From Micromonospora cremea (lineage in GTDB: Bacteria > Actinomycetota > Actinomycetes > Mycobacteriales > Micromonosporaceae), in NCBI RefSeq assembly GCF_900143515.1, contig NZ_FSQT01000002.1:4775501-4839500 (forward strand): a stretch of DNA of 64,000 bases. Direction: 5' to 3'. The position numbers were made by a program, and so were the translations under genes. Below, in pieces: positions 1-64,000 of the stretch. Position 1 is the stretch's first letter. Each line of letters opens with the position of its first letter. The notes beneath the pieces were generated by a model. It searched no databases. It was given only the letters and a program-made list of their open reading frames with translations, and was not told where the DNA came from.

Positions 1-120
1 TTCGCCACCGGGCAGGGCCGCAAGACCGACGCCACCGACGCCCACTCCATCGCGCTGGTCGGCACCCGCATGGCCTGGCTGCGCCCGGTGGTTAACGATG
101 AGCAGCGGTCCTTGTGCTGA
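1..120 (+). pseudogene. IS110 transposase, internal fragment
   Basis: The window opens inside an IS110-family transposase. The first 35 codons read the DEDD-domain segment with the RKTDATDAH motif, which carries acidic catalytic residues in this family, and continue to VVNDEQ. At about base 105 the family sequence stops abruptly and the frame closes at 118-120. The following bases are the opposite strand of the same family's N-terminus, so this is a rearrangement junction and not a complete gene. Nothing upstream is visible. Confidence 0.8.
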
Positions 121-260
121 CGGCCGAGCTTGAGCATTGTCCGGTAGCCGTCGCGGTCGGTGCCGAACCGGCCCTGTGCGAGGATCTTCTCGCGGTGATT
201 GATGATCTCGATGGTCGCGGACCGCTTATGCGGATCCATACCGATGATGACTTGTCCCAC
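106..260 (-). pseudogene. IS110 transposase, N-terminal fragment
   Basis: On the minus strand a GTG start at 258-260, with a GGAGGA ribosome-binding site just upstream, opens MGQVIIGMDPHKRSATIEI, the first beta strand and catalytic Asp (MDPHKR) of an IS110-family DEDD transposase. About 50 codons later, after GRQHKDR, it runs into the inverted fragment at 1-105. Both pieces look like parts of the same transposase type in opposite orientations. This is consistent with an inversion between two IS110 copies or within one. Confidence 0.8.
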
Positions 261-657
261 GCTCGTCCTCCTCGATCAGACAGGGGCTGAATCCGGCGAG
301 GAGGGCAGCGCTACTTCGAGCTGGGCAGACCCCTCTTGAGCCTCTCCGCGCCACGGTGACCGGCGGGACGCACGCCATGAGTGAGCCACACCGAGACGCG
401 GTGGGCAGCCGATGAGAGAGCAACCCCGCTGGTCACCTCGACCAAGCCTGGCCGGGCTGCGGTCGTACCACCAGTAGATAAGTAGCCGATGAGAGGTGCA
501 CCGACTGAGGCGTCGCCACAGCTTTCCCGTGGGCGTTTTCAAGCCTGCATCGCCAACTCGGCACCGAGACGACTATCGAGCTGCCACAAGGTCCTCTCAC
601 TGTTGGAATTCAAGGCCCGGAGTGGAGGACTCGAGTGACCGGGGTCACGCCCGGGTA
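261..657. other. Intergenic, IS110 upstream flank
   Basis: No credible gene is visible. The stretch probably contains the 5' end of the IS110 copy to its left. The string GCCGATGAGAG occurs twice (near 410 and 487), which may be a terminal or recognition repeat of that element. Short ORFs here have no family resemblance that I can recognise. Confidence 0.4.
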
Positions 658-684
658 TGTCACGGATCGGAAGGCCGCCTTGTC
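658..684 (+). promoter_or_regulatory. ECF41-type promoter
   Basis: TGTCACG at 658-664 and TGTC at 681-684 are separated by exactly 16 bases. The published ECF41 consensus is TGTCACA, 16 bases, CGTC. The sigma factor gene encoded downstream (1617-2477) is an ECF41 member, so this is probably its own target and gives autoregulation of the epimerase-sigma operon. The -10 element ends only eight bases before the ATG at 693, so the message should be leaderless or nearly so. A palindrome GTGACC GG GGTCAC lies just upstream at about 635-648. Confidence 0.65.
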
Positions 685-692
685 CCGTGGCC

Positions 693-1607
693 ATGACGGA
701 GATGAAGAACCAGAGTGTGATCGTGGCCGGAGCCAGTGGTGTTTTCGGCCGGCACATCCGCGAGGCGCTGACCGACGCCGGGCACACCGTGCTAGGCGTG
801 GGCCGCGGCGAGGGCAACGAGATCCGCGCCGACCTGCTCGACCGCGACGGACTGCTGCGGGCGTTCGAGGGGATCAAGGCCGACGTCGTGGTGCACGCCG
901 CGACCGCGTTGCGCAAGCCGCCGATGACGCACAAGGGCATGTTCGGCACCGACGACCTGCGGGTCACCGGGACCGCAAACCTGATCGAGGCGGCCAAACT
1001 TACGGGCGTACGCCGCTTCATCGGCGAAAACGTCGCCGTCGGCTACGGCTACCGCGACTTCGGCGACCGCGTTCTGACCGAGGCCGACGAGTTCGGGGCA
1101 TCCGTGACGGACCCGAACATCAACCGGCACCTGGAGGGCATGCGGGAGAAGGAGCGCTTGCCCCGGGAGTCGGGGCTGGAGGCGATCTCACTGCGATTCG
1201 GCTTCTTCTACGGGCCGGGGGGCACCGAGACGATGGTGCACATGCTGCGGAAGCGACAACTGCCGGCGTTCAACGACCACGGTCACATCTCGCCGTGGAC
1301 GCACCTGGCCGACGCGGCCGCCGCCGTCGTCGCGGCGATCGATCGCGGCCGGCCCGGTGAGGCGTACAACGTCGTCGATGACCACATGGGCTTCGGGGAG
1401 ATGATCCGGGCGATCGCCGAGACCTTCGGCACACCCAAGCCGTTCACCGTGCCCACGTGGATGATGGCGGTCGCGCCCTACATGCACCTGATGCTCGGCG
1501 TCACCATGCGGGTCTCGAGCGAGAAGGCCCGCCGCGAGCTCGGGTGGCAGCCCGCGTACGCGACGGTGCTGGACGGGCTGCGGGCGCAGGCGCTCGGTCA
1601 CGTCTAG
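693..1607 (+). CDS. NAD-dependent epimerase/dehydratase family protein
   Basis: 304-residue extended short-chain dehydrogenase/reductase-like protein. The N-terminal Rossmann motif GASGVFG lies at residues 13-19, followed by an acidic residue pattern typical of NAD(P) binding and the family segment VVHAATAL. The usual catalytic YxxxK is not evident where expected (the segment reads LEGMREKE), so this may be an atypical or regulatory member. The start at 693 fits the ECF41-type promoter; ATG at 702 is an alternative. It sits 9 bases upstream of an ECF41 sigma factor gene. Epimerase, oxidoreductase or carboxymuconolactone-decarboxylase partners are typical of ECF41 loci, so the pair is likely one regulon. 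Substrate unknown. Confidence 0.88.
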   Translation: MTEMKNQSVIVAGASGVFGRHIREALTDAGHTVLGVGRGEGNEIRADLLDRDGLLRAFEGIKADVVVHAATALRKPPMTHKGMFGTDDLRVTGTANLIEAAKLTGVRRFIGENVAVGYGYRDFGDRVLTEADEFGASVTDPNINRHLEGMREKERLPRESGLEAISLRFGFFYGPGGTETMVHMLRKRQLPAFNDHGHISPWTHLADAAAAVVAAIDRGRPGEAYNVVDDHMGFGEMIRAIAETFGTPKPFTVPTWMMAVAPYMHLMLGVTMRVSSEKARRELGWQPAYATVLDGLRAQALGHV

Positions 1608-1616
1608 CCTGTTCCC

Positions 1617-2477
1617 ATGATCGATAGCCAGGTCTTCGCTCAGCATCGGCGGCTGCTCTTCGACGTCGCGTACCGGATGACGGGGAGCGTCGCCGATGCC
1701 GAGGACATCCTGCAGGAGGCCTGGCTGCGGTGCCGCGACGTCGACGGCGGCCAGCTCGCGAACCCCCGGGCGTACCTGGTCAAGACCGTCACCAACCTCT
1801 CGCTCAACCAACTCACCTCGGCCCGCGCCCGCCGCGAGACGTATGTCGGGCCGTGGCTGCCCGAGCCGGTGCTCACCGCGCCCGACGCGGGCCAGGAGGC
1901 CGAGATGGCCGAGTCGATCTCGATGGCGATGCTCGTCGTCCTGGAGACGCTCACCCCCGCCGAACGCGCGATCTTCCTGCTCCACGACGTTTTCGGCTAC
2001 AACCACGCCGAGGTCGCATCCATTCTGGACAGGTCCGAGGTCGCGGTGCGGCAGACCGCGGTCCGGGCGCGGGCGCACGTCGCGGCCCGCCGGCCTCGCT
2101 TCGACGTCGACCAAGGCGTACGCCGAGAAGCAGTGGACCGGTTCCGAAAGGCCTGTGCCGGAGGCGACCTGAACGCGATGATGGAACTCCTGGCGCCCGA
2201 GGTGATCTGCTGGTCGGACGGCGGTGGCAAGGTGACCGCGGCCCGCCGGCCGCTGGAAGGCGCCGACAACGTCGCCCGCTGGCTGCTCGGGGTCTTCGCC
2301 AAGCCGGAGACGCAGAACACACGGCTCGTGATCACCGAGATCAACGGCGGGCCGGGCATCCTCGGCCTGGCCGACGGGCAACCGGCCGGGGCGATCTGCC
2401 TCGACTTCGACGGCGAGCGGATCACCGGCGTACGCATGCAGGGCAACCCGGACAAGCTCCGAGGCCTCACCCGCTGA
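1617..2477 (+). CDS. ECF41-group RNA polymerase sigma factor
   Basis: 286 residues. Sigma region 2 occupies about residues 10-75 (DVAYRMTGSVADAEDILQEA), and region 4 helix-turn-helix about 112-150 (LTPAERAIFLLHDVFGYNHA). A SnoaL/NTF2-like C-terminal extension runs from about 165 to the end. That extension carries the two motifs known for ECF41 sigma factors, DGGGK at 201-205 and NPDKL near the C-terminus. In ECF41 this domain, not a separate anti-sigma factor, controls activity. The gene follows the epimerase with a 9-base gap, and a matching promoter lies upstream of the pair. Signal and regulon beyond this operon are unknown. Confidence 0.93.
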   Translation: MIDSQVFAQHRRLLFDVAYRMTGSVADAEDILQEAWLRCRDVDGGQLANPRAYLVKTVTNLSLNQLTSARARRETYVGPWLPEPVLTAPDAGQEAEMAESISMAMLVVLETLTPAERAIFLLHDVFGYNHAEVASILDRSEVAVRQTAVRARAHVAARRPRFDVDQGVRREAVDRFRKACAGGDLNAMMELLAPEVICWSDGGGKVTAARRPLEGADNVARWLLGVFAKPETQNTRLVITEINGGPGILGLADGQPAGAICLDFDGERITGVRMQGNPDKLRGLTR

Positions 2478-2687
2478 TCCCACCTCCCCCGTCGATCATG
2501 AACCTAAGATGATCCTCAACGGAACAGTTCCGGATCACCGTTCCATTCAGCCAGCCACATCAACGAGTACGCCGACAAGCGGTAAGTTGAACAGCCAGCG
2601 ACCTGGTCGGCCACCGCAAACACGGCCACGTCGCCCTCAACGCACGGATTTGCCGATGAGCGCGCACCCCTGGCTTCCGGAGCGACG

Positions 2688-3104
2688 TCACGTGACGAGC
2701 ACGGCGGTGAGCATCGAGAGATACGACTCGTGGGCGAGACGCAGGCTGTCAAGGTCGGATGTCTCGAACCACGCCACAGCGTCGTGCTCGTCCGGCGCGG
2801 CGTTGACGGGTGTTCCGGTCCACGTGTCGATCAACCAGATCTGCATGTCGATCGTCGCGGTCCGGATCTCATGCATCGGCGGGCTGGGCGGCACCGATGC
2901 CGTGATTCCCAACTCCTCCCGAAGCTCGCGGACAAGGCTCTCTTTCGGATCCTCCCCCTCCTCAACATGACCGCCCGGCAGGTCCCACACGTCGGGATAC
3001 CAACGGCGTCCGGCGCTTCGATGACACAGCAACACCCGATCGCCGTCGCGAAGAACGGCCGTCACAATCCGGACCGGACCGGAGTCGTCAGTCGAGATCG
3101 TCAT
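2688..3104 (-). CDS. NUDIX hydrolase
   Basis: About 138 residues, cytosolic. A complete NUDIX box is present: GHVEEGE, seven residues, then RELREELGI, which supplies the Mg-binding glutamates that cleave nucleoside diphosphate-X substrates. The segment YPDVWDLPGG in front of the box is typical of MutT-like proteins in actinomycetes. The start at 3104 overlaps the upstream YunG-like gene by four bases (ATGA), so the two are probably translationally coupled. An ATG at 3122 is an alternative. A truncated relative with the same YPDVWDLPGG segment lies at the far right edge (63861-64000). Substrate cannot be predicted. Confidence 0.9.
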   Translation of the reverse strand: MTISTDDSGPVRIVTAVLRDGDRVLLCHRSAGRRWYPDVWDLPGGHVEEGEDPKESLVRELREELGITASVPPSPPMHEIRTATIDMQIWLIDTWTGTPVNAAPDEHDAVAWFETSDLDSLRLAHESYLSMLTAVLVT

Positions 3105-3610
3105 GGGCACATCCTGACCCATGCGGTTCTGCCGCCGTTCGTGCGCTCGGCCTGTTCGCCGGCCGTCACTGTTGCGTGGATTGCGTTGGATCGCCGCCCG
3201 TAGAGGGCTGCGAAGACGCGGTCCCGCAGGATCTCGTACTGCTGGCGGCATCGCCGAGGTGGGCCCGGCGGGCGTTGCTGGACTTGACCGCCGACAACGA
3301 CTTCCGGTGGCTGGAACTGGTCAGCTGTCAGGTCGACCTCGCGGCCGTCGGCCAATCGATTCCAGTAGTGGTAGCCGACCTTGGCGTCTCCGGCGAGGAC
3401 CTCGCCGAGGATCAGCTCTCCGCCGAGCAGGTCCTGAATGATCAAGGCAGTCACCCCGCATTGACCACGGGCTGCGTTGCCGGCGTGCCAATCCTGCACA
3501 TCGTGCGGGTCGCAGGTATCCGCTCCCCAGCCGCCGCGCAGTACCGGCCGCAGCATCTCGAGGTCAATCGCGAGAGGGACTGATCGTTGGTCGCGCTCTT
3601 CAGACGTCAC
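3101..3610 (-). CDS. YunG-like family protein
   Basis: Up to 169 residues. The core GGWGADTCDPHDV followed by ARGQCGVTALIIQDLLGGE and YHYWNRLADGREVDLT resembles the YunG family, small proteins of unknown function with conserved Cys and His that look protease- or transglutaminase-like. Starts are possible at GTG 3610 or ATG 3556; the latter gives a length closer to the family. It overlaps the NUDIX gene by ATGA. After about 115 residues the C-terminal part loses family resemblance, so a late frameshift is possible. Confidence 0.7.
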   Translation of the reverse strand: MTSEERDQRSVPLAIDLEMLRPVLRGGWGADTCDPHDVQDWHAGNAARGQCGVTALIIQDLLGGELILGEVLAGDAKVGYHYWNRLADGREVDLTADQFQPPEVVVGGQVQQRPPGPPRRCRQQYEILRDRVFAALYGRRSNAIHATVTAGEQAERTNGGRTAWVRMCP

Positions 3611-3765
3611 CCAGGAAGGGTCAGCCCTCGACCGGGTCGAGAGCCAAGAAATACCCCGCCTCGGGTCCTGGCCGGCCGAACGGCGCCTACGTTGTGTCTC
3701 TTAATCCGAGGGTCGTCCGCAGCCCGTCTTCCAAGATCGCCCTAGGCCGTGTTTCATTGGCGTGG

Positions 3766-4662
3766 TCATAGCCATTCGTTGATCGCGACGACGTGGAGGG
3801 TGGCCTGGTAGCGGACGGCCAGTTTGTCGTACCGGGTGGCGACACCACGGTGACGTTTGAGCCGATTGATGCCGCACTCCACGGAGTGGCGTTGCTTGTA
3901 GACCTCGGCGTCGAAGGCCGGAGGGCGGCCACCCTTCGACCCCTTCTTACGGCGGTTCGCCGCCTGGTCGGACTTGATCGGGATGCAGGCCTTGATGTCA
4001 CGTCGACGCAGGTGTTCCCGGTTGGCCTTCGAGCTGTATGCCTTGTTGGCCAGCACACGGTCAGGTCGAGTTCGTGGTCGGCCACCGTCGGGGCGGGGAA
4101 CCCGGATACCGGCCAGGACCCGGGTGAACTGCGGGCTGTCGCCGCGCTGCCCGCCGCTGAGCAGCATGGCCAGAGGCTTGCGACCCTGCTCACAGCCCAG
4201 ATGAAGCTTGGCGGTCCAGCCCCCGCGGGAACGGCCCAGGGCGTGGTCGGCGGGCTCGGGCTCACCGCTGCCGCCGGGTGGTTCCTTCTGCACCTCGGGC
4301 CGGGTACGGGCACCGGCAGCATGTTGATGCGCACGGGCGATGGTGGAGTCCACGCTCACCTCCCAGGTGATCAACCCAGCGGCGTCGGCGCGGGTCTGCA
4401 ACCCTGTGACGATCCGCTGCCAGACCCCGGCGCGCTGCCAGCGCCGGAACAGTCCATACACCGTCTGCCAAGGCCCGTAGCATTCCGGCATGTCGCGCCA
4501 GGGCGATCCCACCCGCACCCGCCAACGGATCCCGTCGATGAGCTGCCGTTTACTCCACTTCGGCGGACGACCTGGCTTCTCTCCAACGGGCAACAGCGGC
4601 GTCAGCGCCGTCCATTGCGCGTCGGTCAGGTCGAAACGCCTCGTCACCGCTACCCTGGCCAC
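3766..4662 (-). CDS. IS5 family transposase, catalytic Asp changed
   Basis: 298-residue DDE transposase of the IS5 group with the family landmarks [53 protein letters not shown] and [20 protein letters not shown]. The first catalytic Asp is in VDST and the final Glu in VECGINRLK. The second catalytic Asp, normally VLADKAYSS, reads VLANKAYSS here (codon AAC), so the enzyme is predicted to be inactive unless this is a base error. The GTG start at 4662 follows GGAGA. The whole reading frame is intact. Confidence 0.9.
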
Positions 4663-4779
4663 AACGTCTCCGGACTGATGGTCTTCATCTTGGTCGATGA
4701 ACCACCTGCCGGAGACCTCGCTACATCTCGGGCACCGACACGCGCGTACTCGCCGGCTTGATTCGGCCTGAGCCGACTA

Positions 4780-5286
4780 TTACTCGGCTTCGACCTCAGT
4801 GCGATAGGCAGTCAAGCCGCGTCGCTGATAGTTGCGTAGTGCATTCGGATGGTCCAACGAGCATGTGTGCAGCCAAACCCTGCGTACAGCCGGAGACTCC
4901 ACGGCCTCACTGTCCCATGCTTGCCGGATGGTCAGCGTCAGCGCATGGCCACCGAGACCCCTCCCGACATATTCGGGCAACAGCCCAAAGGTGGTGATCT
5001 CCACATCTCCGTCAGGCTGGGGTTCCAAATTTGCAACCCCCACGGTCTCGCCCTTCAGGGTGATGAACCAGTACTGGCGCAGCGGACGACACCGCATCAG
5101 CTCCCGCCACTCTTCGTTCGTGCGAGACGCACTCCGCCACCCGTAGGGGGCTCCGACCTGAGCATTGGTGGCACGCACGAGCGGCAGGCCACCGTCAACG
5201 CGCCGTAGGAGAAGTTCCGGCACCACCTTCCCAGGCCGCAGGTCCTTGGCGTTATTCATCTCCAGGTAGGTGACAACCCTTGCCAT
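4780..5286 (-). CDS. GNAT family N-acetyltransferase (IS passenger)
   Basis: 168 residues. The acetyl-CoA motif A is visible as FGLLPEYVGRGLGGHALT, with the Q/R-x-x-G-x-G/A loop in VGRGLGG, preceded by beta strands VGVANLEPQPDGDVEIT. A C-terminal segment NALRNYQRRGLTAYRTE matches the usual motif B end. It would acetylate a small molecule or protein amine; the substrate is unknown. It lies between the inverted ends of the IS5-group element, upstream of and in line with the transposase, so it is a transported passenger and not a resident gene. Confidence 0.85.
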   Translation of the reverse strand: MARVVTYLEMNNAKDLRPGKVVPELLLRRVDGGLPLVRATNAQVGAPYGWRSASRTNEEWRELMRCRPLRQYWFITLKGETVGVANLEPQPDGDVEITTFGLLPEYVGRGLGGHALTLTIRQAWDSEAVESPAVRRVWLHTCSLDHPNALRNYQRRGLTAYRTEVEAE

Positions 5287-5456
5287 CCCGGCAGGCTACC
5301 CATCGTTCCGAGTAGGCCCAACACGAGCACTTCTGAAACACGGCCTAGGTGGGTGATGTAGCGGCTTCCGTTGTTCCTGGCTCGTTGAGTGAAGTGATCA
5401 CTGATACGAGGGGAACGCCATGACCGCTTTGGGACCCTGCGCTGGGCTGATGACAG

Positions 5457-6629
5457 ATGGGTGAGCCGGGCGGCGAGCGGCTGATGCGCGAGGAAGCCAG
5501 CTGGCGGCGGGCTAGTTTCCTGGAGCTGTTCTTCGATCTCGTCTTCGTGTTCGCGCTCAATCAGATCAGCTTGCGGCTGATCAAGGACTTCAGCACCGGG
5601 CACCAGCTTCGGTTCGGCGAGCTGGCGGCGACCTTCCTGCTGTTCCTGATGCTCTGGACGTTGTGGCTGACAACGGTCACTCTGACCAGCCGATTGCACC
5701 CCGATGCACTGCCGGTCCAGATCATGGTGTTCCTGGCGGTGGCCGGGGCGGTGGTGATGGCCGTGGCGGTGGCGCAGGGGTTCGAGCAGCGGGCGCTCGT
5801 CTTCGCCGCCGCCTACGTCGCGTCCCGGATAGGCCGGGTGCTGCTCGCCCTGATCCTCCGCCTGGGTCAACGGGCCCCTATCCCGGTGCTGGTCTCAGTT
5901 AGCGCGAGCGCGGTGCTGTGGATCGTGGGCGCGTTGGTGGACGACCTGCTTGTCCGCGGCGTGCTCTGGGCCCTCGCGCTGGCCATCGACTACGGCGGGT
6001 ACGCGCTCAGCGTTCGACGGACAGCCGGCGGACCAATCGCCGGCGAGCACCTGGCCGAGCGGTTCCAGCAGTTCTATTTGATCACGTTGGGTGAGGCGAT
6101 CTTCGTATCTGGCAGGGCACTCACCAATAGCGACTTCGGCATCCCGCATGCGGCCGGGTTCGGTCTGGCGATCGTCACCACCGTGCTGCTCTGGCGGATC
6201 TATTTCTACCGGGCGGGGCTTACCCTGCCGATTGCCTTCACCCGCGCCCGGAACCCGGCCCGCGAGTCCCTGGCGGTCGCCGGGAGCCACCTGCTCATGA
6301 TCGCCGGTGTCGTGCTCGCCGGTGTCGGTTTCGAGCTGTACATCGTCGAGCCGCTCGGCCGGCCGGAACCGCAGTGGCTCATCGCCATCCTCGGCGGATC
6401 CGCACTGTTCCTGGCCGGGCGGGCACCCTTCGAACTGCAGGTCTTCGGCCGGATCTCCCGATCACGGCTGGCCGGCCTGCTCGCCCTAGGCCTCCTGATC
6501 CCGGCCACGTGGTACGCGCCACCGCTGGCCACCGGTGCCGCCGCCACTGTTGTACTGGTCGGAATCGCCGCCTCGGATGCGTGGCGTGCCCGAGGCCGGG
6601 CACCCGAGCCACCCGCCCCACGGATCTGA
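5457..6629 (+). CDS. Low temperature requirement protein A (LtrA) family membrane protein
   Basis: 390 residues with about ten hydrophobic segments. The family signature ASFLELFFDLVFVFALNQIS is at the N-terminus, and AGEHLAERFQQFYLITLGEA in the middle is the second conserved block. Function of the family is not well defined; it was named for a cold-growth phenotype in Listeria. ATG 5457 is used, with ATG 5484 possible. The gene begins about 110 bases outside the IS5-group element, in sequence that looks like another IS flank. A diverged paralogue is at 43411-44592. Confidence 0.88.
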   Translation: MGEPGGERLMREEASWRRASFLELFFDLVFVFALNQISLRLIKDFSTGHQLRFGELAATFLLFLMLWTLWLTTVTLTSRLHPDALPVQIMVFLAVAGAVVMAVAVAQGFEQRALVFAAAYVASRIGRVLLALILRLGQRAPIPVLVSVSASAVLWIVGALVDDLLVRGVLWALALAIDYGGYALSVRRTAGGPIAGEHLAERFQQFYLITLGEAIFVSGRALTNSDFGIPHAAGFGLAIVTTVLLWRIYFYRAGLTLPIAFTRARNPARESLAVAGSHLLMIAGVVLAGVGFELYIVEPLGRPEPQWLIAILGGSALFLAGRAPFELQVFGRISRSRLAGLLALGLLIPATWYAPPLATGAAATVVLVGIAASDAWRARGRAPEPPAPRI

Positions 6630-6837
6630 CCCACCAAAGCGGTTCGGGCACCGCGTGTAGCAGCGTCCGTAGCAACAACGCTGGACGAAGCCGGACGATC
6701 ACACACCCGGGTTGCATGCGATCCTCGATGCCGGTCAAAGCGCGGTCAGCGGCCATGAGAGTGCCTGGGGCTGGCCCCTCGACGCAGCGAAGCGAAGCAC
6801 CCGGATGCCGGGCGACGTCATGGGAGGGAGAGAGGAA

Positions 6838-7413
6838 TCAGCGGGCGGGCACCGGTTCGGGCGACGGCCGCCACTCTCGCCTGATCAGCCCGTAGACCCA
6901 CGAGTCGGAGACCTCGCCGTTCACGACGCAGTCTTCCCGCAACGTCCCTTCACGCACGAACCCGAGCTTTGCCAGCACCCGGGCAGATGCCACGTTGCGT
7001 GTATCGGTCTCGGCCTGGACTCGATTCAGGTTCAGCGTGTCGAATGCCCAATGCAGCAAGGCGCGCGCGGCCTCCGTCGCGTAGCCGTGACCCCACGCTG
7101 CATCGTCGAAGCAGTAGCCCAGCGATGCGCTGCGGTAGTCCGGATTCCACCGGTTCAGGCTGCACCAGCCGATGAACGACCCGTCCGAGACATGATCCAC
7201 GGCCAGGCGCGCCCCGGTGCCTCCCTCTACCATCTGCCGGCAAGCCGTGATGAACCGCTCGGCGCGCACGCGTTCGCTCCACGGTGGTGGCGCGTCCCAG
7301 TAGCGCAGCACGTAGGCGTTGCTGTGCAGCGCGAAGAGATCGTTCGCATCCGCGTCGTCGAAGGGACGCAGTCTAAGGCGAGTGGTGTGCAGCGTGGGGG
7401 TGGGCAGCGACAT
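6838..7413 (-). CDS. RimJ/RimL-type GNAT acetyltransferase
   Basis: 191 residues from ATG 7413, which is preceded by a GAGGGAAC-type ribosome-binding site. The fold signature is clear: LHTTRLRLRPFDDADANDLF at the N-terminus, GYCFDDAAWGHGYATEAARA for acetyl-CoA binding (WGHGYATEA), and NVASARVLAKLGFVREGTLR in motif B. Members acetylate N-terminal alanines of ribosomal proteins or unrelated amines. It is monocistronic here, and I see no clue to the target. Confidence 0.9.
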   Translation of the reverse strand: MSLPTPTLHTTRLRLRPFDDADANDLFALHSNAYVLRYWDAPPPWSERVRAERFITACRQMVEGGTGARLAVDHVSDGSFIGWCSLNRWNPDYRSASLGYCFDDAAWGHGYATEAARALLHWAFDTLNLNRVQAETDTRNVASARVLAKLGFVREGTLREDCVVNGEVSDSWVYGLIRREWRPSPEPVPAR

Positions 7414-7650
7414 GTGTGTCGTGTTCCCTCCTGTGATTGGTGGCCGATCAACCAGACATCCGGAACCGGCCACTTGCAATGTATTTCTTCGGAGGGGCGG
7501 GCGGAACGACGTGCTCGCTCATCGGCAGAAGCGGATGCCTGGCACACCAGCCGTCGTGGACAGTCGACGTCACGGTCCGTATACGGCATGCTCGAGGCCC
7601 GTGTAACCCATCAACCGAAGTCACCGCGTAACGCATCATACGGAGTACGA

Positions 7651-7667
7651 CACACCGTCACCAGAAT
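7651..7667 (+). repeat. 17-bp direct repeat, copy 1 of 3
   Basis: CACACCGTCACCAGAAT. The same 17-mer recurs in the same orientation at 8533-8549 (one mismatch, T for C) and at 12929-12945 (perfect). The three copies lie immediately outside the ends of the two adjacent inserted segments at 7668-8534 and 8568-12910. They could be target duplications shared by successive insertions, or a site recognised by the elements. Confidence 0.75.
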
Positions 7668-8534
7668 TGCCGGGTCTCAGGACCTCCGTGACAGATCAGT
7701 CTCATGACCCGCGTGACACATCCGGCTAGACGATCTTCCTCGGGTCGGCGATCTAGGGTGAGGTCGATGAAGCTAGCCGAGATTCGCCGTTATCCGATCA
7801 AGTCACTGCTCGGTGAGCAGCTCACTACAGCCGAGGTCGACCAGCGAGGACTAGTTGGTGACCGCTTGTGGGCCGTGCGTGACGCGGACGGGAAGTTGGG
7901 CAGTGGGAAGAACAGCCGTCGCTTCCGGCGGATGCGCGGCTTGTTCACGCTGCGCGGACATTCTGGTGATCCGGTGCCGGTCGTCGAACTGCCAGACGGA
8001 AGTCGCTTCGCTGCGGACGAGCCCGCGGGGCATGAGACTGTCAGCGAGGTGCTCGGCCGTCGCGTGACGATCGAGCGCGAAGCGGAGGTCATGCACCATG
8101 ACGAGGGCCCGGTAAGCCTCATCACCACCGCCGCCCTACGGCGGCTCCATGACCTGTTAGGGAAGTCGGTCGACCCAGTGCGGTTCCGGGCGAATCTGCT
8201 CGTCGACGTACCGGGCAGCGACTTCCCAGAGGATGGCTGGCTCGGGCGAGCCGTCCGCATCGGTTCCGAGGTGGTGTTGCGACCACGCCGGCGACTCACC
8301 CGGTGCGTCATGATCGACCTTGCGCAGGAGGACGCTCCACAGCATGGACACCTCTTGCGGACCGTTGCCGAGCACCACGACATGACGTTCGGCGTGTGGG
8401 CAACAGTCGAACAGCCTGGTCGTATCCGGCTACAGGACGCGGTCGAAGTCACCCCGGCCTGAGACCCCACCAAGCCCCCGGAGTGTCACGCAGGTCCTGA
8501 TACCGATCTGTCACGGAGGTCCTGAGACCGGACA
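7668..8534. mobile_element. Transposase-free cassette A with IS481-like ends
   Basis: Near-perfect 47-bp inverted repeats at 7673-7719 and 8483-8529 bound an 867-bp unit whose only gene is a MOSC-domain protein. Each end holds two direct half-sites of the form GTCTCAGGACC...GTGACA spaced by GATC, an arrangement typical of IS481-like termini. Outermost bases are TG...CA. The flanking 15 bases CACCGTCACCAGAAT (left) and CACCGTCACTAGAAT (right) are a candidate target duplication. No transposase is present, so it would need one in trans, as described for mobile insertion cassettes. A second cassette with related ends is at 25625-26442. Confidence 0.72.
7767..8462 (+). CDS. MOSC domain protein (cassette A cargo)
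   Basis: 231 residues with the layout of the MOSC/YiiM-like superfamily. An N-terminal beta-barrel segment (EIRRYPIKSLLGEQLTTAEV, RGLVGDRLWAVRDADGKL) is followed by a C-terminal MOSC core with the single conserved Cys in RRLTRCVMIDLAQ. Relatives bind molybdenum cofactor or sulfur-carry and reduce N-hydroxylated compounds. The gene starts 48 bases inside the left inverted repeat and ends 21 bases before the right one, so it fills the cassette. There is no good Shine-Dalgarno; GGTGAGGTCG precedes the ATG. Confidence 0.85.
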   Translation: MKLAEIRRYPIKSLLGEQLTTAEVDQRGLVGDRLWAVRDADGKLGSGKNSRRFRRMRGLFTLRGHSGDPVPVVELPDGSRFAADEPAGHETVSEVLGRRVTIEREAEVMHHDEGPVSLITTAALRRLHDLLGKSVDPVRFRANLLVDVPGSDFPEDGWLGRAVRIGSEVVLRPRRRLTRCVMIDLAQEDAPQHGHLLRTVAEHHDMTFGVWATVEQPGRIRLQDAVEVTPA

Positions 8535-8549
8535 CACCGTCACTAGAAT
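8533..8549 (+). repeat. 17-bp direct repeat, copy 2 of 3
   Basis: CACACCGTCACTAGAAT, one mismatch from the copies at 7651 and 12929. It lies between the right end of cassette A and the left end of the next inverted-repeat-bounded segment. Confidence 0.75.
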
Positions 8550-8705
8550 GTCCTCCGTCGACTGATGTGCGACACGTGTCCGCCAACTGATCTGCGACAC
8601 CTCAGCACGCTGATCGCGGCATGTGCGGGCGTTACCGCGCAGTGGCCGATGGCGGGAGGTGCGAGTGTGACCCTGAGGGCGCGCAGCTGCGTCTCCCGCC
8701 GGGTG

Positions 8706-8734
8706 GATACCAGCATGTCTGACGTGCTGGTATC
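8706..8734 (-). terminator. Hairpin at the stop of the SHOCT gene
   Basis: GATACCAGCA (8706-8715) and TGCTGGTATC (8725-8734) form a perfect 10-bp stem with a nine-base loop. It overlaps the stop codon of the minus-strand gene ending at 8733. There is no U-tract, as is common for actinobacterial terminators. Confidence 0.6.
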
Positions 8735-9554
8735 AGGGGCCACCGAGCAGTTGCTGGCGAGCCGCAGCGAACTCCTCGTCGGTCAACTCGCCGCGTTGAT
8801 GCTGCCCGACCAGCACCGACAGTTGGGAAATCTGGCCGATGATCGGACGGGCTGCCCCAGCGACCGGCGCTGGCGCCGAGTCCCCCAGGTAATGAGTTGC
8901 TGGCGCCGAGTCGGCCAGGTAATGAGTTGCTGGCGCCGAGTCGGCCAGGTAATGAGTTGCTGGCGGCGGTGCCAGCTGTCTGACCGGACGGAAGAAGCGG
9001 TTGGCTGAGGGTCGCGCGAGCAGCACGACGACGACGATCAGGGCGAGCATCGCGAAGAGGGCAAAGCCGGCGCTGAGGTACTGATAGGCCGGCGGGTACG
9101 CGGCCGGCAACCGCTGGACGAACGTGTTAGTTCCGGAGGCGTCGCGGGTGAACGCGGACACGTAGAAGATTCCGCTGAAAGCGGGCGTACCAGCTTGACC
9201 CAGACCGCAGAAGCTGCACATCAGGGACAGACCGATCGCGATCCAGGCGATGATGCGGCCCGCGAAGTGCCCCGCACGCACTGAGGCCGCGATACCCAGT
9301 AGGACCAGTGCTGCCACGGCGGTGATCAACGCCGCGACGTAGGGCAATGCCGAGGCCAGTGGTTTGATAACGTCAAAGGCGCGTGGGTCGACTTCGGAGG
9401 TGTTCAGTGCCTCCCGCACACGGTCCGGGTACGCAGCTGCCCCAACGGCGACCGCCATCGCGTCTGCGAGATACCCGACGGCCACGACGGTCATCAGAGT
9501 CACTGCAATCGTTACTGACCGCGGCCGTCCACCGACCTTCGCCCGATCCACCAT
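8733..9554 (-). CDS. Membrane protein with four TM helices, decapeptide repeats and SHOCT tail
   Basis: 273 residues. Four hydrophobic segments (about residues 13-36, 68-90, 97-118 and 160-182) are followed by three tandem copies of PATHYLADSA and a C-terminal SHOCT-like helix pair (VGQHQRGELTDEEFAAARQQ). SHOCT domains often end actinobacterial membrane or phage-shock-like proteins, and their role is unclear. The overall arrangement resembles DUF4064-type proteins. ATG 9554 is well supported by GAAGGGAG nine bases upstream. The decapeptide repeats come from a 30-bp tandem DNA repeat and may vary in number between strains. Confidence 0.8.
   Translation of the reverse strand: MVDRAKVGGRPRSVTIAVTLMTVVAVGYLADAMAVAVGAAAYPDRVREALNTSEVDPRAFDVIKPLASALPYVAALITAVAALVLLGIAASVRAGHFAGRIIAWIAIGLSLMCSFCGLGQAGTPAFSGIFYVSAFTRDASGTNTFVQRLPAAYPPAYQYLSAGFALFAMLALIVVVVLLARPSANRFFRPVRQLAPPPATHYLADSAPATHYLADSAPATHYLGDSAPAPVAGAARPIIGQISQLSVLVGQHQRGELTDEEFAAARQQLLGGP
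8871..8965 (-). repeat. 30-bp tandem repeat, about three units
   Basis: Units at 8881-8910, 8911-8940 and 8941-8970 are nearly identical; the third decays in its last few bases, and a 10-base partial unit precedes the first. They lie in frame in the SHOCT protein gene and encode the PATHYLADSA repeats. Exact in-frame tandem units suggest replication slippage. Confidence 0.9.
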
Positions 9555-9731
9555 CGGCACTCCCTTCTCAACGGTTGCCGGTGACGCTAGCAGCGGCCGT
9601 CGATGGGACGCGATCGGCGCCTCGACACACTCTCGGCATAGAAAGACGTTCTGCGTGTCGATGCAGGACGTAGGAACGTCCCCCTGATGCGCTTGTCGGG
9701 CTTGGTGTCCCATCGCAGGAGGAGGACGTTC

Positions 9732-11085
9732 ATGGGTAACGGTAGCGGTGTGTCCCGGGGTGATCGCAACCGCAACGCGCGGCTTGCTCGGCTGCGGGCG
9801 TTGGTGCCGGTGACCAACGCGATCGTGGGGATCGACTTGGCCGACGCGAAGCAGATGGTCGTAGTCACCGATCACGACTCGAAAGTGTTGGCCCGTAAGA
9901 CATTCCGCTGCCGCGCCTGGAATCTCGGGGCAGTGTTGGACTGGGCCGCCGAGCGGGCCGCGGCGAAAGGCTGGGCGGGGGTGACGGTGGCGTGCGAGCC
10001 GACCGGGCACCGCTGGCGGGTCCTCGGCCAGCTCGCTGCGGACCGGGCGATGCCGTTCGTGTGCGTGCAGCCGATGCTGACCTCGTGGGCGCGGCGCAGC
10101 GAGGACCTGACCTCGGACAAAACCGATGAGAAGGACGCTGTGCTCATCGCTCGGCTGACCGCGCAGCTGCGCTGCTACGTGCCGGAGCCGATCGATGAGA
10201 CCTGGGGCCGGCTGCGGCATCTGGGCGCCCGCCGCGAACAGCTCATCATCGAGATGGTCAGCCAGGTCCAGCAGATTCGCGCCCTGCTCGAGTGTGTCTG
10301 GCCCGCCGCGCTCGATACCGCCAAGCAGCCGTTTCGGTCGGCGCACCTGGGCTGCAGCGATGACGGTGATCTGCCAGCGTGACGGCGGCGACCTCGCCCG
10401 CACCCGACGCCTCGGTGCGGCCCGGTTCGAGCAGGCCGTGCGCCGTGAGATCACCCGCCGCGGCGGGTGCAAACCCTCGCTGCGCATCCTGCGGCACCTG
10501 TTCACCGCCTTGGCCGACCCCACCGGGGTGATCGCCCACCGGCCCGGTGCACTGGAGCGGGTCGCGTTCCTGCTGCAGGACTGGCACACCGCCACCGACA
10601 AGCTCACCGACACCGAGACCCGGATGACCCGCGTCCTCGACGAGCTCAAGCTGACCGATCTGGCCACCTCCCTCCCCGGCCTATCGGCCGTCGGCGCCGC
10701 GGCGATCCTCGCCGAGACGGGTGACCCGAACCGGTTCGCCACCGCCCGCGCCCTGGTCAAGCACGCCGGCCTCGCACCGCGGGAGAAACTGTCCGGCACG
10801 TTCGTCGGCCGCACCAAACTCACCGGCCAGGGCCGACCCGCGCTGCGTCTGGCCGCCTGGCGGGCAGTCTGGGGCGCCCAGCGCAGCAATGCCGTCTATG
10901 CCGCCCGCTACCAGCATTTGACCACCCGGGAGACCAACAAGCTCACGGCGACCCAAGCCCAGACCGTCATCGCCGCGGCGATCCTGCGCCAGTTGCACGC
11001 CGTCATCACCACCGGACGAGCGTGGAACGCCGACATCGCCACCTACGGCAGCCACCACCGCAGGCAGGTGGCTCTAGCCGCCTGA
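9732..11085 (+). pseudogene. IS110 family transposase, frameshifted
   Basis: The N-terminal DEDD domain runs from ATG 9732 (VGIDLADAK, ACEPTG, SDKTDEKDA). The C-terminal Transposase_20 domain includes LPGLSAVGAAAILAETGDP and AGLAPREKLSGTF. Together they make a complete IS110 protein, but they lie in two frames. Continuity breaks at 10341-10344, where one extra C separates PFRSA from TWAAAMTV. Restoring one frame would give about 450 residues. I treat it as a pseudogene or a sequencing error; there is no slippery heptamer to suggest programmed frameshifting. Confidence 0.85.
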
Positions 11086-11365
11086 TTCTTCGTCGCGGCG
11101 TTCAAGCTGACGGCCGGGGCGAGCCCTACGCGGCATTGAGACACGCACTGTGACCTCGCCTGTCATCATGGGCAGCCCCGGCCCGTCGTCTCATCAACCC
11201 GATTACACGCTGCCGGGGACCAACCCCATCACCGCTATGCAGGGACAGACGACGGCCGAGGCACCGACCAGAAGCTTGACCAAAACGACTTACGCTGATG
11301 ACAGGACGTTTCGTCGGCGGCCAAACCTGCCGCCTCTAGATGAATGAGTCCGAAGTGCGGGCTGG

Positions 11366-12268
11366 TCAGTGGTCGTAGGCGATGAGTGATCGTTTGCTGG
11401 GTGCGCCGATGTTGGTGTTGTGCCAGATGCAGGTGGCCATCGCGAGGAGGCGCTGGCCGATACGGGCGTAGATGCCGCCGCGGGTACGAGATCCGTGGTG
11501 TTCCAGGCTGAGCTGGCCTTTGAGCGTGTCGAAGATCGCTTCGATCCATTGGCGCATGCGGAGCAGGCGCTGCTCGGCTGGGCTACTGGCCGGGTCGCTG
11601 GTGTTGCGGCGGGCGGGGCGGACCAGGTGCGCACCGAGGTCGTCGAGGAACGTCTCGAAGTCGGCGCCGGCGAAGCCCCGGTCGGCGAGGATGACCTGCC
11701 CGGCGTGGATCAGGTGGTGGTCGACTTCCAGAAGGGCGGCCATCACCTCGCGTTCGCCGAATTTCGGATTCGCCAGGCACCAGGTCACCGGCATCCCTTC
11801 GACGGTGGTGACCAGATATAGGCGCATGCCCCAGAAGTAGCGCGAGTGGCTGGCGCAGTAGCCGTACCCGGCGTCGCCGGCCAGGTCGGAGCGTTTGGCG
11901 GTCTCCCTGGACGTGCCGCACGGCACCGGGGTGGAGTCGATCAGCCGCAGGATCGGCACCCCGGTCGTGGTGACTTCGGCTAGGCGCCGGATCGCCTCGG
12001 CGATCAGTGGGCCGGCCGCGCGCAGCCGTTTGCCGTACCCGGACTGGTCGGGGATGTAGGGGAACAGATGGCGCAGGTGCTTGCGGGCATAGCGGATCCA
12101 GTGCCGCTCGCGCGGGAAGTCGAGCAGGACCTGGGCAATTGCCAGGCACAGCAGCTCGGCGTCCGACAGCAGCGGCGGGCGTCCGATCCGGCGACGCCCG
12201 ATGACGTGATCGTCGCAGAACACGTAGAGTGCCGTGAGAAGGGTGTCAAGGTTCGCTGTCACACGCAA
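11366..12268 (-). CDS. IS982 family transposase
   Basis: 300 residues, intact DDE enzyme. Landmarks are GRPPLLSDAELLCLAIAQVL, the first Asp in LRLIDSTPVPCG, RYFWGMRLYLVTTVEG, the second Asp in VILADRGFAGADFE, and the final Glu in WIEAIFDTLKGQLSLE. The C-terminus SKRSLIAYDH matches the usual end of actinobacterial IS982 transposases. GTG 12268 is the start. The last codons and stop lie inside the terminal inverted repeat. All three catalytic residues are present, so this copy could be active. Confidence 0.93.
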   Translation of the reverse strand: MRVTANLDTLLTALYVFCDDHVIGRRRIGRPPLLSDAELLCLAIAQVLLDFPRERHWIRYARKHLRHLFPYIPDQSGYGKRLRAAGPLIAEAIRRLAEVTTTGVPILRLIDSTPVPCGTSRETAKRSDLAGDAGYGYCASHSRYFWGMRLYLVTTVEGMPVTWCLANPKFGEREVMAALLEVDHHLIHAGQVILADRGFAGADFETFLDDLGAHLVRPARRNTSDPASSPAEQRLLRMRQWIEAIFDTLKGQLSLEHHGSRTRGGIYARIGQRLLAMATCIWHNTNIGAPSKRSLIAYDH

Positions 12269-12346
12269 ACAGTGACACCCTTCGCCGTGCGGTCAAGCGA
12301 GTCGAGGGTCGCCGGACGGGTCACGATGCCGACTATGATCATCTCC

Positions 12347-12838
12347 ATGACCACCGCTCTCGTACTGATCGACCTGATGCCGCGAATCATCGCTCTGCCT
12401 GTTGCCCCGCACTCCGGCCAACAGGTTCTTGAACGGTGCGGTCGGCTGGCCAAGGCGTTCCGCGCGAATGATCATCCGGTGGTTCTGGTCCGGGTGGAGC
12501 GGCCGAACGTGTCCGAGCAGCCACCCGGCAGTGACTTCGCCGATGGCCTGGTCCAACCCGACGACATTGTGGTGGTCAAGCGCACCATCGGGGCATTCCA
12601 CAACACCGACCTGCACGACCAGTTACAGAGTCGTGGGGTGAACACACTGGTCCTCGCTGGGCTGGTCACCACGATGGGGGTGGAGTCCACGGCGCGGGCG
12701 GCCAGCGACTACGGCTACGAGTTGGAGTTCGTCGCCGACGCGATGTCCGGCCTCGCCGCCGAGGAACACAAATTCACCATCGAGAAGATCTTTCCTCGGT
12801 TCGGCAAGGTGCAGAACACTGACGCCTACGACCACTGA
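12347..12838 (+). CDS. Isochorismatase-like protein lacking the catalytic Cys (IS passenger)
   Basis: 163 residues with the cysteine-hydrolase fold: Asp in ALVLIDLMPR, Lys in IVVVKRTIGAFHNTDL, and the usual GxxTxxC segment as GLVTTMGVESTAR. The position of the nucleophilic Cys is Gly (MGV). Members with this variant are known, so it is probably not a classical isochorismatase; binding or another reaction is possible. A second in-frame ATG at 12335 is an alternative start. The final residues AYDH and the stop codon come from the IS terminal repeat, which suggests that the native C-terminus was replaced on capture. Confidence 0.82.
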   Translation: MTTALVLIDLMPRIIALPVAPHSGQQVLERCGRLAKAFRANDHPVVLVRVERPNVSEQPPGSDFADGLVQPDDIVVVKRTIGAFHNTDLHDQLQSRGVNTLVLAGLVTTMGVESTARAASDYGYELEFVADAMSGLAAEEHKFTIEKIFPRFGKVQNTDAYDH

Positions 12839-12928
12839 CCAGCCCGCACTTCGGACTCATTCATCTAGGTCGCTGGATCTGTCGCACCTCAGTTGGCGGA
12901 CACGTGTCGCGGATCTGTTGTCGGATCA

Positions 12929-12945
12929 CACACCGTCACCAGAAT
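12929..12945 (+). repeat. 17-bp direct repeat, copy 3 of 3
   Basis: CACACCGTCACCAGAAT, identical to 7651-7667, lying just outside the right inverted repeat of segment C. Confidence 0.75.
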
Positions 12946-13569
12946 CCCCGTGAGAACTTTCTGTACGTCTTCAAGGCGGCCCGCAACGGGCCGCACGCGC
13001 CGCCGCGAGGGCGCGCGCCGGCCGCTGCCGCTGTCGCTCTGCGGCCGTCACGCCGGACGCCCGGCGGCCGGCGCGGACAGCGGGTAGCCCGGAGGGCCGC
13101 CGCAGAACGACAGCCCGTTGACCGGTGGTGTGGTGGGCCGCCAGCCGGCCGGGCCGCGCGGCCAGCACCGCGCGGCGTAGCGGAGCGCACGCCGCCGCGT
13201 CGGCGAGCTAGCGGCGGTCGCGGGGTTGCGGTTAGGGCTGCCTCCGGCGGGGGCGCTCCGGCTCCAGGATGGCCGGGGCTCCGTCGGCCGGTCACGGTCC
13301 CTGGGTGGCCCCGCGCCATCCCGCCTGCCATCGACCAGGGCAAGCCGAGCAGACCACCGCCCGACCCGCCAGCCTTCGAACCTGCGTCAAGGTCGTCTTG
13401 ACCTGGCGGGCCGGGCGGGGCCCGCTCCGCCAAGAGGGCGGGTCGACGGCACACCGGATGGCGCGGGGCCATTTGAGACCGGGGCATGCCTACTGCTAGC
13501 GATCAGGAGGAGCTAGATCTGGACTAAGAGTCGACCCCCAGCCAGCCGGGTCCCCGCGGAACTCACTCG
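12946..13569. other. Very GC-rich stretch without a supported gene
   Basis: About 620 bases are extremely G+C rich. Open frames exist on both strands only because stop codons are rare at this composition. They are dominated by Arg, Pro, Ala and Gly, with no recognisable motif and no good ribosome-binding site. It may be decayed plasmid- or element-derived DNA. Confidence 0.5.
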
Positions 13570-14011
13570 TCAGCTGCGCGTTCGGCGCAGCCAGTCCTGG
13601 GTGAGCGACCGCAGCAGCGCGGGTTGTTCGAACGGCAGGTAGTGCCCGGCCGTGTCAATCACGGTGAAGGTGCCTCGGGGATAGTGGCGCATGGAGCGGA
13701 ACTGGTCGAAATAGCCGACTATCCCGTCCTGTCGGCCGGTGATCACGCTGACCGGACCGCCGAAGACGATGTCGGCATCCTCGTCGGGAAGCGCGAAGTC
13801 CGGGCCCCCTCGCAGATCTTCCTGGAACTTCTCATCGCCAGGCCCGCCGGAGTCCAGGGCCGCGAGCAGCGTCGCGACGACAGCCGACGTGCGATGACCC
13901 AAAGCCATGTCAAGGTGTGCGCGCAGTTCGGCGGGGGCACCGTCCAGCCAACCCGTGGGCGCTTCGGGCGGCTCAAACTCAGGCAGGTCCCGGCCTTCTC
14001 GCGAAATTTTG
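13570..14011 (-). pseudogene. Alpha/beta hydrolase, N-terminally truncated
   Basis: Only the C-terminal half of an alpha/beta hydrolase remains: a lid region, the acid strand SVITGRQDGIVGYFDQF (Asp in GRQD), and the catalytic His in VIDTAGHYLPFEQPALL. The nucleophile elbow is missing. Homology ends where the 565-bp direct repeat begins at 14012, so that repeat's arrival or duplication removed the 5' part. The frame runs on into the repeat but without family sequence. Confidence 0.75.
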
Positions 14012-14576
14012 GTGGTCCCTACCCGAGTGCAAAGATGCCTCGCGACCAGGAGCCTCGGTCGACCGGCGTCAGGCGCCCGGAGCGATCGCGCAGGCTGAGA
14101 CGCAGACCCAGGTGCCCTCACGCTTCTGGTACACGTCCGTGTACAGAGCTTCCTGCTCCGCGCCGTCCGCGATCATGGTGTATGAGGCGCGGCCGTGGAT
14201 CAGAGCAACGTCGCCGAGGATGCGGATCTTGGCCTCGCGCAGCGCGAGATCCTTGAAAGGGCGCGGGTTAGCGATGTACTCGAGGTACTCGTCGCGGTTG
14301 CGGGTGACACCCGGTGTCTGCACGATGAAATCTTCAGCAAGAAACTCACTGAAGCGCTTGGCATCGCTGGCCTGGTCCGCATTGTTGTAGTCAAGGTTGA
14401 GCTGCTCGAGAATCGCCAGGTCTTCGGTGGACTGCTTGGTGTCATTCATTTTCTTGCTCCTTCTGTGTGTGGTTCGACGTTTGCTGTAGGTGGGCACAAC
14501 GAACGGCGTTATGGCCCGAGTGTTTAGTGTCGGTTCGCGGCGCCGTCCTAGCAACGACGTCGCGATCTCGCTCGTT
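14012..14576. repeat. 565-bp direct repeat, left copy
   Basis: Matches 18420-18984 in the same orientation with five mismatches. It contains one complete SnoaL-like gene and its upstream region. The two copies bracket 3.8 kb with five minus-strand genes, so recombination between them could delete or circularise that block. Confidence 0.95.
14069..14449 (-). CDS. SnoaL-like / NTF2-fold protein, copy 1
   Basis: 126 residues from ATG 14449, with a strong AGAAGGAGC ribosome-binding site. The sequence ILEQLNLDYNNADQASDAKR, FLAEDFIVQTPGVTRNRDEYL, and RILGDVALIHGRASYTMIADG fits the cone-shaped alpha+beta barrel of the DUF4440/SnoaL superfamily, which includes small isomerases, cyclases and non-enzymatic binders. 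It has a duplicate at 18477-18857 that differs by four residues (Gln/Leu, Asn/Lys, Ala/Val, Tyr/His). No catalytic role can be assigned. Confidence 0.85.
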   Translation of the reverse strand: MNDTKQSTEDLAILEQLNLDYNNADQASDAKRFSEFLAEDFIVQTPGVTRNRDEYLEYIANPRPFKDLALREAKIRILGDVALIHGRASYTMIADGAEQEALYTDVYQKREGTWVCVSACAIAPGA

Positions 14577-14857
14577 TCTCGACGCCGTCCCGCCGCAGCC
14601 CGCTCCGGTCCGCGTGGTGTGACGCCGAGGGGCGGTGTAGCTAAGGATGGTGAGCCGACGAGGCGCCAAGTCGGCCCAGGGTGAATGTCCCCAGCGAGCC
14701 CGATAGAAGATACGCATGAGATGCGGCCCGCCGGGCACTATCGTACAACAGGGATCTGCTGCAGGAACGGATCTGTTGAACGAAGGGTTGATGGCTTCAC
14801 CGGTCCCGGTTCGGCCGCAGCGCGTGCCGATGCGTGGGCGGTTCGGCCGCGGAGTCG

Positions 14858-15805
14858 TCAGTGGACGCGGTGGTCCTGGATCGTGATACGCGGGCCGAAT
14901 CGGGGTTTGCGGAATCCGCTGGCGCCGATGAGCCGCACGATTCGCTGCCGGTGCCCACGCCACGGCTCGAGCAGCTCGAGCATCCCGTCATCGTCGACGG
15001 GGCTGCCGGTGAGCGCCCAGCCGACCTCCTTTGCGAGGTTGTAGTCGCCGACGCTCACCGAATCCGGATCGCCGTGGGACCGCTGGGTGGTTTCGGCCGC
15101 TGTCCACACGCCGACGCCGGGGATGCTGCGCAGACCGGCGCCGACGCGCTCATCGCCGGAGTCGAGACTTGCCAGACGATCCACGGAGGCGGCGACTCTG
15201 CTCGCGGCGATGGCTGTGCGGGACTGTGACGGCTGTACACCGGCCCGGTGCCAGGCCCAGGATGGGATGAGGCTCCACTCCTGCGCGCTCGGCGTGACTC
15301 GCAGGCCGTGCGGTGCCGGTCCCGGCGGGGCAGAGCCGTAGCGGACGACGAGGTAGCGCCAGGAATGGTGCGCCTGCCGACCGGTCGTCTTCTGCCCGAG
15401 GATGGCAGCGACGAGCGCGGAGAACACGAGTCCAGTTCGAGTGAGGTGCAGGCCGAAACACCGGCGGCGTACCTCAGCGAGCCGCGCGTGACCGGAGAGG
15501 TCGAGCCCGCTCCAGTCGTCGCGCGCGCCAAGCAAATCCGGCACGGACGTTCGCGCCCACTCGGCGCCGTCTCCCCACGCCCGGATCCGGAACGCACCCC
15601 GATCCGCACCCGCCCCCATCTGAACGTGCAGCGTCGCGGGGCCGTCGGGGGTGCGCACCGCGCGCCAGAACCCATCCGGCGTTGAGAGGAACGTGGGGTC
15701 GCCGTTACCGGAGAAGAGCGGCCGCACCGTCGCCCGCAGGTCCACCTCGTGGCGAGGCCGGTACACGTCCTCGTGGACGAACTCGGGGTCCGCGTCGAGG
15801 GGCAT
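14858..15805 (-). CDS. DNA-3-methyladenine glycosylase-like HhH-GPD protein
   Basis: 315 residues. The helix-hairpin-helix LRSIPGVGVWTAAET is followed by VSVGDYNLA, whose Asp is the catalytic residue of the HhH-GPD base-excision glycosylases. The N-terminal half is an AlkA-like domain. It should excise alkylated bases. ATG 15805 is the preferred start; a TTG at 15838 would overlap the upstream acetyltransferase stop. Same orientation as its neighbours, 29 bases downstream of an acetyltransferase, probably one operon. Confidence 0.82.
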   Translation of the reverse strand: MPLDADPEFVHEDVYRPRHEVDLRATVRPLFSGNGDPTFLSTPDGFWRAVRTPDGPATLHVQMGAGADRGAFRIRAWGDGAEWARTSVPDLLGARDDWSGLDLSGHARLAEVRRRCFGLHLTRTGLVFSALVAAILGQKTTGRQAHHSWRYLVVRYGSAPPGPAPHGLRVTPSAQEWSLIPSWAWHRAGVQPSQSRTAIAASRVAASVDRLASLDSGDERVGAGLRSIPGVGVWTAAETTQRSHGDPDSVSVGDYNLAKEVGWALTGSPVDDDGMLELLEPWRGHRQRIVRLIGASGFRKPRFGPRITIQDHRVH

Positions 15806-15834
15806 GATGTGAGCGTAGAGTCGGCGAGGGTAGC

Positions 15835-16314
15835 TCAACCGAGGTCGCGTTCGAACGCGGCGAGATGCTCGTCGTCCTGGCCTCCCGCGGGTTCGTGCTT
15901 GGGGTACGCGCCGGAGCCGGGATGGATCTTATCGATGAGGTCGGTGTACTCCGGGTTGCGGGCAATGAATTCACCCACGACCGGGCAGATGATAGTGATT
16001 TTCTTCCCGCTCTCGCGGATCTCTTTTAGGACGCGAGAGACGAGTTCCGTGGCTACCCGATGGTTGCGGTAGGCGGGATCGACCCAGGTCGTCAGCAGAA
16101 CGACACGGCCGCCCACGAACCGGTACGGGAGTTCGGCGATCGCTTCGGCACCGAGGGTGGCGACCCATCGCCCGTGCTCCGCGTCGTTGATGACATCGAG
16201 CTCCCAGCTGGACTCCACCTCGCTAAGACCTGACTTGTTTAAAGCGGCGATGATCGCCGCGTTGTTCTCTTCGCGGGCGACCGCCTCGGCCTCGAGATTG
16301 ATCGTCATCGTCAC
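15835..16314 (-). CDS. GCN5-like acetyltransferase of the short (YjdJ/CG) type
   Basis: 159 residues. The C-terminal half carries the compact acetyltransferase core: TTWVDPAYRNHRVATELVSR, then KKITIICPVVGEFIARNPEY, typical of the small Acetyltransf_CG group that binds acetyl-CoA through a Cys-containing strand. GTG 16314 or ATG 16308 starts it. It is followed by a paralogue upstream (16344-16802) and the glycosylase downstream; the three probably form one transcript. Confidence 0.82.
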   Translation of the reverse strand: MTMTINLEAEAVAREENNAAIIAALNKSGLSEVESSWELDVINDAEHGRWVATLGAEAIAELPYRFVGGRVVLLTTWVDPAYRNHRVATELVSRVLKEIRESGKKITIICPVVGEFIARNPEYTDLIDKIHPGSGAYPKHEPAGGQDDEHLAAFERDLG

Positions 16315-16343
16315 ACTTTCTGTCGGTGAGCTAATAGGTGGGT

Positions 16344-16802
16344 TTAGGACCGGGGTGACCCTTTGGTCACTCCCGGGTGCTCAGGGTCGATGAGGTCGGT
16401 GTACGCGGGGTTGTGCTCGATGAAGGTGCGCACGATCGGGCACAGGATGGTAACGGTCTTGCCTTGCGCGCGCACGTCGTCCAGGACGCGTCGGATCAGT
16501 TCGGTGGCGATGCCCTGTTTGCGGAACTCGGGGTACACCAAGGCGGCCAGCAGCACGAGTCGGTCGTCGCCGGCGAGATTGTAGGTCAGCCCGGCGATCT
16601 CGCGGTCGTCGACGATGGCGTCGTAGATGCCGGCTTTCTCGTCGTTGACGAGGGCGAAGTCGAATGCGGGGGCATGGGGGTCATCGAGCACCTCGTCGAT
16701 GATGACGGCCTGGTCCTGACTGAGGGTGCCTTTCTCGTCGGGGTGTGCGGCCTCGTCGGGGTACTCGAAGGCGTAGCGGGTCGGCTCGGCTGGGCCGGTC
16801 AT
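16344..16802 (-). CDS. GCN5-like acetyltransferase, paralogue of the adjacent gene
   Basis: 152 residues. The same core is present as ALVYPEFRKQGIATELIRRV and KTVTILCPIVRTFIEHNPAY. It is clearly homologous to the product of 15835-16314 (both end in YTDLID), so the pair arose by tandem duplication followed by divergence. The N-terminal 30 residues are acidic and unlike the paralogue. ATG 16802 is preceded by AAGGGACACCC. Substrate unknown. Confidence 0.82.
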   Translation of the reverse strand: MTGPAEPTRYAFEYPDEAAHPDEKGTLSQDQAVIIDEVLDDPHAPAFDFALVNDEKAGIYDAIVDDREIAGLTYNLAGDDRLVLLAALVYPEFRKQGIATELIRRVLDDVRAQGKTVTILCPIVRTFIEHNPAYTDLIDPEHPGVTKGSPRS

Positions 16803-16882
16803 GGGGGTGTCCCTTCGTTAATGGTCATCAGATCGGTCCCGGGTCGCGGCGATAGTCGGCGTCGGCGACCTGCAGCTGGATT

Positions 16883-17131
16883 TCACCCTCTGTCGACGAC
16901 ATGCGGCTGGACGAGTACGACCATCAGATGGGTCTTCCAGTACGCGTCATACGACGTCAGGGACCCGTTGGCCCAGACGCTCGCCGCAAGCGTCCCCACG
17001 AGAAGGAACAGGACGCCGATCCGGTTCTGTCCCATCGCGCCGATCCGTCCGGCGATCGATGGGCGTCGACGAAAACGGTCGGTGCCCCGCTCACGGCCGC
17101 GTGAGGTCTGGATGACGGTGAGGTTCGTCAC
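16883..17131 (-). CDS. Possible small single-span membrane protein
   Basis: 82 codons from GTG 17131, just after the MFS gene's stop. The product has an Arg-rich N-terminus, one hydrophobic segment (NRIGVLFLLVGTLAASVWAN) and a polar tail. It could be translated with the pump as a coupled small subunit. There is no family match that I know, and an upstream GTG at 17143 overlaps the MFS stop. Low confidence. Confidence 0.35.
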   Translation of the reverse strand: MTNLTVIQTSRGRERGTDRFRRRPSIAGRIGAMGQNRIGVLFLLVGTLAASVWANGSLTSYDAYWKTHLMVVLVQPHVVDRG

Positions 17132-17135
17132 ATGA

Positions 17136-18374
17136 TTACTCACCGTGCTGGCTGTTCTCGGCCGTGTCGGTGTGCGCGTTGCGTGCGGCGATGGCGGTGA
17201 ACAGGGTGGCGATGAGGGCGAGTGCACCGTAGCCGAGGGCGATCTGCGGGAGCGAGAAGGTGTGGGAAAGCTGGCCGGCGATGAGGGCCGGGATCGTAGC
17301 GCCGCTGTAGCAGAGTAGGTAGATCACGCTGAAAATCGGTGCCCGGTCGGCCAGTGTGCTTCCGTGCAGCAGACCGCGAGTGGCGGCGCTGATGGCGATC
17401 CCTTGAGCGGCGCCGGCGACGATCGTTGCGGCAATGAACAACGCCAGTGTGCCGGTGGCGATCGCTGTGATGATGCCGATCATTCCGGCTAGGAAGGCGA
17501 TCATGCCGAGACGTTGGGCTGCCGTTGTTGTGAACCGGCCGCCGAGGGGAGCGCCGAGAACGCTGGGACCCATGTAGGCGGCGAACACCAATCCGACGAT
17601 GAGCGGGCTGCTGGTGTGGAGTTGATCCTCGACCAGCGCAGGCACGAACGCTTGGTAGAAGGCCCCGGCCGCCCAGGTGGCCAGGAACACCGCCGCCGCG
17701 ACGGGGAGCAGATGCCTGACCCGGGCCGGCACGTAGACCCGGGGTCGCAGGGATCGCCAAGCACCCGGCATTCGAGTCACGGTCTCCGGGCTGACGGCAA
17801 TGAGACCGACAGACAGGAGGAGAAGGCCGATGACAACCAGGAAGATGAGGTCGCGTGGCCACGGCCCGAACTGAACCAGGGCGCCGGAGGCGATGGCGCC
17901 GACGGCGAGGCCAAGCATGACTGTCTGGCTGGAGGCGACAGAGGCCAACCACGCAGGCCTGGCGGGTGCGGCGTCGACGATGTATGCAGTGAGGCTGCTA
18001 CTGGCCAGACCGGCACCAAGGCCCATCAGGAGCCGGCCGGTGATCAGGATGCCGATGTCGTGCACGTTCAACAGCAGCACACAGCCCAAGAGGAGCAGGG
18101 CGAGGCTGGCGATCGAAATGGGCCGTCGGCCCAGATGATTGGACAGTCGCCCCAGCACCAGCAGCGTGGTCAGAGTGGCGGCGGAGTACGCGACGACGGT
18201 CATCGAGATGCCGGCGTTGGTGAATCCGTCCTCGGCCCGATAGATGTTGAACAGCGGGATCGTCGAGCCCACAGCGGCAAACGCGGCCACCAGGGAGACC
18301 ACCGCAGATATGAAGGTCAGCCGGAGCGTTCTGCCCCGGCCGGCCACGTTGGTCACTGGTGCCGTGTTGAGCAT
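17136..18374 (-). CDS. MFS transporter
   Basis: 412 residues with about 12 hydrophobic helices. The cytoplasmic loop LGRLSNHLGRRPISIASLAL is the MFS motif A (GxLxDxxGRR type), and RLLMGLGAGLASSSLTAYIV is typical of the DHA1 drug/sugar efflux group. It likely exports small molecules by proton antiport. It lies between the 565-bp repeats and is transcribed toward the acetyltransferases. The intergenic region upstream joins directly to repeat copy 2. Confidence 0.9.
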   Translation of the reverse strand: MLNTAPVTNVAGRGRTLRLTFISAVVSLVAAFAAVGSTIPLFNIYRAEDGFTNAGISMTVVAYSAATLTTLLVLGRLSNHLGRRPISIASLALLLLGCVLLLNVHDIGILITGRLLMGLGAGLASSSLTAYIVDAAPARPAWLASVASSQTVMLGLAVGAIASGALVQFGPWPRDLIFLVVIGLLLLSVGLIAVSPETVTRMPGAWRSLRPRVYVPARVRHLLPVAAAVFLATWAAGAFYQAFVPALVEDQLHTSSPLIVGLVFAAYMGPSVLGAPLGGRFTTTAAQRLGMIAFLAGMIGIITAIATGTLALFIAATIVAGAAQGIAISAATRGLLHGSTLADRAPIFSVIYLLCYSGATIPALIAGQLSHTFSLPQIALGYGALALIATLFTAIAARNAHTDTAENSQHGE

Positions 18375-18419
18375 CGAGCTGCGCCTTTCTGTTGTCCTGA
18401 ACTATTCCTTGGCTCCCGT

Positions 18420-18984
18420 GTGGTCCCTACCCGAGTGCAAAGATGCCTCGCGACCAGGAGCCTCGGTCGACCGGCGTCAGGCGCCCGGAGCGATCGCGCA
18501 GGCTGAGACGCAGACCCAGGTGCCCTCACGCTTCTGGTGCACGTCCGTGTACAGAGCTTCCTGCTCCGCGCCGTCCACGATCATGGTGTATGAGGCGCGG
18601 CCGTGGATCAGAGCAACGTCGCCGAGGATGCGGATCTTGGCCTCGCGCAGCGCGAGATCCTTGAAAGGGCGCGGCTTAGCGATGTACTCGAGGTACTCGT
18701 CGCGGTTGCGGGTGACACCCGGTGTCTGCACGATGAAATCTTCAGCAAGAAACTCACTGAAGCGCTTGGCATCGCTGGCCTGGTCCGCATTGTTGTAGTC
18801 AAGGTTGAGCTGCTCGAGAATCGCCAGGTCTTCGGTGGACAGCTTGGTGTCATTCATTTTCTTGCTCCTTCTGTGTGTGGTTCGACGTTTGCTGTAGGTG
18901 GGCACAACGAACGGCGTTATGGCCCGAGTGTTTAGTGTCGGTTCGCGGCGCCGTCCTACCAACGACGTCGCGATCTCGCTCGTT
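18420..18984. repeat. 565-bp direct repeat, right copy
   Basis: Second copy of the 14012-14576 sequence (five mismatches). Its left edge abuts the promoter region of the MFS gene and its right edge a stretch with no recognisable gene. Confidence 0.95.
18477..18857 (-). CDS. SnoaL-like / NTF2-fold protein, copy 2
   Basis: 126 residues, near-identical to the product of 14069-14449, with the same ribosome-binding site. All four differences between the two genes change the amino acid (Leu for Gln at position 6, Lys for Asn in YIAKPRP, Val for Ala in TMIVDG, His for Tyr in TDVHQKR); I see no silent difference. Confidence 0.85.
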   Translation of the reverse strand: MNDTKLSTEDLAILEQLNLDYNNADQASDAKRFSEFLAEDFIVQTPGVTRNRDEYLEYIAKPRPFKDLALREAKIRILGDVALIHGRASYTMIVDGAEQEALYTDVHQKREGTWVCVSACAIAPGA

Positions 18985-19231
18985 CCTTACCGGCACGGTC
19001 CCGCTCAGAGCACGGGTCGAGAGCGCGGCTCATAAGGTCGATGCCGCACTCGACGGAGCGCTCCATCGGGAGCCCAACGCCGACACGGCCCACGAGATCG
19101 AGTCTGTGGCTATTCGATGCGGAGAATGCCGCACGCGCGGTCCTTGCTGGCACCGCCACTGCGGCTCCCAAGAGCGCCGAGTGCGCCCGGGACTCTGAGC
19201 GTCCGGCCACCCCTGACTCGCTCCGGTCTCC

Positions 19232-20527
19232 TCATTCTCTCCGGACGAGTGTCACGAATCGCGTCGCCACCGCGGCGAGCACGGCGGAGGCAAGGACAAT
19301 GAACCCCGCCGTGAGGAACACCGTCTGCAAGGTTGTCGACGAAACAAGGATCGCGCCGAGGCCAGACCCTGCCGCCAGGGCTATCTGAAGGTTCGTCACA
19401 TTCACCGCCGACGCGGCTTCCGGGATTTCCGGGGCCGCGTCGAGTATCCAGACCAGCGTTCCCGGGTTCACGATTCCCCAGAACAAGCCCCACAGCACGA
19501 GCAACAGGCCAGCCACCCAGGGTAAGGTGCCCGCGCTCGCCAGCCCGACGAGCAATGCGGCCACTACCGTCGCCGACCCGGCGAAGCTGCCGATTACTCC
19601 GCGCTTGAACAGCGATCCGGCGACGAGTGAGCCGACGATGCCACCGCAGCCGTAGATGACGTACAGCAGGGAGATCACGTCGCTGGACAGATGCGTGTGG
19701 TCCATCAGGAACGGGGTGACATAGGTCCAGGCGGCGAACTGTCCGATGAACACCACCGCGCCGGCTGCCATCCCCAACCGGGCGGCCCGCCGCGTCACGA
19801 CTTCTACGAGATCACGCAGGTGCGTACGGCCGTCTGGCGGAATACCCGGCAGCACGACCCTCTGCACAACCACGACGAGCAATGTCGCCGCCGCTGCAAT
19901 GGCGAAAGTGAGACGCCAGCCGACGAGGTTGCCGAGGAACTGTCCCGCAGGCAGCCCTACCACCGTCCCACCCGAAATACCCGCCGCGATGATGGTGATG
20001 GCGCGAGTTCCGCCCGCCGGACCCACCAGCTTGGGTCCGACCGGTGAGACCACGGTCCAGAAGGCTCCGAGGGTGGCGCCGAAGAGCATCCGGGCGATCA
20101 GCACCAGGACGAAGTTCGGCGCCACCGCGACGACCGCGTTCGACACCAGCACCGTCAGACCCAGGACGACGATGACCGAGCGCCGGTTGAAGCGGCCGGA
20201 GCCGAGGAAGAACAGCGGCGCCGACACCGCGGCGCTGACACCCGGCACGAGCACCATCAGCCCTGCGAGGCCGAGCGAGACATGCAGTCCGTCGGCGATC
20301 TGCGGCAGCAGCCCCACTGGCAGCGTCTCCGTCATGACGATGACGAACGCGCCGAGCGCGACCGCACCGACGGACGCCCAGCCCCGCCTGCTACCGGGCT
20401 CCCCAGCAGTGGCGGCAGCGCGGGCGGCTGCAGGCTGAGTCGGGACGGCCGCGGTGCACGTCGATGCCGTGACCACGCGCACCTGCGGTGCGTGGTGTGT
20501 CGGCGTCGCCTCCGCGTGCTCGATCAC
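19232..20527 (-). CDS. MFS transporter, AraJ/NepI-like
   Basis: 431 residues, 12 predicted helices after an unusually long 50-residue Ala/Thr-rich N-terminus. Diagnostic for the DHA1 purine/arabinose-type exporters are GAFVIVMTETLPVGLLPQIA in helix 1 and LFGATLGAFWTVVSPVGPKL in helix 4-5. GTG 20527 follows GAGGAG. The protein is a proton-driven exporter; substrate unknown. It is not part of the repeat-flanked block. Confidence 0.88.
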   Translation of the reverse strand: MIEHAEATPTHHAPQVRVVTASTCTAAVPTQPAAARAAATAGEPGSRRGWASVGAVALGAFVIVMTETLPVGLLPQIADGLHVSLGLAGLMVLVPGVSAAVSAPLFFLGSGRFNRRSVIVVLGLTVLVSNAVVAVAPNFVLVLIARMLFGATLGAFWTVVSPVGPKLVGPAGGTRAITIIAAGISGGTVVGLPAGQFLGNLVGWRLTFAIAAAATLLVVVVQRVVLPGIPPDGRTHLRDLVEVVTRRAARLGMAAGAVVFIGQFAAWTYVTPFLMDHTHLSSDVISLLYVIYGCGGIVGSLVAGSLFKRGVIGSFAGSATVVAALLVGLASAGTLPWVAGLLLVLWGLFWGIVNPGTLVWILDAAPEIPEAASAVNVTNLQIALAAGSGLGAILVSSTTLQTVFLTAGFIVLASAVLAAVATRFVTLVRRE

Positions 20528-20753
20528 GCGTTCTCCTCACTCATCGCATGCTCCTGACCGGGCTCTGCTCTGTAAGCACCCCAGGATGTATCCGCGCGAG
20601 TCACGCGGGCAGTCAAAACAGCTCACGTTGCGATCTATAGGCGCCGCATCGCGTTCAAGCTGTCGCGGTCGATGGACTCACTGTCGCCGCCTGGGGCGGA
20701 ACGACAACTGCTTGCTGCATTGCCGTGATCGCCGAGCGGCCAGTGGCCTGATT

Positions 20754-21182
20754 TCAGCGCGGTCCGATGAACTCGGTCCTCACGCTCCATGCGAACTGGA
20801 TCAGCAGGGTCACCGGGGACTTGTCGGCGATGTCATGCATCACCTTCAAGTCGTCGGGGTCAGGGTCTTCGCTCAGTGTGATCGTGCGCTGCAGGTAGCG
20901 CTCTGCGCCGTCCTGCTCGGGTTCGTGGTAGTCGATCTCGACGGTGATGTCGCCGGCGGTGTCGTACTTGTAGTCGACGTACTGCCTGAGGGTCTGAGCG
21001 GTGCACGACGCGAGCGCCATCAACAGGTACTCCGTCGGCGTCGGGCCGTCGCCGAGTGCGCCGTGGTGCGGTTCATCGGCGACGAACGTGAAGCCGCGGG
21101 TGGTCATGTCCGTGCGCCGGCGCTCAGTGGCCGGAAGGACAGCTCGGGCGGATGCGACGACACGATCCCGATCGGTTTCCAT
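20754..21182 (-). CDS. OsmC/Ohr family protein
   Basis: 142 residues from ATG 21182 (ribosome-binding site AGGAAGG). The conserved segment GPTPTEYLLMALASCTAQTL carries the first reactive Cys of the OsmC/Ohr peroxidases. The second, normally in KCPV, is Ser here (DKSPVTLLI), so classical Cys-Cys peroxidase chemistry is doubtful; one-Cys OsmC-like proteins exist. Likely a cytosolic redox or binding protein. Confidence 0.85.
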   Translation of the reverse strand: METDRDRVVASARAVLPATERRRTDMTTRGFTFVADEPHHGALGDGPTPTEYLLMALASCTAQTLRQYVDYKYDTAGDITVEIDYHEPEQDGAERYLQRTITLSEDPDPDDLKVMHDIADKSPVTLLIQFAWSVRTEFIGPR

Positions 21183-21652
21183 CTGCCGTGCCTTCCTGTA
21201 GATCCTGGTAGTGAGGGTCGAGGTACGCGGATCCAGCGGCAGCCGTGTCGCTGTCTGAGCGGGGGCAGCGGCCGGGCGTGTCACTGCATGACCGGGTACC
21301 TCCGCAGGCTAACCTCCGTGGACTGGATAGTCCAAGTCGGTCACTCGTTGCTAGAACCGCTCGGCGCTCGTGAAACCGCCCCCTCAGGGTGTTAAGGTGC
21401 ACTGAGAGGCGGCTAGGACCACGATGCCCCCAGGTGAACTCGTTCACCGCCAAACCCCGAGATGGACTCATTGGTCCGTTAGGGGCTAGGATGTGCCGTC
21501 GTTCACGCATCAGGGCGGCGATCGTCATCGCCTCCCGCGGCTCGGGCGGACTCCCGCGGTGAAGACGACCGGCACCTACTTTCGGCCATCGTGTCGCGCC
21601 AAGACCCCTCGCACGGAAGACGTCGACTTTCACCCGACAGCGGCCAGTGCCC
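21183..21652. other. Intergenic, IS-flank-like
   Basis: No gene is supported. The sequence between OsmC and the IS5 fragment looks like non-coding terminal DNA of lost elements; an ORF on the minus strand has no recognisable motif. Confidence 0.35.
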
Positions 21653-21930
21653 AGCTCGCTGGATGGTCTTCTGCCTGCGGAACAGCTTCGGCCGGTAACG
21701 GTGGCGCTTGAACTGCGTGCGCACGCTCCCGCCGTCTCCTTGGTAGCCCTTGTCCGCGAAGGTCATCACGTCGGCGCCGGTCAGCGAGTCGATGATGCCG
21801 TGAGCGCGGGCGGCGCTGAGGTCGTGGGTGGCGCCGGGCAGCGCGGTCGATGCCCAGATCAGCCGACCCGCCGCGTCCGCGATGACTTGCACGTTCACGC
21901 CGTGCCGCTTGTGTTTGATGCCCCTATGTT
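21653..21930 (-). pseudogene. IS5-type transposase, internal fragment
   Basis: About 90 codons encode KHKRHGVNVQVIADAAGRL, THDLSAARAHGIIDSL and VMTFADKGYQGDGGSV, the central DDE region of an IS5-type transposase including the second Asp (FADKGY). Both ends are missing. On its upstream side it is joined directly to an IS110 C-terminal piece. Confidence 0.8.
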
Positions 21931-21932
21931 CG

Positions 21933-22057
21933 TCAACTGGTAGCGGTCGTGGGTGTTGCGGTGATGATTTTGAAGATTTCGCGAGCGATGTAGCGCTTGA
22001 GGCAGCGGAGGATGTCTCGTTTGGTGCGGCCGTCGGTGGTGCGGCGCTGGACGTAGG
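21933..22057 (-). pseudogene. IS110 transposase, C-terminal fragment
   Basis: The last ~40 codons read YVQRRTTDGRTKRDILRCLK then RYIAREIFKIIT, the conserved C-terminal tail of IS110 transposases (compare the end of the copy at 26492-27543). It is truncated immediately upstream by a stop codon and unrelated sequence. Confidence 0.75.
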
Positions 22058-22072
22058 CTCAGATCCCCATTG

Positions 22073-22533
22073 ACGCTGCCTGACCCATACCGACCAGGCT
22101 CCCCCCAGCGGGGGTCGTGCTCCATTGGGCGTGCGGAAACCACCGGCCCGAGCGATACGAGCCGCCCTCCGGCAGTCCATAGCTTCAGGGCCAGGTCGTG
22201 CGCCTACTCTCTCGACCACTCGCGGAAGCAGCAAGGAAGCACCGAACGTGCCGCCTGCGGGCGACACTCCACGACAACATGCGGGGCGATGGCCGAGCTG
22301 AGAGGCACGGAATGACAACCGATGGCAGCAGACGATGCGCCGCACCGGCGTTCCGCCGGCCGCCATACCTGAATCTCCATCGCGGTCGTGCTACGCCCCG
22401 TGTAACGCCTCCGGCGACGACATCGCCCTATACCAATGGGGCGACGATCTTGTCGCCGACCCGGCACCGGCCTCCGATCACGACACGCCGGCTCGCCGGG
22501 CATCACGGGGTATCAACCGAAGGGAGACCGCGT
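22073..22533. other. Intergenic upstream of the propeller gene
   Basis: An open frame continues upstream of the propeller start, but it lacks a ribosome-binding site and family resemblance. It presumably holds the promoter of the secreted protein gene. I see no clear -35/-10 pair. Confidence 0.35.
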
Positions 22534-24183
22534 ATGCGGTTCCGCACAGTGGCCCGCTCGGCCCTGGCATCGGCGCTGGTCGCGGCGACCGGACTCGTCG
22601 CCGCCGTCGCACCCGCGCAGGCCGCGGACAGCAGCACCGTTCTGCAGGGGGTGAAGTTCGTCAAGGACATCGCCGCCGGCAACGGCCGGCTGTTCATCTC
22701 CGCCAGCAATCAGATCGTCGTCACCGACGACAGCGGCACCCCGGTCGGCGCCGTCACGGGGCTCGCCGAACCGCACGGCCTGGCTGTCACGCCGGACGGC
22801 AGCCGCCTCTACGCGGCGCTCAACGGCTCGAACGAGATCGCCGAGATCGACACCACGGCCCTCACCGTCACCCGGCGGTTCGACCTGGCTGCCTACCCGT
22901 ACCCGACGTACCTATCGCTGGCGGGCGACCGCCTCTGGGTCGGGCACGGCCCCACCAACAGCTGGAGCGGCGGTGTCGTGGGTCTCGACCTGTCGGCGAC
23001 GACGCCGGAGCCGGTCCGCATCGCCAGCGGCCTGTACGGCCCACCGAAGATCGCCGCCGGCGGGTCCACCGTGGTGGCCGGTGAGAACGGAAGCAGCCCC
23101 GCCGACCTGTACGTGTACGACGTCAGCACCACCCCCGCCACCCTGCGCGGGGTGCTCGACGGCCACGACAACAACTTCATGTACCTGAAGGACATCACCA
23201 TCACGGCGGACGGTTCGAGAGCGATCACGGCGTTCGACTCGCCGTACCGCTACGACATCTGGGACACCGCCAGCCTGACCAGGGTCGGCGCGTACGGCGA
23301 GGAACCCACCTTCGTCGGCTTCCCGCACGCCGTCGCCCTCAGCCCGGACGGTGCCCACGTCATTGGCGCACGCGCCTCCCGTGACCGCATCGAGCTCGCC
23401 GGCCCCCGCATCGCGGTGTACGACGCGGCGACGACCACGAAGCGGCACACCGCCGACAACCCGGCCGGCCAGGTGGTGGAGGGCGCACTCACCTTCTCCG
23501 GCACCGACGCCTTCACTGTCCTGTATGAGATGTCGACCGGGCGCTACACGTTGTGGCGGCTGCGGGGCGCCACCCTCGCGGCGTCCTCGGTGACCGCGAC
23601 CGCCCCGGCCACCGGGACGGCGCTCGTACCGCTCACCGTGACCGGCCGGCTCACCCTGTCCGACGGGTCGGCACCCGGTGCGCGGCCGCTGGTGGTGACG
23701 CGCCGGCACCCGGACGGCACCAGTGCCACGCTCGCCCCAGTGACGACCGCCACCGACGGCGCCTTCAGCATCACCGACACGCCGCCGGTCGGCGGGACCG
23801 TCCACTACGAGGTGCTCTGGGACGGCAACTCGGCCTTCCGCTGGAGTCAGGCGGCGGCCACCGTCGAGGTGGCCCGGCAGCCGTCCACGCTGAGCCTGAC
23901 CGGCCCGAGCACGGCCAACACCAGCCGGCAACTCCGGTTCAGCGGCGTGCTGAAGACCCCCGGGCGGGCACTCGCCCCGGGCACCACGCTCACGGTGACG
24001 CGCATCCTCAACGGCGAGGACATCACCACCGTCTACCTGCCGACGGTGACCCCCGCCGACGACGGGACCTTCCGCTTCACCGACACGCCCGGCGCGGCCG
24101 GCGAGTACACGTACACCGTCCGGTGGGACGGCGACGCCACGTTCCTGCACGCGCGGGCCGACCACGTCGTCGTGGTCCGGTAA
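22534..24183 (+). CDS. Secreted beta-propeller protein with Ig-like repeats
   Basis: 549 residues. A Sec signal peptide (ALVAATGLVAAVAPAQA, cut about residue 35) is followed by a seven-blade-like region of YncE/lactonase style, with repeats such as GLAVTPDGSRLYAAL and AVALSPDGAHVIGAR. Two Ig-like repeats end the protein; both contain TDTPxxGG/AG and a V-x-W-D-G-(N/D)-S/A-x-F strand (YEVLWDGNSAFRW, YTVRWDGDATFLH). ATG 22534 follows GAAGGGAG. It is likely an extracellular binding or structural protein. A strong hairpin ends the gene. Confidence 0.88.
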   Translation: MRFRTVARSALASALVAATGLVAAVAPAQAADSSTVLQGVKFVKDIAAGNGRLFISASNQIVVTDDSGTPVGAVTGLAEPHGLAVTPDGSRLYAALNGSNEIAEIDTTALTVTRRFDLAAYPYPTYLSLAGDRLWVGHGPTNSWSGGVVGLDLSATTPEPVRIASGLYGPPKIAAGGSTVVAGENGSSPADLYVYDVSTTPATLRGVLDGHDNNFMYLKDITITADGSRAITAFDSPYRYDIWDTASLTRVGAYGEEPTFVGFPHAVALSPDGAHVIGARASRDRIELAGPRIAVYDAATTTKRHTADNPAGQVVEGALTFSGTDAFTVLYEMSTGRYTLWRLRGATLAASSVTATAPATGTALVPLTVTGRLTLSDGSAPGARPLVVTRRHPDGTSATLAPVTTATDGAFSITDTPPVGGTVHYEVLWDGNSAFRWSQAAATVEVARQPSTLSLTGPSTANTSRQLRFSGVLKTPGRALAPGTTLTVTRILNGEDITTVYLPTVTPADDGTFRFTDTPGAAGEYTYTVRWDGDATFLHARADHVVVVR

Positions 24184-24199
24184 CACGCCCCGTGGCTTC

Positions 24200-24236
24200 G
24201 ACGGGGCCGGTCTCCTTCCCGGGGGCCGGCCCCGTC
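24200..24236 (+). terminator. GC-rich hairpin terminator
   Basis: GACGGGGCCGG at 24200-24210 pairs perfectly with CCGGCCCCGTC at 24226-24236, 17 bases after the stop codon of the propeller gene. There is no U-tract. Confidence 0.75.
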
Positions 24237-24739
24237 CCGTGCTCAAAAGTCGATCCGCATCACGACCCGCCGCAGGGGGGCCGGCTGACATCGACGTACC
24301 CGGCGTCGGCGAAGATGCTCCGACTGCCGACGTGCAACTCGCCCCAGGGACGTCCCGCCCCGGCCGCGTGACCATCGGGTACCCCTCGACGCGGGCGCCC
24401 CGCTGGCGGGCCAAGTCCGCGGGATCGATGGTTACGACGAGATCGGCGATTCCGAATGCGGAAACGCCGAGGAGCCAGAGGCGGTACGACGAGAGGCGAA
24501 CCAGCCTGGGTTGAGTGTGTCCTAGCCGGTCGCGGACAGCAGCGTGGGAGGTGTTCCAAGCCCCTGATCAAGGCCCAGGGCGGGTGGCTGCGAGACAGGC
24601 AAGGTGCTTCGGTGGGAGTTCGACACGGAGGACGAGGCCCGCGCGTCCGGCGTCTCGTCCAGGCCGACGGGGCCGGTGACGCGAGCAGACCGGCGACGCG
24701 GCCACGCAGCCGCCGAGTTGAGGCGGCTGGCGGCCGGCA
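24237..24739. other. Intergenic, no supported gene
   Basis: Short frames on both strands lack motifs. A minus-strand frame reads LRRYRLWLLGVSAFGIADLV, which could be a scrap of a membrane protein, but nothing around it continues the similarity. Confidence 0.35.
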
Positions 24740-25537
24740 TTACGGCTCGGACGTGGCGGGCGCGTCGGTGATGTTGCGTTCCAGCTCGCGGGGCAGTGAC
24801 TGCCAGGAGGTGTAGGTCGAGGTGCGGAAATCTGGGTCGCCTGGGCGGGCGGTGGTGCGTGCAACGCGGTGGAATCCAGCAGTGTCGTGGTCGATCCGCT
24901 TGAAGGAGGCGACGACGCGCCAGCTGGTGCTGGCCCACGGAGGTCGGACTCCGCCCAGCCGGTCTGGCGTTTCGGGTTTGTCTGCGAGGGTGTCGAGTTC
25001 CGGTTGGGGCGGCATGCGGATGCCGGTGAAGTCGAGGGCGACGAGAACGGGTGCGACGGAGTGCCGGTCGTCGTCGATGCGGGCAACCCGCAACAGCACC
25101 AGATGCCCGTTGGCGGCGCGGTAGCTGAGAACATCGCCGGGTTGCAGGTCGGTGACGTGTCGCCTGGGACGGCGCACCTTCTTGCGCTGAGGCTGTGGGC
25201 CGATCAGTTGTGCGCGTGCCTTGTCCAGGACGTCCCGGCGTTTGGCAGCAAGGCGAGGGTTGTCCGACCACCTCGCTAAGTCGGTCCCGCTTTCGATGGC
25301 GGCGAGGGCGCGCTCGCGAACCCTGGGGTCGAGGCGTCCGAGCTTGGACTGGGTGACGGCCATGGCCAGCCAAACCGATGTGGCCTCGTCCGGGTCGTCG
25401 AGCGCATCGGCATAGGAGTCGAGCATGCGTTGGGTGGCCTCGTCGTCGTCCAGGCCGTCTTCGAGCATCTCGCGGTACTCGTCGCGCACGTCACAGGCCG
25501 TGTCGTCGGAGAGCAGGCCAGGCCCCCAGGCGCCCAT
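24740..25537 (-). CDS. Conserved hypothetical protein, MGAWGPG-type
   Basis: 265 residues from ATG 25537. The N-terminus MGAWGPGLLSDDTACDVRDE followed by a helical acidic region resembles the DUF4259-like proteins of actinomycetes. A basic linker (RKKVRRPRRH) leads to a C-terminal beta-rich domain (LQPGDVLSYRAANGHLVLLR). No catalytic motif is visible. The gene ends close to a hairpin-free region and starts 90 bases from cassette B. Confidence 0.7.
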   Translation of the reverse strand: MGAWGPGLLSDDTACDVRDEYREMLEDGLDDDEATQRMLDSYADALDDPDEATSVWLAMAVTQSKLGRLDPRVRERALAAIESGTDLARWSDNPRLAAKRRDVLDKARAQLIGPQPQRKKVRRPRRHVTDLQPGDVLSYRAANGHLVLLRVARIDDDRHSVAPVLVALDFTGIRMPPQPELDTLADKPETPDRLGGVRPPWASTSWRVVASFKRIDHDTAGFHRVARTTARPGDPDFRTSTYTSWQSLPRELERNITDAPATSEP

Positions 25538-25624
25538 GGTCACCCCCTATGCGTTCACGTGTCCGCGCCTGGACAACCTGCCACAGGTTCGGCTCGCCGT
25601 CACCTAGGGCCGGCTGCCGGCCAG

Positions 25625-26442
25625 TGTCGGGTCTCAGGACCTGGGGTGACAGATCAGTCTCGGGACGTGGGTGACACTTGCGGCTAGACCGCCGCCTACT
25701 GGCAGCCGTGGGACAGTGTGGAGACGGCCAGGAGGGTGCGCGAGTCAAACCGGGTCGCCCAGGGCTGACCTGCCTCGGTGACCTCAATCTCGTGGTCGCT
25801 CAGGAATCGGGCGGTACCGAAGGTGCCCTCGGGACCAAGTCCATCGAATGGCGTGGCGAAGCATGCGAGGTCCTGGTTGGCCTCCCGACTCCTCAGCCCC
25901 GCCCGCGACCGGATACGTAAGACATCAAAGCCCGTCATGAATTCGGGGTAGTGCAGCAGGACCACCTCGAACGAACCGTCTGAGGAAAGGGCTACAACTT
26001 CAGTATCCCCGTCTGACTCCACGCCGTAGAGCGACGGCCCCAAAAACTCGACGCCACTACAGGCCGCCATCAACGCCAAGACGGTCGCGACCACAGCCAC
26101 CGCCCGCGCGAGTGCTGGCCGCAGGACAAGCCACGCCGCGACGCCGAGCAGCACCGATGCGGCGAACAGCACAGCCGCCACGACTGACGTGCGGCCGAAC
26201 GGCATGAGGTGTACGTAGTGCCACGGATTGCGCCAGGCAACGAGACGGCTGGCACCGCAACGACGACCAGGCCGGTGAGCACGATTGCCATAACCCGCCG
26301 ACGGACGATGTTCATCGGTCGTTGCTCGATCAATCGCTCGATCACTCGCTCATCGTGATTGATCGCCCAGGCCCCAGGTACCCCCAAGCCGTGTCACCCG
26401 GGTCCTGATACCGATCTGTCACGCAGGTCCCGAGACCGGACA
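25625..26442. mobile_element. Transposase-free cassette B with IS481-like ends
   Basis: The ~47-bp inverted repeats at 25630-25677 and 26391-26437 have the same structure and largely the same sequence as those of cassette A (GGTCTC-GGACCT ... GTGACAGATC ... GGTGACAC). The 818-bp unit holds one minus-strand gene for a small membrane protein, here frameshifted, and no transposase. Outer ends are TGTC...GACA. The four flanking bases are CCAG and CCGG, so no long target duplication is evident. Size (0.82 versus 0.87 kb) and design match cassette A; cargo does not. Confidence 0.7.
25696..26315 (-). pseudogene. Membrane-anchored hypothetical protein, frameshifted (cassette B cargo)
   Basis: From ATG 26315 the frame reads MNIVRRRVMAIVLTGLVVVA, a first hydrophobic helix. 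The C-terminal frame, ending at 25696, has WRNPWHYVHLMPFGRTS, two more helices (VVAAVLFAASVLLGVAAWLV, AVAVVATVLALMAACSGVEF) and an outside domain. The frames join at about 26240, where one base is missing (VSL then WRNP). The repaired product is about 206 residues. No family is recognised. Confidence 0.6.
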
Positions 26443-26491
26443 CCGGATGCCAGCCAAAATGTCGGGCTCCGCTTGACGCTTCTATGGCTCG

Positions 26492-27543
26492 TCAAGTCCT
26501 TCCGGCGGTTTCCATGAGCCGGAACATGTGTCGGGCGGTGTAGCGCTTGAGGCAGCGGCGGATCTCGGCGTCGGATTTCTGTTGGGCACGTCGGCGGGTG
26601 AGGTAATGCTGGGTGGGTTCGTGGCCGTGGATCATGCGCCAGTTGACGATGGTGTGTAGGGCTCGGTTGAGTTGCCGATCGCCGAAACGGTTGAGCCGGT
26701 GACGGGTGATGCGGCCGGAGGATGCCTGCAGTGGACTGACGCCGGCGAGGGCGGCGAAGGCGGCTTCGGAGCGGCATCGGCCGGGGTGGGACCAGGCGAT
26801 GATGAGGTGCGCGGCGCTGACTGGGCCGACGCCGGGTTCGGCCAGCAATGCGGGCATGATGGTATCGACCAGGTCGTGGAGTTGGCGCTCGTTGGCGCGG
26901 ATCTCTCGGTCGAGCTGACGGATGCGTTGGGCCAGGTTGCGTAGGGTCTGTCGCAGGACCCGCTCGGCGGCGGTGTGGCGGGCGTGGACCCTCAGTAGGG
27001 CGCATGCGGCTGTCTGCCGCGGGGTTGACTGTCGGCGTAGCGGCTCGCGCAGCTGGTCGGGTGCGATCAGCAGCAGTGCTTTGAATACGTTGATCGCGGC
27101 GGTGCGGGTCGCGTTGGCGTGTTCGCGGGCCACGAGCAGGATGCGTAATGCTTCCCGGTCGCGTCGCTGCGCGGCTGGGCGTGATGTCCTGCGGCCAGGG
27201 TGGTGCAGGCGGCCAGGCGGGCATCGGACGGGTCGGACTTGCCGCCTGGTCGGCGGCCGACGCGTTGCGGCCGACCAGCTTCGACGACGTGCTGTCCCGC
27301 AGCCAGGAGGGCGCGCAGCAGCCCGGCTCCGTGCGAGCGGCAGCCTTCCACCGCCCAGATCAATCGCGGGCCTGGCGCCTGGTGAGCGGCCCAGGCGATC
27401 AGCTCGCTGTAGCCGTCAGGGCTCGCCTCGAAGGTGACGGCCGCGACCTCGCGGCCAGTGCCATCGACCAGGCAGGCGGTGTGCGTGTCGGTGTGGTTGT
27501 CCACGCCGATGACGGCGTCGACCGATTCTGCGAGCATGGGCAT
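26492..27543 (-). pseudogene. IS110 family transposase, frameshifted
   Basis: A full IS110 protein is split into two frames. The N-terminal part starts at ATG 27543 (DAVIGVDNHTDTHTACLV, IWAVEGCRSHG, SDPSDARLA). The C-terminal part has PGVGPVSAAHLIIAWSHPGR and SDAEIRRCLKRYTARHMF. The frame breaks near 27160 (PRSD then DREALRILLVAREH), consistent with loss of one G. It sits between cassette B and the IS30 element. Confidence 0.85.
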
Positions 27544-27680
27544 CAGGCCGCTGCTCCTTCCCAGAGGCGGTGGTTGACGTTGGCACCGGCCTGGGTGGAG
27601 ACACCTACGGCACATCTGTGATGAGCCACGCCACACGGCGGGCAAGCTTCTGATCAGGCCAGACGGGGCGGATTCCAGTG

Positions 27681-29107
27681 GTCGTTGCAACACCTCAATC
27701 AAGGGGTGTGTGCATGGGTAGGCCACCAGGTTGGGTGACGGAGGTGACGGGCAGGCCAGCGATGCGATCGCCGGGCCGGCCGGGTGTGAACGAGCACCGG
27801 GAGGTGCGGCGGCAGTTCTGGCGTCGGATCGCCGAAGGTCTGTCGAGCGAGGAAGCTGCGGCGGCGTGTGGTGTGTCGCAGCCGGTGGGTGGGCGCTGGT
27901 TTCGTCAGGGTGGCGGTATGGCACCTTTGTCGCTGGTTCCGCCGTCGGGCCGGTATCTGTCCTTCGCCGAGCGTGAAGAGGTCGCGCTGCTCAAAGCACA
28001 AGGCAAGGGCGTGCGAGAGATCGCTCGAGCGGTAGGCCGTGACGCGTCGACGATTTCGCGAGAGCTGCGCCGCAACGCCGTGACTCGTGGCGGCAGCCTG
28101 GACTACCGTGCCGTGGCCGCGCAGTGGCATGCCGAGCGTCGTGGCCGTCGCCCGAAAACCGCGAAGCTGGCGGCGAACCAGCTGCTGCGCGACTACGTGC
28201 AGAAGCGGCTCGCCGGCACGATCACCGACGTTGATGGTCGGCCGATCCCGGGCCCGAACGTGCCGTGGAAGGGACGCCGGCACGGGCGTCGCGCAGATCG
28301 GCGATGGGGCACGGCCTGGAGCCCGGAACAGATCAGTCGGCGGTTGCGGGTGGACTTCCCGGATGATGAGTCGATGCGGATCTCGCACGAGGCGATCTAT
28401 CAGTCGCTCTACGTTCAAAGCCGCGGTGCGCTGCGCCGTGAGCTGACGGCGTGCTTGCGCACCGGCCGGGCGTTACGGGTGCCGCAGGCGCGCACCCGTA
28501 GACGGGGCAAGCACTTCCTCAGCCCAGAGGTCATGATCAGCCAACGGCCGGCGGAGGTCACCGACCGGGCCGTGCCAGGCCATTGGGAGGGCGACCTGAT
28601 CATCGGCCTGGAACGCTCGGCCATCGGCACGCTGGTCGAGCGCAGCACCCGGTTCACGATGCTTCTGCACCTGCCCCGCATGGATGGCTACGGTCAGCAG
28701 CCTGTGGTGAAGAACGGCCCGCCGCTGGCCGGGCACGGCGCCGAAGCGGTCCGAGACGCTATCGCCGACCAGATCACCAACCTGCCCGAGCAGCTACGCC
28801 GCTCGCTGACCTGGGACCAGGGAGCCGAGATGGCCCAACATGTCCAGCTGCGTCTGGACATCGGTCTCGAGGTCTACTTCTGCGACCCGCACAGTCCCTG
28901 GCAGCGCGGCACCAACGAGAACACCAACGGACTGCTGCGCCAGTACTTCCCTAAAGGCACCGACCTATCACGACACAGCATCACCGACCTCGAGGCCATC
29001 GCCGCCGTGCTCAACAGTCGGCCCCGCAAGTCTCTGGAGTGGAGAACGCCAGCAGAGGCCCTGGACGAACACCTAAGATCAATCCAACAGGCCGGTGTTG
29101 CAACGAC
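27681..29107 (+). mobile_element. IS30 family element
   Basis: Perfect 14-bp inverted ends GTCGTTGCAACACC (27681-27694) and complement (29094-29107) enclose a single intact IS30 transposase. I see no target duplication in the flanking bases, so one flank may have been rearranged. The ORF reads through the right end and stops seven bases outside it. Confidence 0.85.
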
Positions 29108-29114
29108 TCCTTGA
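27714..29114 (+). CDS. IS30 family transposase
   Basis: 466 residues. An N-terminal HTH region (SSEEAAAACGVSQPVGGRWF), the IS30 signature YLSFAEREEVALLKAQGKGV followed by REIARAVGRDASTISRELRR, then a DDE core: GHWEGDLIIG (Asp), LTWDQGAEM (Asp) and GTNENTNGLLRQYFPKGTD (Glu). All catalytic residues are present and the frame is intact, so the element may be active. ATG 27714 is chosen because it is the first codon after the left inverted repeat. The stop codon lies beyond the right repeat. Confidence 0.93.
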   Translation: MGRPPGWVTEVTGRPAMRSPGRPGVNEHREVRRQFWRRIAEGLSSEEAAAACGVSQPVGGRWFRQGGGMAPLSLVPPSGRYLSFAEREEVALLKAQGKGVREIARAVGRDASTISRELRRNAVTRGGSLDYRAVAAQWHAERRGRRPKTAKLAANQLLRDYVQKRLAGTITDVDGRPIPGPNVPWKGRRHGRRADRRWGTAWSPEQISRRLRVDFPDDESMRISHEAIYQSLYVQSRGALRRELTACLRTGRALRVPQARTRRRGKHFLSPEVMISQRPAEVTDRAVPGHWEGDLIIGLERSAIGTLVERSTRFTMLLHLPRMDGYGQQPVVKNGPPLAGHGAEAVRDAIADQITNLPEQLRRSLTWDQGAEMAQHVQLRLDIGLEVYFCDPHSPWQRGTNENTNGLLRQYFPKGTDLSRHSITDLEAIAAVLNSRPRKSLEWRTPAEALDEHLRSIQQAGVATTP

Positions 29115-29279
29115 ACCTAAGCGGTGAGCCAGGCCGGTGCCAGCGATCAGAGACGACAGGTCAAGCGCAGGGCACGCCATCGACGGCCAGATGCGTTAGG
29201 AGTCAGTCCCTGATCACCGGCATCGATCCTGGCAGGAGTCCACCCAGGACCACCACCGCGAGCCTCACAGATGCGTTAC

Positions 29280-29335
29280 GGATCGCTGTCACTTGATTCG
29301 TGACACGTCCGGCTAGGCGATCTTGGTTGTTCCTT
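29280..29335. repeat. Solo IS481-like end
   Basis: GTGACACGTCCGGCTAGGCG followed by ATCTT matches the inner edge of the left end of cassette A (GTGACACATCCGGCTAGACG) and the stretch at about 61345. It has no partner nearby, so it is a remnant terminus of the same element family that supplies the cassette ends. Confidence 0.55.
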
Positions 29336-29353
29336 GGCTCAGGTTACTGGTTT

Positions 29354-29803
29354 TCAGTCCCAGAAGTTGAACAGCAGCTCGCCGGCGGTGGTTGGCTTCC
29401 AGTAGCGGATCTGGTCGTGCTCGCCGGGGTGGAGATTGCTCAGGTCGACCTGTGACAGAGGGGTCTGTAGCTGGTTGACGGTGAGGACCTGGACGTCGGT
29501 CAGGTTGGTGATGGCGGCGGCGAGGTCGGGGTGGTCGACGAACGTGATGGTGACGTCGCCGTTGGCGTGGGGGCGGGCGAAGGCGATGAACGGCAGCGTG
29601 GTGTGCCGCAGCACCGCGATGTGGTGCTGCGCCTGGGTGATGTCGATCGTGTGGAAGTTCGGCGTGACGCCGGCAGGGGTCACGCCGGTGACGGTTGCGC
29701 CGATGGCGCGGGCGGCGTGGTGACACGTGGCGGTGAACCGGGCTGAGTCCGCTTGATGGCTGGAGCGCGGGTTGAAGCCGGTCGTTCCGGGTGGCGGCTT
29801 CAT
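29354..29803 (-). CDS. Hypothetical protein
   Basis: 149 residues from ATG 29803, cytosolic, no motif that I recognise. The N-terminal third has two His pairs (SSHQADSARFTATCHHAARA) and the rest alternates strands (HIAVLRHTTLPFIAFARPHA, DVTITFVDHPDLAAAITNLT). Composition and codon use look like a real gene. It lies between a solo IS481 end and an IS481 transposase fragment and may be IS-associated cargo. Confidence 0.55.
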   Translation of the reverse strand: MKPPPGTTGFNPRSSHQADSARFTATCHHAARAIGATVTGVTPAGVTPNFHTIDITQAQHHIAVLRHTTLPFIAFARPHANGDVTITFVDHPDLAAAITNLTDVQVLTVNQLQTPLSQVDLSNLHPGEHDQIRYWKPTTAGELLFNFWD

Positions 29804-29837
29804 GGTCGGGCTCCGTGGTCGTCGCGGTCGGTGCAGG

Positions 29838-30180
29838 CTATCCGACGCTGTCGAGGGGGTTCGGGTTTGCGGACCTTGAACCGGGCGATGGGTTTGGGGG
29901 TTGTGCAGGCACTTCGGTGAGGAGCTGGTCGCCGTCGTGGACGCGGAAGGTGGTGTCGGCGTCTTCGACGGTGAGGGTTCGACCGGCGTGCTCGATGCCG
30001 ACGTGGATTTTCTGGCCGGCGATGACGAGTACCGCGGCTCCTGACGCGTCGTTCGACGCGTGGTGGTTCGGTTGCCGGGTGGGTGGGGTCCGGCGGGGCG
30101 GGCGTCGCGGATGCGGGCCTGCGCCATTGGGGTGAGCGGGTTGGGCAGGCTGCGCGGCAGGGTCCGGTCGGCGTCGAGGA
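29838..30180 (-). pseudogene. IS481-type transposase, C-terminal remnant
   Basis: Two frames together give RSLPNPLTPMAQARIRDARP and VLVIAGQKIHVGIEHAGRTL, then DADTTFRVHDGDQLLTEVPA, the C-terminal beta domain that follows the integrase core in actinobacterial IS481 transposases. The catalytic domain is gone. A second remnant of the same region is at 63440-63858. Confidence 0.7.
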
Positions 30181-30216
30181 GCGAAGTCCACGTCCGCCTT
30201 GGCGGCAGGGCCCCGG

Positions 30217-30624
30217 TCAGAGTGCGGCCGGTGAGGGTGGACCCGGCCGGTGGGCGGGTTGGAACAGTTCGATGAGGTTGCCGGCGGGGTCGGTGAGCAG
30301 GATTTGGCGGCCGCCGGGACCAGTAACCACGTCGCTGCGGAACGACAGTCCCGTGCTGTGCAGTCGGTCGATCTCGGCATCCAGGTCGTCGATGATCAGA
30401 TGGATGCGGTTGCGTCCGGCGGTAGTCGCGTCTTCGGGGGTGGCGCGGGCGCCCGAGCTGGCTGGCCCGGACAGCAGCAGCCGCAACGGGCCGCGCACCA
30501 CGTCTGCGAAGGCGGGCGCGGCGCTGGTGTTCAGGGTAAAGCCGAGATGGGTGGTGTAGAAGTCCACGGCCGTCTGGACGTCATCAACGAGGTAGCGGAC
30601 GCTGGCGTACTGGTCGGGTGTCAC
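30217..30624 (-). CDS. VOC family (glyoxalase/bleomycin-resistance fold) protein
   Basis: 135 residues from GTG 30624. Paired beta-alpha-beta-beta-beta modules are visible (VRYLVDDVQTAVDFYTTHLG and IHLIIDDLDAEIDRLHSTGL), ending in the family signature FLTDPAGN-like ILLTDPAGNLIELFQP. Possible metal ligands are His in NRIHLII and Glu in LIELF. It overlaps the end of the ArsR-phosphatase gene by about 40 bases and is probably co-transcribed; small VOC genes commonly accompany arsenic operons. Confidence 0.87.
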   Translation of the reverse strand: MTPDQYASVRYLVDDVQTAVDFYTTHLGFTLNTSAAPAFADVVRGPLRLLLSGPASSGARATPEDATTAGRNRIHLIIDDLDAEIDRLHSTGLSFRSDVVTGPGGRQILLTDPAGNLIELFQPAHRPGPPSPAAL

Positions 30625-31450
30625 TGCTGAATCTCCTTGAACGGCGGGCGGCGGCGAGGACTGGCAGCAGGTGTCTGATGCGGGTGTCGATGTCGGCCGC
30701 GGTCTGCTGGAAGGCGGGGTAGCTGGCTTGGTCGGTGTCGCCGGCCGTGGCGGGGTCGGAGACGCTCCAGTGCACCCGCCGAGGATGGTCCGGAAAGTCA
30801 GGGCAGGCCTCGCGGGCCTTGTCGCATAAGCTGATCACGTAGTCGAACCGGCGGCCGGTCACCGTGTCCAAGTGCCGGGGGCGCTGGCCGATGATGTCGA
30901 TGCCGAACTCGTCGCGCAGCAGGCGTACGGCGTTGGGATGAAGCTGGGGCTTGGGCCGGCTGCCGGCGCTGGCCACCTCGACCTGGCCGCCGGCGCGGTG
31001 CCGTAGCAGGGCCTCGGCGATCGGTGAGCGCGCGCCGTTGCCAGTGCACACGAACAGCACGCCGACGCGGGGCGAGCGCCGCAGGTCGACCAGAGGTATT
31101 CGCGGCGCACGCTCCCGGCGCAGCGCCGGGTGCAGTGCGGAGCCGGATTCGGCCAGCGCATCTGCGCAGCGGTCCAGATTCAGGTGGTAGTAGCTGTCGC
31201 GGCCGTCGAAGCTGCTGCGCGTGGCGGTGACCAGCCCGCCGTCACGCAGCAGCCGCAGATGGTAGGAGACCAGGTTCTGCGGCTCACCTATCAGCGTCAC
31301 CAACTCCCGGACCCGGTAGTCGCTGTCGGCGAGTTCGGTCAGCAGCCGCCACCGCAGCGGATGGGCCGCCAAGCGCACAAACCCCGGGGGGCTTGATTCG
31401 ATGACGCCATGACAGCAATATACATCAAACAGGATTGATGGAGTAGTCAC
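30584..31450 (-). CDS. ArsR-type repressor fused to LMW phosphatase (arsenate-reductase-like)
   Basis: Up to 288 residues. The N-terminal winged helix (about 25-115) has FVRLAAHPLRWRLLTELADS and NLVSYHLRLLRDGGLV. The C-terminal domain begins VGVLFVCTGNGARSPIAEAL, whose CTGNGARS is the CX5RS phosphate loop of low-molecular-weight phosphatases and thioredoxin-type ArsC; the general-acid Asp region is ISLCDKAREACPDFPDHPR. The fusion suggests a regulator linked to arsenate reduction. GTG 31450 is the longest start, but an operator overlaps codons 4-9, so GTG 31378 may be the true start. A VOC gene follows. Confidence 0.82.
   Translation of the reverse strand: MTTPSILFDVYCCHGVIESSPPGFVRLAAHPLRWRLLTELADSDYRVRELVTLIGEPQNLVSYHLRLLRDGGLVTATRSSFDGRDSYYHLNLDRCADALAESGSALHPALRRERAPRIPLVDLRRSPRVGVLFVCTGNGARSPIAEALLRHRAGGQVEVASAGSRPKPQLHPNAVRLLRDEFGIDIIGQRPRHLDTVTGRRFDYVISLCDKAREACPDFPDHPRRVHWSVSDPATAGDTDQASYPAFQQTAADIDTRIRHLLPVLAAARRSRRFSSDTRPVRQRPLPR
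31423..31440 (-). promoter_or_regulatory. ArsR-type operator
   Basis: CATCAA (31423-31428), six bases, TTGATG (31435-31440): a perfect inverted repeat of the kind bound by ArsR repressors (ATCAA...TTGAT). It precedes the HTH-coding part of the ArsR-phosphatase gene, consistent with autoregulation. Confidence 0.65.
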
Positions 31451-31636
31451 GTGTTGGGGAGGTGGGTAGTGGCCGAGCCGTCGCCCATCGCAACAGCAGC
31501 CAGGCTCGCGGTGTCAAGGTGAGTGTCTATTTGAGTGACTACGGGTGCGTACACGGCCGTACACCTACGGACGACGGCGGACCGTTCGCGCAGGTTGCAG
31601 GCTCAGCAACGCCAGCTCAACGAAGGGGAATCGTTG

Positions 31637-31680
31637 CCTGGGGGTCAAGGGGTCGTCGGTTCGAATCCGGCCGTCCCGAC
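31637..31680 (+). other. tRNA-Pro(GGG) 3' remnant, att scar
   Basis: The sequence from CTGGGGGTCAAG through the T-arm (GTCGG TTCGAAT CCGGC) to the acceptor strand CGTCCCGA matches the 3' part of an actinobacterial tRNA-Pro with GGG anticodon. The 5' half (acceptor, D-arm) is absent upstream, and no CCA follows. Integrative elements of actinomycetes use the 3' part of tRNA genes as attachment sites, so this is a likely att scar and not a functional tRNA. A terminator hairpin follows. Confidence 0.75.
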
Positions 31681-31686
31681 GCAGGC

Positions 31687-31717
31687 GGGGGCCATCTCGG
31701 AAGATCGAGTTGGCCCC
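31687..31717 (+). terminator. Terminator after the tRNA-Pro remnant
   Basis: GGGGCCA, T, CTCG, loop GAAGAT, CGAG, T, TGGCCCC: a symmetric stem with one internal mismatch, then CTTGG. This is typical of terminators following tRNA genes. Confidence 0.7.
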
Positions 31718-31747
31718 TTGGCGTACCTAGGTGACTGACTGAGTGAC

Positions 31748-32178
31748 TACGCCTCAACGTCGAAGATCGTGTCCATGGCGACTGCGCCGCCCAGGAGCAC
31801 CGGCCGCAATTGGTGTCGGTCGACGCTCTCGAGTTGACCGCCGCGATCACGCAGGCGTGCATCTCGCGCAGGTGGGAACGACCGTGCCGAGCGCCTCGGT
31901 CAGGGGGCGGCTGTACGCGGCCGCGTCGCCCGCCCGACCGACGGCGCCGCGCAAAGTCAGCCAGATCACCGCCGAGCGGAAACGCCTTGCCCGCGCCGAT
32001 CAGCACGACGGTCCGTGCCGGCCGGGTCGTACGCCAGCGCGGCGGTGTGCCGCAACTGGACGTTGAGCACCTCGCCGTTGAGCGCGTTGCGGGTGTCCCG
32101 CCGGTCCGTCACGAGTACGGCGACCGATCCACGTATCTCGCATGAGACGCAGGGTGCAGTGACGCGGCGGTCACTCAT
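31748..32178 (-). pseudogene. Enoyl-CoA hydratase/isomerase (crotonase), decayed
   Basis: The minus strand starts MSDRRVTAPCVSCEIRGSVA and reads VLVTDRRDTRNALNGEVLNV. It then shifts frame to VVLIGAGKAFPLGGDLADFA (the crotonase oxyanion-hole region, normally AFCAGGDLADF), shifts again to AYSRPLTEALGTVV and CVIAAVN, and ends GGAVAMDTIFDVEA. At least two frameshifts and internal loss of sequence make it non-functional. Its start overlaps the stop of the MaoC gene, so the two once formed a fatty-acid or polyketide-type operon. Confidence 0.75.
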
Positions 32179-32638
32179 GGAACACCAGGACCCAATCGGC
32201 GACACAGACCGGTTTGATCTCGCCCTCGACCTCCACTCGCATCTGCACGACTACCCGGCCTCCGGCAGCCATCCGGCGGGTCTCCAAGAGGGTCGCGACG
32301 CCGCGCACCCGTGAGCCGACCGGAACCGGAGCGCGCAGGCGCACCTTGTTCAGCCCGGCATTGATGACCAGGCGGACGCCGTCGACCTTGACCAGTTCGG
32401 ACAGAAAGGTGGCGCAGAGGGAAAGCGTGAGCATGCCGTGCGCAATTGTCGTCTGGAACGGGCTCTCCGCCGCCGCCCGCTTCTCGTCGACGTGTATCCA
32501 CTGGTGGTCTCCGGTGGTGTCGGCGATCGCGTTGATCCGGGCCTGGTCGACGAGGTGCCATCCGGTTGTGCCGAGCGGCTGGCCGACGCGCTCGAGCAGG
32601 GCGTCGATGTTGTCGTATCGGCTCACTTTGTCCACCAT
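32171..32638 (-). CDS. MaoC family (R)-hydratase-like protein
   Basis: 155 residues with a hot-dog fold. The hydratase-2 signature is DQARINAIADTTGDHQWIHV followed by DEKRAAAESPFQTTIAHGML, with catalytic Asp (first of ADTTGDHQ) and His (QWIHVD). It hydrates enoyl thioesters of R configuration. The frame is intact. A crotonase pseudogene overlaps its stop codon downstream. The N-terminal SRYDNIDALLERVGQPLGTT is typical of NodN-like members. Confidence 0.87.
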   Translation of the reverse strand: MVDKVSRYDNIDALLERVGQPLGTTGWHLVDQARINAIADTTGDHQWIHVDEKRAAAESPFQTTIAHGMLTLSLCATFLSELVKVDGVRLVINAGLNKVRLRAPVPVGSRVRGVATLLETRRMAAGGRVVVQMRVEVEGEIKPVCVADWVLVFHE

Positions 32639-32934
32639 CCGTCAATGACGGCCCGACCGCAATCCCACCGGCTTTTAACGGCAGCGCATCAGCCGTCAGG
32701 CTGAGCGGTCTGTCCGATGATTGTCGCGTGCGTCGAACGAAACATGTGCTAGATGGAAGTCGATGACTCGAACAGTTTGCCAGGACGCGGTCGTGGTCGT
32801 GGTTGGCGGGGCCGAGGCCGTCCTGACCTCGTTCACGGAGGCCATCCTCCTCCCGGCCGGCGCACTTTCGGTCACCCGCCGCTCCGTGCCGGTCGAGGTG
32901 CCGGACGCGGTTCGTCGCAGCGGAGCGTCAACAG

Positions 32935-33340
32935 GGCGGCCTAGTCTGCATGTACCCCGGAGGTGACGGGGCCACCGGACAACCTGCTCTGCCGGAGCAA
33001 GACCGGGGCGGCCCGGATCGCGCTCACCACCGGCGCACCGGTCATTCCGGTTGCCATGCTGAACACCTACGAGATCCAGCTTCCGGGCAAGCTGATCCCG
33101 AAGGTCATGAAGGCCAGGGTGCCCGCCGGTACGCCGATCGGCCTGGTCCCCGTTCCGGGGCCTCCCGTCCGGCGTCGCCTCGTGCGCCCTGACCGATGAG
33201 ATCATGCGACAACTCCAGGCCCTTTCCGACATGTACGCGCAGGCCGCCAAGAAGGAGCTCGAACGCGGGGTGCGACCGCCGACCTGCCCGGAGAGGCCCC
33301 CGGGCCCGGGACTGGGTATCGCGACGCCGGCGGGGGACAC
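32935..33340 (+). pseudogene. 1-acyl-glycerol-3-phosphate acyltransferase (PlsC-like), remnant
   Basis: One frame reads CRSKTGAARIALTTGAPVIP and VAMLNTYEIQLPGKLIPKVM, the conserved substrate-binding segment of PlsC acyltransferases. Another frame continues ALTDEIMRQLQALSDMYAQAAKKEL, the usual C-terminus. The HX4D catalytic motif that should lie upstream is missing. It sits beside a PgpC-like phosphatase on the opposite strand, so the locus may once have been a phospholipid gene pair. Confidence 0.65.
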
Positions 33341-33345
33341 CGCGG

Positions 33346-34034
33346 TCAACTGACCGGTCCCGATGCCTTCTCCTCTCGGGAGAGGTGGCCACCCGTCCAG
33401 GTTACGGTGGTCAGCCGGGCACCGAGTAGCCGCCGCGCCCTGGCGACCTGACGCGCGTTCGCGTTGACCAGCACTGCCTGCTGCGCAGCGCCAAGGATGG
33501 GCAGATCCGACAGCGAGTCGCTGTAGGCCACCCGCCAGGGCGGCGTCACCCCCTGGGCGGCGAGCTGCGCCATCTTGGTCGCCCCGTAGTTATGCACAAT
33601 CAGCTTCGGCCCGCGGATGTGCGAGGCCACGAGCTCGACCTCGGCGAGGCCGATCGCGTCGAGCACCGCGCGCGCTAGGGTGTGCTCGCACGCGGTGACC
33701 ACGACGACCCGGTCGCCTGCGGCGAGGTGGGCACGGATCACCCGCAGACCGGGCGCGATGATCCGCTCTGGCTCTTCACCGAGGTCCGCGCCGAAACGCC
33801 CGAGTTCCGCCCGCAACTGTTCCGCGCTTCGGCCCAACAAGCCGATCCGGCTCATCCACCGCGCCGCCTGCGGACGATAGGCGGGAATGGCGACGACGGG
33901 TGCGAGGAGAATGAGCAGGACGACGGCGAGCGGCAGTCGAGCACCCGCGAAGGCAATGCGTCGCATGAAAAGCCCGAATGCGTCCCCGCGCAGCAGTACG
34001 CCGTCGAGATCGAAGATGACGGTGTCGGCGGAAG
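33346..34034 (-). CDS. HAD-IB phosphatase, PgpC-like
   Basis: 229 residues. HAD motif I is FDLDGVLLRGD, with the nucleophile and acid Asp residues. A hydrophobic stretch LPLAVVLLILLAPVVAIPAY follows, as in phosphatidylglycerophosphatase C and related HAD-IB enzymes. Motif II is VVVVTACEHT, and motif IV is YSDSLSDLPIL. A membrane-associated lipid phosphatase role is plausible. ATG 34034 is the only good start near motif I. The frame reads upstream for a long way in unrelated sequence. Confidence 0.82.
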
Positions 34035-34229
34035 GCGCTCTCATTGGCCTACCCGCTCCGGTGCCACAGGCGGTTGGGCATGAGCCGAGTGTATGGGGAG
34101 CGGGGCCCGTCTGAGGTCCTCGCCCTACAGTCATCGGGGGAGCGACGTGTTGTGCTTTGCGACGACGAACCAGTCGGATCCAGCGGCAGGGTGGACTCTT
34201 GACAGTCCGCCGTAACGAGCCCGGTAACG

Positions 34230-34790
34230 ACGAGGGGTTGCGGGCGGCGGAGTGCCCGACATGGGCTGGCGGCGTCGTCATCAGCGATGCCGATCTGTCC
34301 GCATTGGAGGTCGTCGGAACCAGCGCCAGCACCACCAGGCGCAGCCCGACCGGGTGATCGCTCAGCCGGGACAGCCAGCCGCGGTCCGCGAGACAGCGGG
34401 ATGAGCCCATGCACCTGCAGGCGACCAGGTCGAGGGCGACGCCGGCGGCCGACAGGATGTACACCAGGATCAGGTTGAGGGTGAGGTGCCGGCACAGCAC
34501 CTCGACCCCGAGCCGGATGCGTCTCGCGGTGAGCGCATCCAGATCGCCATGGTGCTCAGCATGAACGGCAGCAGGAACACGAGGGACAGGGTCCGGCCAG
34601 CGGTGCCCGAGGGCAGGTCGCCCCACCGGTACGCCTCGGGCACGACCCCGCCTGGCCCAACGGGCGTCGGGGTAGCCGGCCGCGGGCGGTAGAAACCGGC
34701 GTTGCGGTCGCCGGCGACTTGGTGGACCAGCGGACGGTCCAGCACCGGCAGGGGACTCGCGCCGGCGACCCCGTGAACCCTCAACTCCAC
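34230..34790 (-). pseudogene. Large membrane protein, N-terminal remnant
   Basis: MELRVHGVAGASPLPVLDRP, AYRWGDLPSGTAGRTLSLVF and LLPFMLSTMAIWM match the start of a long actinobacterial membrane protein whose N-terminus is hydrolase-like (HGVxG). A frameshift near 34500 moves the reading to IRLGVEVLCRHLTLNLILVY and YILSAAGVALDLVACR. It then stops after about 190 codons, whereas relatives are several hundred residues longer. Confidence 0.6.
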
Positions 34791-34981
34791 GACGTCGCCG
34801 GCCCCGCCCCCGTCCGGGTCTGGTCCCGCCCGCGGGTCGCCCTGAGCTGATCCGCAAGCTCCGTCCTTCCGTGACAGACGTCGACAAACATTGACACCCG
34901 AGAGTTTAGTGGGCCCACGGCATCGAAATACGTCGCTACGCTCCGGTCGTCATGTCCACACCTGACGGACGGGGAGAGTCT

Positions 34982-37267
34982 GTGCGCGGACGGTTACGAA
35001 GAAGGACCCTGGCTGCGGCGGTGGCGACCGCTGTCGTGGCGCAGGTGGCGCTGTTCGGTGCGGAGGCGACGGCAGGCGAGACGCCGCTTTGGCAGGTGGA
35101 GGTCGCAAAGATCCCCACCACCGAGTACACCCGGGACGCGAAGATCTACGTCACCGAGTCCTGCCAGGCGCTTAGCCCGTACGTGGAGGGCGGGCTCGGC
35201 GACAGCCGGCTCGCCCCTGTGCTGGCCGACGTCGAGAGCCGGTACTTCGACGGCGCGCGGCTGAAGAGCGCCGCTGACGGCGAGGTCGCGTTCGACAACC
35301 TGAAGCACTTGGAGTCGTTCCTCAAGAGCCGGCTGACCGGCGCGAGCCCGCCGAACGGTGAGGCCGAGCAGGCGCACGTCCGCGCTCTGGTGAAGACCCT
35401 CACCGGTGCCCGGCTGTTGGCCGACGCGGCGATCCAGGACGCCGAGGTGACCATCGGCCCGTTCCGGGCTAGCCCGCCCCCTGCTCCCGCCCCGGTGGGA
35501 CTGACCGAGGCGTTCGCAGATCTCGAGGCGGCGAAGGTCGATCTCGCCAAGGCCGACGAGATGCTGGTCAAGGCCAACCCGGTGCCGGCGACGATCCAGG
35601 CCGGCCGGGCCTGGGCGAGCGGCTTCAACGTGCTGGCCCGGCTGGGCATCACCTACGCCGGCGACCACGACAACGACGGCGTGGTCGACGTGGTGGAGCT
35701 GCGCCTCGGCGCCAGCCCGCTGCTGGTCGACACCGACGGCGACGGTCTGACCGACAAGTTTGAGATCACCGAGCTGGCCGGCTGGACCGCGCCGAACAAG
35801 GCCGACACCGACGGGGACTCGGTCGCCGACGGCGCCGAGGACGTCGACAACGACGGCCTGACCAACCTCCAGGAACAGGACCTCGGCACCTCGCCCACCA
35901 ACCCGGACACCGACGGTGACGGCGCCAAGGACGGCACCGAGGTCGCCCAGGGCAGCAACCCGCTGGTCGCCGACCAGCCCCGCGCCCCGCCCACGCCCGG
36001 CGACGTGCCGCCGATCGTCCCCGTGCCCACCGACCTCGACACCGACGGCGACGGCGCACCGGACATCGTCGAGGAGGACGACGGCACCAACGCCAACAAC
36101 CCGGACACCGAAGGTGACGGCCTGTCCGACGGCACCGAACTCGAGTGGGGCAGCAGTTCACTCGCCCAGGACACCGACGGCGACGGTCTGCGCGACGACT
36201 ATGAGGTCGCCAACGCCGAGTCCCAGGACCTGGACCCGGCCCGACCGGACGAGCAGATCAGCAAGTGGACGTACGTCGCCGACTTCGCGCTCGGCCTGGT
36301 CGCCGGCGAGTTCGCGATGCGGGACTCGATGGCCTGGCTCGCGGGCAACATCTGCTCCACCGCCCTGAGCTTCATCCCGGTGTACGGCTGGATCGTCGGG
36401 GCGATCACCGACATCCGGGACGCGGTCGCCGCCGCGATCCGCGGCGACTGGGTCAGCGCCGGCTTCAGCGTCCTCAGCCTGATCCCCTACGCGGGTGACG
36501 CGGTCGCCATTCCCGCCAAGATCGCGAAGTTCGTCCAGCGGTACGTGCACCGCCTCGCCGAGGTGGCCCGGTTCGTCGCCAGGTACGACAAGATCCCGGC
36601 CTCGGTCAAGGAGGTCACCTACGAGCTGATCATGCCGGAGGTCTGGGCGGCTCTCGTCGAGCCCGAGGGACTGACGGCGGCGGTGGCGTCGGGGCGGGTG
36701 AGCAAGTCGAACTTCGACCGGCTGCTGCGCGGCGCGCGCACTGATCTGAAGAAGCTGCACGAGGTGGTGTTCCAGAAGCCAAACCACGTCCACGGGCCCA
36801 ACGTCGACTGGGTGTACCGGTGGACCCAGGCCGAGGAGCGGCTCGTCGAGCTGATGACGTCGCTGGGAAAAACCGGCAGGCACGGCTCCAACAAGCTGTA
36901 CCTCAAGAGGCCGGACCTGCCTGACCTCCCGGCGAACTCCCGCGGCCGTTACCCGGACTTCGCGGAGGAGGACGCCAACGGCAACTTCACCCTGCACGAG
37001 GTGAAGGCCGGCATCCCGATGCGCGACGAAGACATCGAGCAATGTAAGAAGGACGGGTGGTACAAGGACCCGGCCAACCAGGCGAAGATCCAGGCGGACA
37101 ACCCGGGGATGGGGAGCAAGAAGGTCGTGGGCGTCCACTGGCACTTCATGCCGCACGGCGGTGGCTCGCCGAACAACCCCTACAACAGCCTCGGGGTGTG
37201 GGATGACCTCCTGGACTGTCTCGTGCAACAGAACATCACCTTCACCATCCACTTCCCGGCCAACTGA
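34982..37267 (+). CDS. Secreted modular protein, candidate polymorphic nuclease toxin
   Basis: 761 residues from GTG 34982, with GGGGAGAG five bases upstream; an ATG at 34952 lacks a ribosome-binding site. Residue numbers count from that ATG. A Sec-type signal is at 11-42 and a helical region at 45-225. About seven or eight calcium-binding TSP3-type repeats (DTDGDGLTDKFE pattern) fill 238-420. A helical segment 480-525 (DIRDAVAAAIRGDWVSAGFS) resembles pretoxin/TG regions of polymorphic toxins. The C-terminus has YPDF at 667-670 and HEVKAG at 682-687, a PD-(D/E)XK-like arrangement found in REase-type toxin domains. No secretion-system partner is visible. A small acidic gene follows. Confidence 0.75.
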   Translation: MRGRLRRRTLAAAVATAVVAQVALFGAEATAGETPLWQVEVAKIPTTEYTRDAKIYVTESCQALSPYVEGGLGDSRLAPVLADVESRYFDGARLKSAADGEVAFDNLKHLESFLKSRLTGASPPNGEAEQAHVRALVKTLTGARLLADAAIQDAEVTIGPFRASPPPAPAPVGLTEAFADLEAAKVDLAKADEMLVKANPVPATIQAGRAWASGFNVLARLGITYAGDHDNDGVVDVVELRLGASPLLVDTDGDGLTDKFEITELAGWTAPNKADTDGDSVADGAEDVDNDGLTNLQEQDLGTSPTNPDTDGDGAKDGTEVAQGSNPLVADQPRAPPTPGDVPPIVPVPTDLDTDGDGAPDIVEEDDGTNANNPDTEGDGLSDGTELEWGSSSLAQDTDGDGLRDDYEVANAESQDLDPARPDEQISKWTYVADFALGLVAGEFAMRDSMAWLAGNICSTALSFIPVYGWIVGAITDIRDAVAAAIRGDWVSAGFSVLSLIPYAGDAVAIPAKIAKFVQRYVHRLAEVARFVARYDKIPASVKEVTYELIMPEVWAALVEPEGLTAAVASGRVSKSNFDRLLRGARTDLKKLHEVVFQKPNHVHGPNVDWVYRWTQAEERLVELMTSLGKTGRHGSNKLYLKRPDLPDLPANSRGRYPDFAEEDANGNFTLHEVKAGIPMRDEDIEQCKKDGWYKDPANQAKIQADNPGMGSKKVVGVHWHFMPHGGGSPNNPYNSLGVWDDLLDCLVQQNITFTIHFPAN

Positions 37268-37370
37268 CAGGTCGTCAGCGCGTCGTTGACCGCGCATAGG
37301 GTGAATCCGGGGCATCCTCGCCGATGCCCCGGATTCACCGGTAGTACCCACCGACGGAGGACACCTGGCC

Positions 37371-37865
37371 ATGAACTCGCCGACAAGCTCCGCGCTTCCC
37401 CCGTACGCCGTGCCCGGCATCCAGCCGCTCCGGGTCAACGAGGAGGGCCGGCATGTCGAATACCGTGGTCACCAGCTCATCCGGACACCGCTGGTGGCCG
37501 CGGTGTTCGCTCGCGTACCCGAGACCTTCCTTCCCCTCACCGAGGGGGAGCCGCTAAGTCGCGAGGAGCTCTGCGCGGCGCTCGACGTCAGTTCCCGCGA
37601 CGGCCTGGCCTGGATCGTTGGCCTCGGCGACGCGGTGAAGTCCATGGTGGACAGCGGCGGTGACTTCGTCGACGACGACCTGATCGAGGAGGCGCTCGCC
37701 GCCCAGCCGGACGTGGTCGAGGTCTACCACGTGGACCGAGAGGTGTTCGACGTCGTGCTGGCGCGCTTCCTGCGGGCTGACGAGATGTTCGCCCGCTGGC
37801 TCGACGCCATCACCGCCGCCCACCGGGAGTTCGCCCGGCGGCTCGGCGTGGAGCTGCCCTACTGA
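37371..37865 (+). CDS. Acidic protein, candidate immunity to the adjacent toxin
   Basis: 164 residues, cytosolic, rich in Asp and Glu (GGDFVDDDLIEEALAAQPD, EVYHVDREVFDVVLARFLRA). No family is recognised. It starts 103 bases after the secreted PD-(D/E)XK-like protein gene, on the same strand, with a good GGAGGA site. Position, size and acidity are what is expected of an immunity protein for a nuclease toxin. This role is inferred only from context. Confidence 0.6.
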   Translation: MNSPTSSALPPYAVPGIQPLRVNEEGRHVEYRGHQLIRTPLVAAVFARVPETFLPLTEGEPLSREELCAALDVSSRDGLAWIVGLGDAVKSMVDSGGDFVDDDLIEEALAAQPDVVEVYHVDREVFDVVLARFLRADEMFARWLDAITAAHREFARRLGVELPY

Positions 37866-38103
37866 GCTGACCCTGCCCCGCCACCGAACTGCCGAAGACG
37901 TTCGAATGGTAGGCCCCCCGGCCGAACGACTGTCCCGATCCCAGGAGCGCGTATGGCGGGCAGGAGTTCGAATCCCTGGCCGCGCACGCCAGCCAGGCGA
38001 GAACCTTTTCCTGCAACTCGGCCACGATCGGATCACCGACCTCATGGCAGTGGAGACCTTCGTCCGGGCCGCGCTGACCGGCACTGCTCCGGCGGTGCGA
38101 TGC

Positions 38104-38156
38104 CCCGGCGCACGCAGGCTCCGACCACGAAACGGTCGGAGCCTGCGTGCGCCGGG
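38104..38156. terminator. Perfect 23-bp stem hairpin
   Basis: 38104-38126 and 38134-38156 are perfectly complementary (stem starting CCCGGCGCACGC, loop ACGAAAC). This is much longer than usual terminators. It lies between the toxin/immunity pair and converging IS remnants, so it may terminate both directions or be a remnant palindrome with another role. Confidence 0.7.
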
Positions 38157-38174
38157 CAAATCAGCGGGACGGTC

Positions 38175-38342
38175 TCACTGGGCCAGGAGCCATTGCAGGA
38201 TGGCCTTGTCCTCGTAGTGTTCGTAGCGGCGGATCGGCTGGCTGGTGCCCCCGTCGAGGTCGGCGAGGGGGGCCACCCGGGCCCGGGCCAGGATCGTGTG
38301 GCATGTGGAGGTGGGCAGGCCGAGGCGACCGGCGATGCGGGC
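38175..38342 (-). pseudogene. IS481-type transposase, HTH-region fragment
   Basis: A 55-codon minus frame reads RIAGRLGLPTSTCHTILARA and ADLDGGTSQPIRRYE, the segment between the HTH and the integrase core of IS481 transposases, then ends with unrelated residues and a stop. It adjoins the C-terminus of the IS110 pseudogene. Confidence 0.6.
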
Positions 38343-38351
38343 GCGTTGGAG

Positions 38352-39582
38352 TCAAGCAGCGGTCTTGTGGTCGTGCTGTTCGCGGTGTTGCCAGGCGGTG
38401 GTCTCGTCGTAGAGGGGTGCCGGTTTTGAGGCAGCCGTGGAGGATGCCGACGAGGCGGTTGCCGAGTTGGCGCAGGGCGGCGTGGTGGCCGACGCCGCGG
38501 TGGCGTTGCTGGTCGTAGTAGGCGCGGGCGCCAGCCGAGGCGATGAGGGCGGCGAAGGCTTGCCGGCCGAGGGCGTCGATGAGCCGGTCGTTGTGCACAA
38601 AGCGGGCTAGGACGATCTTCTTCTTCCCCGATTGGCGGGTGATGGGGCTGGTGCCGGCGTAGTTGCGGGGGGCTTTGGCATCGGCGTAGCGGGTGGGGTC
38701 GTCGCCGAATTCGGCTAGCACCCGGGCGCCGAGGATTCGGCCCAGGCCGGGCTGGCTGAGGTAGACCTCAGCGTCCGGGTGCTGCCCAAAATGCGCCTCG
38801 ACCTGCTCCTCCATCGCCTTGATCTGCGTCTGCAGGGTGGTCAGGATCGCTACCTGGGCGCGGACCGTGGCGACGCAAGCCGCAGCGACCACGGGCGGCT
38901 GGCTCAGCTGCTGGCTGCGCAGCGCTGTGCGTAGCCTCCCTGCATTGGCAGGCACGTCGTGGCGGCGGGCGCGTTTGAGCGTGGCAGTGATCTGCGCGGT
39001 CGTCAGCCGAGCCGCCGTGGCGGGGTCCGGGGCCTTGCCCAGCAGGTCCTAGGTGTCTGCGGCGGCCAGGTCGTCGAAGGCGGCCAGCGCGGCGGGGAAG
39101 AGCTCCCGCAGCGTCTGCCGCAGCCGCAACGTGTGGCGGGTGCGTTCCCAGATCAGCGTCTGATGCGCCCGGGTCACCACCTTGACCGCGTCGGCCTGGG
39201 CGCTGTCGCCGGCGACCGGGCGCAGTTGATGCCGGTCGGTGCGCACCGTGTCGGCCAAGGCGTGTGCGTCACCGGCGTCGCTCTTGGCCCCCGACACTCC
39301 GTGTCGTTCCCGATAGCGGGCCGCCTGCAGCGGGTTGATCGCATAGATCTGGTAGCCGGCGGCAATCAGCGCCTGCACCCATGGGCCCCGGTCTGTTTCT
39401 ATGCCGATCACCATTTGGGCCGGCTCATCGTCCTCGACCAGCTGCTCTCCGATCAGCCCGTGCAGTCGGGCGATCCCGGCGATCCCCTCCTCGAGCCTGG
39501 CTCTGCTTAACCTCCGGCCCGCCTCGTCCTGTACCTCCACGTCATGGTGGTCCTCGGCCCAGTCGTCCGATACGAACAGCAC
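38352..39582 (-). pseudogene. IS110 family transposase with premature stop and frameshift
   Basis: The N-terminal domain from GTG 39582 (FVSDDWAEDHHDVEVQD, VIGIETDRGPWVQALIAAGY, SGAKSDAGDAHALADTVRTD) runs to an in-frame TAG at 39049-39051 and continues in the same frame (DLLGKAPDPATAARLTTAQI). The C-terminal domain has QPGLGRILGARVLAEFGDDP and AGTSPITRQSGKKKIVLARF. A frameshift near 38420 is needed to reach the natural end TAWQHREQHDHKTAA. One stop and one indel in an otherwise complete transposase suggest recent inactivation or base-calling errors. Confidence 0.83.
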
Positions 39583-39690
39583 GCCAACCCTCCCGCGAGT
39601 TCCACAGTCGAGCGAACCGCCTGGCAGCGTCCGGGAGAGCTTCCGCGAGCTAATGACCAAGTGCTCACACCGGCGGGGCGGGCACGACAT

Positions 39691-40037
39691 CCCATCAGCG
39701 GTTTCGTCTCCCGACCACCGGCAGGGGCATAATCTGTCACTAGGACTGCCAAGGCGTCCTGCAACCGCGAGTGCTCACCCGCCAGCGGTTACCGGATCCG
39801 AGTCTGCCGCAACCGACCCGGCAACTCTCATTGGCAACCGAGGCAGCCGACCTCACGCCTGACCCCGCTGTGGCGCTAGGCGGACTGAGGCGGCGGGCCA
39901 AGGAGCATAGGGCCAGCTGTGCCTCTTAATCCGGTGGTCCGGCGCTGTCCGACCGGGCGTGTAGCCAGCGAATGTTGAGTCGACGGGACGGCGGCGGACG
40001 GTGACGGCGTTCCTGACCAGGCTAACCGTGCGACGCG
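39691..40037. other. IS110 5' flank and intergenic
   Basis: No gene. The string CTCTTAATCCG near 39918 also occurs at about 3698 next to the IS5 element, suggesting an IS110-type terminus shared by both sites. Confidence 0.4.
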
Positions 40038-40928
40038 TTAGCGGATGCGGCGGAAGGTGTGCTGCTCGATTACTTCTGGATTGCTGGAGAAGGTGGCGAG
40101 GACTAGGTCCTGGCCGTCGGCGTAGATCCCCAGCGGCCGCGTGCCGAACGATGGCTTGCCTGCGATTTTCCCGATTGCGAGGACCGTGGTAGTAGCAGGC
40201 CCGAAGGGATCGTGCGGTGGTGGCTTCATCGACCAGGTGCCCTCAGAGCTCAGCGCGCCTTCCAAGCTGATCCCGTATGGGAGGAGCTTCTCGGCGCCGA
40301 CATACGCGAACCGCAGGTCCTCCGCTGTGTAGCTACCGTCGGCGTTCAATGCGAGCCGCGCGCCGTGCTGATCTCGCCACACGCCGATCAGCTGTCCTCG
40401 GCCGGCAGCCGTGGGAACGCCCAGCGATGGACGGCTAGGCGCTACGTGAGGGCAGCTGTTATCGCACCGAAGATAGCTAACCACATCGTTGAGATCGGGG
40501 TCGCCGACGTTGTAGCCGAGCTCGATGCTGTCGTCATTGCGCCGTGCCAGCAGCTTGTCGATCTCGACTCGGGAGGGCTGGTTGGCGACGACGTCGAAGC
40601 TCAACCCGACGAAGGCGTGCTTGCCGTTCGGATTGCCCAGTGGCGTCGTGAGGTGCCATCGCCCTGAGCCGGTCGCTCTGTCCTGGCTGAGGTCGAGGTT
40701 CGATGCCAGATCGCTGTCGGCGAACATGTACTTGACGTCATCGCCAAAGAACTCGCCGTCTGCGGTGAATTCGATCGTGTCGCCTCGGTCGCTGCGCCAC
40801 ATGCCGATGAGGGCCGCCGGTGTCAGATCGACCCACGTCCGCTGGCCGTCGCCAGCCGACAGCGCCTCGCCGAGGCCGCACCCCGCTAGCAAGAGAAGCA
40901 CGCCCAGGTACGCCAAGAGCCGTCGCAT
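40038..40928 (-). CDS. Lipoprotein with two related beta domains
   Basis: 296 residues from ATG 40928. The signal MRRLLAYLGVLLLLAGCGLG has a lipobox (LLAGC), so it is probably a membrane-anchored lipoprotein. Two copies of a domain begin LIGMWRSDRGDTIEFTADGE and LIGVWRDQHGARLALNADGS, with a conserved Trp and DG turn; each continues through a beta-rich stretch. No catalytic motif is seen. It looks like a solute-binding or sensing protein of unknown ligand. Confidence 0.75.
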   Translation of the reverse strand: MRRLLAYLGVLLLLAGCGLGEALSAGDGQRTWVDLTPAALIGMWRSDRGDTIEFTADGEFFGDDVKYMFADSDLASNLDLSQDRATGSGRWHLTTPLGNPNGKHAFVGLSFDVVANQPSRVEIDKLLARRNDDSIELGYNVGDPDLNDVVSYLRCDNSCPHVAPSRPSLGVPTAAGRGQLIGVWRDQHGARLALNADGSYTAEDLRFAYVGAEKLLPYGISLEGALSSEGTWSMKPPPHDPFGPATTTVLAIGKIAGKPSFGTRPLGIYADGQDLVLATFSSNPEVIEQHTFRRIR

Positions 40929-41300
40929 GCCCGTCCCATCGCCGTCCAACCATCGCGTCGGCAGTGTAGAGGTGACCACCGATCCGGGATGTCCGGTGCG
41001 CGTGGCGTGGTCGGCGCAGATGGATGCTGTCGGACAGCAGAGACACGAAGCTGTGCCGCAGCTCGCGGGGTGTCCAGTCGCGTGGGTCAAGGCCCGCCCT
41101 GGCGACGACGGGTCGGAAGGCCCGAAGCGCGTTGTGCCGATCGAGGGCAGTCGTACTTCACCTGCGCTACATGCCGCCTGGTGAGGGAGTGTGCGCAGGT
41201 CAGGATGGTAACGACTCTGAGCCGGGGGCGGCCCTTGCGCTGGGAGCAGATTGGGTGCACGCCGACGATGTGGTCATCGTTGCCGAAGTGCTCAATCCGA
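40929..41300. other. Intergenic, possible gene scrap
   Basis: A plus frame has ADWVHADDVVIVAEVLNPT, weakly like the Uma2-type nuclease segment (PDVVVV...EVLSP), but the rest of that family is not found. I do not call a gene. Confidence 0.3.
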
Positions 41301-41335
41301 CCGTGGTCGGACCCCGGCCTAGGGTCCGACCACGG
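41301..41335. terminator. Hairpin terminator downstream of the oxidoreductase
   Basis: CCGTGGTCGGACCC (41301-41314) pairs perfectly with GGGTCCGACCACGG (41322-41335), loop CGGCCTA. It lies 34 bases beyond the stop codon of the minus-strand oxidoreductase gene. Confidence 0.75.
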
Positions 41336-41368
41336 CGGCCGCCGAGGCTGGCGCGGCCCGGCACGGGC

Positions 41369-42280
41369 TCAGGGAACCAGCACCACCTTGCCGCCGGCGT
41401 GACCGCCGTCGCTGAGCCGATGCGCCGCCGCAGCCTCTGCGAACGGGAAGGCGGCGGCGACGGTGGCGGTCAGCTCGCCGCGGACGAGCCGGTCGACGGC
41501 CGCTGCGAGGTCGGCTGCGGATCGCTGCTCCGGGCCGGCGGTGAACACAACGCCGAGCTGCTGAGCTGCGCCGTCGGCGATGGTGACGATGCGGTCGGTG
41601 CCGCCGCGCAGTTCGATGGAAGCTGGCAGCGCGTCCTTGCCGGCCACGTCCAGCACGGCGTCGACGCCGTTGGGGGCGAGGGCGCGCACCCGGTCGACCA
41701 GTCCTCGGCCATAGGTGGTGGGGGTGGCGCCGAGGTTACGGACTCGATCCTGGTTCGCTTCGCTGGCCGTGCCGATCACGGTGGCGCCGCGGTCAGCCGC
41801 GAGCTGAACGGCGAGTTGGCCGACCCCGCCGCTCGCGCCGTGGATGAGCAGGGTGTCCCCGGCGCCGACCCGAAGCAGATTGAGGGCGCGGGTCGCGGTC
41901 TCCACAGCGACCGGCAGCGCCACGGCCGCCGAGAACTCCAGACCGTCCGGGAGCTTGCTGTATGTGCTGGCGAGCGCGAACTCGCCGTACGCGCCGGCCG
42001 GCGAGTCGGCCCAGCCGACCACTCGATCGCCGACTACGACGTCGGTGACCCCGTCGCCGAGGGCGTCCACGATCCCGGCCACGTCGACTCCGAGCACTGC
42101 GGGCAGCCGGGTCGGGAAGATCGCCTCCATCGCACCGCTGCGGATCTTGCCGTCGATCGGGTTGACCCCGGCGGCGCGGACCTGGACCCGGATCTGGCTC
42201 GGCCCGGGCACCGGCAGCGGCACCTCGGTGAGACCCAGGACCTCAGGTCCGCCGAACGCGTTGAACGTGATCGCCTTCAT
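41369..42280 (-). CDS. NADP-dependent quinone oxidoreductase-like protein (MDR superfamily)
   Basis: 303 residues. The GroES-like domain starts MKAITFNAFGGPEVLGLTEV, and the cofactor site is LIHGASGGVGQLAVQLA (GxGxxG-type, AxxGxxG variant). There are no zinc ligands, so it belongs to the zinc-free quinone reductase branch, using NADPH to reduce quinones or enones. ATG 42280 follows AAGGAGC. Divergent from a MarR gene, with a 13-bp palindrome between them, so it is probably controlled by that regulator. Confidence 0.9.
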   Translation of the reverse strand: MKAITFNAFGGPEVLGLTEVPLPVPGPSQIRVQVRAAGVNPIDGKIRSGAMEAIFPTRLPAVLGVDVAGIVDALGDGVTDVVVGDRVVGWADSPAGAYGEFALASTYSKLPDGLEFSAAVALPVAVETATRALNLLRVGAGDTLLIHGASGGVGQLAVQLAADRGATVIGTASEANQDRVRNLGATPTTYGRGLVDRVRALAPNGVDAVLDVAGKDALPASIELRGGTDRIVTIADGAAQQLGVVFTAGPEQRSAADLAAAVDRLVRGELTATVAAAFPFAEAAAAHRLSDGGHAGGKVVLVP

Positions 42281-42332
42281 GATCGGCTCCTTGCTCTGCC
42301 TGGGGGCCCGGACGACCCTCCCGACGAATTGG

Positions 42333-42345
42333 CTGTCTGAGACAG
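42333..42345. promoter_or_regulatory. MarR-type operator candidate
   Basis: CTGTCTGAGACAG is a 13-bp palindrome (CTGTC TGA GACAG) in the 148-base divergent intergenic region between the oxidoreductase and the MarR regulator. Confidence 0.5.
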
Positions 42346-42428
42346 GTAAGCGCTTCCTGGTGGTGCCGATATTTCCTGCCTCCGAGTGACCGCAGTCACC
42401 GCTGACCCCAACAGGTAATCTGGCCGTC

Positions 42429-42908
42429 GTGGATAGGGATGACATACCAGCCGGGCGCAGGCCACCGAGCGCTGCCGCAGGCGGGCCGGTCAGCTACGCA
42501 ATCTTCCGGCTCGGCCGGATCCACCGGATACGCGCCGCTCAACTGCTCCGCAAAGTTGGCCTGCACCTCGGACAGGAGTTACTGATGATGCGCCTGTGGG
42601 AGTCCGGCCCGCAGCGGCAGGTCGACCTCGCCGTCGAGTTCGGCACCGACTCGGCAGGCATGACCCGAATCGTGCAGCGCCTCGAACGTGCCGGCTATGT
42701 ACGACGTGTGCCTGATCCTGATGACCGCCGGGCTACCCGGGTCGAACCCACGCCGGCCAGCCTCGCCCTGCGCAGTCAGGTGGAGCAGATTTGGACGGAC
42801 CTGGAACAGTTCACCGTCGGCGCAATGACCGCCGAGGAACAGCGCGACGCTATCCGCGCCATGGAGCGGCTGGAGGGCAATCTGCTGGCAGCCCTCGCAG
42901 CCGAGTAG
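42429..42908 (+). CDS. MarR family transcriptional regulator
   Basis: 159 residues from GTG 42429. The winged helix is clear: LLMMRLWESGPQRQVDLAVE, TDSAGMTRIVQRLERAGYVR, and the wing RVPDPDDRRATRVEPTPASL with the conserved DxR. It likely represses itself and the divergent oxidoreductase, with a small aromatic or oxidant as inducer; the ligand is unknown. The start codon is only supported by the reading frame, as the ribosome-binding site is weak. Confidence 0.88.
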   Translation: MDRDDIPAGRRPPSAAAGGPVSYAIFRLGRIHRIRAAQLLRKVGLHLGQELLMMRLWESGPQRQVDLAVEFGTDSAGMTRIVQRLERAGYVRRVPDPDDRRATRVEPTPASLALRSQVEQIWTDLEQFTVGAMTAEEQRDAIRAMERLEGNLLAALAAE

Positions 42909-43410
42909 CGCTTCTCAACCAGCACAGGTCCACCCCCTCGGTCGGGCCTGGGCCGGCGACTCGCTCGACCTCGATCGGCTACCGCCGATGTTCACGTGGC
43001 TGCAGCCGGCGGTCTTGGCCGCCAACAGCGCACCGTGCAGGTTCGGCGCCAGCCCTGCGCCTCATCCGAGCCGCAACATCCATGCCACCTCCGATCCATC
43101 AAAGCCGTGCCCTTGCATCCGTTCCGGCCTGACTTGCGGCCACTCGGTCAGCATGGGCAGCGCGGCGATCGTCGACAACACCGGTAGATGGCGCCGAGTG
43201 CCGGCCACTCGGTCCAGCAGGCCGTCGCCGTACACCGTCAGACCCTCCGCAACGCGTCAGCTGCCGAGGAGCCCGACGGGGAACGGGTACGGCGGCTGTG
43301 GCGGCACTACGACCCGGACGGCGTCTTCCGGGCAAACTCCTCCTACGGCAGCGGGGCGGGAACGCCGGCGGCTGAACGAAGCAGTTCGCCGGCGCGCCGG
43401 CCCGGGACCG
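42909..43410 (+). other. Possible oxidoreductase C-terminal remnant
   Basis: No intact gene. One plus frame ends GERVRRLWRHYDPDGVFRAN SSY, which resembles the C-terminus of FAD-linked (berberine-bridge-like) oxidoreductases (RL...K..YDP.N.F). The rest cannot be followed. Low confidence. Confidence 0.3.
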
Positions 43411-44592
43411 TCAGGCCCGGGGGGCCGGCGGCGCGCTGCAACGCCGGCCCCGGATCGTGTCGGCGGCCGCCACCCCGATCAGGACGGCCGCGGCGACGCT
43501 GCCGACCACCAGCGGCGGGGCCCGCCACAACGCCGGCACCAGCAATACCAGGAGGCCGATCGCGACCAGGCGCGGCCAGGCGAACCGGGCGTAGAGCTGG
43601 CGGTCGAAGGCCACCCGGCCGACCAGGAAGAGCGCGGTTCCGCCCAGCATGGCGGCGAGCCAGGCCGGCGGCGTCGCCCCGAGTGGGTGGTGGATGAGCA
43701 GGTCGAAACCGACGGTGGCGAGAACGATGCCACTGATCATGGCAATGTGGCTGCCCGATGCCCGCCGGGCGAGCATGGCCGGCACCCGCGCGGCGCTGAT
43801 CGCCTCGGGCAGGACGTACCCGGCGCGGAAGAAGTAGATCCGCCAAAACAGCACGGTGGTCAGGAACGCCACCAGGAACGCGGCGTTGCGCTCGAGGGTG
43901 CCGTCGGCCGCGACGGTGGTCATACCGATCACCAGGATCGACTCGCCCAGCGTGATGAGCAGGAACTGCTGGTGCCGCTCGGCCAGGTGCTCGCCGGCGA
44001 GCGCGACCTCGGCCGGCGAGAAGTGGCCGAGCCGCGGCGCGGGCCAGCCGAGGCGGAAGCCGGCGAAGTCGAGCAGTACGGCTACGCTCCACAGCAGCGC
44101 CCGTACCCAGCCGGTGGCGAGCCCACCGAGCAGCCACGGCACCCCGCTCATCCCGAACCAGAAGAGCGTCCGGGCGGCGCCCCGCCGTCTCGCTGGCAGG
44201 GACAGCCAGAAGAACGTCGCACGGCCGACCTGCACCGCCACGTACGTTCCGGCGAACCCGAGCGCGCCCTCGTCGAAGCTCTCCGGCAGGTTGACCGCCA
44301 TCACCATGGCGGCCAGCACGCTGCCAACCACCACCAGCTGGGCGTGCGGTTCGTCCGGAGGCAAGACGCTGGTGGTCAGCACGGTCCAGGCCCAGAGCAC
44401 CCAGAAGGCCAGGAAGAGCAGCAGGGTCTGCCCGGCCTCGGCGAAGACGCCCCGTGCGGCGTCGAAGTCGCCGATCAGCTGTTGGGAGATGCGGTTGAGC
44501 GCGAGGACGAAGGCCAGGTCGAAGAAGAGTTCCAGGAAGGTGGCCCGCTGCGCGGTTCCCGTCCGCCGCAGGCCGTCCGCGGCGGCGGTCAT
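43411..44592 (-). CDS. LtrA family membrane protein, paralogue
   Basis: 393 residues. It has the same signatures as the 5457-6629 gene: RATFLELFFDLAFVLALNRI at the N-terminus and AGEHLAERHQQFLLITLGES in the centre, with about ten hydrophobic helices. Identity is moderate, so the two are not recent copies. ATG 44592 is preferred since homology begins there. The frame stays open upstream to 45018 and could give a 535-residue protein with an unrelated N-terminal part. Confidence 0.87.
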   Translation of the reverse strand: MTAAADGLRRTGTAQRATFLELFFDLAFVLALNRISQQLIGDFDAARGVFAEAGQTLLLFLAFWVLWAWTVLTTSVLPPDEPHAQLVVVGSVLAAMVMAVNLPESFDEGALGFAGTYVAVQVGRATFFWLSLPARRRGAARTLFWFGMSGVPWLLGGLATGWVRALLWSVAVLLDFAGFRLGWPAPRLGHFSPAEVALAGEHLAERHQQFLLITLGESILVIGMTTVAADGTLERNAAFLVAFLTTVLFWRIYFFRAGYVLPEAISAARVPAMLARRASGSHIAMISGIVLATVGFDLLIHHPLGATPPAWLAAMLGGTALFLVGRVAFDRQLYARFAWPRLVAIGLLVLLVPALWRAPPLVVGSVAAAVLIGVAAADTIRGRRCSAPPAPRA

Positions 44593-45018
44593 TCGGCTGC
44601 GCAGTCGTTCGTGACCACGGCATCCCCCAACCCCGTCGGCGATCTCCCCGTCCAACGAGGCAACACCGCGCCGGGACATTGCCGGCGTCGTCGCGCCAAC
44701 CGCGCGTGGCCCTGCTACCGCGGGGATCGCCCGGCCGGCGGCGTACCCGGGCAGCGGCTCCCGGCGGGCCAGCCAGTCGGCTGGGATGCCGGCCGCCGGG
44801 TGTACGTCGCGTTCGGCGAACGCGGCGGCGAGCCGGTCCTGGTCGATCCGGTCGTGGTAGCGCAACTCGCCCACGATCGAGCAGGCCATCTCGGTGTCGT
44901 CGTCCACGGCCAGGGCCCGGCCGGCCACCGGACCGCCGACCGCAGGTATGTCGACGTGATCCCACACGCCTCGATCATCATTCGGGCGGAGTGAGGGACG
45001 GCTGGTTTGCGCCATCAT
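44593..45018 (-). other. In-frame open region upstream of LtrA
   Basis: 142 codons in frame with LtrA: ALAVDDDTEMACSIVGELRY, then RIDQDRLAAAFAERDVHPAA. The composition looks protein-like and not random, so it may be a separate small gene whose stop has been lost, or an N-terminal fusion. No family is known to me. Confidence 0.35.
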
Positions 45019-45377
45019 GGCGGAGAACTGCCGACGTAGCCTCCTTCGACGCGGTCATCGTTCTGCCGAGTCGCCATCCGTGGGGAGTGCAGCAGTGAGT
45101 CCAGCAACGCTGCCAGCCGCAACGGCCGCAGCCATTGGATGACTCGATAATGGTTGTCGGCGCCGGTGAGCACTTCGTGCAGGGACGCGAGCGCGGCCGG
45201 GACTGGGCCGTTCCCGGGTGAGAGCACGTCGGTCACGCAAGCTTCAAGGATGCATCGGGGGCAGCTACCGTCCGGCAGGAGGTCACCGGACTCGCCGCAG
45301 GTCACGCATTCCGGTGCCAGCTGGTCGGATGTTCCTTCGCACCGAAGCGTCGGCGTCGCCGGACTTCGTGCAGGCAT
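45015..45377 (-). pseudogene. Site-specific recombinase fragment (tyrosine integrase N-terminal type)
   Basis: CVTCGESGDLLPDGSCPRCI, AALASLHEVLTGADNHYRVI and QWLRPLRLAALLDSLLHS match the zinc-ribbon and helical N-terminal part found in some actinomycete tyrosine recombinases. The catalytic domain is missing, so this is a remnant of an integrated element. Confidence 0.55.
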
Positions 45378-45436
45378 GGAGGTTGGACCGGCGGCGAGCG
45401 GCGCCCCGGGTCCTGACGACCCGAGGCGCCGCCGAC

Positions 45437-46879
45437 TTATTTGATGATGACCGGGGTCGAGAGCAGTTCGTTGTCCGCTGGGAGCGCGTCACGGCTGGGG
45501 CTCGGGTCGGCCGAGGCGCGGAAGGTGAGCTTCCCGTAGGCCAGGTCGTCGCTGGTGACGGTGTAGGTGAACGAGAATCGGGTGGTCTTGTTGCTGCTCG
45601 TGGCCGGGACCGGCTCGGTCAACGCCCCGACCGGCTGGTAGCCCGACGTGGGAGTGCTCCGTGCGAGCTCGACCCGTACGCTCTCGTCGTACCGGGTGTT
45701 CCGCACGTGGACGTCGACTCCGATGGTCTGCCCCACCCGCGCCGTCGTGGGCACCGTCATCCGCACGATCGCGACGTCGTGGGTGCGCACCTGGATAACG
45801 TGCGCGGCGGACGCGGTCCGCCCGTCAGGCGTCCGCACCGTCAATCTGACCGTGTGATCGCCATCAGCGGTTATCTGGTGGACCGGATTCGGGTCGGCCG
45901 ACGTCGTCCCATCACCGAAGTCCCAGGCGTAGGAGGAGATGTCCGCACCCGCCGGGTCATTGACGGAGCTGCTGAAACTGATCCGGTCGTACGAGCTGGG
46001 CTCGCTCGGCCAGTAGGAGAACTCCGCCGTGGGTTGCTTCGCGGCCTCCAGTTGGAAGGTGTGCACGTTGATTCCGTCCGCCGCCACCTGGAAGAGGTAC
46101 GTCTTACCCGCCTCCGCACGGAAGGTCAGCGGCCGATAGCTGTAGAGGGTGCTGCATCCCGACATGACCAGGTCGGTGAGCGAGGAGCCCGTGTACACGG
46201 CCATGCCTGCATAGCCGGGGCTCGTTCGGGCCGTGATCGACTCGGTGGTCGTCGGCGTGTACGAGTACCAGGCCGTACGGGTCGGGGTGAAACAGGACGA
46301 GGGCTCGCCCGTCTCCCGGGTGGCACCCTGGTAGTCCTGCGTGTCCGCGTAGGGCAGCGCGCCGACCGGGATCGCGTCGGCGAAGTTGTCGTTGGTCGGC
46401 GGCAGGACCTCCTTGACCGAGAACCGAAGCGAACCGCCGCCGTCGCGGCCGTTGCCGCAGCAGTAACCGGCCATGAAGCGGTAGGTGGTGCCGGCGTTGA
46501 CGGTGAAGGCGAGCCGCGCGTCCTGGCTGTAGTAATTGTCGTTGCAGCCGACCAGGGTCAGTGCCCCCTGGTCGCCGCTCCAGGCGGAGAGCACCGTGTT
46601 GTAGTTGCTGCCGATGGTGTCGGCCCGGATCCACATGTCCCGGGCCGGCGTGAAGCTGAACCACACCGATCCGTTGTTGTAGCACCCGGTCGGATCGGTC
46701 GGGTCCGACGTGGCGTCACTGGTGTCGATGGTGGTGGTGAAGGGAACGGACTCCACCGCGGTGGCGGCAGAATAGTCGTCGTTGGTCGGTGCGGCGAAAG
46801 CCGCGCTCTGTCCCCCGACCAACAGAGCGATCACCCCCGTGAACGCGACGACGAGTCGTGCGGCATTACGTCTGACCAC
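45437..46879 (-). CDS. Secreted PKD-domain protein
   Basis: 480 residues. Signal peptide about residues 1-30 (VVAFTGVIALLVGGQSAAFA), two related beta-sandwich repeats that begin PTNDDYSAATAVESVPFTTT and PTNDNFADAIPVGALPYADT, and a PKD domain with the signature YAWDFGDGTTSADPNPVHQI. A CARDB-like C-terminal domain (VAIVRMTVPTTARVGQTIGV) follows. The double repeat contains paired Cys residues suited to an extracellular place. GTG 46879 has AGGAGG eight bases upstream. Likely an exported adhesion or matrix protein. Confidence 0.85.
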   Translation of the reverse strand: MVRRNAARLVVAFTGVIALLVGGQSAAFAAPTNDDYSAATAVESVPFTTTIDTSDATSDPTDPTGCYNNGSVWFSFTPARDMWIRADTIGSNYNTVLSAWSGDQGALTLVGCNDNYYSQDARLAFTVNAGTTYRFMAGYCCGNGRDGGGSLRFSVKEVLPPTNDNFADAIPVGALPYADTQDYQGATRETGEPSSCFTPTRTAWYSYTPTTTESITARTSPGYAGMAVYTGSSLTDLVMSGCSTLYSYRPLTFRAEAGKTYLFQVAADGINVHTFQLEAAKQPTAEFSYWPSEPSSYDRISFSSSVNDPAGADISSYAWDFGDGTTSADPNPVHQITADGDHTVRLTVRTPDGRTASAAHVIQVRTHDVAIVRMTVPTTARVGQTIGVDVHVRNTRYDESVRVELARSTPTSGYQPVGALTEPVPATSSNKTTRFSFTYTVTSDDLAYGKLTFRASADPSPSRDALPADNELLSTPVIIK

Positions 46880-47091
46880 TGCAAATCCTCCTAGTTCCCA
46901 TGTCCCGCCACGTCCAGTTGTCGCCGGCGGCGGGATTCCGGCGGTACGAAGTGAAGAAGGTCCTCTCTCTTCACGTCGGCGGCGCGCGAACGCACCGATG
47001 GAATTCGAAGTCTCTCGGTGACAGGGTTAAGAGATCACTAAGGGTGTGCTAAAGGTGGCTCGGCGTAGGGCGTCGAGACGCGTGGCTGCCG

Positions 47092-47620
47092 CTAGACCTC
47101 CTCCCCGTCGCCGATGTAGCGGTGGGGGCCGGTGGCGGTGTTGTGTGGCCCGTGGTCTCTCGGCAGCTCGTGGAGCCACCGGCGGGGGCCGGGGTTGGCG
47201 GTGAGGGTCCAGGCAGGTCCGGCGGGGTGCTCGCGGTGCAGACCGGTGGCGACGGGCATGACGGTGGGCACGCCGGTGAGGGCGTCGAGCAGGTTGGCTT
47301 CGCGGCGCCGGTTCGGTACGCGCAGCAGGACCGGGTATCGGGGCCCGAACTCGGCGAGGCGTTCGTAGGCGCGCAGCTTGCGCACGAGGGTGGCGAGGGG
47401 TTCGGTGCCGTCGTCGTGTTCGAGGAAAAACCCCACCGTTCGGCCGCCGGCCTGCCAGATGCCGTGGGTGTCGGGTCGGATCTCGGCGAGGGCGTAGGCG
47501 GTGGTGGCGTGCTGCTCGGACCACCAGCCGACCAGGCAGGCGCTTGCGTCTGTGCGGGTGTATCCGAGCAGGTCGGCGGGGGACGTGGTGGTGCGTGAGC
47601 GTCCACTGCTGCCCGGCCAT
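47092..47620 (-). pseudogene. Replication-relaxation protein, C-terminal part
   Basis: The frame reads LLGYTRTDASACLVGWWSEQ, YALAEIRPDTHGIWQAGGRT and VGFFLEHDDGTEPLATLVRK, typical of the replication-relaxation family carried on actinomycete plasmids and integrative elements. The N-terminal winged-helix half is missing and no start is evident, so it is a truncated remnant next to a methyltransferase fragment. Confidence 0.6.
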
Positions 47621-47623
47621 CTC

Positions 47624-47905
47624 TTAGGCGAGGGCGAGGAGTTCTGCGTCGGTGACGTGGTAGGCGAAGGTGTCCGCGTCGGTGTCGGCGGTGACCGCGA
47701 CGATGTGCTGCAGATACCCCAGCCCGACGTTCGCCGCTGCGGCGGCGAGAGGGCTGAAGTTTTCCGGCGTCCCGATGGTGCCGGCGGGGACCGCGACGAT
47801 GAGCACGAGGCAACCGCCGGGGCGCAGCAGCCGGGTGCAGGCGGTCAGCAGGCACGCCAGGCGTACCTGGTTCGTGGCCTCGCGAACCACGGCGCTGTGA
47901 GGTCC
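47624..47905 (-). pseudogene. DNA methyltransferase-like C-terminal fragment
   Basis: VRLACLLTACTRLLRPGGCL followed by VLIVAVPAGT and NVGLGYLQHIVAVTAD resembles the last strands of N6-type DNA methylases found beside replication-relaxation genes in integrated elements (…LRPGG…YLQHVVAL). The catalytic (D/N)PPY part is gone. Confidence 0.45.
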
Positions 47906-47947
47906 CTGAAGGGCTCCGCTCGCTGTCGGATGGCAAGCTCGTGTCCC

Positions 47948-48556
47948 ATGATCGATGATTTCGCGAAGGACTGCCTGCATGGCCGGCTCAAGGGGATCCG
48001 GGAGGCACTGCTCTGGAAGCTCGACGGCCTGTCCGAGTACGACATCCGGCGTCCCCTGACAGCGACGGGGACCAACCTCCTCGGCCTGGTGAAGCACATG
48101 GCGACGTTGGAGGCCTGGTATTTCGGTGAGGTCTTCGGCCGCCCGTCCCCGGATGCGCTGGGGCGATGGCAGGACGCGGACGGCAGCGACCTGTGGGTGA
48201 CCCCGGGCGAGACCCGCGAACAGATCATCGGCTTCTATCAGCGTGCCTGGGGGCATGCGGACGCGACGATTCAAGCGCTTCCCCTCGACGCGCCCGGCCA
48301 CGTGCCGTGGTGGTCGCGGTCGGACGTCAAGCTGTTCGCCATCATGATCCACGTCCTTCAGGAGACCACCCGGCATGCCGGACACGCCGACATCCTGCGT
48401 GAGCAACTCGATGGCCGCACCGGGGTGAGGCCTGAGTACGAGGAGCAGATCGACACGGTGGCCCGCGAGGCGTACCGGGCGAAGATCGAGCGGGCTGCGC
48501 AGGAAGGGGCGGGCGGCTCGCGTCATGCCGGCCTGTCCGACACGCATGGTGCATAG
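47948..48556 (+). CDS. DinB family protein (DUF664 type)
   Basis: 202 residues from ATG 47948. Four-helix bundle pattern: GIREALLWKLDGLSEYDIRR, NLLGLVKHMATLEAWYFGEV, and a late HVLQETTRHAGHADILREQL. The three His (LVKHMA, HVLQETTRHAGHAD) match the metal-binding triad of DinB/YfiT-like proteins. Members serve as thiol-dependent transferases or stress proteins. The gene appears to have landed in, or remained between, element fragments. Confidence 0.87.
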   Translation: MIDDFAKDCLHGRLKGIREALLWKLDGLSEYDIRRPLTATGTNLLGLVKHMATLEAWYFGEVFGRPSPDALGRWQDADGSDLWVTPGETREQIIGFYQRAWGHADATIQALPLDAPGHVPWWSRSDVKLFAIMIHVLQETTRHAGHADILREQLDGRTGVRPEYEEQIDTVAREAYRAKIERAAQEGAGGSRHAGLSDTHGA

Positions 48557-48622
48557 TGCCGCATCGTCGCGCTGCTGCGCCACGATGGTCGTCGGGAGAA
48601 ATCTGGGAGACGATCTTGCTAG

Positions 48623-49858
48623 TGCCCTGACCACAAACGTTCGCCGGGTTGGTTAGGCGGCCTTGGCTGCGGGGTGGCCCCAGCGGTGTTGTCGTTCGCT
48701 GCGGACGCGTGCGCGTTCGCGGCGTTGAGCGGTCAGGACGTCGGGGTGGCGGGCGTTGGCGTTGCGCCAGCGTAGGTATTGATGCAGGTGGCGACCGAGG
48801 GCGACGTGGTTTTGGTGGTCGGATCCGGCGATGACGAAGGTGCGCAGCGGGCCGAAGTGGGCCTCGATCGGGTTGGCCCAGGATGCGTAGGTCGGGGTGA
48901 AGCAGAGCTCGACCTTGTTCCGGGTCGCCCACTGCCGGATGGCGGCGCCTTTGTGCGCGGACAGATTGTCGAGGATGACGTAGATCGGGGCGCCGTCCGG
49001 CCGTTTCGCGCGGATCGATTTCAGGGCGGCGAGGGTGTTGGCCGCGGATTTCTGCTGGTGGATGACGCCGAACATGGTGTCGTCACCGACGGAGTAGCAG
49101 CCGTGGAACTGCCGGACGCCGTGCAGTTTGTGGTAGTTCGCAGGCAGCCGGTCCGGATGGTTTTTGCGCTGCCATCCGGACCCGGCCTGCGGTCGGATCG
49201 CCAGCGGCCCGAACTCGTCGAACGCGAACACCCGGTGCGGGAAGTGGTGCATGACGTGCTCGATGCGGGCCAGTTTCGCCTCACGTTGCGGGTCGTTCGA
49301 CTCCTTCCACGTCTTCGTGCGCTGGAAGGTGATCTCGTGTTTGCGCAGGAGTTGCCGCAGTCGTTCGCGGCCCACCAGGACGCTCCGGTCGGGGTTGGTG
49401 GCCAGGTACTCGGCGAGTTTGCGGATACTCCAGCGGGTGAATGGGCGCCGGAGTTTGGTCGGGCGGGTGTTGGCCGTCGAGACGATGAACTGCTCGTCGT
49501 CAGGACTGATCTGGCGGGGACGGCCACCCGCCCACTGAGGGTCCAGGCTGGGCATTCCCATCTCGTTGAACCGGTGAATGACACCACGGACGGAGTCCTC
49601 GTCGGCTTGGACCAGCCGGGCGATGACCGGCACGCTGTTGCCGCCGGCGGAGGCCAGCACGACCATCGCCCGGCGCAGCCGGACCGCTGAACCGGTCCCG
49701 CGACGCACGAGGCGTTGCAGCTTCTGGCCTTCTGGATCGCTCAATCGGCGTACTCGAACGGGTTCTGCCACCTACACAGCCTTGACCGGCCCCGGGTCCA
49801 CGCAGCGGACCCGGCCCGGTGTGTCACCCAACCCGGCCAACGTTTGTGGTCAGGGCAC
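48623..49858 (-). mobile_element. IS630 family element
   Basis: Inverted ends AGTGCCCTGACCACAAACG continue for about 32 bp with few mismatches (48623-48655 and 49826-49858). They are flanked by TA on both sides (48621-48622, 49859-49860), the target duplication of IS630/Tc1-type elements. The single gene inside is intact. Confidence 0.92.
48653..49771 (-). CDS. IS630 family transposase
   Basis: 372 residues. An N-terminal paired-HTH region (SVPVIARLVQADEDSVRGVI) is followed by a DDE core: RVFAFDEFGPLAIRPQAGSG (Asp), IYVILDNLSAHKGAAIRQWA (Asp) and YASWANPIEAHFGPLRTFVI (Glu). The frame is intact and all catalytic residues are present, so it may still move. GTG 49771 is the start inside the right end. 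Confidence 0.93.
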   Translation of the reverse strand: MAEPVRVRRLSDPEGQKLQRLVRRGTGSAVRLRRAMVVLASAGGNSVPVIARLVQADEDSVRGVIHRFNEMGMPSLDPQWAGGRPRQISPDDEQFIVSTANTRPTKLRRPFTRWSIRKLAEYLATNPDRSVLVGRERLRQLLRKHEITFQRTKTWKESNDPQREAKLARIEHVMHHFPHRVFAFDEFGPLAIRPQAGSGWQRKNHPDRLPANYHKLHGVRQFHGCYSVGDDTMFGVIHQQKSAANTLAALKSIRAKRPDGAPIYVILDNLSAHKGAAIRQWATRNKVELCFTPTYASWANPIEAHFGPLRTFVIAGSDHQNHVALGRHLHQYLRWRNANARHPDVLTAQRRERARVRSERQHRWGHPAAKAA

Positions 49859-49951
49859 TAGCGAGACCCGTCCGCACCCAAGCATGCCGACGACTGCCCC
49901 CACTCGAAGCAGCGCAAATAGTTGTCGATGCATGTCGGGGCCCCGACCTGA

Positions 49952-50001
49952 CCTTGTTCACACCGAAGGGGTCACTGGTTCAAACCAAGCAGAGCCCACC
50001 A
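49952..50001 (+). other. tRNA-Val(CAC) 3' remnant, att scar
   Basis: From CCTTGTTCACACCGAAGG (anticodon arm with CAC) through GGTCACTGGTTCAAACC (T-arm) to GAGCCCACCA, this is the 3' part of a tRNA-Val with CAC anticodon. It even includes an encoded CCA. The acceptor 5' strand and D-arm are absent upstream. As with the tRNA-Pro remnant, the retained part matches what integrases leave at an att site. Confidence 0.7.
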
Positions 50002-50130
50002 GCTCCGAGGGGGCTGACGAGACGGGCAAGATCCGGAATATGCGCGGAATGATCAGCGGGAAGGCGAGCGAGTGATCAGGCATCTGTCCTGGTAGGAGAC
50101 CGGTCCGGCCGACGAGCGCTATTCCGTTCC

Positions 50131-50171
50131 TAAACCGTGTGTCGGAGGTTCGAATCCTGCCCGAGGCGCCT
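50131..50171 (+). other. tRNA-Arg(CCT) 3' remnant, att scar
   Basis: TTCCTAAACCG (anticodon loop CCT) through GTCGGAGGTTCGAATCCTG to CCGAGGCGCC follows the 3' half of a tRNA-Arg with CCT anticodon, with some decay in the T-stem. It is only 130 bases from the tRNA-Val remnant and just upstream of genes typical of integrative elements. Confidence 0.65.
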
Positions 50172-50198
50172 GGAAAATCCTCAACGTACCCTCACACA

Positions 50199-50600
50199 GT
50201 GCTGATCAAGGTGATGGACGACTACGGATGCTGGCCCCTGTGGGTCCGTGACGACCGCAATAGCGTCTACGGGCCGCGGGATCCTGCAACGCTCGGGCTA
50301 TCCGCCAGCCTCGTGGGGCGGTTGGCGTCTTGGCGGCAATGGTCCGAGGCCATGGTCAACATCGCCGATCCAAATGACAGCAGACCCGTTACGGCAGAAG
50401 AGGATGCAGCCTTCGCCGCTGAGGGACGTCTGCTGGCGGCACGTGTTGCGGATGAGCTTCCCCACGCAGTGGTCTGGTTCTACCAGGAGCAGCCAACGGA
50501 GCAGCCAAACCGGCGAACGCGAGCGGACGATCGCGGACAGGGACGCCATGTCAAGCGGCAGGATCAGGCGGTGGACCAGCGGACGGGGACGGACTCGTAA
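50199..50600 (+). CDS. Conserved hypothetical protein, integrative-element associated
   Basis: 133 residues from GTG 50199, or 128 from ATG 50214. VMDDYGCWPLWVRDDRNSVY and LGLSASLVGRLASWRQWSEA are the recognisable conserved stretches of an actinomycete hypothetical family. The C-terminal 30 residues look random and may result from a frameshift. It starts 28 bases after the tRNA-Arg remnant. No function is known. Confidence 0.6.
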   Translation: MLIKVMDDYGCWPLWVRDDRNSVYGPRDPATLGLSASLVGRLASWRQWSEAMVNIADPNDSRPVTAEEDAAFAAEGRLLAARVADELPHAVVWFYQEQPTEQPNRRTRADDRGQGRHVKRQDQAVDQRTGTDS

Positions 50601-50608
50601 TGCGTCGG

Positions 50609-51010
50609 TCAGCGGCCGACGCGGATGCGATCGGCGGCGTACAGCTCCCGGGAGCCGTCTGCGCGGAAGATCACGATGACTGGGACGCCCTCGCCGATCT
50701 CCAGCTCGCGTCGCTCCGCCGGGGTTGGCATCCGGGCGGAGGCGGTATCGCCCTTGAGGAGCGTCACCGTCTCGGTCGGCTCCATAGCGCGGACGAAGGT
50801 GCCTCGCGGCGGTTCCACGATCACGAGCCCTTCCGACCGAAGTAGCGCTATCGCCTGTCGGACGCTCGTGCGGCTCAGCCCGTACTCCTGAGCTAGCCGC
50901 AGCTCGCTCGGCAGCGATGCGCCGGGCGCAAGGTCGCCAGACGTGATCCGGTCTCGCAGAAGGTCTGCGAGCTGCCGGAACACGGCGCGGTCTGCGCTCG
51001 GGTCGATCAC
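50609..51010 (-). CDS. GntR family regulator, KorSA-like
   Basis: 133 residues. The N-terminal winged helix is complete: AVFRQLADLLRDRITSGDLA, LPSELRLAQEYGLSRTSVRQ, AIALLRSEGLVIVEPPRGTF. The C-terminal effector domain is very short. This size and sequence style match the GntR regulators (such as KorSA of pSAM2) that control replication and excision of actinomycete integrative elements. A repeat of TCTACA upstream may be its operator. Confidence 0.82.
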   Translation of the reverse strand: MIDPSADRAVFRQLADLLRDRITSGDLAPGASLPSELRLAQEYGLSRTSVRQAIALLRSEGLVIVEPPRGTFVRAMEPTETVTLLKGDTASARMPTPAERRELEIGEGVPVIVIFRADGSRELYAADRIRVGR

Positions 51011-51036
51011 GGCTGTGACGCTACGTGTCCAACAGC

Positions 51037-51058
51037 TCTACATCTTATTGTATCTACA
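51037..51058 (-). promoter_or_regulatory. GntR operator candidate
   Basis: TCTACA at 51037-51042 and again at 51053-51058, 10 bases apart, within an AT-rich patch directly upstream of the GntR gene. Position and repeat spacing suggest autoregulation. Confidence 0.45.
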
Positions 51059-51148
51059 GTCCTACGTCATTACGGTGATTTGGAGACGGTCTGGGGCTCA
51101 GTTCCGGACCGGATGCCCTGCCATCGACTTCATGCTCTAGGGGGTCCA

Positions 51149-51286
51149 GTGCCGCGCGTCTCGTACGACAGAGCCCAGGTATCCGTCGCCCTCTACCTGG
51201 CCGCCCAACTCGTCGACGCCGCCCAGGACCTGGCCAACGTCCCCGCCGGTCACCTGCACCACCGGTTCCTCGGCTGGACCCGGTGA
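51149..51286 (+). CDS. Small integrative-element protein
   Basis: 45 residues from GTG 51149: RVSYDRAQVSVALYLAAQLV then DAAQDLANVPAGHLHHRFLG. Helical, no known function. It is the type of short gene found between the regulator and transfer/replication genes in AICE-type elements. It overlaps the next gene by GTGA. Confidence 0.5.
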   Translation: MPRVSYDRAQVSVALYLAAQLVDAAQDLANVPAGHLHHRFLGWTR

Positions 51287-51456
51287 GCATCCTTCGGCCC
51301 CGGGACGAGAAGTTCCACTACAGCGACGGCTCCCACAAGTGGATCCCGCCGGACCCTGACTACGACCAGGAGGTCTGGGACGAGCAGGTTCGTCAGCACA
51401 AGCAAGGCCACCTCAAGAACGAGCGCCCGAAGGTCCGCAGCCAGCGCCCCGTCTGA
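51283..51456 (+). CDS. Small basic hypothetical protein
   Basis: 57 residues from GTG 51283: SILRPRDEKFHYSDGSHKWI followed by PPDPDYDQEVWDEQVRQHKQ. Highly charged, no motif. Overlap with the preceding gene indicates translational coupling. Confidence 0.5.
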   Translation: MSILRPRDEKFHYSDGSHKWIPPDPDYDQEVWDEQVRQHKQGHLKNERPKVRSQRPV

Positions 51457-51914
51457 CGCCAGCAGTACCGCAGCGAAGTACAGCAACCGTGCCAGCCGAA
51501 CCAGGCCGAGCCAAGCTTCAGCAGAGCCCGTGACCTCGGGAGCAGCCCGACCAGGCCACGATGCAGCCAGTTCGCGTCGAGGGGCCAGGAGGCGACCAGC
51601 AGCCCGGTCGCCTGCGGCGAGCCACCGGGATCGGGCGGTCGGTGAGGTCGTCACCGAACCAGGCGTCTACCTCCTGAACGTCGCCGTCGTCAACCGGGCG
51701 GAGTGAGGGACGGTCGTGATCTAGGCCCACAGGTAGTCGCGGGGATCTTTCGCGCCCGGGCCGCGGCTGTGCTGCTGCCACTCGGCGGTGGGTATCCGGT
51801 CGGCGACCTCGTCGACGTCGCACGGCATCACCGAACGCACAAGGACCAGCTCGGCCGCGACCTGCTGGAGTTCGGGGACCCCCTGCCGACTCTTCTACGA
51901 CACTCGGTAGTATT
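51457..51914. other. Intergenic, decayed element DNA
   Basis: No gene is supported; frames on both strands lack motifs. The string GCGGAGTGAGGGACGG occurs here (near 51699) and near 44987, both at edges of the element remnants. Confidence 0.35.
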
Positions 51915-51931
51915 TACTACGCCTCGTAGTA
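51915..51931. promoter_or_regulatory. Operator-like palindrome
   Basis: TACTACG CCT CGTAGTA is a perfect 7-3-7 palindrome 23 bases upstream of the hydrolase start, in a small AT-rich patch with further TAGTA half-sites. It is probably the binding site of a TetR- or HxlR-type repressor that overlaps the promoter. Confidence 0.6.
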
Positions 51932-51953
51932 CAACCCTGAAGGGATAAACCAA

Positions 51954-52745
51954 GTGAGTACCATCGTCCTCATCCACGGCCTCTGGCTCACCCCGCGCAG
52001 TTGGGAACACTGGGTCCCGTACTACGAGAGCAAGGGCCACCGGGTGCTTACGCCCGCGTACCCGGGCTTCGACGTCGAGGTGGAGGCGCTGCGCGCCGAC
52101 CCGACACCGATCGCCACGGTCACCGTGCCGGAGACCATCGCCCACCTAGAGAGGGTCATCACCAGCCTGGACGAGAAGCCGATCCTCATCGGGCACTCGT
52201 TCGGCGGAACCTTCACCCAACTGCTGCTCGACCGCGGGCACGGCGCCGCTGGTGTCGTCATCGACTCCGCGCCGCCGGAAGGCATCCAGGTCACGCCGCC
52301 GTCGCAGATCAAGTCGCTGTTCCCGATCCTGAACAACCCGGCCAAGCGCCACCAGGCCGCGGGTCTCACGCCCGAACAGTGGCACTACGCGTTCACCAAC
52401 ACCCTGTCGGCCGAGGACTCGAAGGCCGCCTACGAGCGGTACGCCATTCCGGCGTCCGGCAGCTGGGTGTGGCACGGTTTGCTGGCCAATCTCAAACCCG
52501 GTAAGCAGGAGACCTGGGTCGACTTCCGCAACGCCGACCGGGCACCGCTGCTGTTCATCGCCGGAGGGTCCGACCACACCATGCCGCCGTCGGTGAACAA
52601 GTCCAACGCCCACCACTACAAGGGCGAAGGCACGATCACCGGCTACATCGAGTTCCCCGGCCGATCCCACTGGACCTGCGTCGATCCCGGCTGGGAACAG
52701 GTCGCCGACACGGCACTCGACTGGGCGCTGCGGCACGCCCGGTGA
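51954..52745 (+). CDS. Alpha/beta hydrolase
   Basis: 263 residues from GTG 51954. Oxyanion region LIHGLWLTPRSWEHW, nucleophile elbow GHSFGGTF (Ser), acid FIAGGSDHTMPPS (Asp) and FPGRSHWTC (His) form a complete triad. It is an esterase- or lactonase-like cytosolic enzyme of unknown substrate. The palindrome just upstream suggests induction by a small molecule. A decayed metallo-beta-lactamase-fold gene follows on the same strand. Confidence 0.9.
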   Translation: MSTIVLIHGLWLTPRSWEHWVPYYESKGHRVLTPAYPGFDVEVEALRADPTPIATVTVPETIAHLERVITSLDEKPILIGHSFGGTFTQLLLDRGHGAAGVVIDSAPPEGIQVTPPSQIKSLFPILNNPAKRHQAAGLTPEQWHYAFTNTLSAEDSKAAYERYAIPASGSWVWHGLLANLKPGKQETWVDFRNADRAPLLFIAGGSDHTMPPSVNKSNAHHYKGEGTITGYIEFPGRSHWTCVDPGWEQVADTALDWALRHAR

Positions 52746-52751
52746 GGCCCG

Positions 52752-53012
52752 GCTGAACCACATCGGCGGGCCGACCGTGCTGATCGAGACGGCCGGATGT
52801 CGCCTACGCACCGACCCCACCTTCGATCCGTCCGGACGCCGCTACTCGTTCGGCTGGGGCGCGGCCTCCCGCGAGAAGGCCGTGCCCCGCCGTCCAGCCG
52901 TCGGCACTCGGACCGCTCGACGCGGTACTGCTCAATCACGACCATCACGCCGAAAACCCGACGATGCGGGCCGGGCTTTCCTGCCCACGGCAACCACCGT
53001 CATCACCACCTA
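52752..53012 (+). pseudogene. MBL-fold metal-dependent hydrolase, truncated
   Basis: HIGGPTVLIETAGCRLRTDP followed by TFDPSGRRYSFGWG is the N-terminus of a UlaG-like MBL-fold hydrolase. After a frameshift a second frame gives LGPLDAVLLNHDHHAEN, its metal-binding HxHxE/D-like motif. Sequence ends at about 53010. Frameshift plus truncation make it non-functional. Confidence 0.7.
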
Positions 53013-53055
53013 GATTAGCTGGCTAAGGGATGTCTCGTAGCTCGACGGCCGGTCC

Positions 53056-53283
53056 ATGGTGGATCATGTCGGGGTGCAGGTGATCTCGGCAGCCCACCCG
53101 GAGTGGATCTTCCCGTTCACCGGGCTGCAGCCCGCCCAGTTCCGCAGGCTGGTCAGGCTGGTCGCTGAGCGTGGTGGTGACGCGATCGCTGATGGCCGGC
53201 CGGGCAGGCAGTTTTCTCTCGACCTCGCCGATCGGGTATTGCTGGTGGCCGCGTACTGGCACGACCAACCGGCCGCTGCTTGA
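53056..53283 (+). pseudogene. IS5-type transposase, N-terminal fragment
   Basis: HPEWIFPFTGLQPAQFRRLV and FSLDLADRVLLVAAYWH match the DDE_4-type helix-turn-helix N-terminus of an IS5-like transposase. It stops after about 75 codons; the catalytic part is absent. Confidence 0.65.
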
Positions 53284-53345
53284 CACCCAAACCTCATGGG
53301 ATGTCTGTCAGCGTTGCTGTCTTAGCGGGCGGGTGGATCGCTGGG

Positions 53346-53640
53346 TTATGAGGAGACCACGCGGGATCCCTGGTCCCAGGGGATGGCCTCGATGCGCTCC
53401 ATGTGATGTTCGCCCCACTCGCCCGGCGGTGCCATCGCGGCGTTGAGCGAGTGGCCGAACTCGGTGAACGAGTACTCCACCTTCGGCGGGACCTGGTGAT
53501 AGAGCTCGCGGTGCGGCAGGCCGGCGGTCTCCATCTCCCGTAGCTGCAGGATGAGGACCCGTTCGCTGATGCCAGTGACGGCCCGCCGCAGCTCCCCGAA
53601 GCGCAGGGGGCCATCCTGAAGCGCGAACAGGATCAGCCCC
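53346..53640 (-). pseudogene. HxlR family regulator, N-terminally truncated
   Basis: LILFALQDGPLRFGELRRAV, TGISERVLILQLREMETAGL and VEYSFTEFGHSLNAAMAPPG give the winged helix of an HxlR regulator. The N-terminal Cys-containing helix and start codon are lost at the join with the gene to its right (about 53640). Confidence 0.7.
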
Positions 53641-53681
53641 CCCTGACGGCAGAAGACGCGGAGCGGCGGCTATTCGGGGAG

Positions 53682-54194
53682 ATGTTCCGTCACCTCGACC
53701 GGATCGAGCCTTGGCTCCAGCGCATGGACCCCGGTGGGCACTACGAACGCCCCCAGGAGCGCAGCGCGCTGAGCCGCGACGACAAGGAGACGCACCCGCA
53801 CGGGATGAGCCATGCCGCCTGGCACTCGCTGTCCCACGCCGTCGACCACCTGAACTGCCTGCGCACGCTGCTGAAGGACGCCCAGATGATGCACATGTAC
53901 GTCCCCTACTCCATTGCCCGCGCGGCGCTGGAGAACGCGTGCGCCGCGGTGTGGCTGCTTGCCCCGGATGACCGGACTGAGCGAATCCTTCGGCGCCTGC
54001 GCCTTGCTGCACTGGACATCCGGGGCGGCGGGGCCGCTAGGCGGCTGCTGACCGATGAGCCGGGGCCGAGGTCCGAAGAGGAACGCGTGGGAGAACTCCG
54101 CGAGATCGCGCGGCGGAAGGGGCAGGCCGCGGGCCGGACGTGTGTGGATTTTCGCGTACGCGGTGCCGCACTCCGAGATGCAGCCGTCCCCTGA
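53682..54194 (+). CDS. Hypothetical protein, possibly N-terminally truncated
   Basis: 170 residues from ATG 53682; the frame is open to about 53645 where it meets the HxlR fragment. Helical: HAAWHSLSHAVDHLNCLRTL, MYVPYSIARAALENACAAVW, then TERILRRLRLAALDIRG. The arrangement resembles actinomycete proteins of unknown function. The last 30 residues look out of frame, so both ends may be damaged. Confidence 0.5.
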   Translation: MFRHLDRIEPWLQRMDPGGHYERPQERSALSRDDKETHPHGMSHAAWHSLSHAVDHLNCLRTLLKDAQMMHMYVPYSIARAALENACAAVWLLAPDDRTERILRRLRLAALDIRGGGAARRLLTDEPGPRSEEERVGELREIARRKGQAAGRTCVDFRVRGAALRDAAVP

Positions 54195-54231
54195 TGATGC
54201 CGACGTCGTACGCCACCGCCAAGGATGCCGG

Positions 54232-55113
54232 CTATGGCGAGATCCGCACCTCCACTGAGCTGATGAACCATCGGAAGTCAGACCTGCTGTGGATGGAGAC
54301 GTCGTTGGTGCCGCTCAAGTCGAATGACCGGGTCCCCGCGCATACGATCACGGGCTCATTCGCGGGCACCGGTCCGGCGCTGAACAGGTGCGCGAAGTAA
54401 TGGGCACCCCGGGTCAGGTTCTCGCGGACATGGCTGGAATCGTCGTCGGTCTGCAGGTGGAAGGCTGACATCTGGGCGTACGACGGCTCGGCCACGCTGG
54501 GATGCAGGACGTCGAGCATCAGGAAGTTGCCCTGGCCGGTGGTGGAGTTCGACCACCCCCACTCGTTCTCCGTCCTCAACCGGTGCGTCGCCTCAACGGA
54601 CTGGGCGTCGATGAGCACCTCGACCAGACCTGCCGTCGGCGGCGTGAAGGAGAAGGCTATCGCGCTGAAGCCGTCGCCCGAGGCGTAGTCGAAGTCGCCG
54701 GCGTCGCTGTTGTCCATCGTGACGGTGATGCCGACGTCTCCGAGCGACGGATTCAACGTGTGCACCCGATCGACGATGAAGTTGTCATTGCGTACCGGGA
54801 CGAAGCCGAAGTTGAACCCGAAGAACGGCGGACGGTGGACCTCCCACCGGTGTGGGCCCGGATCGCCGTCCGGGATGATGACCCCCCACGGAAGCGCGTG
54901 CGCGTGGAACGGGGACAGCCTCAGCCACCCGTCGAGGTGGCTGGACAGGTGGAAGCCCGGGGTGACGTGCGCATCCACCGGGGCGAGGACGTCGGCCATC
55001 GCCTCGTGGTAGTCCTCCCTGATCTCGGCAAGCTCGTCACGCCGGACCTTCCGGGCGCGGAGAAGCGCGTCGGCCTTCTGTTTGCGGGCCTCGTTCAGGT
55101 CCGCGAAGGTCAC
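54232..55113 (-). CDS. Beta-sandwich protein of unknown function
   Basis: 293 residues from GTG 55113. A short N-terminal helix is followed by an aromatic-rich beta domain: HRWEVHRPPFFGFNFGFVPV, GDGFSAIAFSFTPPTAGLVE, QGNFLMLDVLHPSVAEPSYA. No signal peptide and no catalytic motif are visible. It overlaps the upstream gene by GTGA, so the two are translationally coupled. The fold looks like a structural or carbohydrate-binding sandwich, but I cannot name a family. Confidence 0.6.
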   Translation of the reverse strand: MTFADLNEARKQKADALLRARKVRRDELAEIREDYHEAMADVLAPVDAHVTPGFHLSSHLDGWLRLSPFHAHALPWGVIIPDGDPGPHRWEVHRPPFFGFNFGFVPVRNDNFIVDRVHTLNPSLGDVGITVTMDNSDAGDFDYASGDGFSAIAFSFTPPTAGLVEVLIDAQSVEATHRLRTENEWGWSNSTTGQGNFLMLDVLHPSVAEPSYAQMSAFHLQTDDDSSHVRENLTRGAHYFAHLFSAGPVPANEPVIVCAGTRSFDLSGTNDVSIHSRSDFRWFISSVEVRISP

Positions 55114-55379
55114 TCCAAGCCGTGCGGCGGCTGGAGCAGGTCACGAAGCGCCAGCCGCTCCTGGCGCATCAGCGTCGTCAGGTCCGCCCAGTTGTCGTCC
55201 CCCAGCAGGCGACGCAGCCGGTCACTGGCGCCGGCCGCCACCTCCGCGGCCTTGCGGTTGCGCTCTTTACTGATCGTCCGGAGGCGCTCCTCGCGCTCCT
55301 GGATCGCCGCGTCGGCCATCCGCTGGGCTTCGACGGGAAAGTGACGAAGATTCTGGCTCGTTGTGGGGGTCTTGAGCAT
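55110..55379 (-). CDS. Coiled-coil protein of unknown function
   Basis: 89 residues, charged and helical: QRMADAAIQEREERLRTISK then ERNRKAAEVAAGASDRLRRL. Likely a coiled coil. First gene of a two-gene operon with the beta-sandwich protein at 54232-55113. No family known. Confidence 0.6.
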   Translation of the reverse strand: MLKTPTTSQNLRHFPVEAQRMADAAIQEREERLRTISKERNRKAAEVAAGASDRLRRLLGDDNWADLTTLMRQERLALRDLLQPPHGLE

Positions 55380-55554
55380 GGTGTGCCCCCTGAAGGTGGG
55401 CGACCGTTGCCCGGAGCATATGCACGTCCCACGCCCGTGGAGCAGTCGATGTCCACGATGTGCTGAAACGGGCCTGTGCCGCTCGGAGACCTGGTCCTGG
55501 CCTCTGAGGTGCGGTTTTGTGCGGCCCAGCCAACCGACCGCGAGGCATGGTGGC

Positions 55555-55883
55555 GGGCATGTTCCTGTTCTTCGGGTACCTGGGCTTCCTGCTGCTCGGC
55601 ATGGACGACGAGCAGGACAGGTTGGCCTACATCGGACACGTCGGCACGGGCTTCACCCAGACCGTGCTGCGCGATCTGCAGCAACGCCTGGAGCCGCTGC
55701 GTCGGCCGAACCCGCCGTTCGCCTCGCTGGTGCCGCGCGAACACGCCCGCCATGCCGTCTGGGTCGACCCGGTCCTGGTCGGGGACGTCGCCTTCCTGGA
55801 CGCGCGACCGCCGGCTGCGCCACCCCTGCTGCAAGGGGCTGCGTAGCGACCGCGATTCCGCCGAGGTCCGGCTGCGGGCGTGA
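55555..55883 (+). pseudogene. DNA ligase D-type OB-fold, C-terminal fragment
   Basis: GYLGFLLLGMDDEQDRLAYI, GHVGTGFTQTVLRDLQQRLE and PREHARHAVWVDPVLVGDVA are the OB-fold domain of ATP-dependent ligases of the LigD/LigC kind. A frameshift near 55800 leads to the usual end (RDRRLRHPCCKGLRSDRDSA EVR). The adenylation domain is missing, so this is a remnant of an end-joining gene. Confidence 0.75.
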
Positions 55884-55895
55884 CGCGGGCCGGGC

Positions 55896-56303
55896 CTACG
55901 TGCCAATCCGGCGGGGTTCGAGCCGGGTGGCCGCCGGCCCCGTCAGCTGCCAGAACTCCTTCGGCAACTGGGCGATGGAATCCTCGTACTCCTTCGCGCT
56001 GACCGCGTCCCGCAGCGTGTCCAGCACGGCGCGCACCCCGTCGGTCGCCGTCTGGAACTCCACCGCGGCGCGTTGCTGCACCCGCTCGAAGAACTCGGGA
56101 AGCTCGAACGGTTCGGCCTGCTCGTCGGGTTTGCGTAGGTCCCCCCGCAGCTCCTCGGGAAGCTGCATGGCGAGATCCCGTGCCTGGCCGCCGCTGAGCC
56201 GCTCCGCCAACGTCGCGAGCGTGGCACGGGTGATCGGCTCGGCCAGGGTCGGTGACATCTTCGGTCGCGTCGCCACCGACTGGATGAACTCCGTGTAGTT
56301 CAC
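55896..56303 (-). CDS. DUF2267 family protein
   Basis: 135 residues. ATRATLATLAERLSGGQARD and LAMQLPEELRGDLRKPDEQA followed by FFERVQQRAAVE are characteristic of DUF2267, which has two repeated helical halves (second: ATDGVRAVLDTLRDAVSAKE). Function unknown. It lies downstream of transketolase on the same strand, separated by 69 bases. Confidence 0.88.
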   Translation of the reverse strand: MNYTEFIQSVATRPKMSPTLAEPITRATLATLAERLSGGQARDLAMQLPEELRGDLRKPDEQAEPFELPEFFERVQQRAAVEFQTATDGVRAVLDTLRDAVSAKEYEDSIAQLPKEFWQLTGPAATRLEPRRIGT

Positions 56304-56372
56304 CTCGAACCCCTTCCTGCCGCGAATGCTGCGTCTACCCGCGCCTCCAAGGTTGAAACGGCGCCCGCCGCG

Positions 56373-58256
56373 TCAGTGGCCGGGGGCCTCCATGGCGCGT
56401 GCCGCCGCGACGATGGCGCTCACCCCGATCCCGGCCTGGTCCATCAGCTGGGTCGGGGTACCGGAGGTGGGCAGGCCCCGTACCGCCAGGTGCTTCACCC
56501 GCACCGGCTCGGCGAGGTCGGCCAGGGACTCCAGGACCGCCGACCCCATGCCACCCTCCGGGTAGTGATCCTCGATGACCAGCAGCCGACCGCCGGTGGC
56601 CCGGACGGCGTCGAGCAATCGGTCCCGGTCCAGCGGCTTGACCGAATACAGGTCGATGACCCGGGCCTTGATCCCCTCGCGCGCCAGTTCGTCGGCGGCG
56701 GCGAGGCAGTTGTGCACCGTGACCCCGGCGCCGATCAGCGCGACGTCGTCGTCGTCGCCGCCGCGGAGCAGTTTGCTGCCGCCGACCGGGAAGGGGTCCT
56801 CGTTGTCGTAGAGCACCGGGTACTTGCCTCGGGTGGTGCGCAGGTAGTTGACGCCCTTGCGGTCGACCATTTGCGCGACGAGGGCCGCGCAGGACACGGC
56901 GTCGCTGGGATACAGCACCGTCGACCCCTGCACGGCGCGCATGGCCGCTAGGTCCTCCAGCCCCATCTGCGAGGGACCGTCCGTCCCGATCTCCACCCCG
57001 CAGTGCGACCCGGACAGGGCGATGTCGGCCCGGGAGATGCCGGCCATCCGCACGAAGTCGTAGGCGCGGGAGAAGAACGCCGCGAAGGTCGCGGCGAAGG
57101 GCCGATAGCCGCGTACCTGCAGTCCGACCGCGGCGGCGACTAGTTGCTGTTCGGAGATGAACATCTCGAAGAACCGGTCGGGATACGCCTCGGCGAACTT
57201 GTCGGCGCGGGTGGAGTCGCTGACCTCACCGTCTAGGGCGACAACGTCCGGCCGCGAGCCCAGCGCGCGCAGCGCGTCACCGTACGCGTTCCGGGTGGCC
57301 ACCTTCGCCCCCTTGTCGTAGCGCGGCAGCGTGGGCGGCTCGCCGGCGGGGGCACTAGCGGGCGGGGCGGACTCGGGTTGCGGCCCGGTGACGCGGATCT
57401 GGCGTACCCCGCCGAGAGCCTTTACGGCCCGCTCGGCCATGTCGGGTTTCAGCGGCTTGCCGTGCCACCCGGGCTGGTCCTCGACCTCCGGCACCCCCTT
57501 GCCCTTGACCGTCCGGGCGAGCACCACGGTCGGACCCGTCGCCTGCCGCGCCCGGCCGAACGCCTCGTCGATCGCGGCCAGGTCGTGGCCGTCGATGACG
57601 AGCGCCTGGCAGCCGAACGCCTCGACCCGGCGGCGGTAGGTGTCCAGGTCCCATTCCAACTCGGTCGGACCCCGCTGCCCGAACCGGTTGATGTCGACGA
57701 TCACGGTGAGGTTGCGCAGCCCGTAGTGGCCCGCCTTGTCCAGCGCCTCCCAGATGGAGCCCTCGGCCATCTCGCTGTCGCCGCACAGCGCCCACACGTG
57801 GAACGGCAGGTGGTCGAGGTACCGGCCGGCGAGCGCGATCCCGACCCCGACGGGCAGTCCCTGACCGAGCGACCCGGTGGCCACGTCGACCCAGGGCAGG
57901 GCCGGCGTTGGGTGCCCTTGCAGGCGCGACCCGAACTGGCGGTAGGTCTCGACCAACTCCTGATCGGTGATCGCGCCCACCGCCTTGAAGACCGCATACA
58001 ACAGCGGCGAGGCGTGGCCCTTGGAGAAGATCAGGTGATCGTTGGTCCGACCGCGCGGGTCAGTCCACTGGTAACGCAGGTGCCGGGAGATCAGCACCGC
58101 GAGCAGGTCCGCGGCGGACAGACTCGAGGTCGGATGCCCCGATTCCGCCCTGGTGCTGCACCGGATCGCATCCACTCGGAGCTGGGCGGCGAGCTCACCC
58201 AGTCGGGTGAGCTCCTCCGCGGGCAGTGTGCGCTCTGCTTCCATCGTCACCGGCAT
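56373..58256 (-). CDS. tkt: Transketolase
   Basis: 627 residues (623 from ATG 58244). The thiamine-diphosphate domain has SKGHASPLLYAVFKAVGAIT and GDSEMAEGSIWEALDKAGHY, with the GDG/S-x-N-type motif ending in NLTVIVDINRFGQ. The pyrimidine domain has RFFEMFISEQQLVAAAVGLQ (catalytic Glu), and a transketolase C-terminal domain follows. It moves two-carbon units between sugar phosphates in the pentose phosphate pathway. The length is shorter than the 690-residue housekeeping enzymes, and the sequence resembles the two-domain archaeal/actinobacterial variants, so it may be an accessory copy. Confidence 0.93.
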   Translation of the reverse strand: MPVTMEAERTLPAEELTRLGELAAQLRVDAIRCSTRAESGHPTSSLSAADLLAVLISRHLRYQWTDPRGRTNDHLIFSKGHASPLLYAVFKAVGAITDQELVETYRQFGSRLQGHPTPALPWVDVATGSLGQGLPVGVGIALAGRYLDHLPFHVWALCGDSEMAEGSIWEALDKAGHYGLRNLTVIVDINRFGQRGPTELEWDLDTYRRRVEAFGCQALVIDGHDLAAIDEAFGRARQATGPTVVLARTVKGKGVPEVEDQPGWHGKPLKPDMAERAVKALGGVRQIRVTGPQPESAPPASAPAGEPPTLPRYDKGAKVATRNAYGDALRALGSRPDVVALDGEVSDSTRADKFAEAYPDRFFEMFISEQQLVAAAVGLQVRGYRPFAATFAAFFSRAYDFVRMAGISRADIALSGSHCGVEIGTDGPSQMGLEDLAAMRAVQGSTVLYPSDAVSCAALVAQMVDRKGVNYLRTTRGKYPVLYDNEDPFPVGGSKLLRGGDDDDVALIGAGVTVHNCLAAADELAREGIKARVIDLYSVKPLDRDRLLDAVRATGGRLLVIEDHYPEGGMGSAVLESLADLAEPVRVKHLAVRGLPTSGTPTQLMDQAGIGVSAIVAAARAMEAPGH

Positions 58257-58439
58257 CGCCTCCGCAGCTACCGTAGTCAGGAAAGACCCGCATTACCCGG
58301 TAATCGCCGATTTGCCAGGGGCAGAGCGGGCCGGCCACGACCGGGGAGCCGAGCAGCCAGCCCGCCACCGCCAGATACGGCACGGCGGCCAACGCGACGG
58401 CCACGCGTTGCCGGCCGCGCCTGACGCCCTCGGCGGCAT

Positions 58440-58560
58440 ACCGAGCCAGCCAGTTGTGGATCGGCTGCCGCGACACCCCATACCGGGCGGCGACCTCAGT
58501 CTTCGCAGTGCCGCCCACGCACTCCACTACCGCGTGAAATCGCTGCTCCATGACGCTCAA
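58440..58560 (-). pseudogene. IS481-type transposase, N-terminal fragment
   Basis: MSVMEQRFHAVVECVGGTAK followed by TEVAARYGVSRQPIHNWLAR is the HTH start of an IS481 transposase. After YAAEGV the sequence changes abruptly to unrelated coding-like sequence leading to the transketolase. Confidence 0.75.
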
Positions 58561-58873
58561 CCCCGCGAGTCAACCAAACCCGGGCAGTCCCAAGTCAGTG
58601 ACAACGGCAGCGTCCGACAGCGAACGTCCACGAACTCTGACGGACCGTTCCCGCAGGTCAGCACAGGCATATGAGCAGGCTAACGCTGCGTGATCCTTGC
58701 TTGACACGCAAGCGGCCGCCAGCGACGAGGGTGGAGGCGCTGAGCCGGGCCAATGACGCCGGTCCGGTCCTGAACAGTCATCCTTCCTACACCTCTCGTT
58801 AGCCTGGCCTGTCTATGTTTCCTTGGCCGGGGGCCCACCCGGACCAGCGCAGACCAACCGGAAGCTGAGCACC
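58561..58873. other. Intergenic
   Basis: Contains no gene. CGGACCGTTCCCGCAGGT near 58639 resembles a sequence near 31582 (CGGACCGTTCGCGCAGGT), again beside element remnants. Part of this stretch should hold the promoter of the small peptide gene. Confidence 0.35.
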
Positions 58874-58972
58874 ATGAGCGCAATTCTCGTCAAGATAGTC
58901 GTTGAGATCCTCGCCGCCGCGGCAGCGGCGCTTATCGCGACACTCGCCAAACGCTGGCTGCGCACGATCTGA
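58874..58972 (+). CDS. Very short hydrophobic peptide with basic tail
   Basis: 32 residues: MSAILVKIVVEILAAAAAAL followed by IATLAKRWLRTI. One hydrophobic helix with a Lys/Arg-rich C-terminus. A GGAAG site precedes the ATG. Small peptides of this kind include type I toxins, transporter subunits and regulators; actinobacterial examples are poorly described. It is between IS481 remnants and a sulfite-exporter-type gene. Coding status is plausible but unproven. Confidence 0.45.
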   Translation: MSAILVKIVVEILAAAAAALIATLAKRWLRTI

Positions 58973-59124
58973 CGCTCGAGCGTGAGCGCGGGTGATGCAC
59001 GGCGGATTGCAGCGGCACGAGGAGTAACCAGCCTCACCGGTGACCGGCTCGGCGGAACCGAGCCGCCGGTAGCCCCGGCACGCGACTTCCGCTGACCAGT
59101 CGAAGGGGTCCGTGGACGACCGGC

Positions 59125-59844
59125 TCAGCCGGCCATGCTCGCGAGCGCGGCACCGGCGCTGCCGAGCAGCCCGAACAGCACGATCCGTCGGAACACCACG
59201 GGGTCGATGCGGTGGAACAGTCGGTTTCCCAGCCACCAGCCCAGCGGCACCGCGGGGAGCGCCACGAGGGAGATCCGCACCACATCGGCGTGTATCTGAC
59301 CGGCCAGCAGGAACCCCGTCAGCCCCATCAGACTGGTGCCCGAGAAGGTCGCCGCCAGGGTGGCCCGGAAGGTGCGCGGATCGTAGCCGAGCGACTGGAA
59401 AGCGGCGACCAGCGGCGGCCCGTTCGTCCCGGTGGCGGCGGTCAGCACCCCGACGAGGACGCCGATGGCCCCGAGACCGATCCGTCCGGTGCGGATCCGT
59501 GCCCTGGACCAGACCAGCGCGGCGCAGCCGAGCACCACGACCGCGATCAGCGCGCTCAACAGCCGCTCCGGCGCGAGCGCGAGAACCAGCAGGCCGGCCG
59601 GCAGGCCGAGCAGGGCGGTGGCGGTGAGTGCCGCCGCGACCTGCCACCGGGCGTGGGCGCGTTCCCGGATGGCCGCGGTGACGGTCAGCCCGATGCCGGT
59701 CAGCGCCGACACCACCACGGCGGCGCGCGGGTCAACGGCGGCGGCCAGCAACGGCACGGTCACCAGCGCGTACCCGAAGCCGCTGACCGCCTGGGCGAAG
59801 GCGCCGAGCAGCACGATGCCGAACGCGCTGAGCAGGATGACCAT
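59125..59844 (-). CDS. TauE/SafE family membrane exporter
   Basis: 239 residues from ATG 59844, about eight hydrophobic segments. The two halves carry the family's repeats: LGAFAQAVSGFGYALVTVPL and LVGVLTAATGTNGPPLVAAF, the second with the conserved G-x-x-G-x-N-G-P-P. It probably exports sulfite, sulfonates or similar anions. Single gene, no obvious regulator. Confidence 0.88.
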   Translation of the reverse strand: MVILLSAFGIVLLGAFAQAVSGFGYALVTVPLLAAAVDPRAAVVVSALTGIGLTVTAAIRERAHARWQVAAALTATALLGLPAGLLVLALAPERLLSALIAVVVLGCAALVWSRARIRTGRIGLGAIGVLVGVLTAATGTNGPPLVAAFQSLGYDPRTFRATLAATFSGTSLMGLTGFLLAGQIHADVVRISLVALPAVPLGWWLGNRLFHRIDPVVFRRIVLFGLLGSAGAALASMAG

Positions 59845-60136
59845 CCGCTGAGACTGACGCACCGGACGGCGGGCGGACAACCGGCCGGCCCGGAGATCCC
59901 CGACACACGACCAGCGGCCGGCAATGCTCATGAGTCTGCCGTTCAGGCCGGACGGCGGCATCGCCGGGTGCCTACTACGCGGGGGAACAGCCGCAGAACT
60001 CGAAGAACCCAAATCCGTTGCGCAGTACGACGTCGCCTGCTTCCAGGTGACGTCGAACCACTGAACACCCGCCGGCGCGCCGACCCGGTTACAACTGTGC
60101 GGGCTGAGTATCCAAGGCGGTGCACCGGCCGGGACA
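59845..60136. other. Intergenic
   Basis: No gene is supported between TauE/SafE and the next terminator hairpin. Confidence 0.3.
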
Positions 60137-60157
60137 CCCCCGCATTTGTAGCGGGGG
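60137..60157 (-). terminator. Hairpin downstream of the GxxAxG-repeat gene
   Basis: CCCCCGC (60137-60143), loop ATTTGTA, GCGGGGG (60151-60157). It lies 41 bases beyond the stop codon of the minus-strand ORF at 60198. Confidence 0.6.
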
Positions 60158-60197
60158 AGCAGGTCGGGCGGCTGTGTTGGTGCCTGGGGTCAAGGAG

Positions 60198-60668
60198 TCA
60201 CGGGTTGACGTCCAGAGGAGCATCGGGATTGCTGTGGGACGTACGTCCCCCATCGTCCCCTACAACAAGAGCGTCGATCTCCAGCCGACCGACGCGTACC
60301 GAACGGAGCTGCAGGTGTCGTACGGCCGCGCGGCGGACCACCAGGCGCCCGATTGCCATAGCACCGACGGCGACGGAACCCACGGCCAGTGCGCCGACGG
60401 CCAGGGCGCCGAGACTGACGACACCGACCGCCGATGCACCGCCGGCAGCCGCGCCGGTGGCGGCGGCGCCAGCGCGCCGGTGCCAACGCGGGACCGGCGA
60501 ACCGCAGCGCCCACATGTCGTCACGACCTCATCATGGGCCACGGCGACCAGGTCAGTGGGGTACTTCTCCGCCGCTGGCCGCGGGTAGCGCGCACGGTAA
60601 CCGGCGGGGTAGATGTCAGCGGTAGGCGGTGCCGGTCGGGGTGAAGGTGGAGGAGTCCATGAACGCAC
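60198..60668 (-). CDS. Possible membrane-associated repeat protein
   Basis: Up to 156 residues; GTG 60542 would give 115. A CxxC pair (TTCGRCGSPVP) is followed by hydrophobic six-residue repeats (VSLGALAVGALAVGSVAVGA) and then RRAAVRHLQLRSVRVGRLEI, a right-handed-helix-like periodicity seen in several actinobacterial small proteins. The N-terminal part overlaps the end of the upstream gene, and start choice is uncertain. A hairpin follows the stop. Moderate confidence that it is coding. Confidence 0.45.
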   Translation of the reverse strand: MRSWTPPPSPRPAPPTADIYPAGYRARYPRPAAEKYPTDLVAVAHDEVVTTCGRCGSPVPRWHRRAGAAATGAAAGGASAVGVVSLGALAVGALAVGSVAVGAMAIGRLVVRRAAVRHLQLRSVRVGRLEIDALVVGDDGGRTSHSNPDAPLDVNP

Positions 60669-61266
60669 CGTCGTCGTGGCGGATCGCCAGAAGCACCGGC
60701 CGGGATTCTGACTGCGGCTGCGTGGTGTTCCAGTCGTAGGTGCTGGCGAAGTGCAGGCAGATCAGCCCAGTGGCGCCGTTGGCGGCGTAGGCCAGGGTTT
60801 TGGGATAGCGGGGATTGCTGCCGCCAAGCAGCACGGAGGGTGCCCCGAGTTCGGCCAGGACCTCATCGAGGTCGCGGTCTCGGGCACTCCAACGGATAGC
60901 TTCGTCGCGTAACCGCCAGAGGTCGTCGGCGGGAAGGGTCCGATCGACCGTGAGCCAGCCAAGGCGCCAGGCGATGCCGGCGTAGATCGAGGCCACCGCT
61001 GCGCCGTCGTCGCGGTAGTTGGGCAGGATCTTGGCGAACGCACCGTGCACGCCAAGCGAGGTGAACGCACCTCGCGCTTCGAGCCGCTTCCACTCCGCCT
61101 GCCAGACCTCGTCGAGCCCGTCGACGAAGGCCACCGCATCCATGAACAGTCGCAACGTGATCTCGTCGCCCCACATCCCCGGCCGTCGCAGGGCTTGGTT
61201 AAGCCGCGTTGCGTGGTACTCGCGTACCTCGCGCAGGTTGGGGCGACCTGTGTCATCAGCCTTCAC
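60616..61266 (-). CDS. Conserved hypothetical protein
   Basis: 216 residues from GTG 61266. LREVREYHATRLNQALRRPG, AVAFVDGLDEVWQAEWKRLE, AKILPNYRDDGAAVASIYAG, and a C-terminal beta region ending MDSSTFTPTGTAYR. Cytosolic, no catalytic motif. Upstream lies a solo IS481-like end (61340-61365). Confidence 0.6.
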   Translation of the reverse strand: MKADDTGRPNLREVREYHATRLNQALRRPGMWGDEITLRLFMDAVAFVDGLDEVWQAEWKRLEARGAFTSLGVHGAFAKILPNYRDDGAAVASIYAGIAWRLGWLTVDRTLPADDLWRLRDEAIRWSARDRDLDEVLAELGAPSVLLGGSNPRYPKTLAYAANGATGLICLHFASTYDWNTTQPQSESRPVLLAIRHDDGAFMDSSTFTPTGTAYR

Positions 61267-61332
61267 GTCTAGATCATTCCAACCACGGCAAGGCTGATCC
61301 AGACCTGCTCGAACGCCGCGCCACACAACGAT

Positions 61333-61368
61333 TGTCTAGCCGACGTGGGCGACACGTCCGGCTAGTCG
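61333..61368. repeat. Solo IS481-like end
   Basis: GACACGTCCGGCTAGTCG followed by ATCTTGTG matches the ends seen at 7714-7735 and 29296-29320, without the outer half-site. Confidence 0.5.
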
Positions 61369-61443
61369 ATCTTGTGTGAGGGTAGTCCCCGTTGCGTGTC
61401 GAGCGGCTAGCTCGTTCTGCGCCGCGTTGCCTGACGCGCCTAA

Positions 61444-62877
61444 TACTCCAGCCGGGGATGTTGACCTTGGCTGAGCTGCGGTTCGATGCGGTGTGGGTAC
61501 GGGGGCAGCCACCGTCGATCATGGACGGTTGTGTGGACTGACCATGACGCAGCGGTGGCTGCCGGATACAGGGTAGACGCCCAGCGGTGGCGTGTGTTGT
61601 TCGACGATCTGATGTTGACGGTTGGGCAGCGTTTCCGCAGGCCCGAGCCGCGTCGCCGGGTGCGTGACTTCGTTCGAGGGCTGTTGGCGCCGCTACCGCG
61701 GAAGAACTGCTGGACCATCGCCGAGCACGCCGGGGACGCTGGCCCGGACGGGATGCAGGACTTGCTGACCCGGGTGATGTGGGACGACGCCGAGGTTCGT
61801 GCCGATGTCCGCGAGTTCGTCGGTGAGCATCTCGGTGATGTCGAGGCCGTGCTGGTCATTGACGAGACGGGTGATCTGAAGAAGGGCCGGCACACCGTCG
61901 GTGTGCAGCGGCAGTATTCGGGCACGGCCGGGAAGATCGAGAACTGTCAGCTCGCCGTGCACCTGGTCTATGCCACCGAGACTGCTCACGCGATGCTCGA
62001 CACGGCCCTCTACCTGCCGAAGTCGTGGTGCGACGATCCCGATCGCCGCGCCGAGGCCGGTGTTCCTGAGCAGGTGCGCTTCGCGACCAAACCGCAGCTG
62101 GCGACCCACATGATCGAGGCCGCGGTCACCGCTGGGCTGCCGTGCCGGTGGGCGGCCGGCGACGAGGCCTACGGCAACGATCCCCGCCTGGCCGCCCGGC
62201 TGCGTCAGCTGCGACTCGCCTATGTCCTGGCCGTGGCCTGCTCACATCAGGTGATCACCGGCCTCGGCGTCTACCGCGTCGACGCTCTCGCCGCCGAGCT
62301 TCCCGCCACCGCCTGGCAGCGGGTGTCCGCTGGTCAGGGCGCGAAAGGCCACCGCTACTACGACTGGTCCTTCATCGCCCTGCCCCACGCCACCGACGGC
62401 CAGGGCGGGCACCACTGGCTGCTGATCCGCCGCAGCCGCCGCACCGGTGAGCTGGCCTTCTACCGCTGCTGGGCACCCGAGTTCGTCACGCTCGGCACTC
62501 TCGTCGCGGTCGCCGGCCGACGCTGGAAGATCGAGGAATCGTTCCAGGCCGCGAAGACCGGCCTCGGCCTGGACCAGCACCAACACCGCCGCTGGGCCTC
62601 CTGGCACCGCTGGACCACTCTGGCCATCCTCGCCCACGCGTTCCTCGCCGCCGCGACCGCCGACCACCGCAACCGCTACAAGCCGGTCGGGCTGATCCCG
62701 CTGACCGTCAACGAGCTACGCCACCTGTTCCACGTTCTGATCACCGAACCCGCCCGCCGACGCTGCGACCCGCTCTCCTGGTCCATCCGCCGACGCCGCC
62801 ACCAAGCCAGAGCCATGACCAGCCACTACGCCCGACAAGCCCTCATCGAGCCGTGATCACGATCCCCGGCTGGAGTA
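61444..62877 (+). mobile_element. IS701 family element
   Basis: Perfect 16-bp inverted ends TACTCCAGCCGGGGAT (61444-61459; complement 62862-62877) flanked by CTAA on both sides (61440-61443 and 62878-62881), the YTAR-type four-base target duplication of IS701/IS5-group elements. The transposase is intact. The right-hand duplication contains the stop codon of a neighbouring gene. Confidence 0.95.
61486..62856 (+). CDS. IS701 family transposase
   Basis: 456 residues on the longest reading. GLLAPLPRKNCWTIAEHAGD, EAVLVIDETGDLKKGRHTVG (Asp), WAAGDEAYGNDPRLAARLRQ (Asp) and GRRWKIEESFQAAKTGLGLD (Glu) are the IS701 DDE landmarks. All are present and the frame is open, so the element may be active. 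The start is uncertain (ATG 61486 or GTG 61531), as family homology begins near residue 20. Confidence 0.93.
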   Translation: MRCGYGGSHRRSWTVVWTDHDAAVAAGYRVDAQRWRVLFDDLMLTVGQRFRRPEPRRRVRDFVRGLLAPLPRKNCWTIAEHAGDAGPDGMQDLLTRVMWDDAEVRADVREFVGEHLGDVEAVLVIDETGDLKKGRHTVGVQRQYSGTAGKIENCQLAVHLVYATETAHAMLDTALYLPKSWCDDPDRRAEAGVPEQVRFATKPQLATHMIEAAVTAGLPCRWAAGDEAYGNDPRLAARLRQLRLAYVLAVACSHQVITGLGVYRVDALAAELPATAWQRVSAGQGAKGHRYYDWSFIALPHATDGQGGHHWLLIRRSRRTGELAFYRCWAPEFVTLGTLVAVAGRRWKIEESFQAAKTGLGLDQHQHRRWASWHRWTTLAILAHAFLAAATADHRNRYKPVGLIPLTVNELRHLFHVLITEPARRRCDPLSWSIRRRRHQARAMTSHYARQALIEP

Positions 62878-63369
62878 CTAATACCAAAAGGCTTTGATCA
62901 CGGAGTGTCCCGCTAGCGCGGCTCGTCCGTAGAAGGTGCGCAGGTCGTTGTGGTAGCCGAGGAAGACGTTCCTGGCCGCGTTCTTGTCCTCCCACCCGAT
63001 GTACGGCTTGGAGAGCTCCGTCCCCACGATTTGCCAGCGTTCGTCGAACGAAACGGTCCGGAGGAACTCCGCTACCCCGCGCACCTCGGCCGGGTTGAGT
63101 ATGACGAACGGCGGTTCGTCCTTTGTCGGGCTGTGTATGTGACGGCCGCCGAAGATCGGCAGGGCGGCATTCGTGGCGTCGCCCTGGTCCGCGCCCATGG
63201 TGTAGAGCTCGTGGACGTGGCCGAAGTCCTTCTCGATGGAATCGGCGATGCCAGCCGTGTACTCCTGCTGGTGCTCCTCCCAGGCGGTCCACATGAAGTC
63301 AAGCAGCGACGAGAAGTCCTGTGGGGCCTCCTTGGAGGTCGTGGCGCGCAGGTGCATGTGGAAGCTCAC
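62878..63369 (-). CDS. DUF1877 (YfbM-like) family protein
   Basis: 163 residues. SFHMHLRATTSKEAPQDFSS at the start, TRKD-like PPFVILNPAEVRGVAEFLRT in the middle and HNDLRTFYGRAALAGHSVIK AFWY at the end fit the YfbM/DUF1877 group, small proteins of unknown role. The stop codon TAG (complement of CTA at 62878-62880) lies within the target duplication of the IS701 element; the gene remains full length because the original sequence gave the same stop. Confidence 0.7.
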   Translation of the reverse strand: MSFHMHLRATTSKEAPQDFSSLLDFMWTAWEEHQQEYTAGIADSIEKDFGHVHELYTMGADQGDATNAALPIFGGRHIHSPTKDEPPFVILNPAEVRGVAEFLRTVSFDERWQIVGTELSKPYIGWEDKNAARNVFLGYHNDLRTFYGRAALAGHSVIKAFWY

Positions 63370-63439
63370 GGAGCTGCTACTCCTTGCCTTGGCCCCTGCG
63401 TGGGACCGGCGGGTTGACCCGCTGCTCTGTCCACTGCCC

Positions 63440-63858
63440 GTCGCGGGGGCTCTGGTTTACGGGCTTTGAATCTAGTGATGGCCTTGGTGGTGGATTGAGC
63501 CACTTCGGTGATCAGCTGGTCGGCATCGTAAAGCGGAAGGTGGTGTCGGCGGCTTCGACAGTGAGAGTGCAGCCGGCTTGGGCAACGCCGACGTGGATGC
63601 GTTGACCGGCGATAGCGAGGGCTCCTCGGCTGCTGACGCGGCGTTGGACCCCGCAGCGGTTCGGGTGCTGGGGTGGGTGGGGTCCGGCGGGGCGGGCGTC
63701 GCGAAATCGTGGCGATCTTGGGCGCTGCGAGGGGGTTGGGCAGGCTGCGCAGCAGGACGCCGGCGGCGGTGATCTGCATGAGGCCGCGGTCGAGTCGGAC
63801 GGTGACGCGTTGTCCGGCGAAGTGGTAGTCGATGGGGTGTTGCCGGCCGGCGAGGCCG
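63440..63858 (-). pseudogene. IS481-type transposase, C-terminal remnant
   Basis: GLIGLAGRQHPIDYHFAGQR, VTVRLDRGLMQITAAGVLLR and SLPNPLA, then after frame changes TTKAITRFKARKPEPPRRA. This is the C-terminal beta domain of an IS481 transposase with several indels. It directly follows (abuts) a truncated NUDIX gene on the same strand. Confidence 0.75.
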
Positions 63859-63860
63859 AT

Positions 63861-64000
63861 CAGGCCGCCTCGTGCATCTCACGCGCGAGGGCTTGTAGTT
63901 CCGACTCACCCGCTTCGACCTGCCCCCCGGGCAGATCCCAGACATCTGGGTATGCCCGTTTGGTCGGCCTGCTGGTGAGGCGCTCCACCTTGTCCCCGTC
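63861..64000 (-). pseudogene. NUDIX hydrolase, truncated by IS481 remnant
   Basis: The minus frame from the window edge reads RAYPDVWDLPGGQVEAGESE and LQALAREMHEAA, a NUDIX box (G-x5-E-x7-RE) that ends in a stop just where IS481 sequence begins. It shares YPDVWDLPGG with the intact NUDIX at 2688-3104. The start lies beyond the window. Confidence 0.7.

Follow-up and report, generated by a model that had tools for sequence, protein, structure and literature searches.

Structure of cassette A and its array

The 64,000-nucleotide stretch of Micromonospora cremea DNA that we analysed (the window) contains an 867-bp unit, cassette A, whose only gene encodes a MOSC-domain protein (Pfam MOSC, 58.1 bits with a cut-off of 22.7; MOSC_N, 35.8 with a cut-off of 25), with no transposase gene. 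The original prediction had described 47-bp inverted repeats around this gene, and these are contained within a longer pair (7668-7719 and 8483-8534, 52 nt, 88% complementary). Each end was also predicted to hold two half-sites; indeed, the right end carries them as a computed direct repeat, 25 bp apart, and the left end is alike by eye. The outermost bases are TGC..ACA in cassette A, with TGT..ACA in most of its relatives. Directly at the tips lies the predicted 15-bp duplication with one mismatch (14/15 identity, copies 1 and 2 in Table 1). The 15-mer CACCGTCACCAGAAT occurs three times in the window at up to one mismatch, compared with 0.02 occurrences expected, and end-like sequence is found at nine further places in the genome; a chance origin of the repeats was thus rejected.

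Cassette A is part of an array in which element X, cassette A, cassette YZ and a conserved sequence that we call the anchor follow one another, each separated from the next by a copy of the direct repeat. The terminal stretch of X is 92% identical at a second locus of this genome with a different interior (L203) and 82% identical in L109; it matches the profile of s2-type ends with an E-value of 7.5e-16, X itself being among the seven seeds of that profile. Cassette YZ is interrupted at about 9651-11297 and at 11340-12863. In a compact relative (L230, 1948-3022) its pieces are joined at 98.5-100% identity, and YZ is therefore one cassette split by two insertions. Homology to YZ in other genomes begins at its tip, and parts of it are 95-100% identical in four other genomes. 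By eye, the insertion at 11340-12863 holds a transposase-like open reading frame (ORF; 11366-12268, minus strand) and an isochorismatase-like ORF (12312-12838, plus strand), and from the comparison with L230 it appears to be bounded by CTAG and ATGAAT/ATTCAT; it thus possibly represents an IS that carries a passenger gene. Elsewhere in the window, an LtrA gene (5457-6629) was considered as another intact cassette and rejected: it is 81% identical to the interior of L077, but no ends were found.

Table 1 Features of the cassette array and related units. Positions are those of the window unless a locus is named.
Feature	Position	Strand	Remarks
Element X, terminal 139 bp, end type s2	7514..7652	-	tip 7652
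Direct repeat, copy 1	7653..7667	+	CACCGTCACCAGAAT
Cassette A	7668-8534		867 bp; middle unit of array ending at anchor (12961)
L end, cassette A	7668..7731	+	subterminal TCCGGCTAG common to other L ends
Cassette A cargo, MOSC-domain protein	7767..8462	+	231 aa; Pfam
R end, cassette A	8476..8534	-	sequence comparison
Direct repeat, copy 2	8535..8549	+	CACCGTCACTAGAAT, one mismatch
Cassette YZ, end type s3	8549..12930		cargo ORF 8733-about 9600, minus
Direct repeat, copy 3	12931..12945	+	CACCGTCACCAGAAT
Anchor, conserved dispersed repeat	12946..13462	+	core CTGTACGTCTTCAAGGCGGCCC from 12961
Cassette B, same L and R ends	25625..26442		one 169-aa ORF, 25696-26205, minus
s2-type end, interrupted by inserted IS elements	26460..29320	+	pieces 26460-26479, about 29270-29320
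C-terminal remnant, IS481-family transposase	29848..30173	-	84% DNA identity to 2504-bp IS; 53% protein
Cassette C, same L and R ends	L009, 2790-4304		LtrA gene

Related ends and cassettes

The count of nine further places, obtained by DNA search, leaves out cassette A itself and the same ends re-found on the other strand; a pattern search of the genome yielded five tips, two of them belonging to cassette A. With a profile built from 11 ends we obtained 26 matches at E <= 1, seed ends included, of which 14 lie below 1e-3. Cassettes B and C have the same L and R ends as cassette A, and the single ORF of cassette B has no Pfam match. The joined pieces of the interrupted end at 26460..29320 are a seed of the s2 profile. 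Two loci of this genome (L011 and L013) contain near-identical stretches of ~1-2 kb, each with one recognised end of type s1. Across the genus, which we take here to be Micromonospora in the broad sense with Salinispora included, matching ends (E <= 1e-4) are present in 99 of 160 genomes. A wider set gave ends at 1e-3 in 24 of 61 genomes, made up of 22/37 genus members and 2/24 others, the latter weak. A pattern scan of named genomes returned 24 stretches, from Micromonospora, Actinoplanes, Dactylosporangium, Salinispora and a Micromonosporaceae bacterium.

The fetched loci contain 68 convergent end pairs; 18 of them duplicate the sequence of another pair and were set aside, which leaves 50 distinct sequences. 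At a threshold of 1e-5, 42 of these have no transposase, three have fragments and five have a complete or nearly complete protein of ~615 aa, which in one case (L134) is split over two frames. Other cargo between the same ends, which the original prediction proposed to look for, was thus found, and it is diverse. LtrA-like genes occur in 11 of the 50 (by eye), and Pfam, run on part of the cargo, placed LtrA, MOSC, GNAT, FMN_red, TPR, Cys_rich_CPCC, CMD, MFS, Sel1 and UPF0167 above cut-off in paired cassettes and, where a single end was recognised at a locus, DUF6928 and DUF6188; many further ORFs in that part had no match, and a deaminase-like gene in L010 fell below cut-off. Three cassettes look like stages of cassette birth: L177 has kept residues 1-130 of the transposase next to a cargo gene, L178 retains residues 1-89 and 577-608 with a cargo gene within the same cassette, and L187 retains residues 7-69 alone. 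One L and one R end make up 40 of the 50 pairs and two R ends one pair; the rest are not fully classed.

Scored over 14-16 bp with up to two bases of slack, the flanking duplication reaches at least 90% identity in 30 of the 50 pairs (100% in 18) and stays below 90% in 20, compared with 250 of 2450 mispaired flanks (10%; 90 of 2450 at 100%). GCCGGCAGCCGGC is common to many targets, which raises the control; among pairs without this motif, 8/11 show a duplication of at least 90%, compared with 12/110 in the control. Several transposase-free units recur whole at unrelated sites. L130 and L182 (GNAT cargo, 811 and 812 bp) are 93.2% identical over their entire length and have non-homologous flanks on both sides, and the same holds for L081 and L184 (LtrA cargo, 87.3%). 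L068 and L183 are 95.6% identical, one flank being without homology and the other too short to test, and L085 and L086 are 94.5% identical with 102 bp in common on one side. In the outer flanks of L073, L085, L130 and L183 we noticed by eye a second recurrent sequence, ATAGGAGCGTC(C/A)AC, immediately before the duplicated target, which is perhaps the tip of another element type.

Arrays are common among these loci, with back-to-back ends of three types (s1, s2 and s3). For 36 distinct junctions of less than 400 bp, the gap is 13-17 bp in 25 and 2, 2, 2, 4, 21, 23, 24, 32, 36, 39 and 48 bp in the other 11. In L131, one 16-bp repeat both separates and flanks a full IS and a cassette.

Relatives of the MOSC protein are present in 24 other genomes of the genus (E <= 1e-20). 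The original prediction held that the same MOSC gene found in its usual place without repeats would speak against mobility. Six relatives of 63-68% identity indeed have no ends at E <= 1, and three of the six share neighbours; among the ten relatives of 84-90% identity in other genomes, however, six keep an end remnant (E <= 0.01) and the sites are mostly unrelated. Across the eleven loci of at least 84% identity, the window included, flank similarity is seen in two pairs. An empty version of cassette A's own site was absent from the matches listed, with up to three candidates per genome scored in 160 genomes; on the same scoring, partial matches to the joined flanks occur in 90 of the 160. 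Five loci (L222-L226) that span or touch the junction at 76-84% identity were rejected as empty sites, since their spacers differ and they are therefore other arrays. The proposed search for empty sites was fruitful at the anchors, where both empty and occupied sites were found.

A proposed IS481-family helper element

The original prediction also anticipated that these ends would accompany an IS481 transposase. In one genome we found five convergent end pairs ~2504 bp apart, and the two copies of this 2504-bp element that were read have exact 15-bp duplications and encode the same 615-aa protein. This protein scores 298.2 bits with the NCBIfam IS481 model NF033577 (cut-off 224), placing it among the IS481-family DDE transposases, and 38.7 with Pfam LZ_Tnp_IS481 (cut-off 22.2); a search of solved structures returned retroviral integrase cores as the best matches, at an E-value of about 1e-4. 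The ends, TGT..ACA, and the duplication agree with the family, for which the available part of PMC10045372 gives 2-15 bp, as the original prediction had said of such ends and variable duplications, although some copies have a duplication of 16 bp. Transposases 87-92% identical to the 615-aa protein are encoded in L128, L124 and L131, which come from named strains. At 1e-30, any match to this type is found in 9 of 37 genomes, the longest (G010) covering residues 62-599 at 57% identity.

In the genome of the window, a protein search for a transposase of the 615-aa type found no intact copy and fragments only. These fossils show 52-65% protein identity, with four matches in the window (63426-63869 and one overlapping it, 29856-30170 and 58420-58569) and one at C2:516863. 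We observed that 58420-58569 and 63426-63869 are fragments of a second transposase of this group, 52-54% identical to the 615-aa protein. Five more distant matches (six rows, 25-34% identity) could be other IS481-like elements.

The anchor

Many cassettes are bordered on their outer side by one and the same conserved sequence, the anchor. In this genome its core occurs nine times at up to three mismatches, compared with none for the reversed pattern, and seven copies, with that of the window among them, can be aligned for 450 bp or more. The fetched loci hold 32 distinct anchors, of which 26 have a cassette tip within 60 bp of the core, at 27 (1), 29 (3), 30 (16), 31 (4) or 42 bp (2), so that 24 of 26 tips lie 27-31 bp away and 16 at exactly 30 bp. 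The duplicated sequence varies between these tips at constant spacing. Of the ends nearest the anchor, 20 are R, two are L and four are unclassed. The six anchors without such a tip are L064 (tip at ~31 bp by eye), L085, L193, L198, L199 and L200. Occupancy in this set is biased because the loci were mostly fetched for holding ends; the nine anchors of this genome form an unbiased set, made up of five with an end 30-42 bp away, two empty ones (L193 and L198) and two poor copies.

The two empty anchors face a small gene, of 88 aa in L193 (1182-1448, minus strand; ..GRWWNRAWGSIARRDIWLVSDG..), with related copies in L014, L048, L126, L183, L089 and L084. In L089 and L084, a cassette lies between this small gene and an anchor, and the copy in L084 contains a stop codon. 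Beside the small gene at the empty anchors is a LexA-like box, imperfect in L198. Outward of the Y tip, L227 and L228 show by eye a variant anchor-like sequence (a hairpin followed by CTTGATCTGATAGAG) at 31 and 44 bp, and the core that we used may not cover the whole anchor family.

As to its nature, the anchor is rich in hairpins. It was rejected as a known RNA: Rfam gave six loci no match at gathering scores, and the window anchor had four chance-level matches. RNAalifold on 14 anchors gave 132 pairs, nine with compensatory change, and a covariation term of +2.2, leaving a conserved fold unsupported. We rejected the anchor as a gene, its ORFs switching frame between copies by eye. A plasmid search with the anchor returned two partial Streptomyces matches.

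Discussion

Our analysis suggests that cassette A is a non-autonomous transposon of the mobile insertion cassette (MIC) kind, moved in trans by an IS481 element and inserting at a fixed distance from an anchor, a reading to which we assign a probability of roughly 80%. The simplest account of the wider set is likewise that MICs are mobilised in trans by an anchor-targeting IS481 element. In cassette A, a MOSC gene would have taken the place of the transposase gene of an IS481-family element, whose L and R ends were kept. An intact element would provide a transposase of the 615-aa type in trans; this enzyme would pair the two ends and mobilise the unit, which would be joined to its target with a stagger of 14-16 bp, hence the 15-bp duplication. 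The preferred insertion point would lie ~30 bp from the core of the anchor, which the R end would usually face, whatever sequence is duplicated, and the transposase may itself recognise the anchor. Since the site would survive each insertion, further cassettes could enter at the same place, and repeated entry would build arrays such as X-DR-A-DR-YZ-DR-anchor. The cargo may be of some use to the host.

Other origins have to be weighed. The units might be dead IS copies: an IS481 element inserted, made its duplication and later had its transposase replaced in place, and the units never moved without it. The transposase loss in L177, L178 and L187 and the decayed ends of most MOSC relatives would fit such a history. 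The homologous transposase-free units with non-homologous flanks and duplications of their own argue against it, making in-place decay improbable as the only origin and this explanation quite unlikely overall. Homologous recombination could instead have spread the anchor with its adjoining ends between loci and species, the 30-bp spacing then reflecting common descent rather than repeated targeting. Anchors are long dispersed repeats, and some cassette pairs have 27-373 bp of flank in common, as this would predict; at equal spacing, however, duplicated sequences and cargo differ, all three end types occur at that spacing (s3 once) and two tips have the opposite end, and we regard spread by recombination as unlikely. 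Finally, the repeats that flank the MOSC gene could be remnants of two IS copies unrelated to each other, a possible refutation named in the original prediction; the existence of MOSC relatives without ends agrees with this. Such an origin is now largely excluded, and strikes us as highly improbable, given that cassette A combines a single L end with a single R end in convergent orientation and has a duplication exactly at the tips, a layout found in dozens of units.

These cassettes can be compared with several known systems. MICs, such as MIC231 of Bacillus cereus (cited in the available part of PMC6542083; MICs are also treated in that of PMC3129680), combine IS ends with non-transposase cargo, and their movement is expected from a cognate transposase elsewhere. 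Cassette A shares the IS-type inverted ends around transposase-free cargo and, as do 30 of the 50 pairs at the 90% level, the target duplication at its tips; the cognate IS is present in relatives and was not found in this genome. The statement that MICs are known mainly in Bacillus proved too narrow, as the available part of PMC2909200 describes one with ISPfr11 termini in the actinobacterium Propionibacterium freudenreichii, whereas the proposal of an actinobacterial cassette is supported by the cognate IS481 element, the varied cargo, the duplications and the same-ended units in the genus. In contrast to MICs as far as the accessible parts of that literature describe them, there are here dozens of cargo variants across the genus, tandem arrays and an anchor at fixed distance. 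Likeness to the IS481 family extends to the ~15-bp duplication of some members (PMC10045372, available part), whereas the helper protein has a C-terminal part of ~300 aa beyond the model-matched residues 15-307 and insertion here would be targeted. According to the available part of PMC10132070, ISAjo2-type IS1202 elements also have a lone transposase and TGT..ACA ends, each with an additional binding site close by, and sit in a single orientation at a set distance from their target; by this description, ISAjo2 lies 5 bp away from XerC sites and its duplication is 5 bp long, whereas the spacing here is ~30 bp, from a different conserved core. Among the papers listed in our literature searches, none dealt with these cassettes, and IS481 combined with Micromonospora gave no paper.

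Tn7, which relies on several proteins, inserts cargo at a fixed distance and in a set orientation beside a recognised site. Our cassettes resemble it in this respect, whereas the autonomous element has one transposase gene alone. Integrons gather single-gene cassettes side by side at a dedicated site, as is the case here, and the cassettes described above are set apart from them by ends, inverted repeats and target duplications of the transposon type. More tentatively, at a confidence just short of an even bet, the Micromonosporaceae may have an integrase-free counterpart of the integron, in which a lone IS481-type transposase loads single-gene, transposase-free cassettes ~30 bp from dedicated anchors of ~0.5 kb, in one preferred orientation, and builds arrays by reusing a 15-bp target. 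In this reading, the anchor may be a structured element, of RNA or DNA, that is read by the transposase, and the LexA-like box next to this genome's two empty sites hints at a connection with the SOS response.

If this is true, an IS group with long duplications would have a preferred target; for the long-duplication IS1202 group, its authors found none and left the point open (PMC10132070, available part). Fixed-distance targeting by a lone DDE transposase would become directly testable, and actinomycetes would have a means of collecting and exchanging single genes that needs neither plasmids nor integrases.
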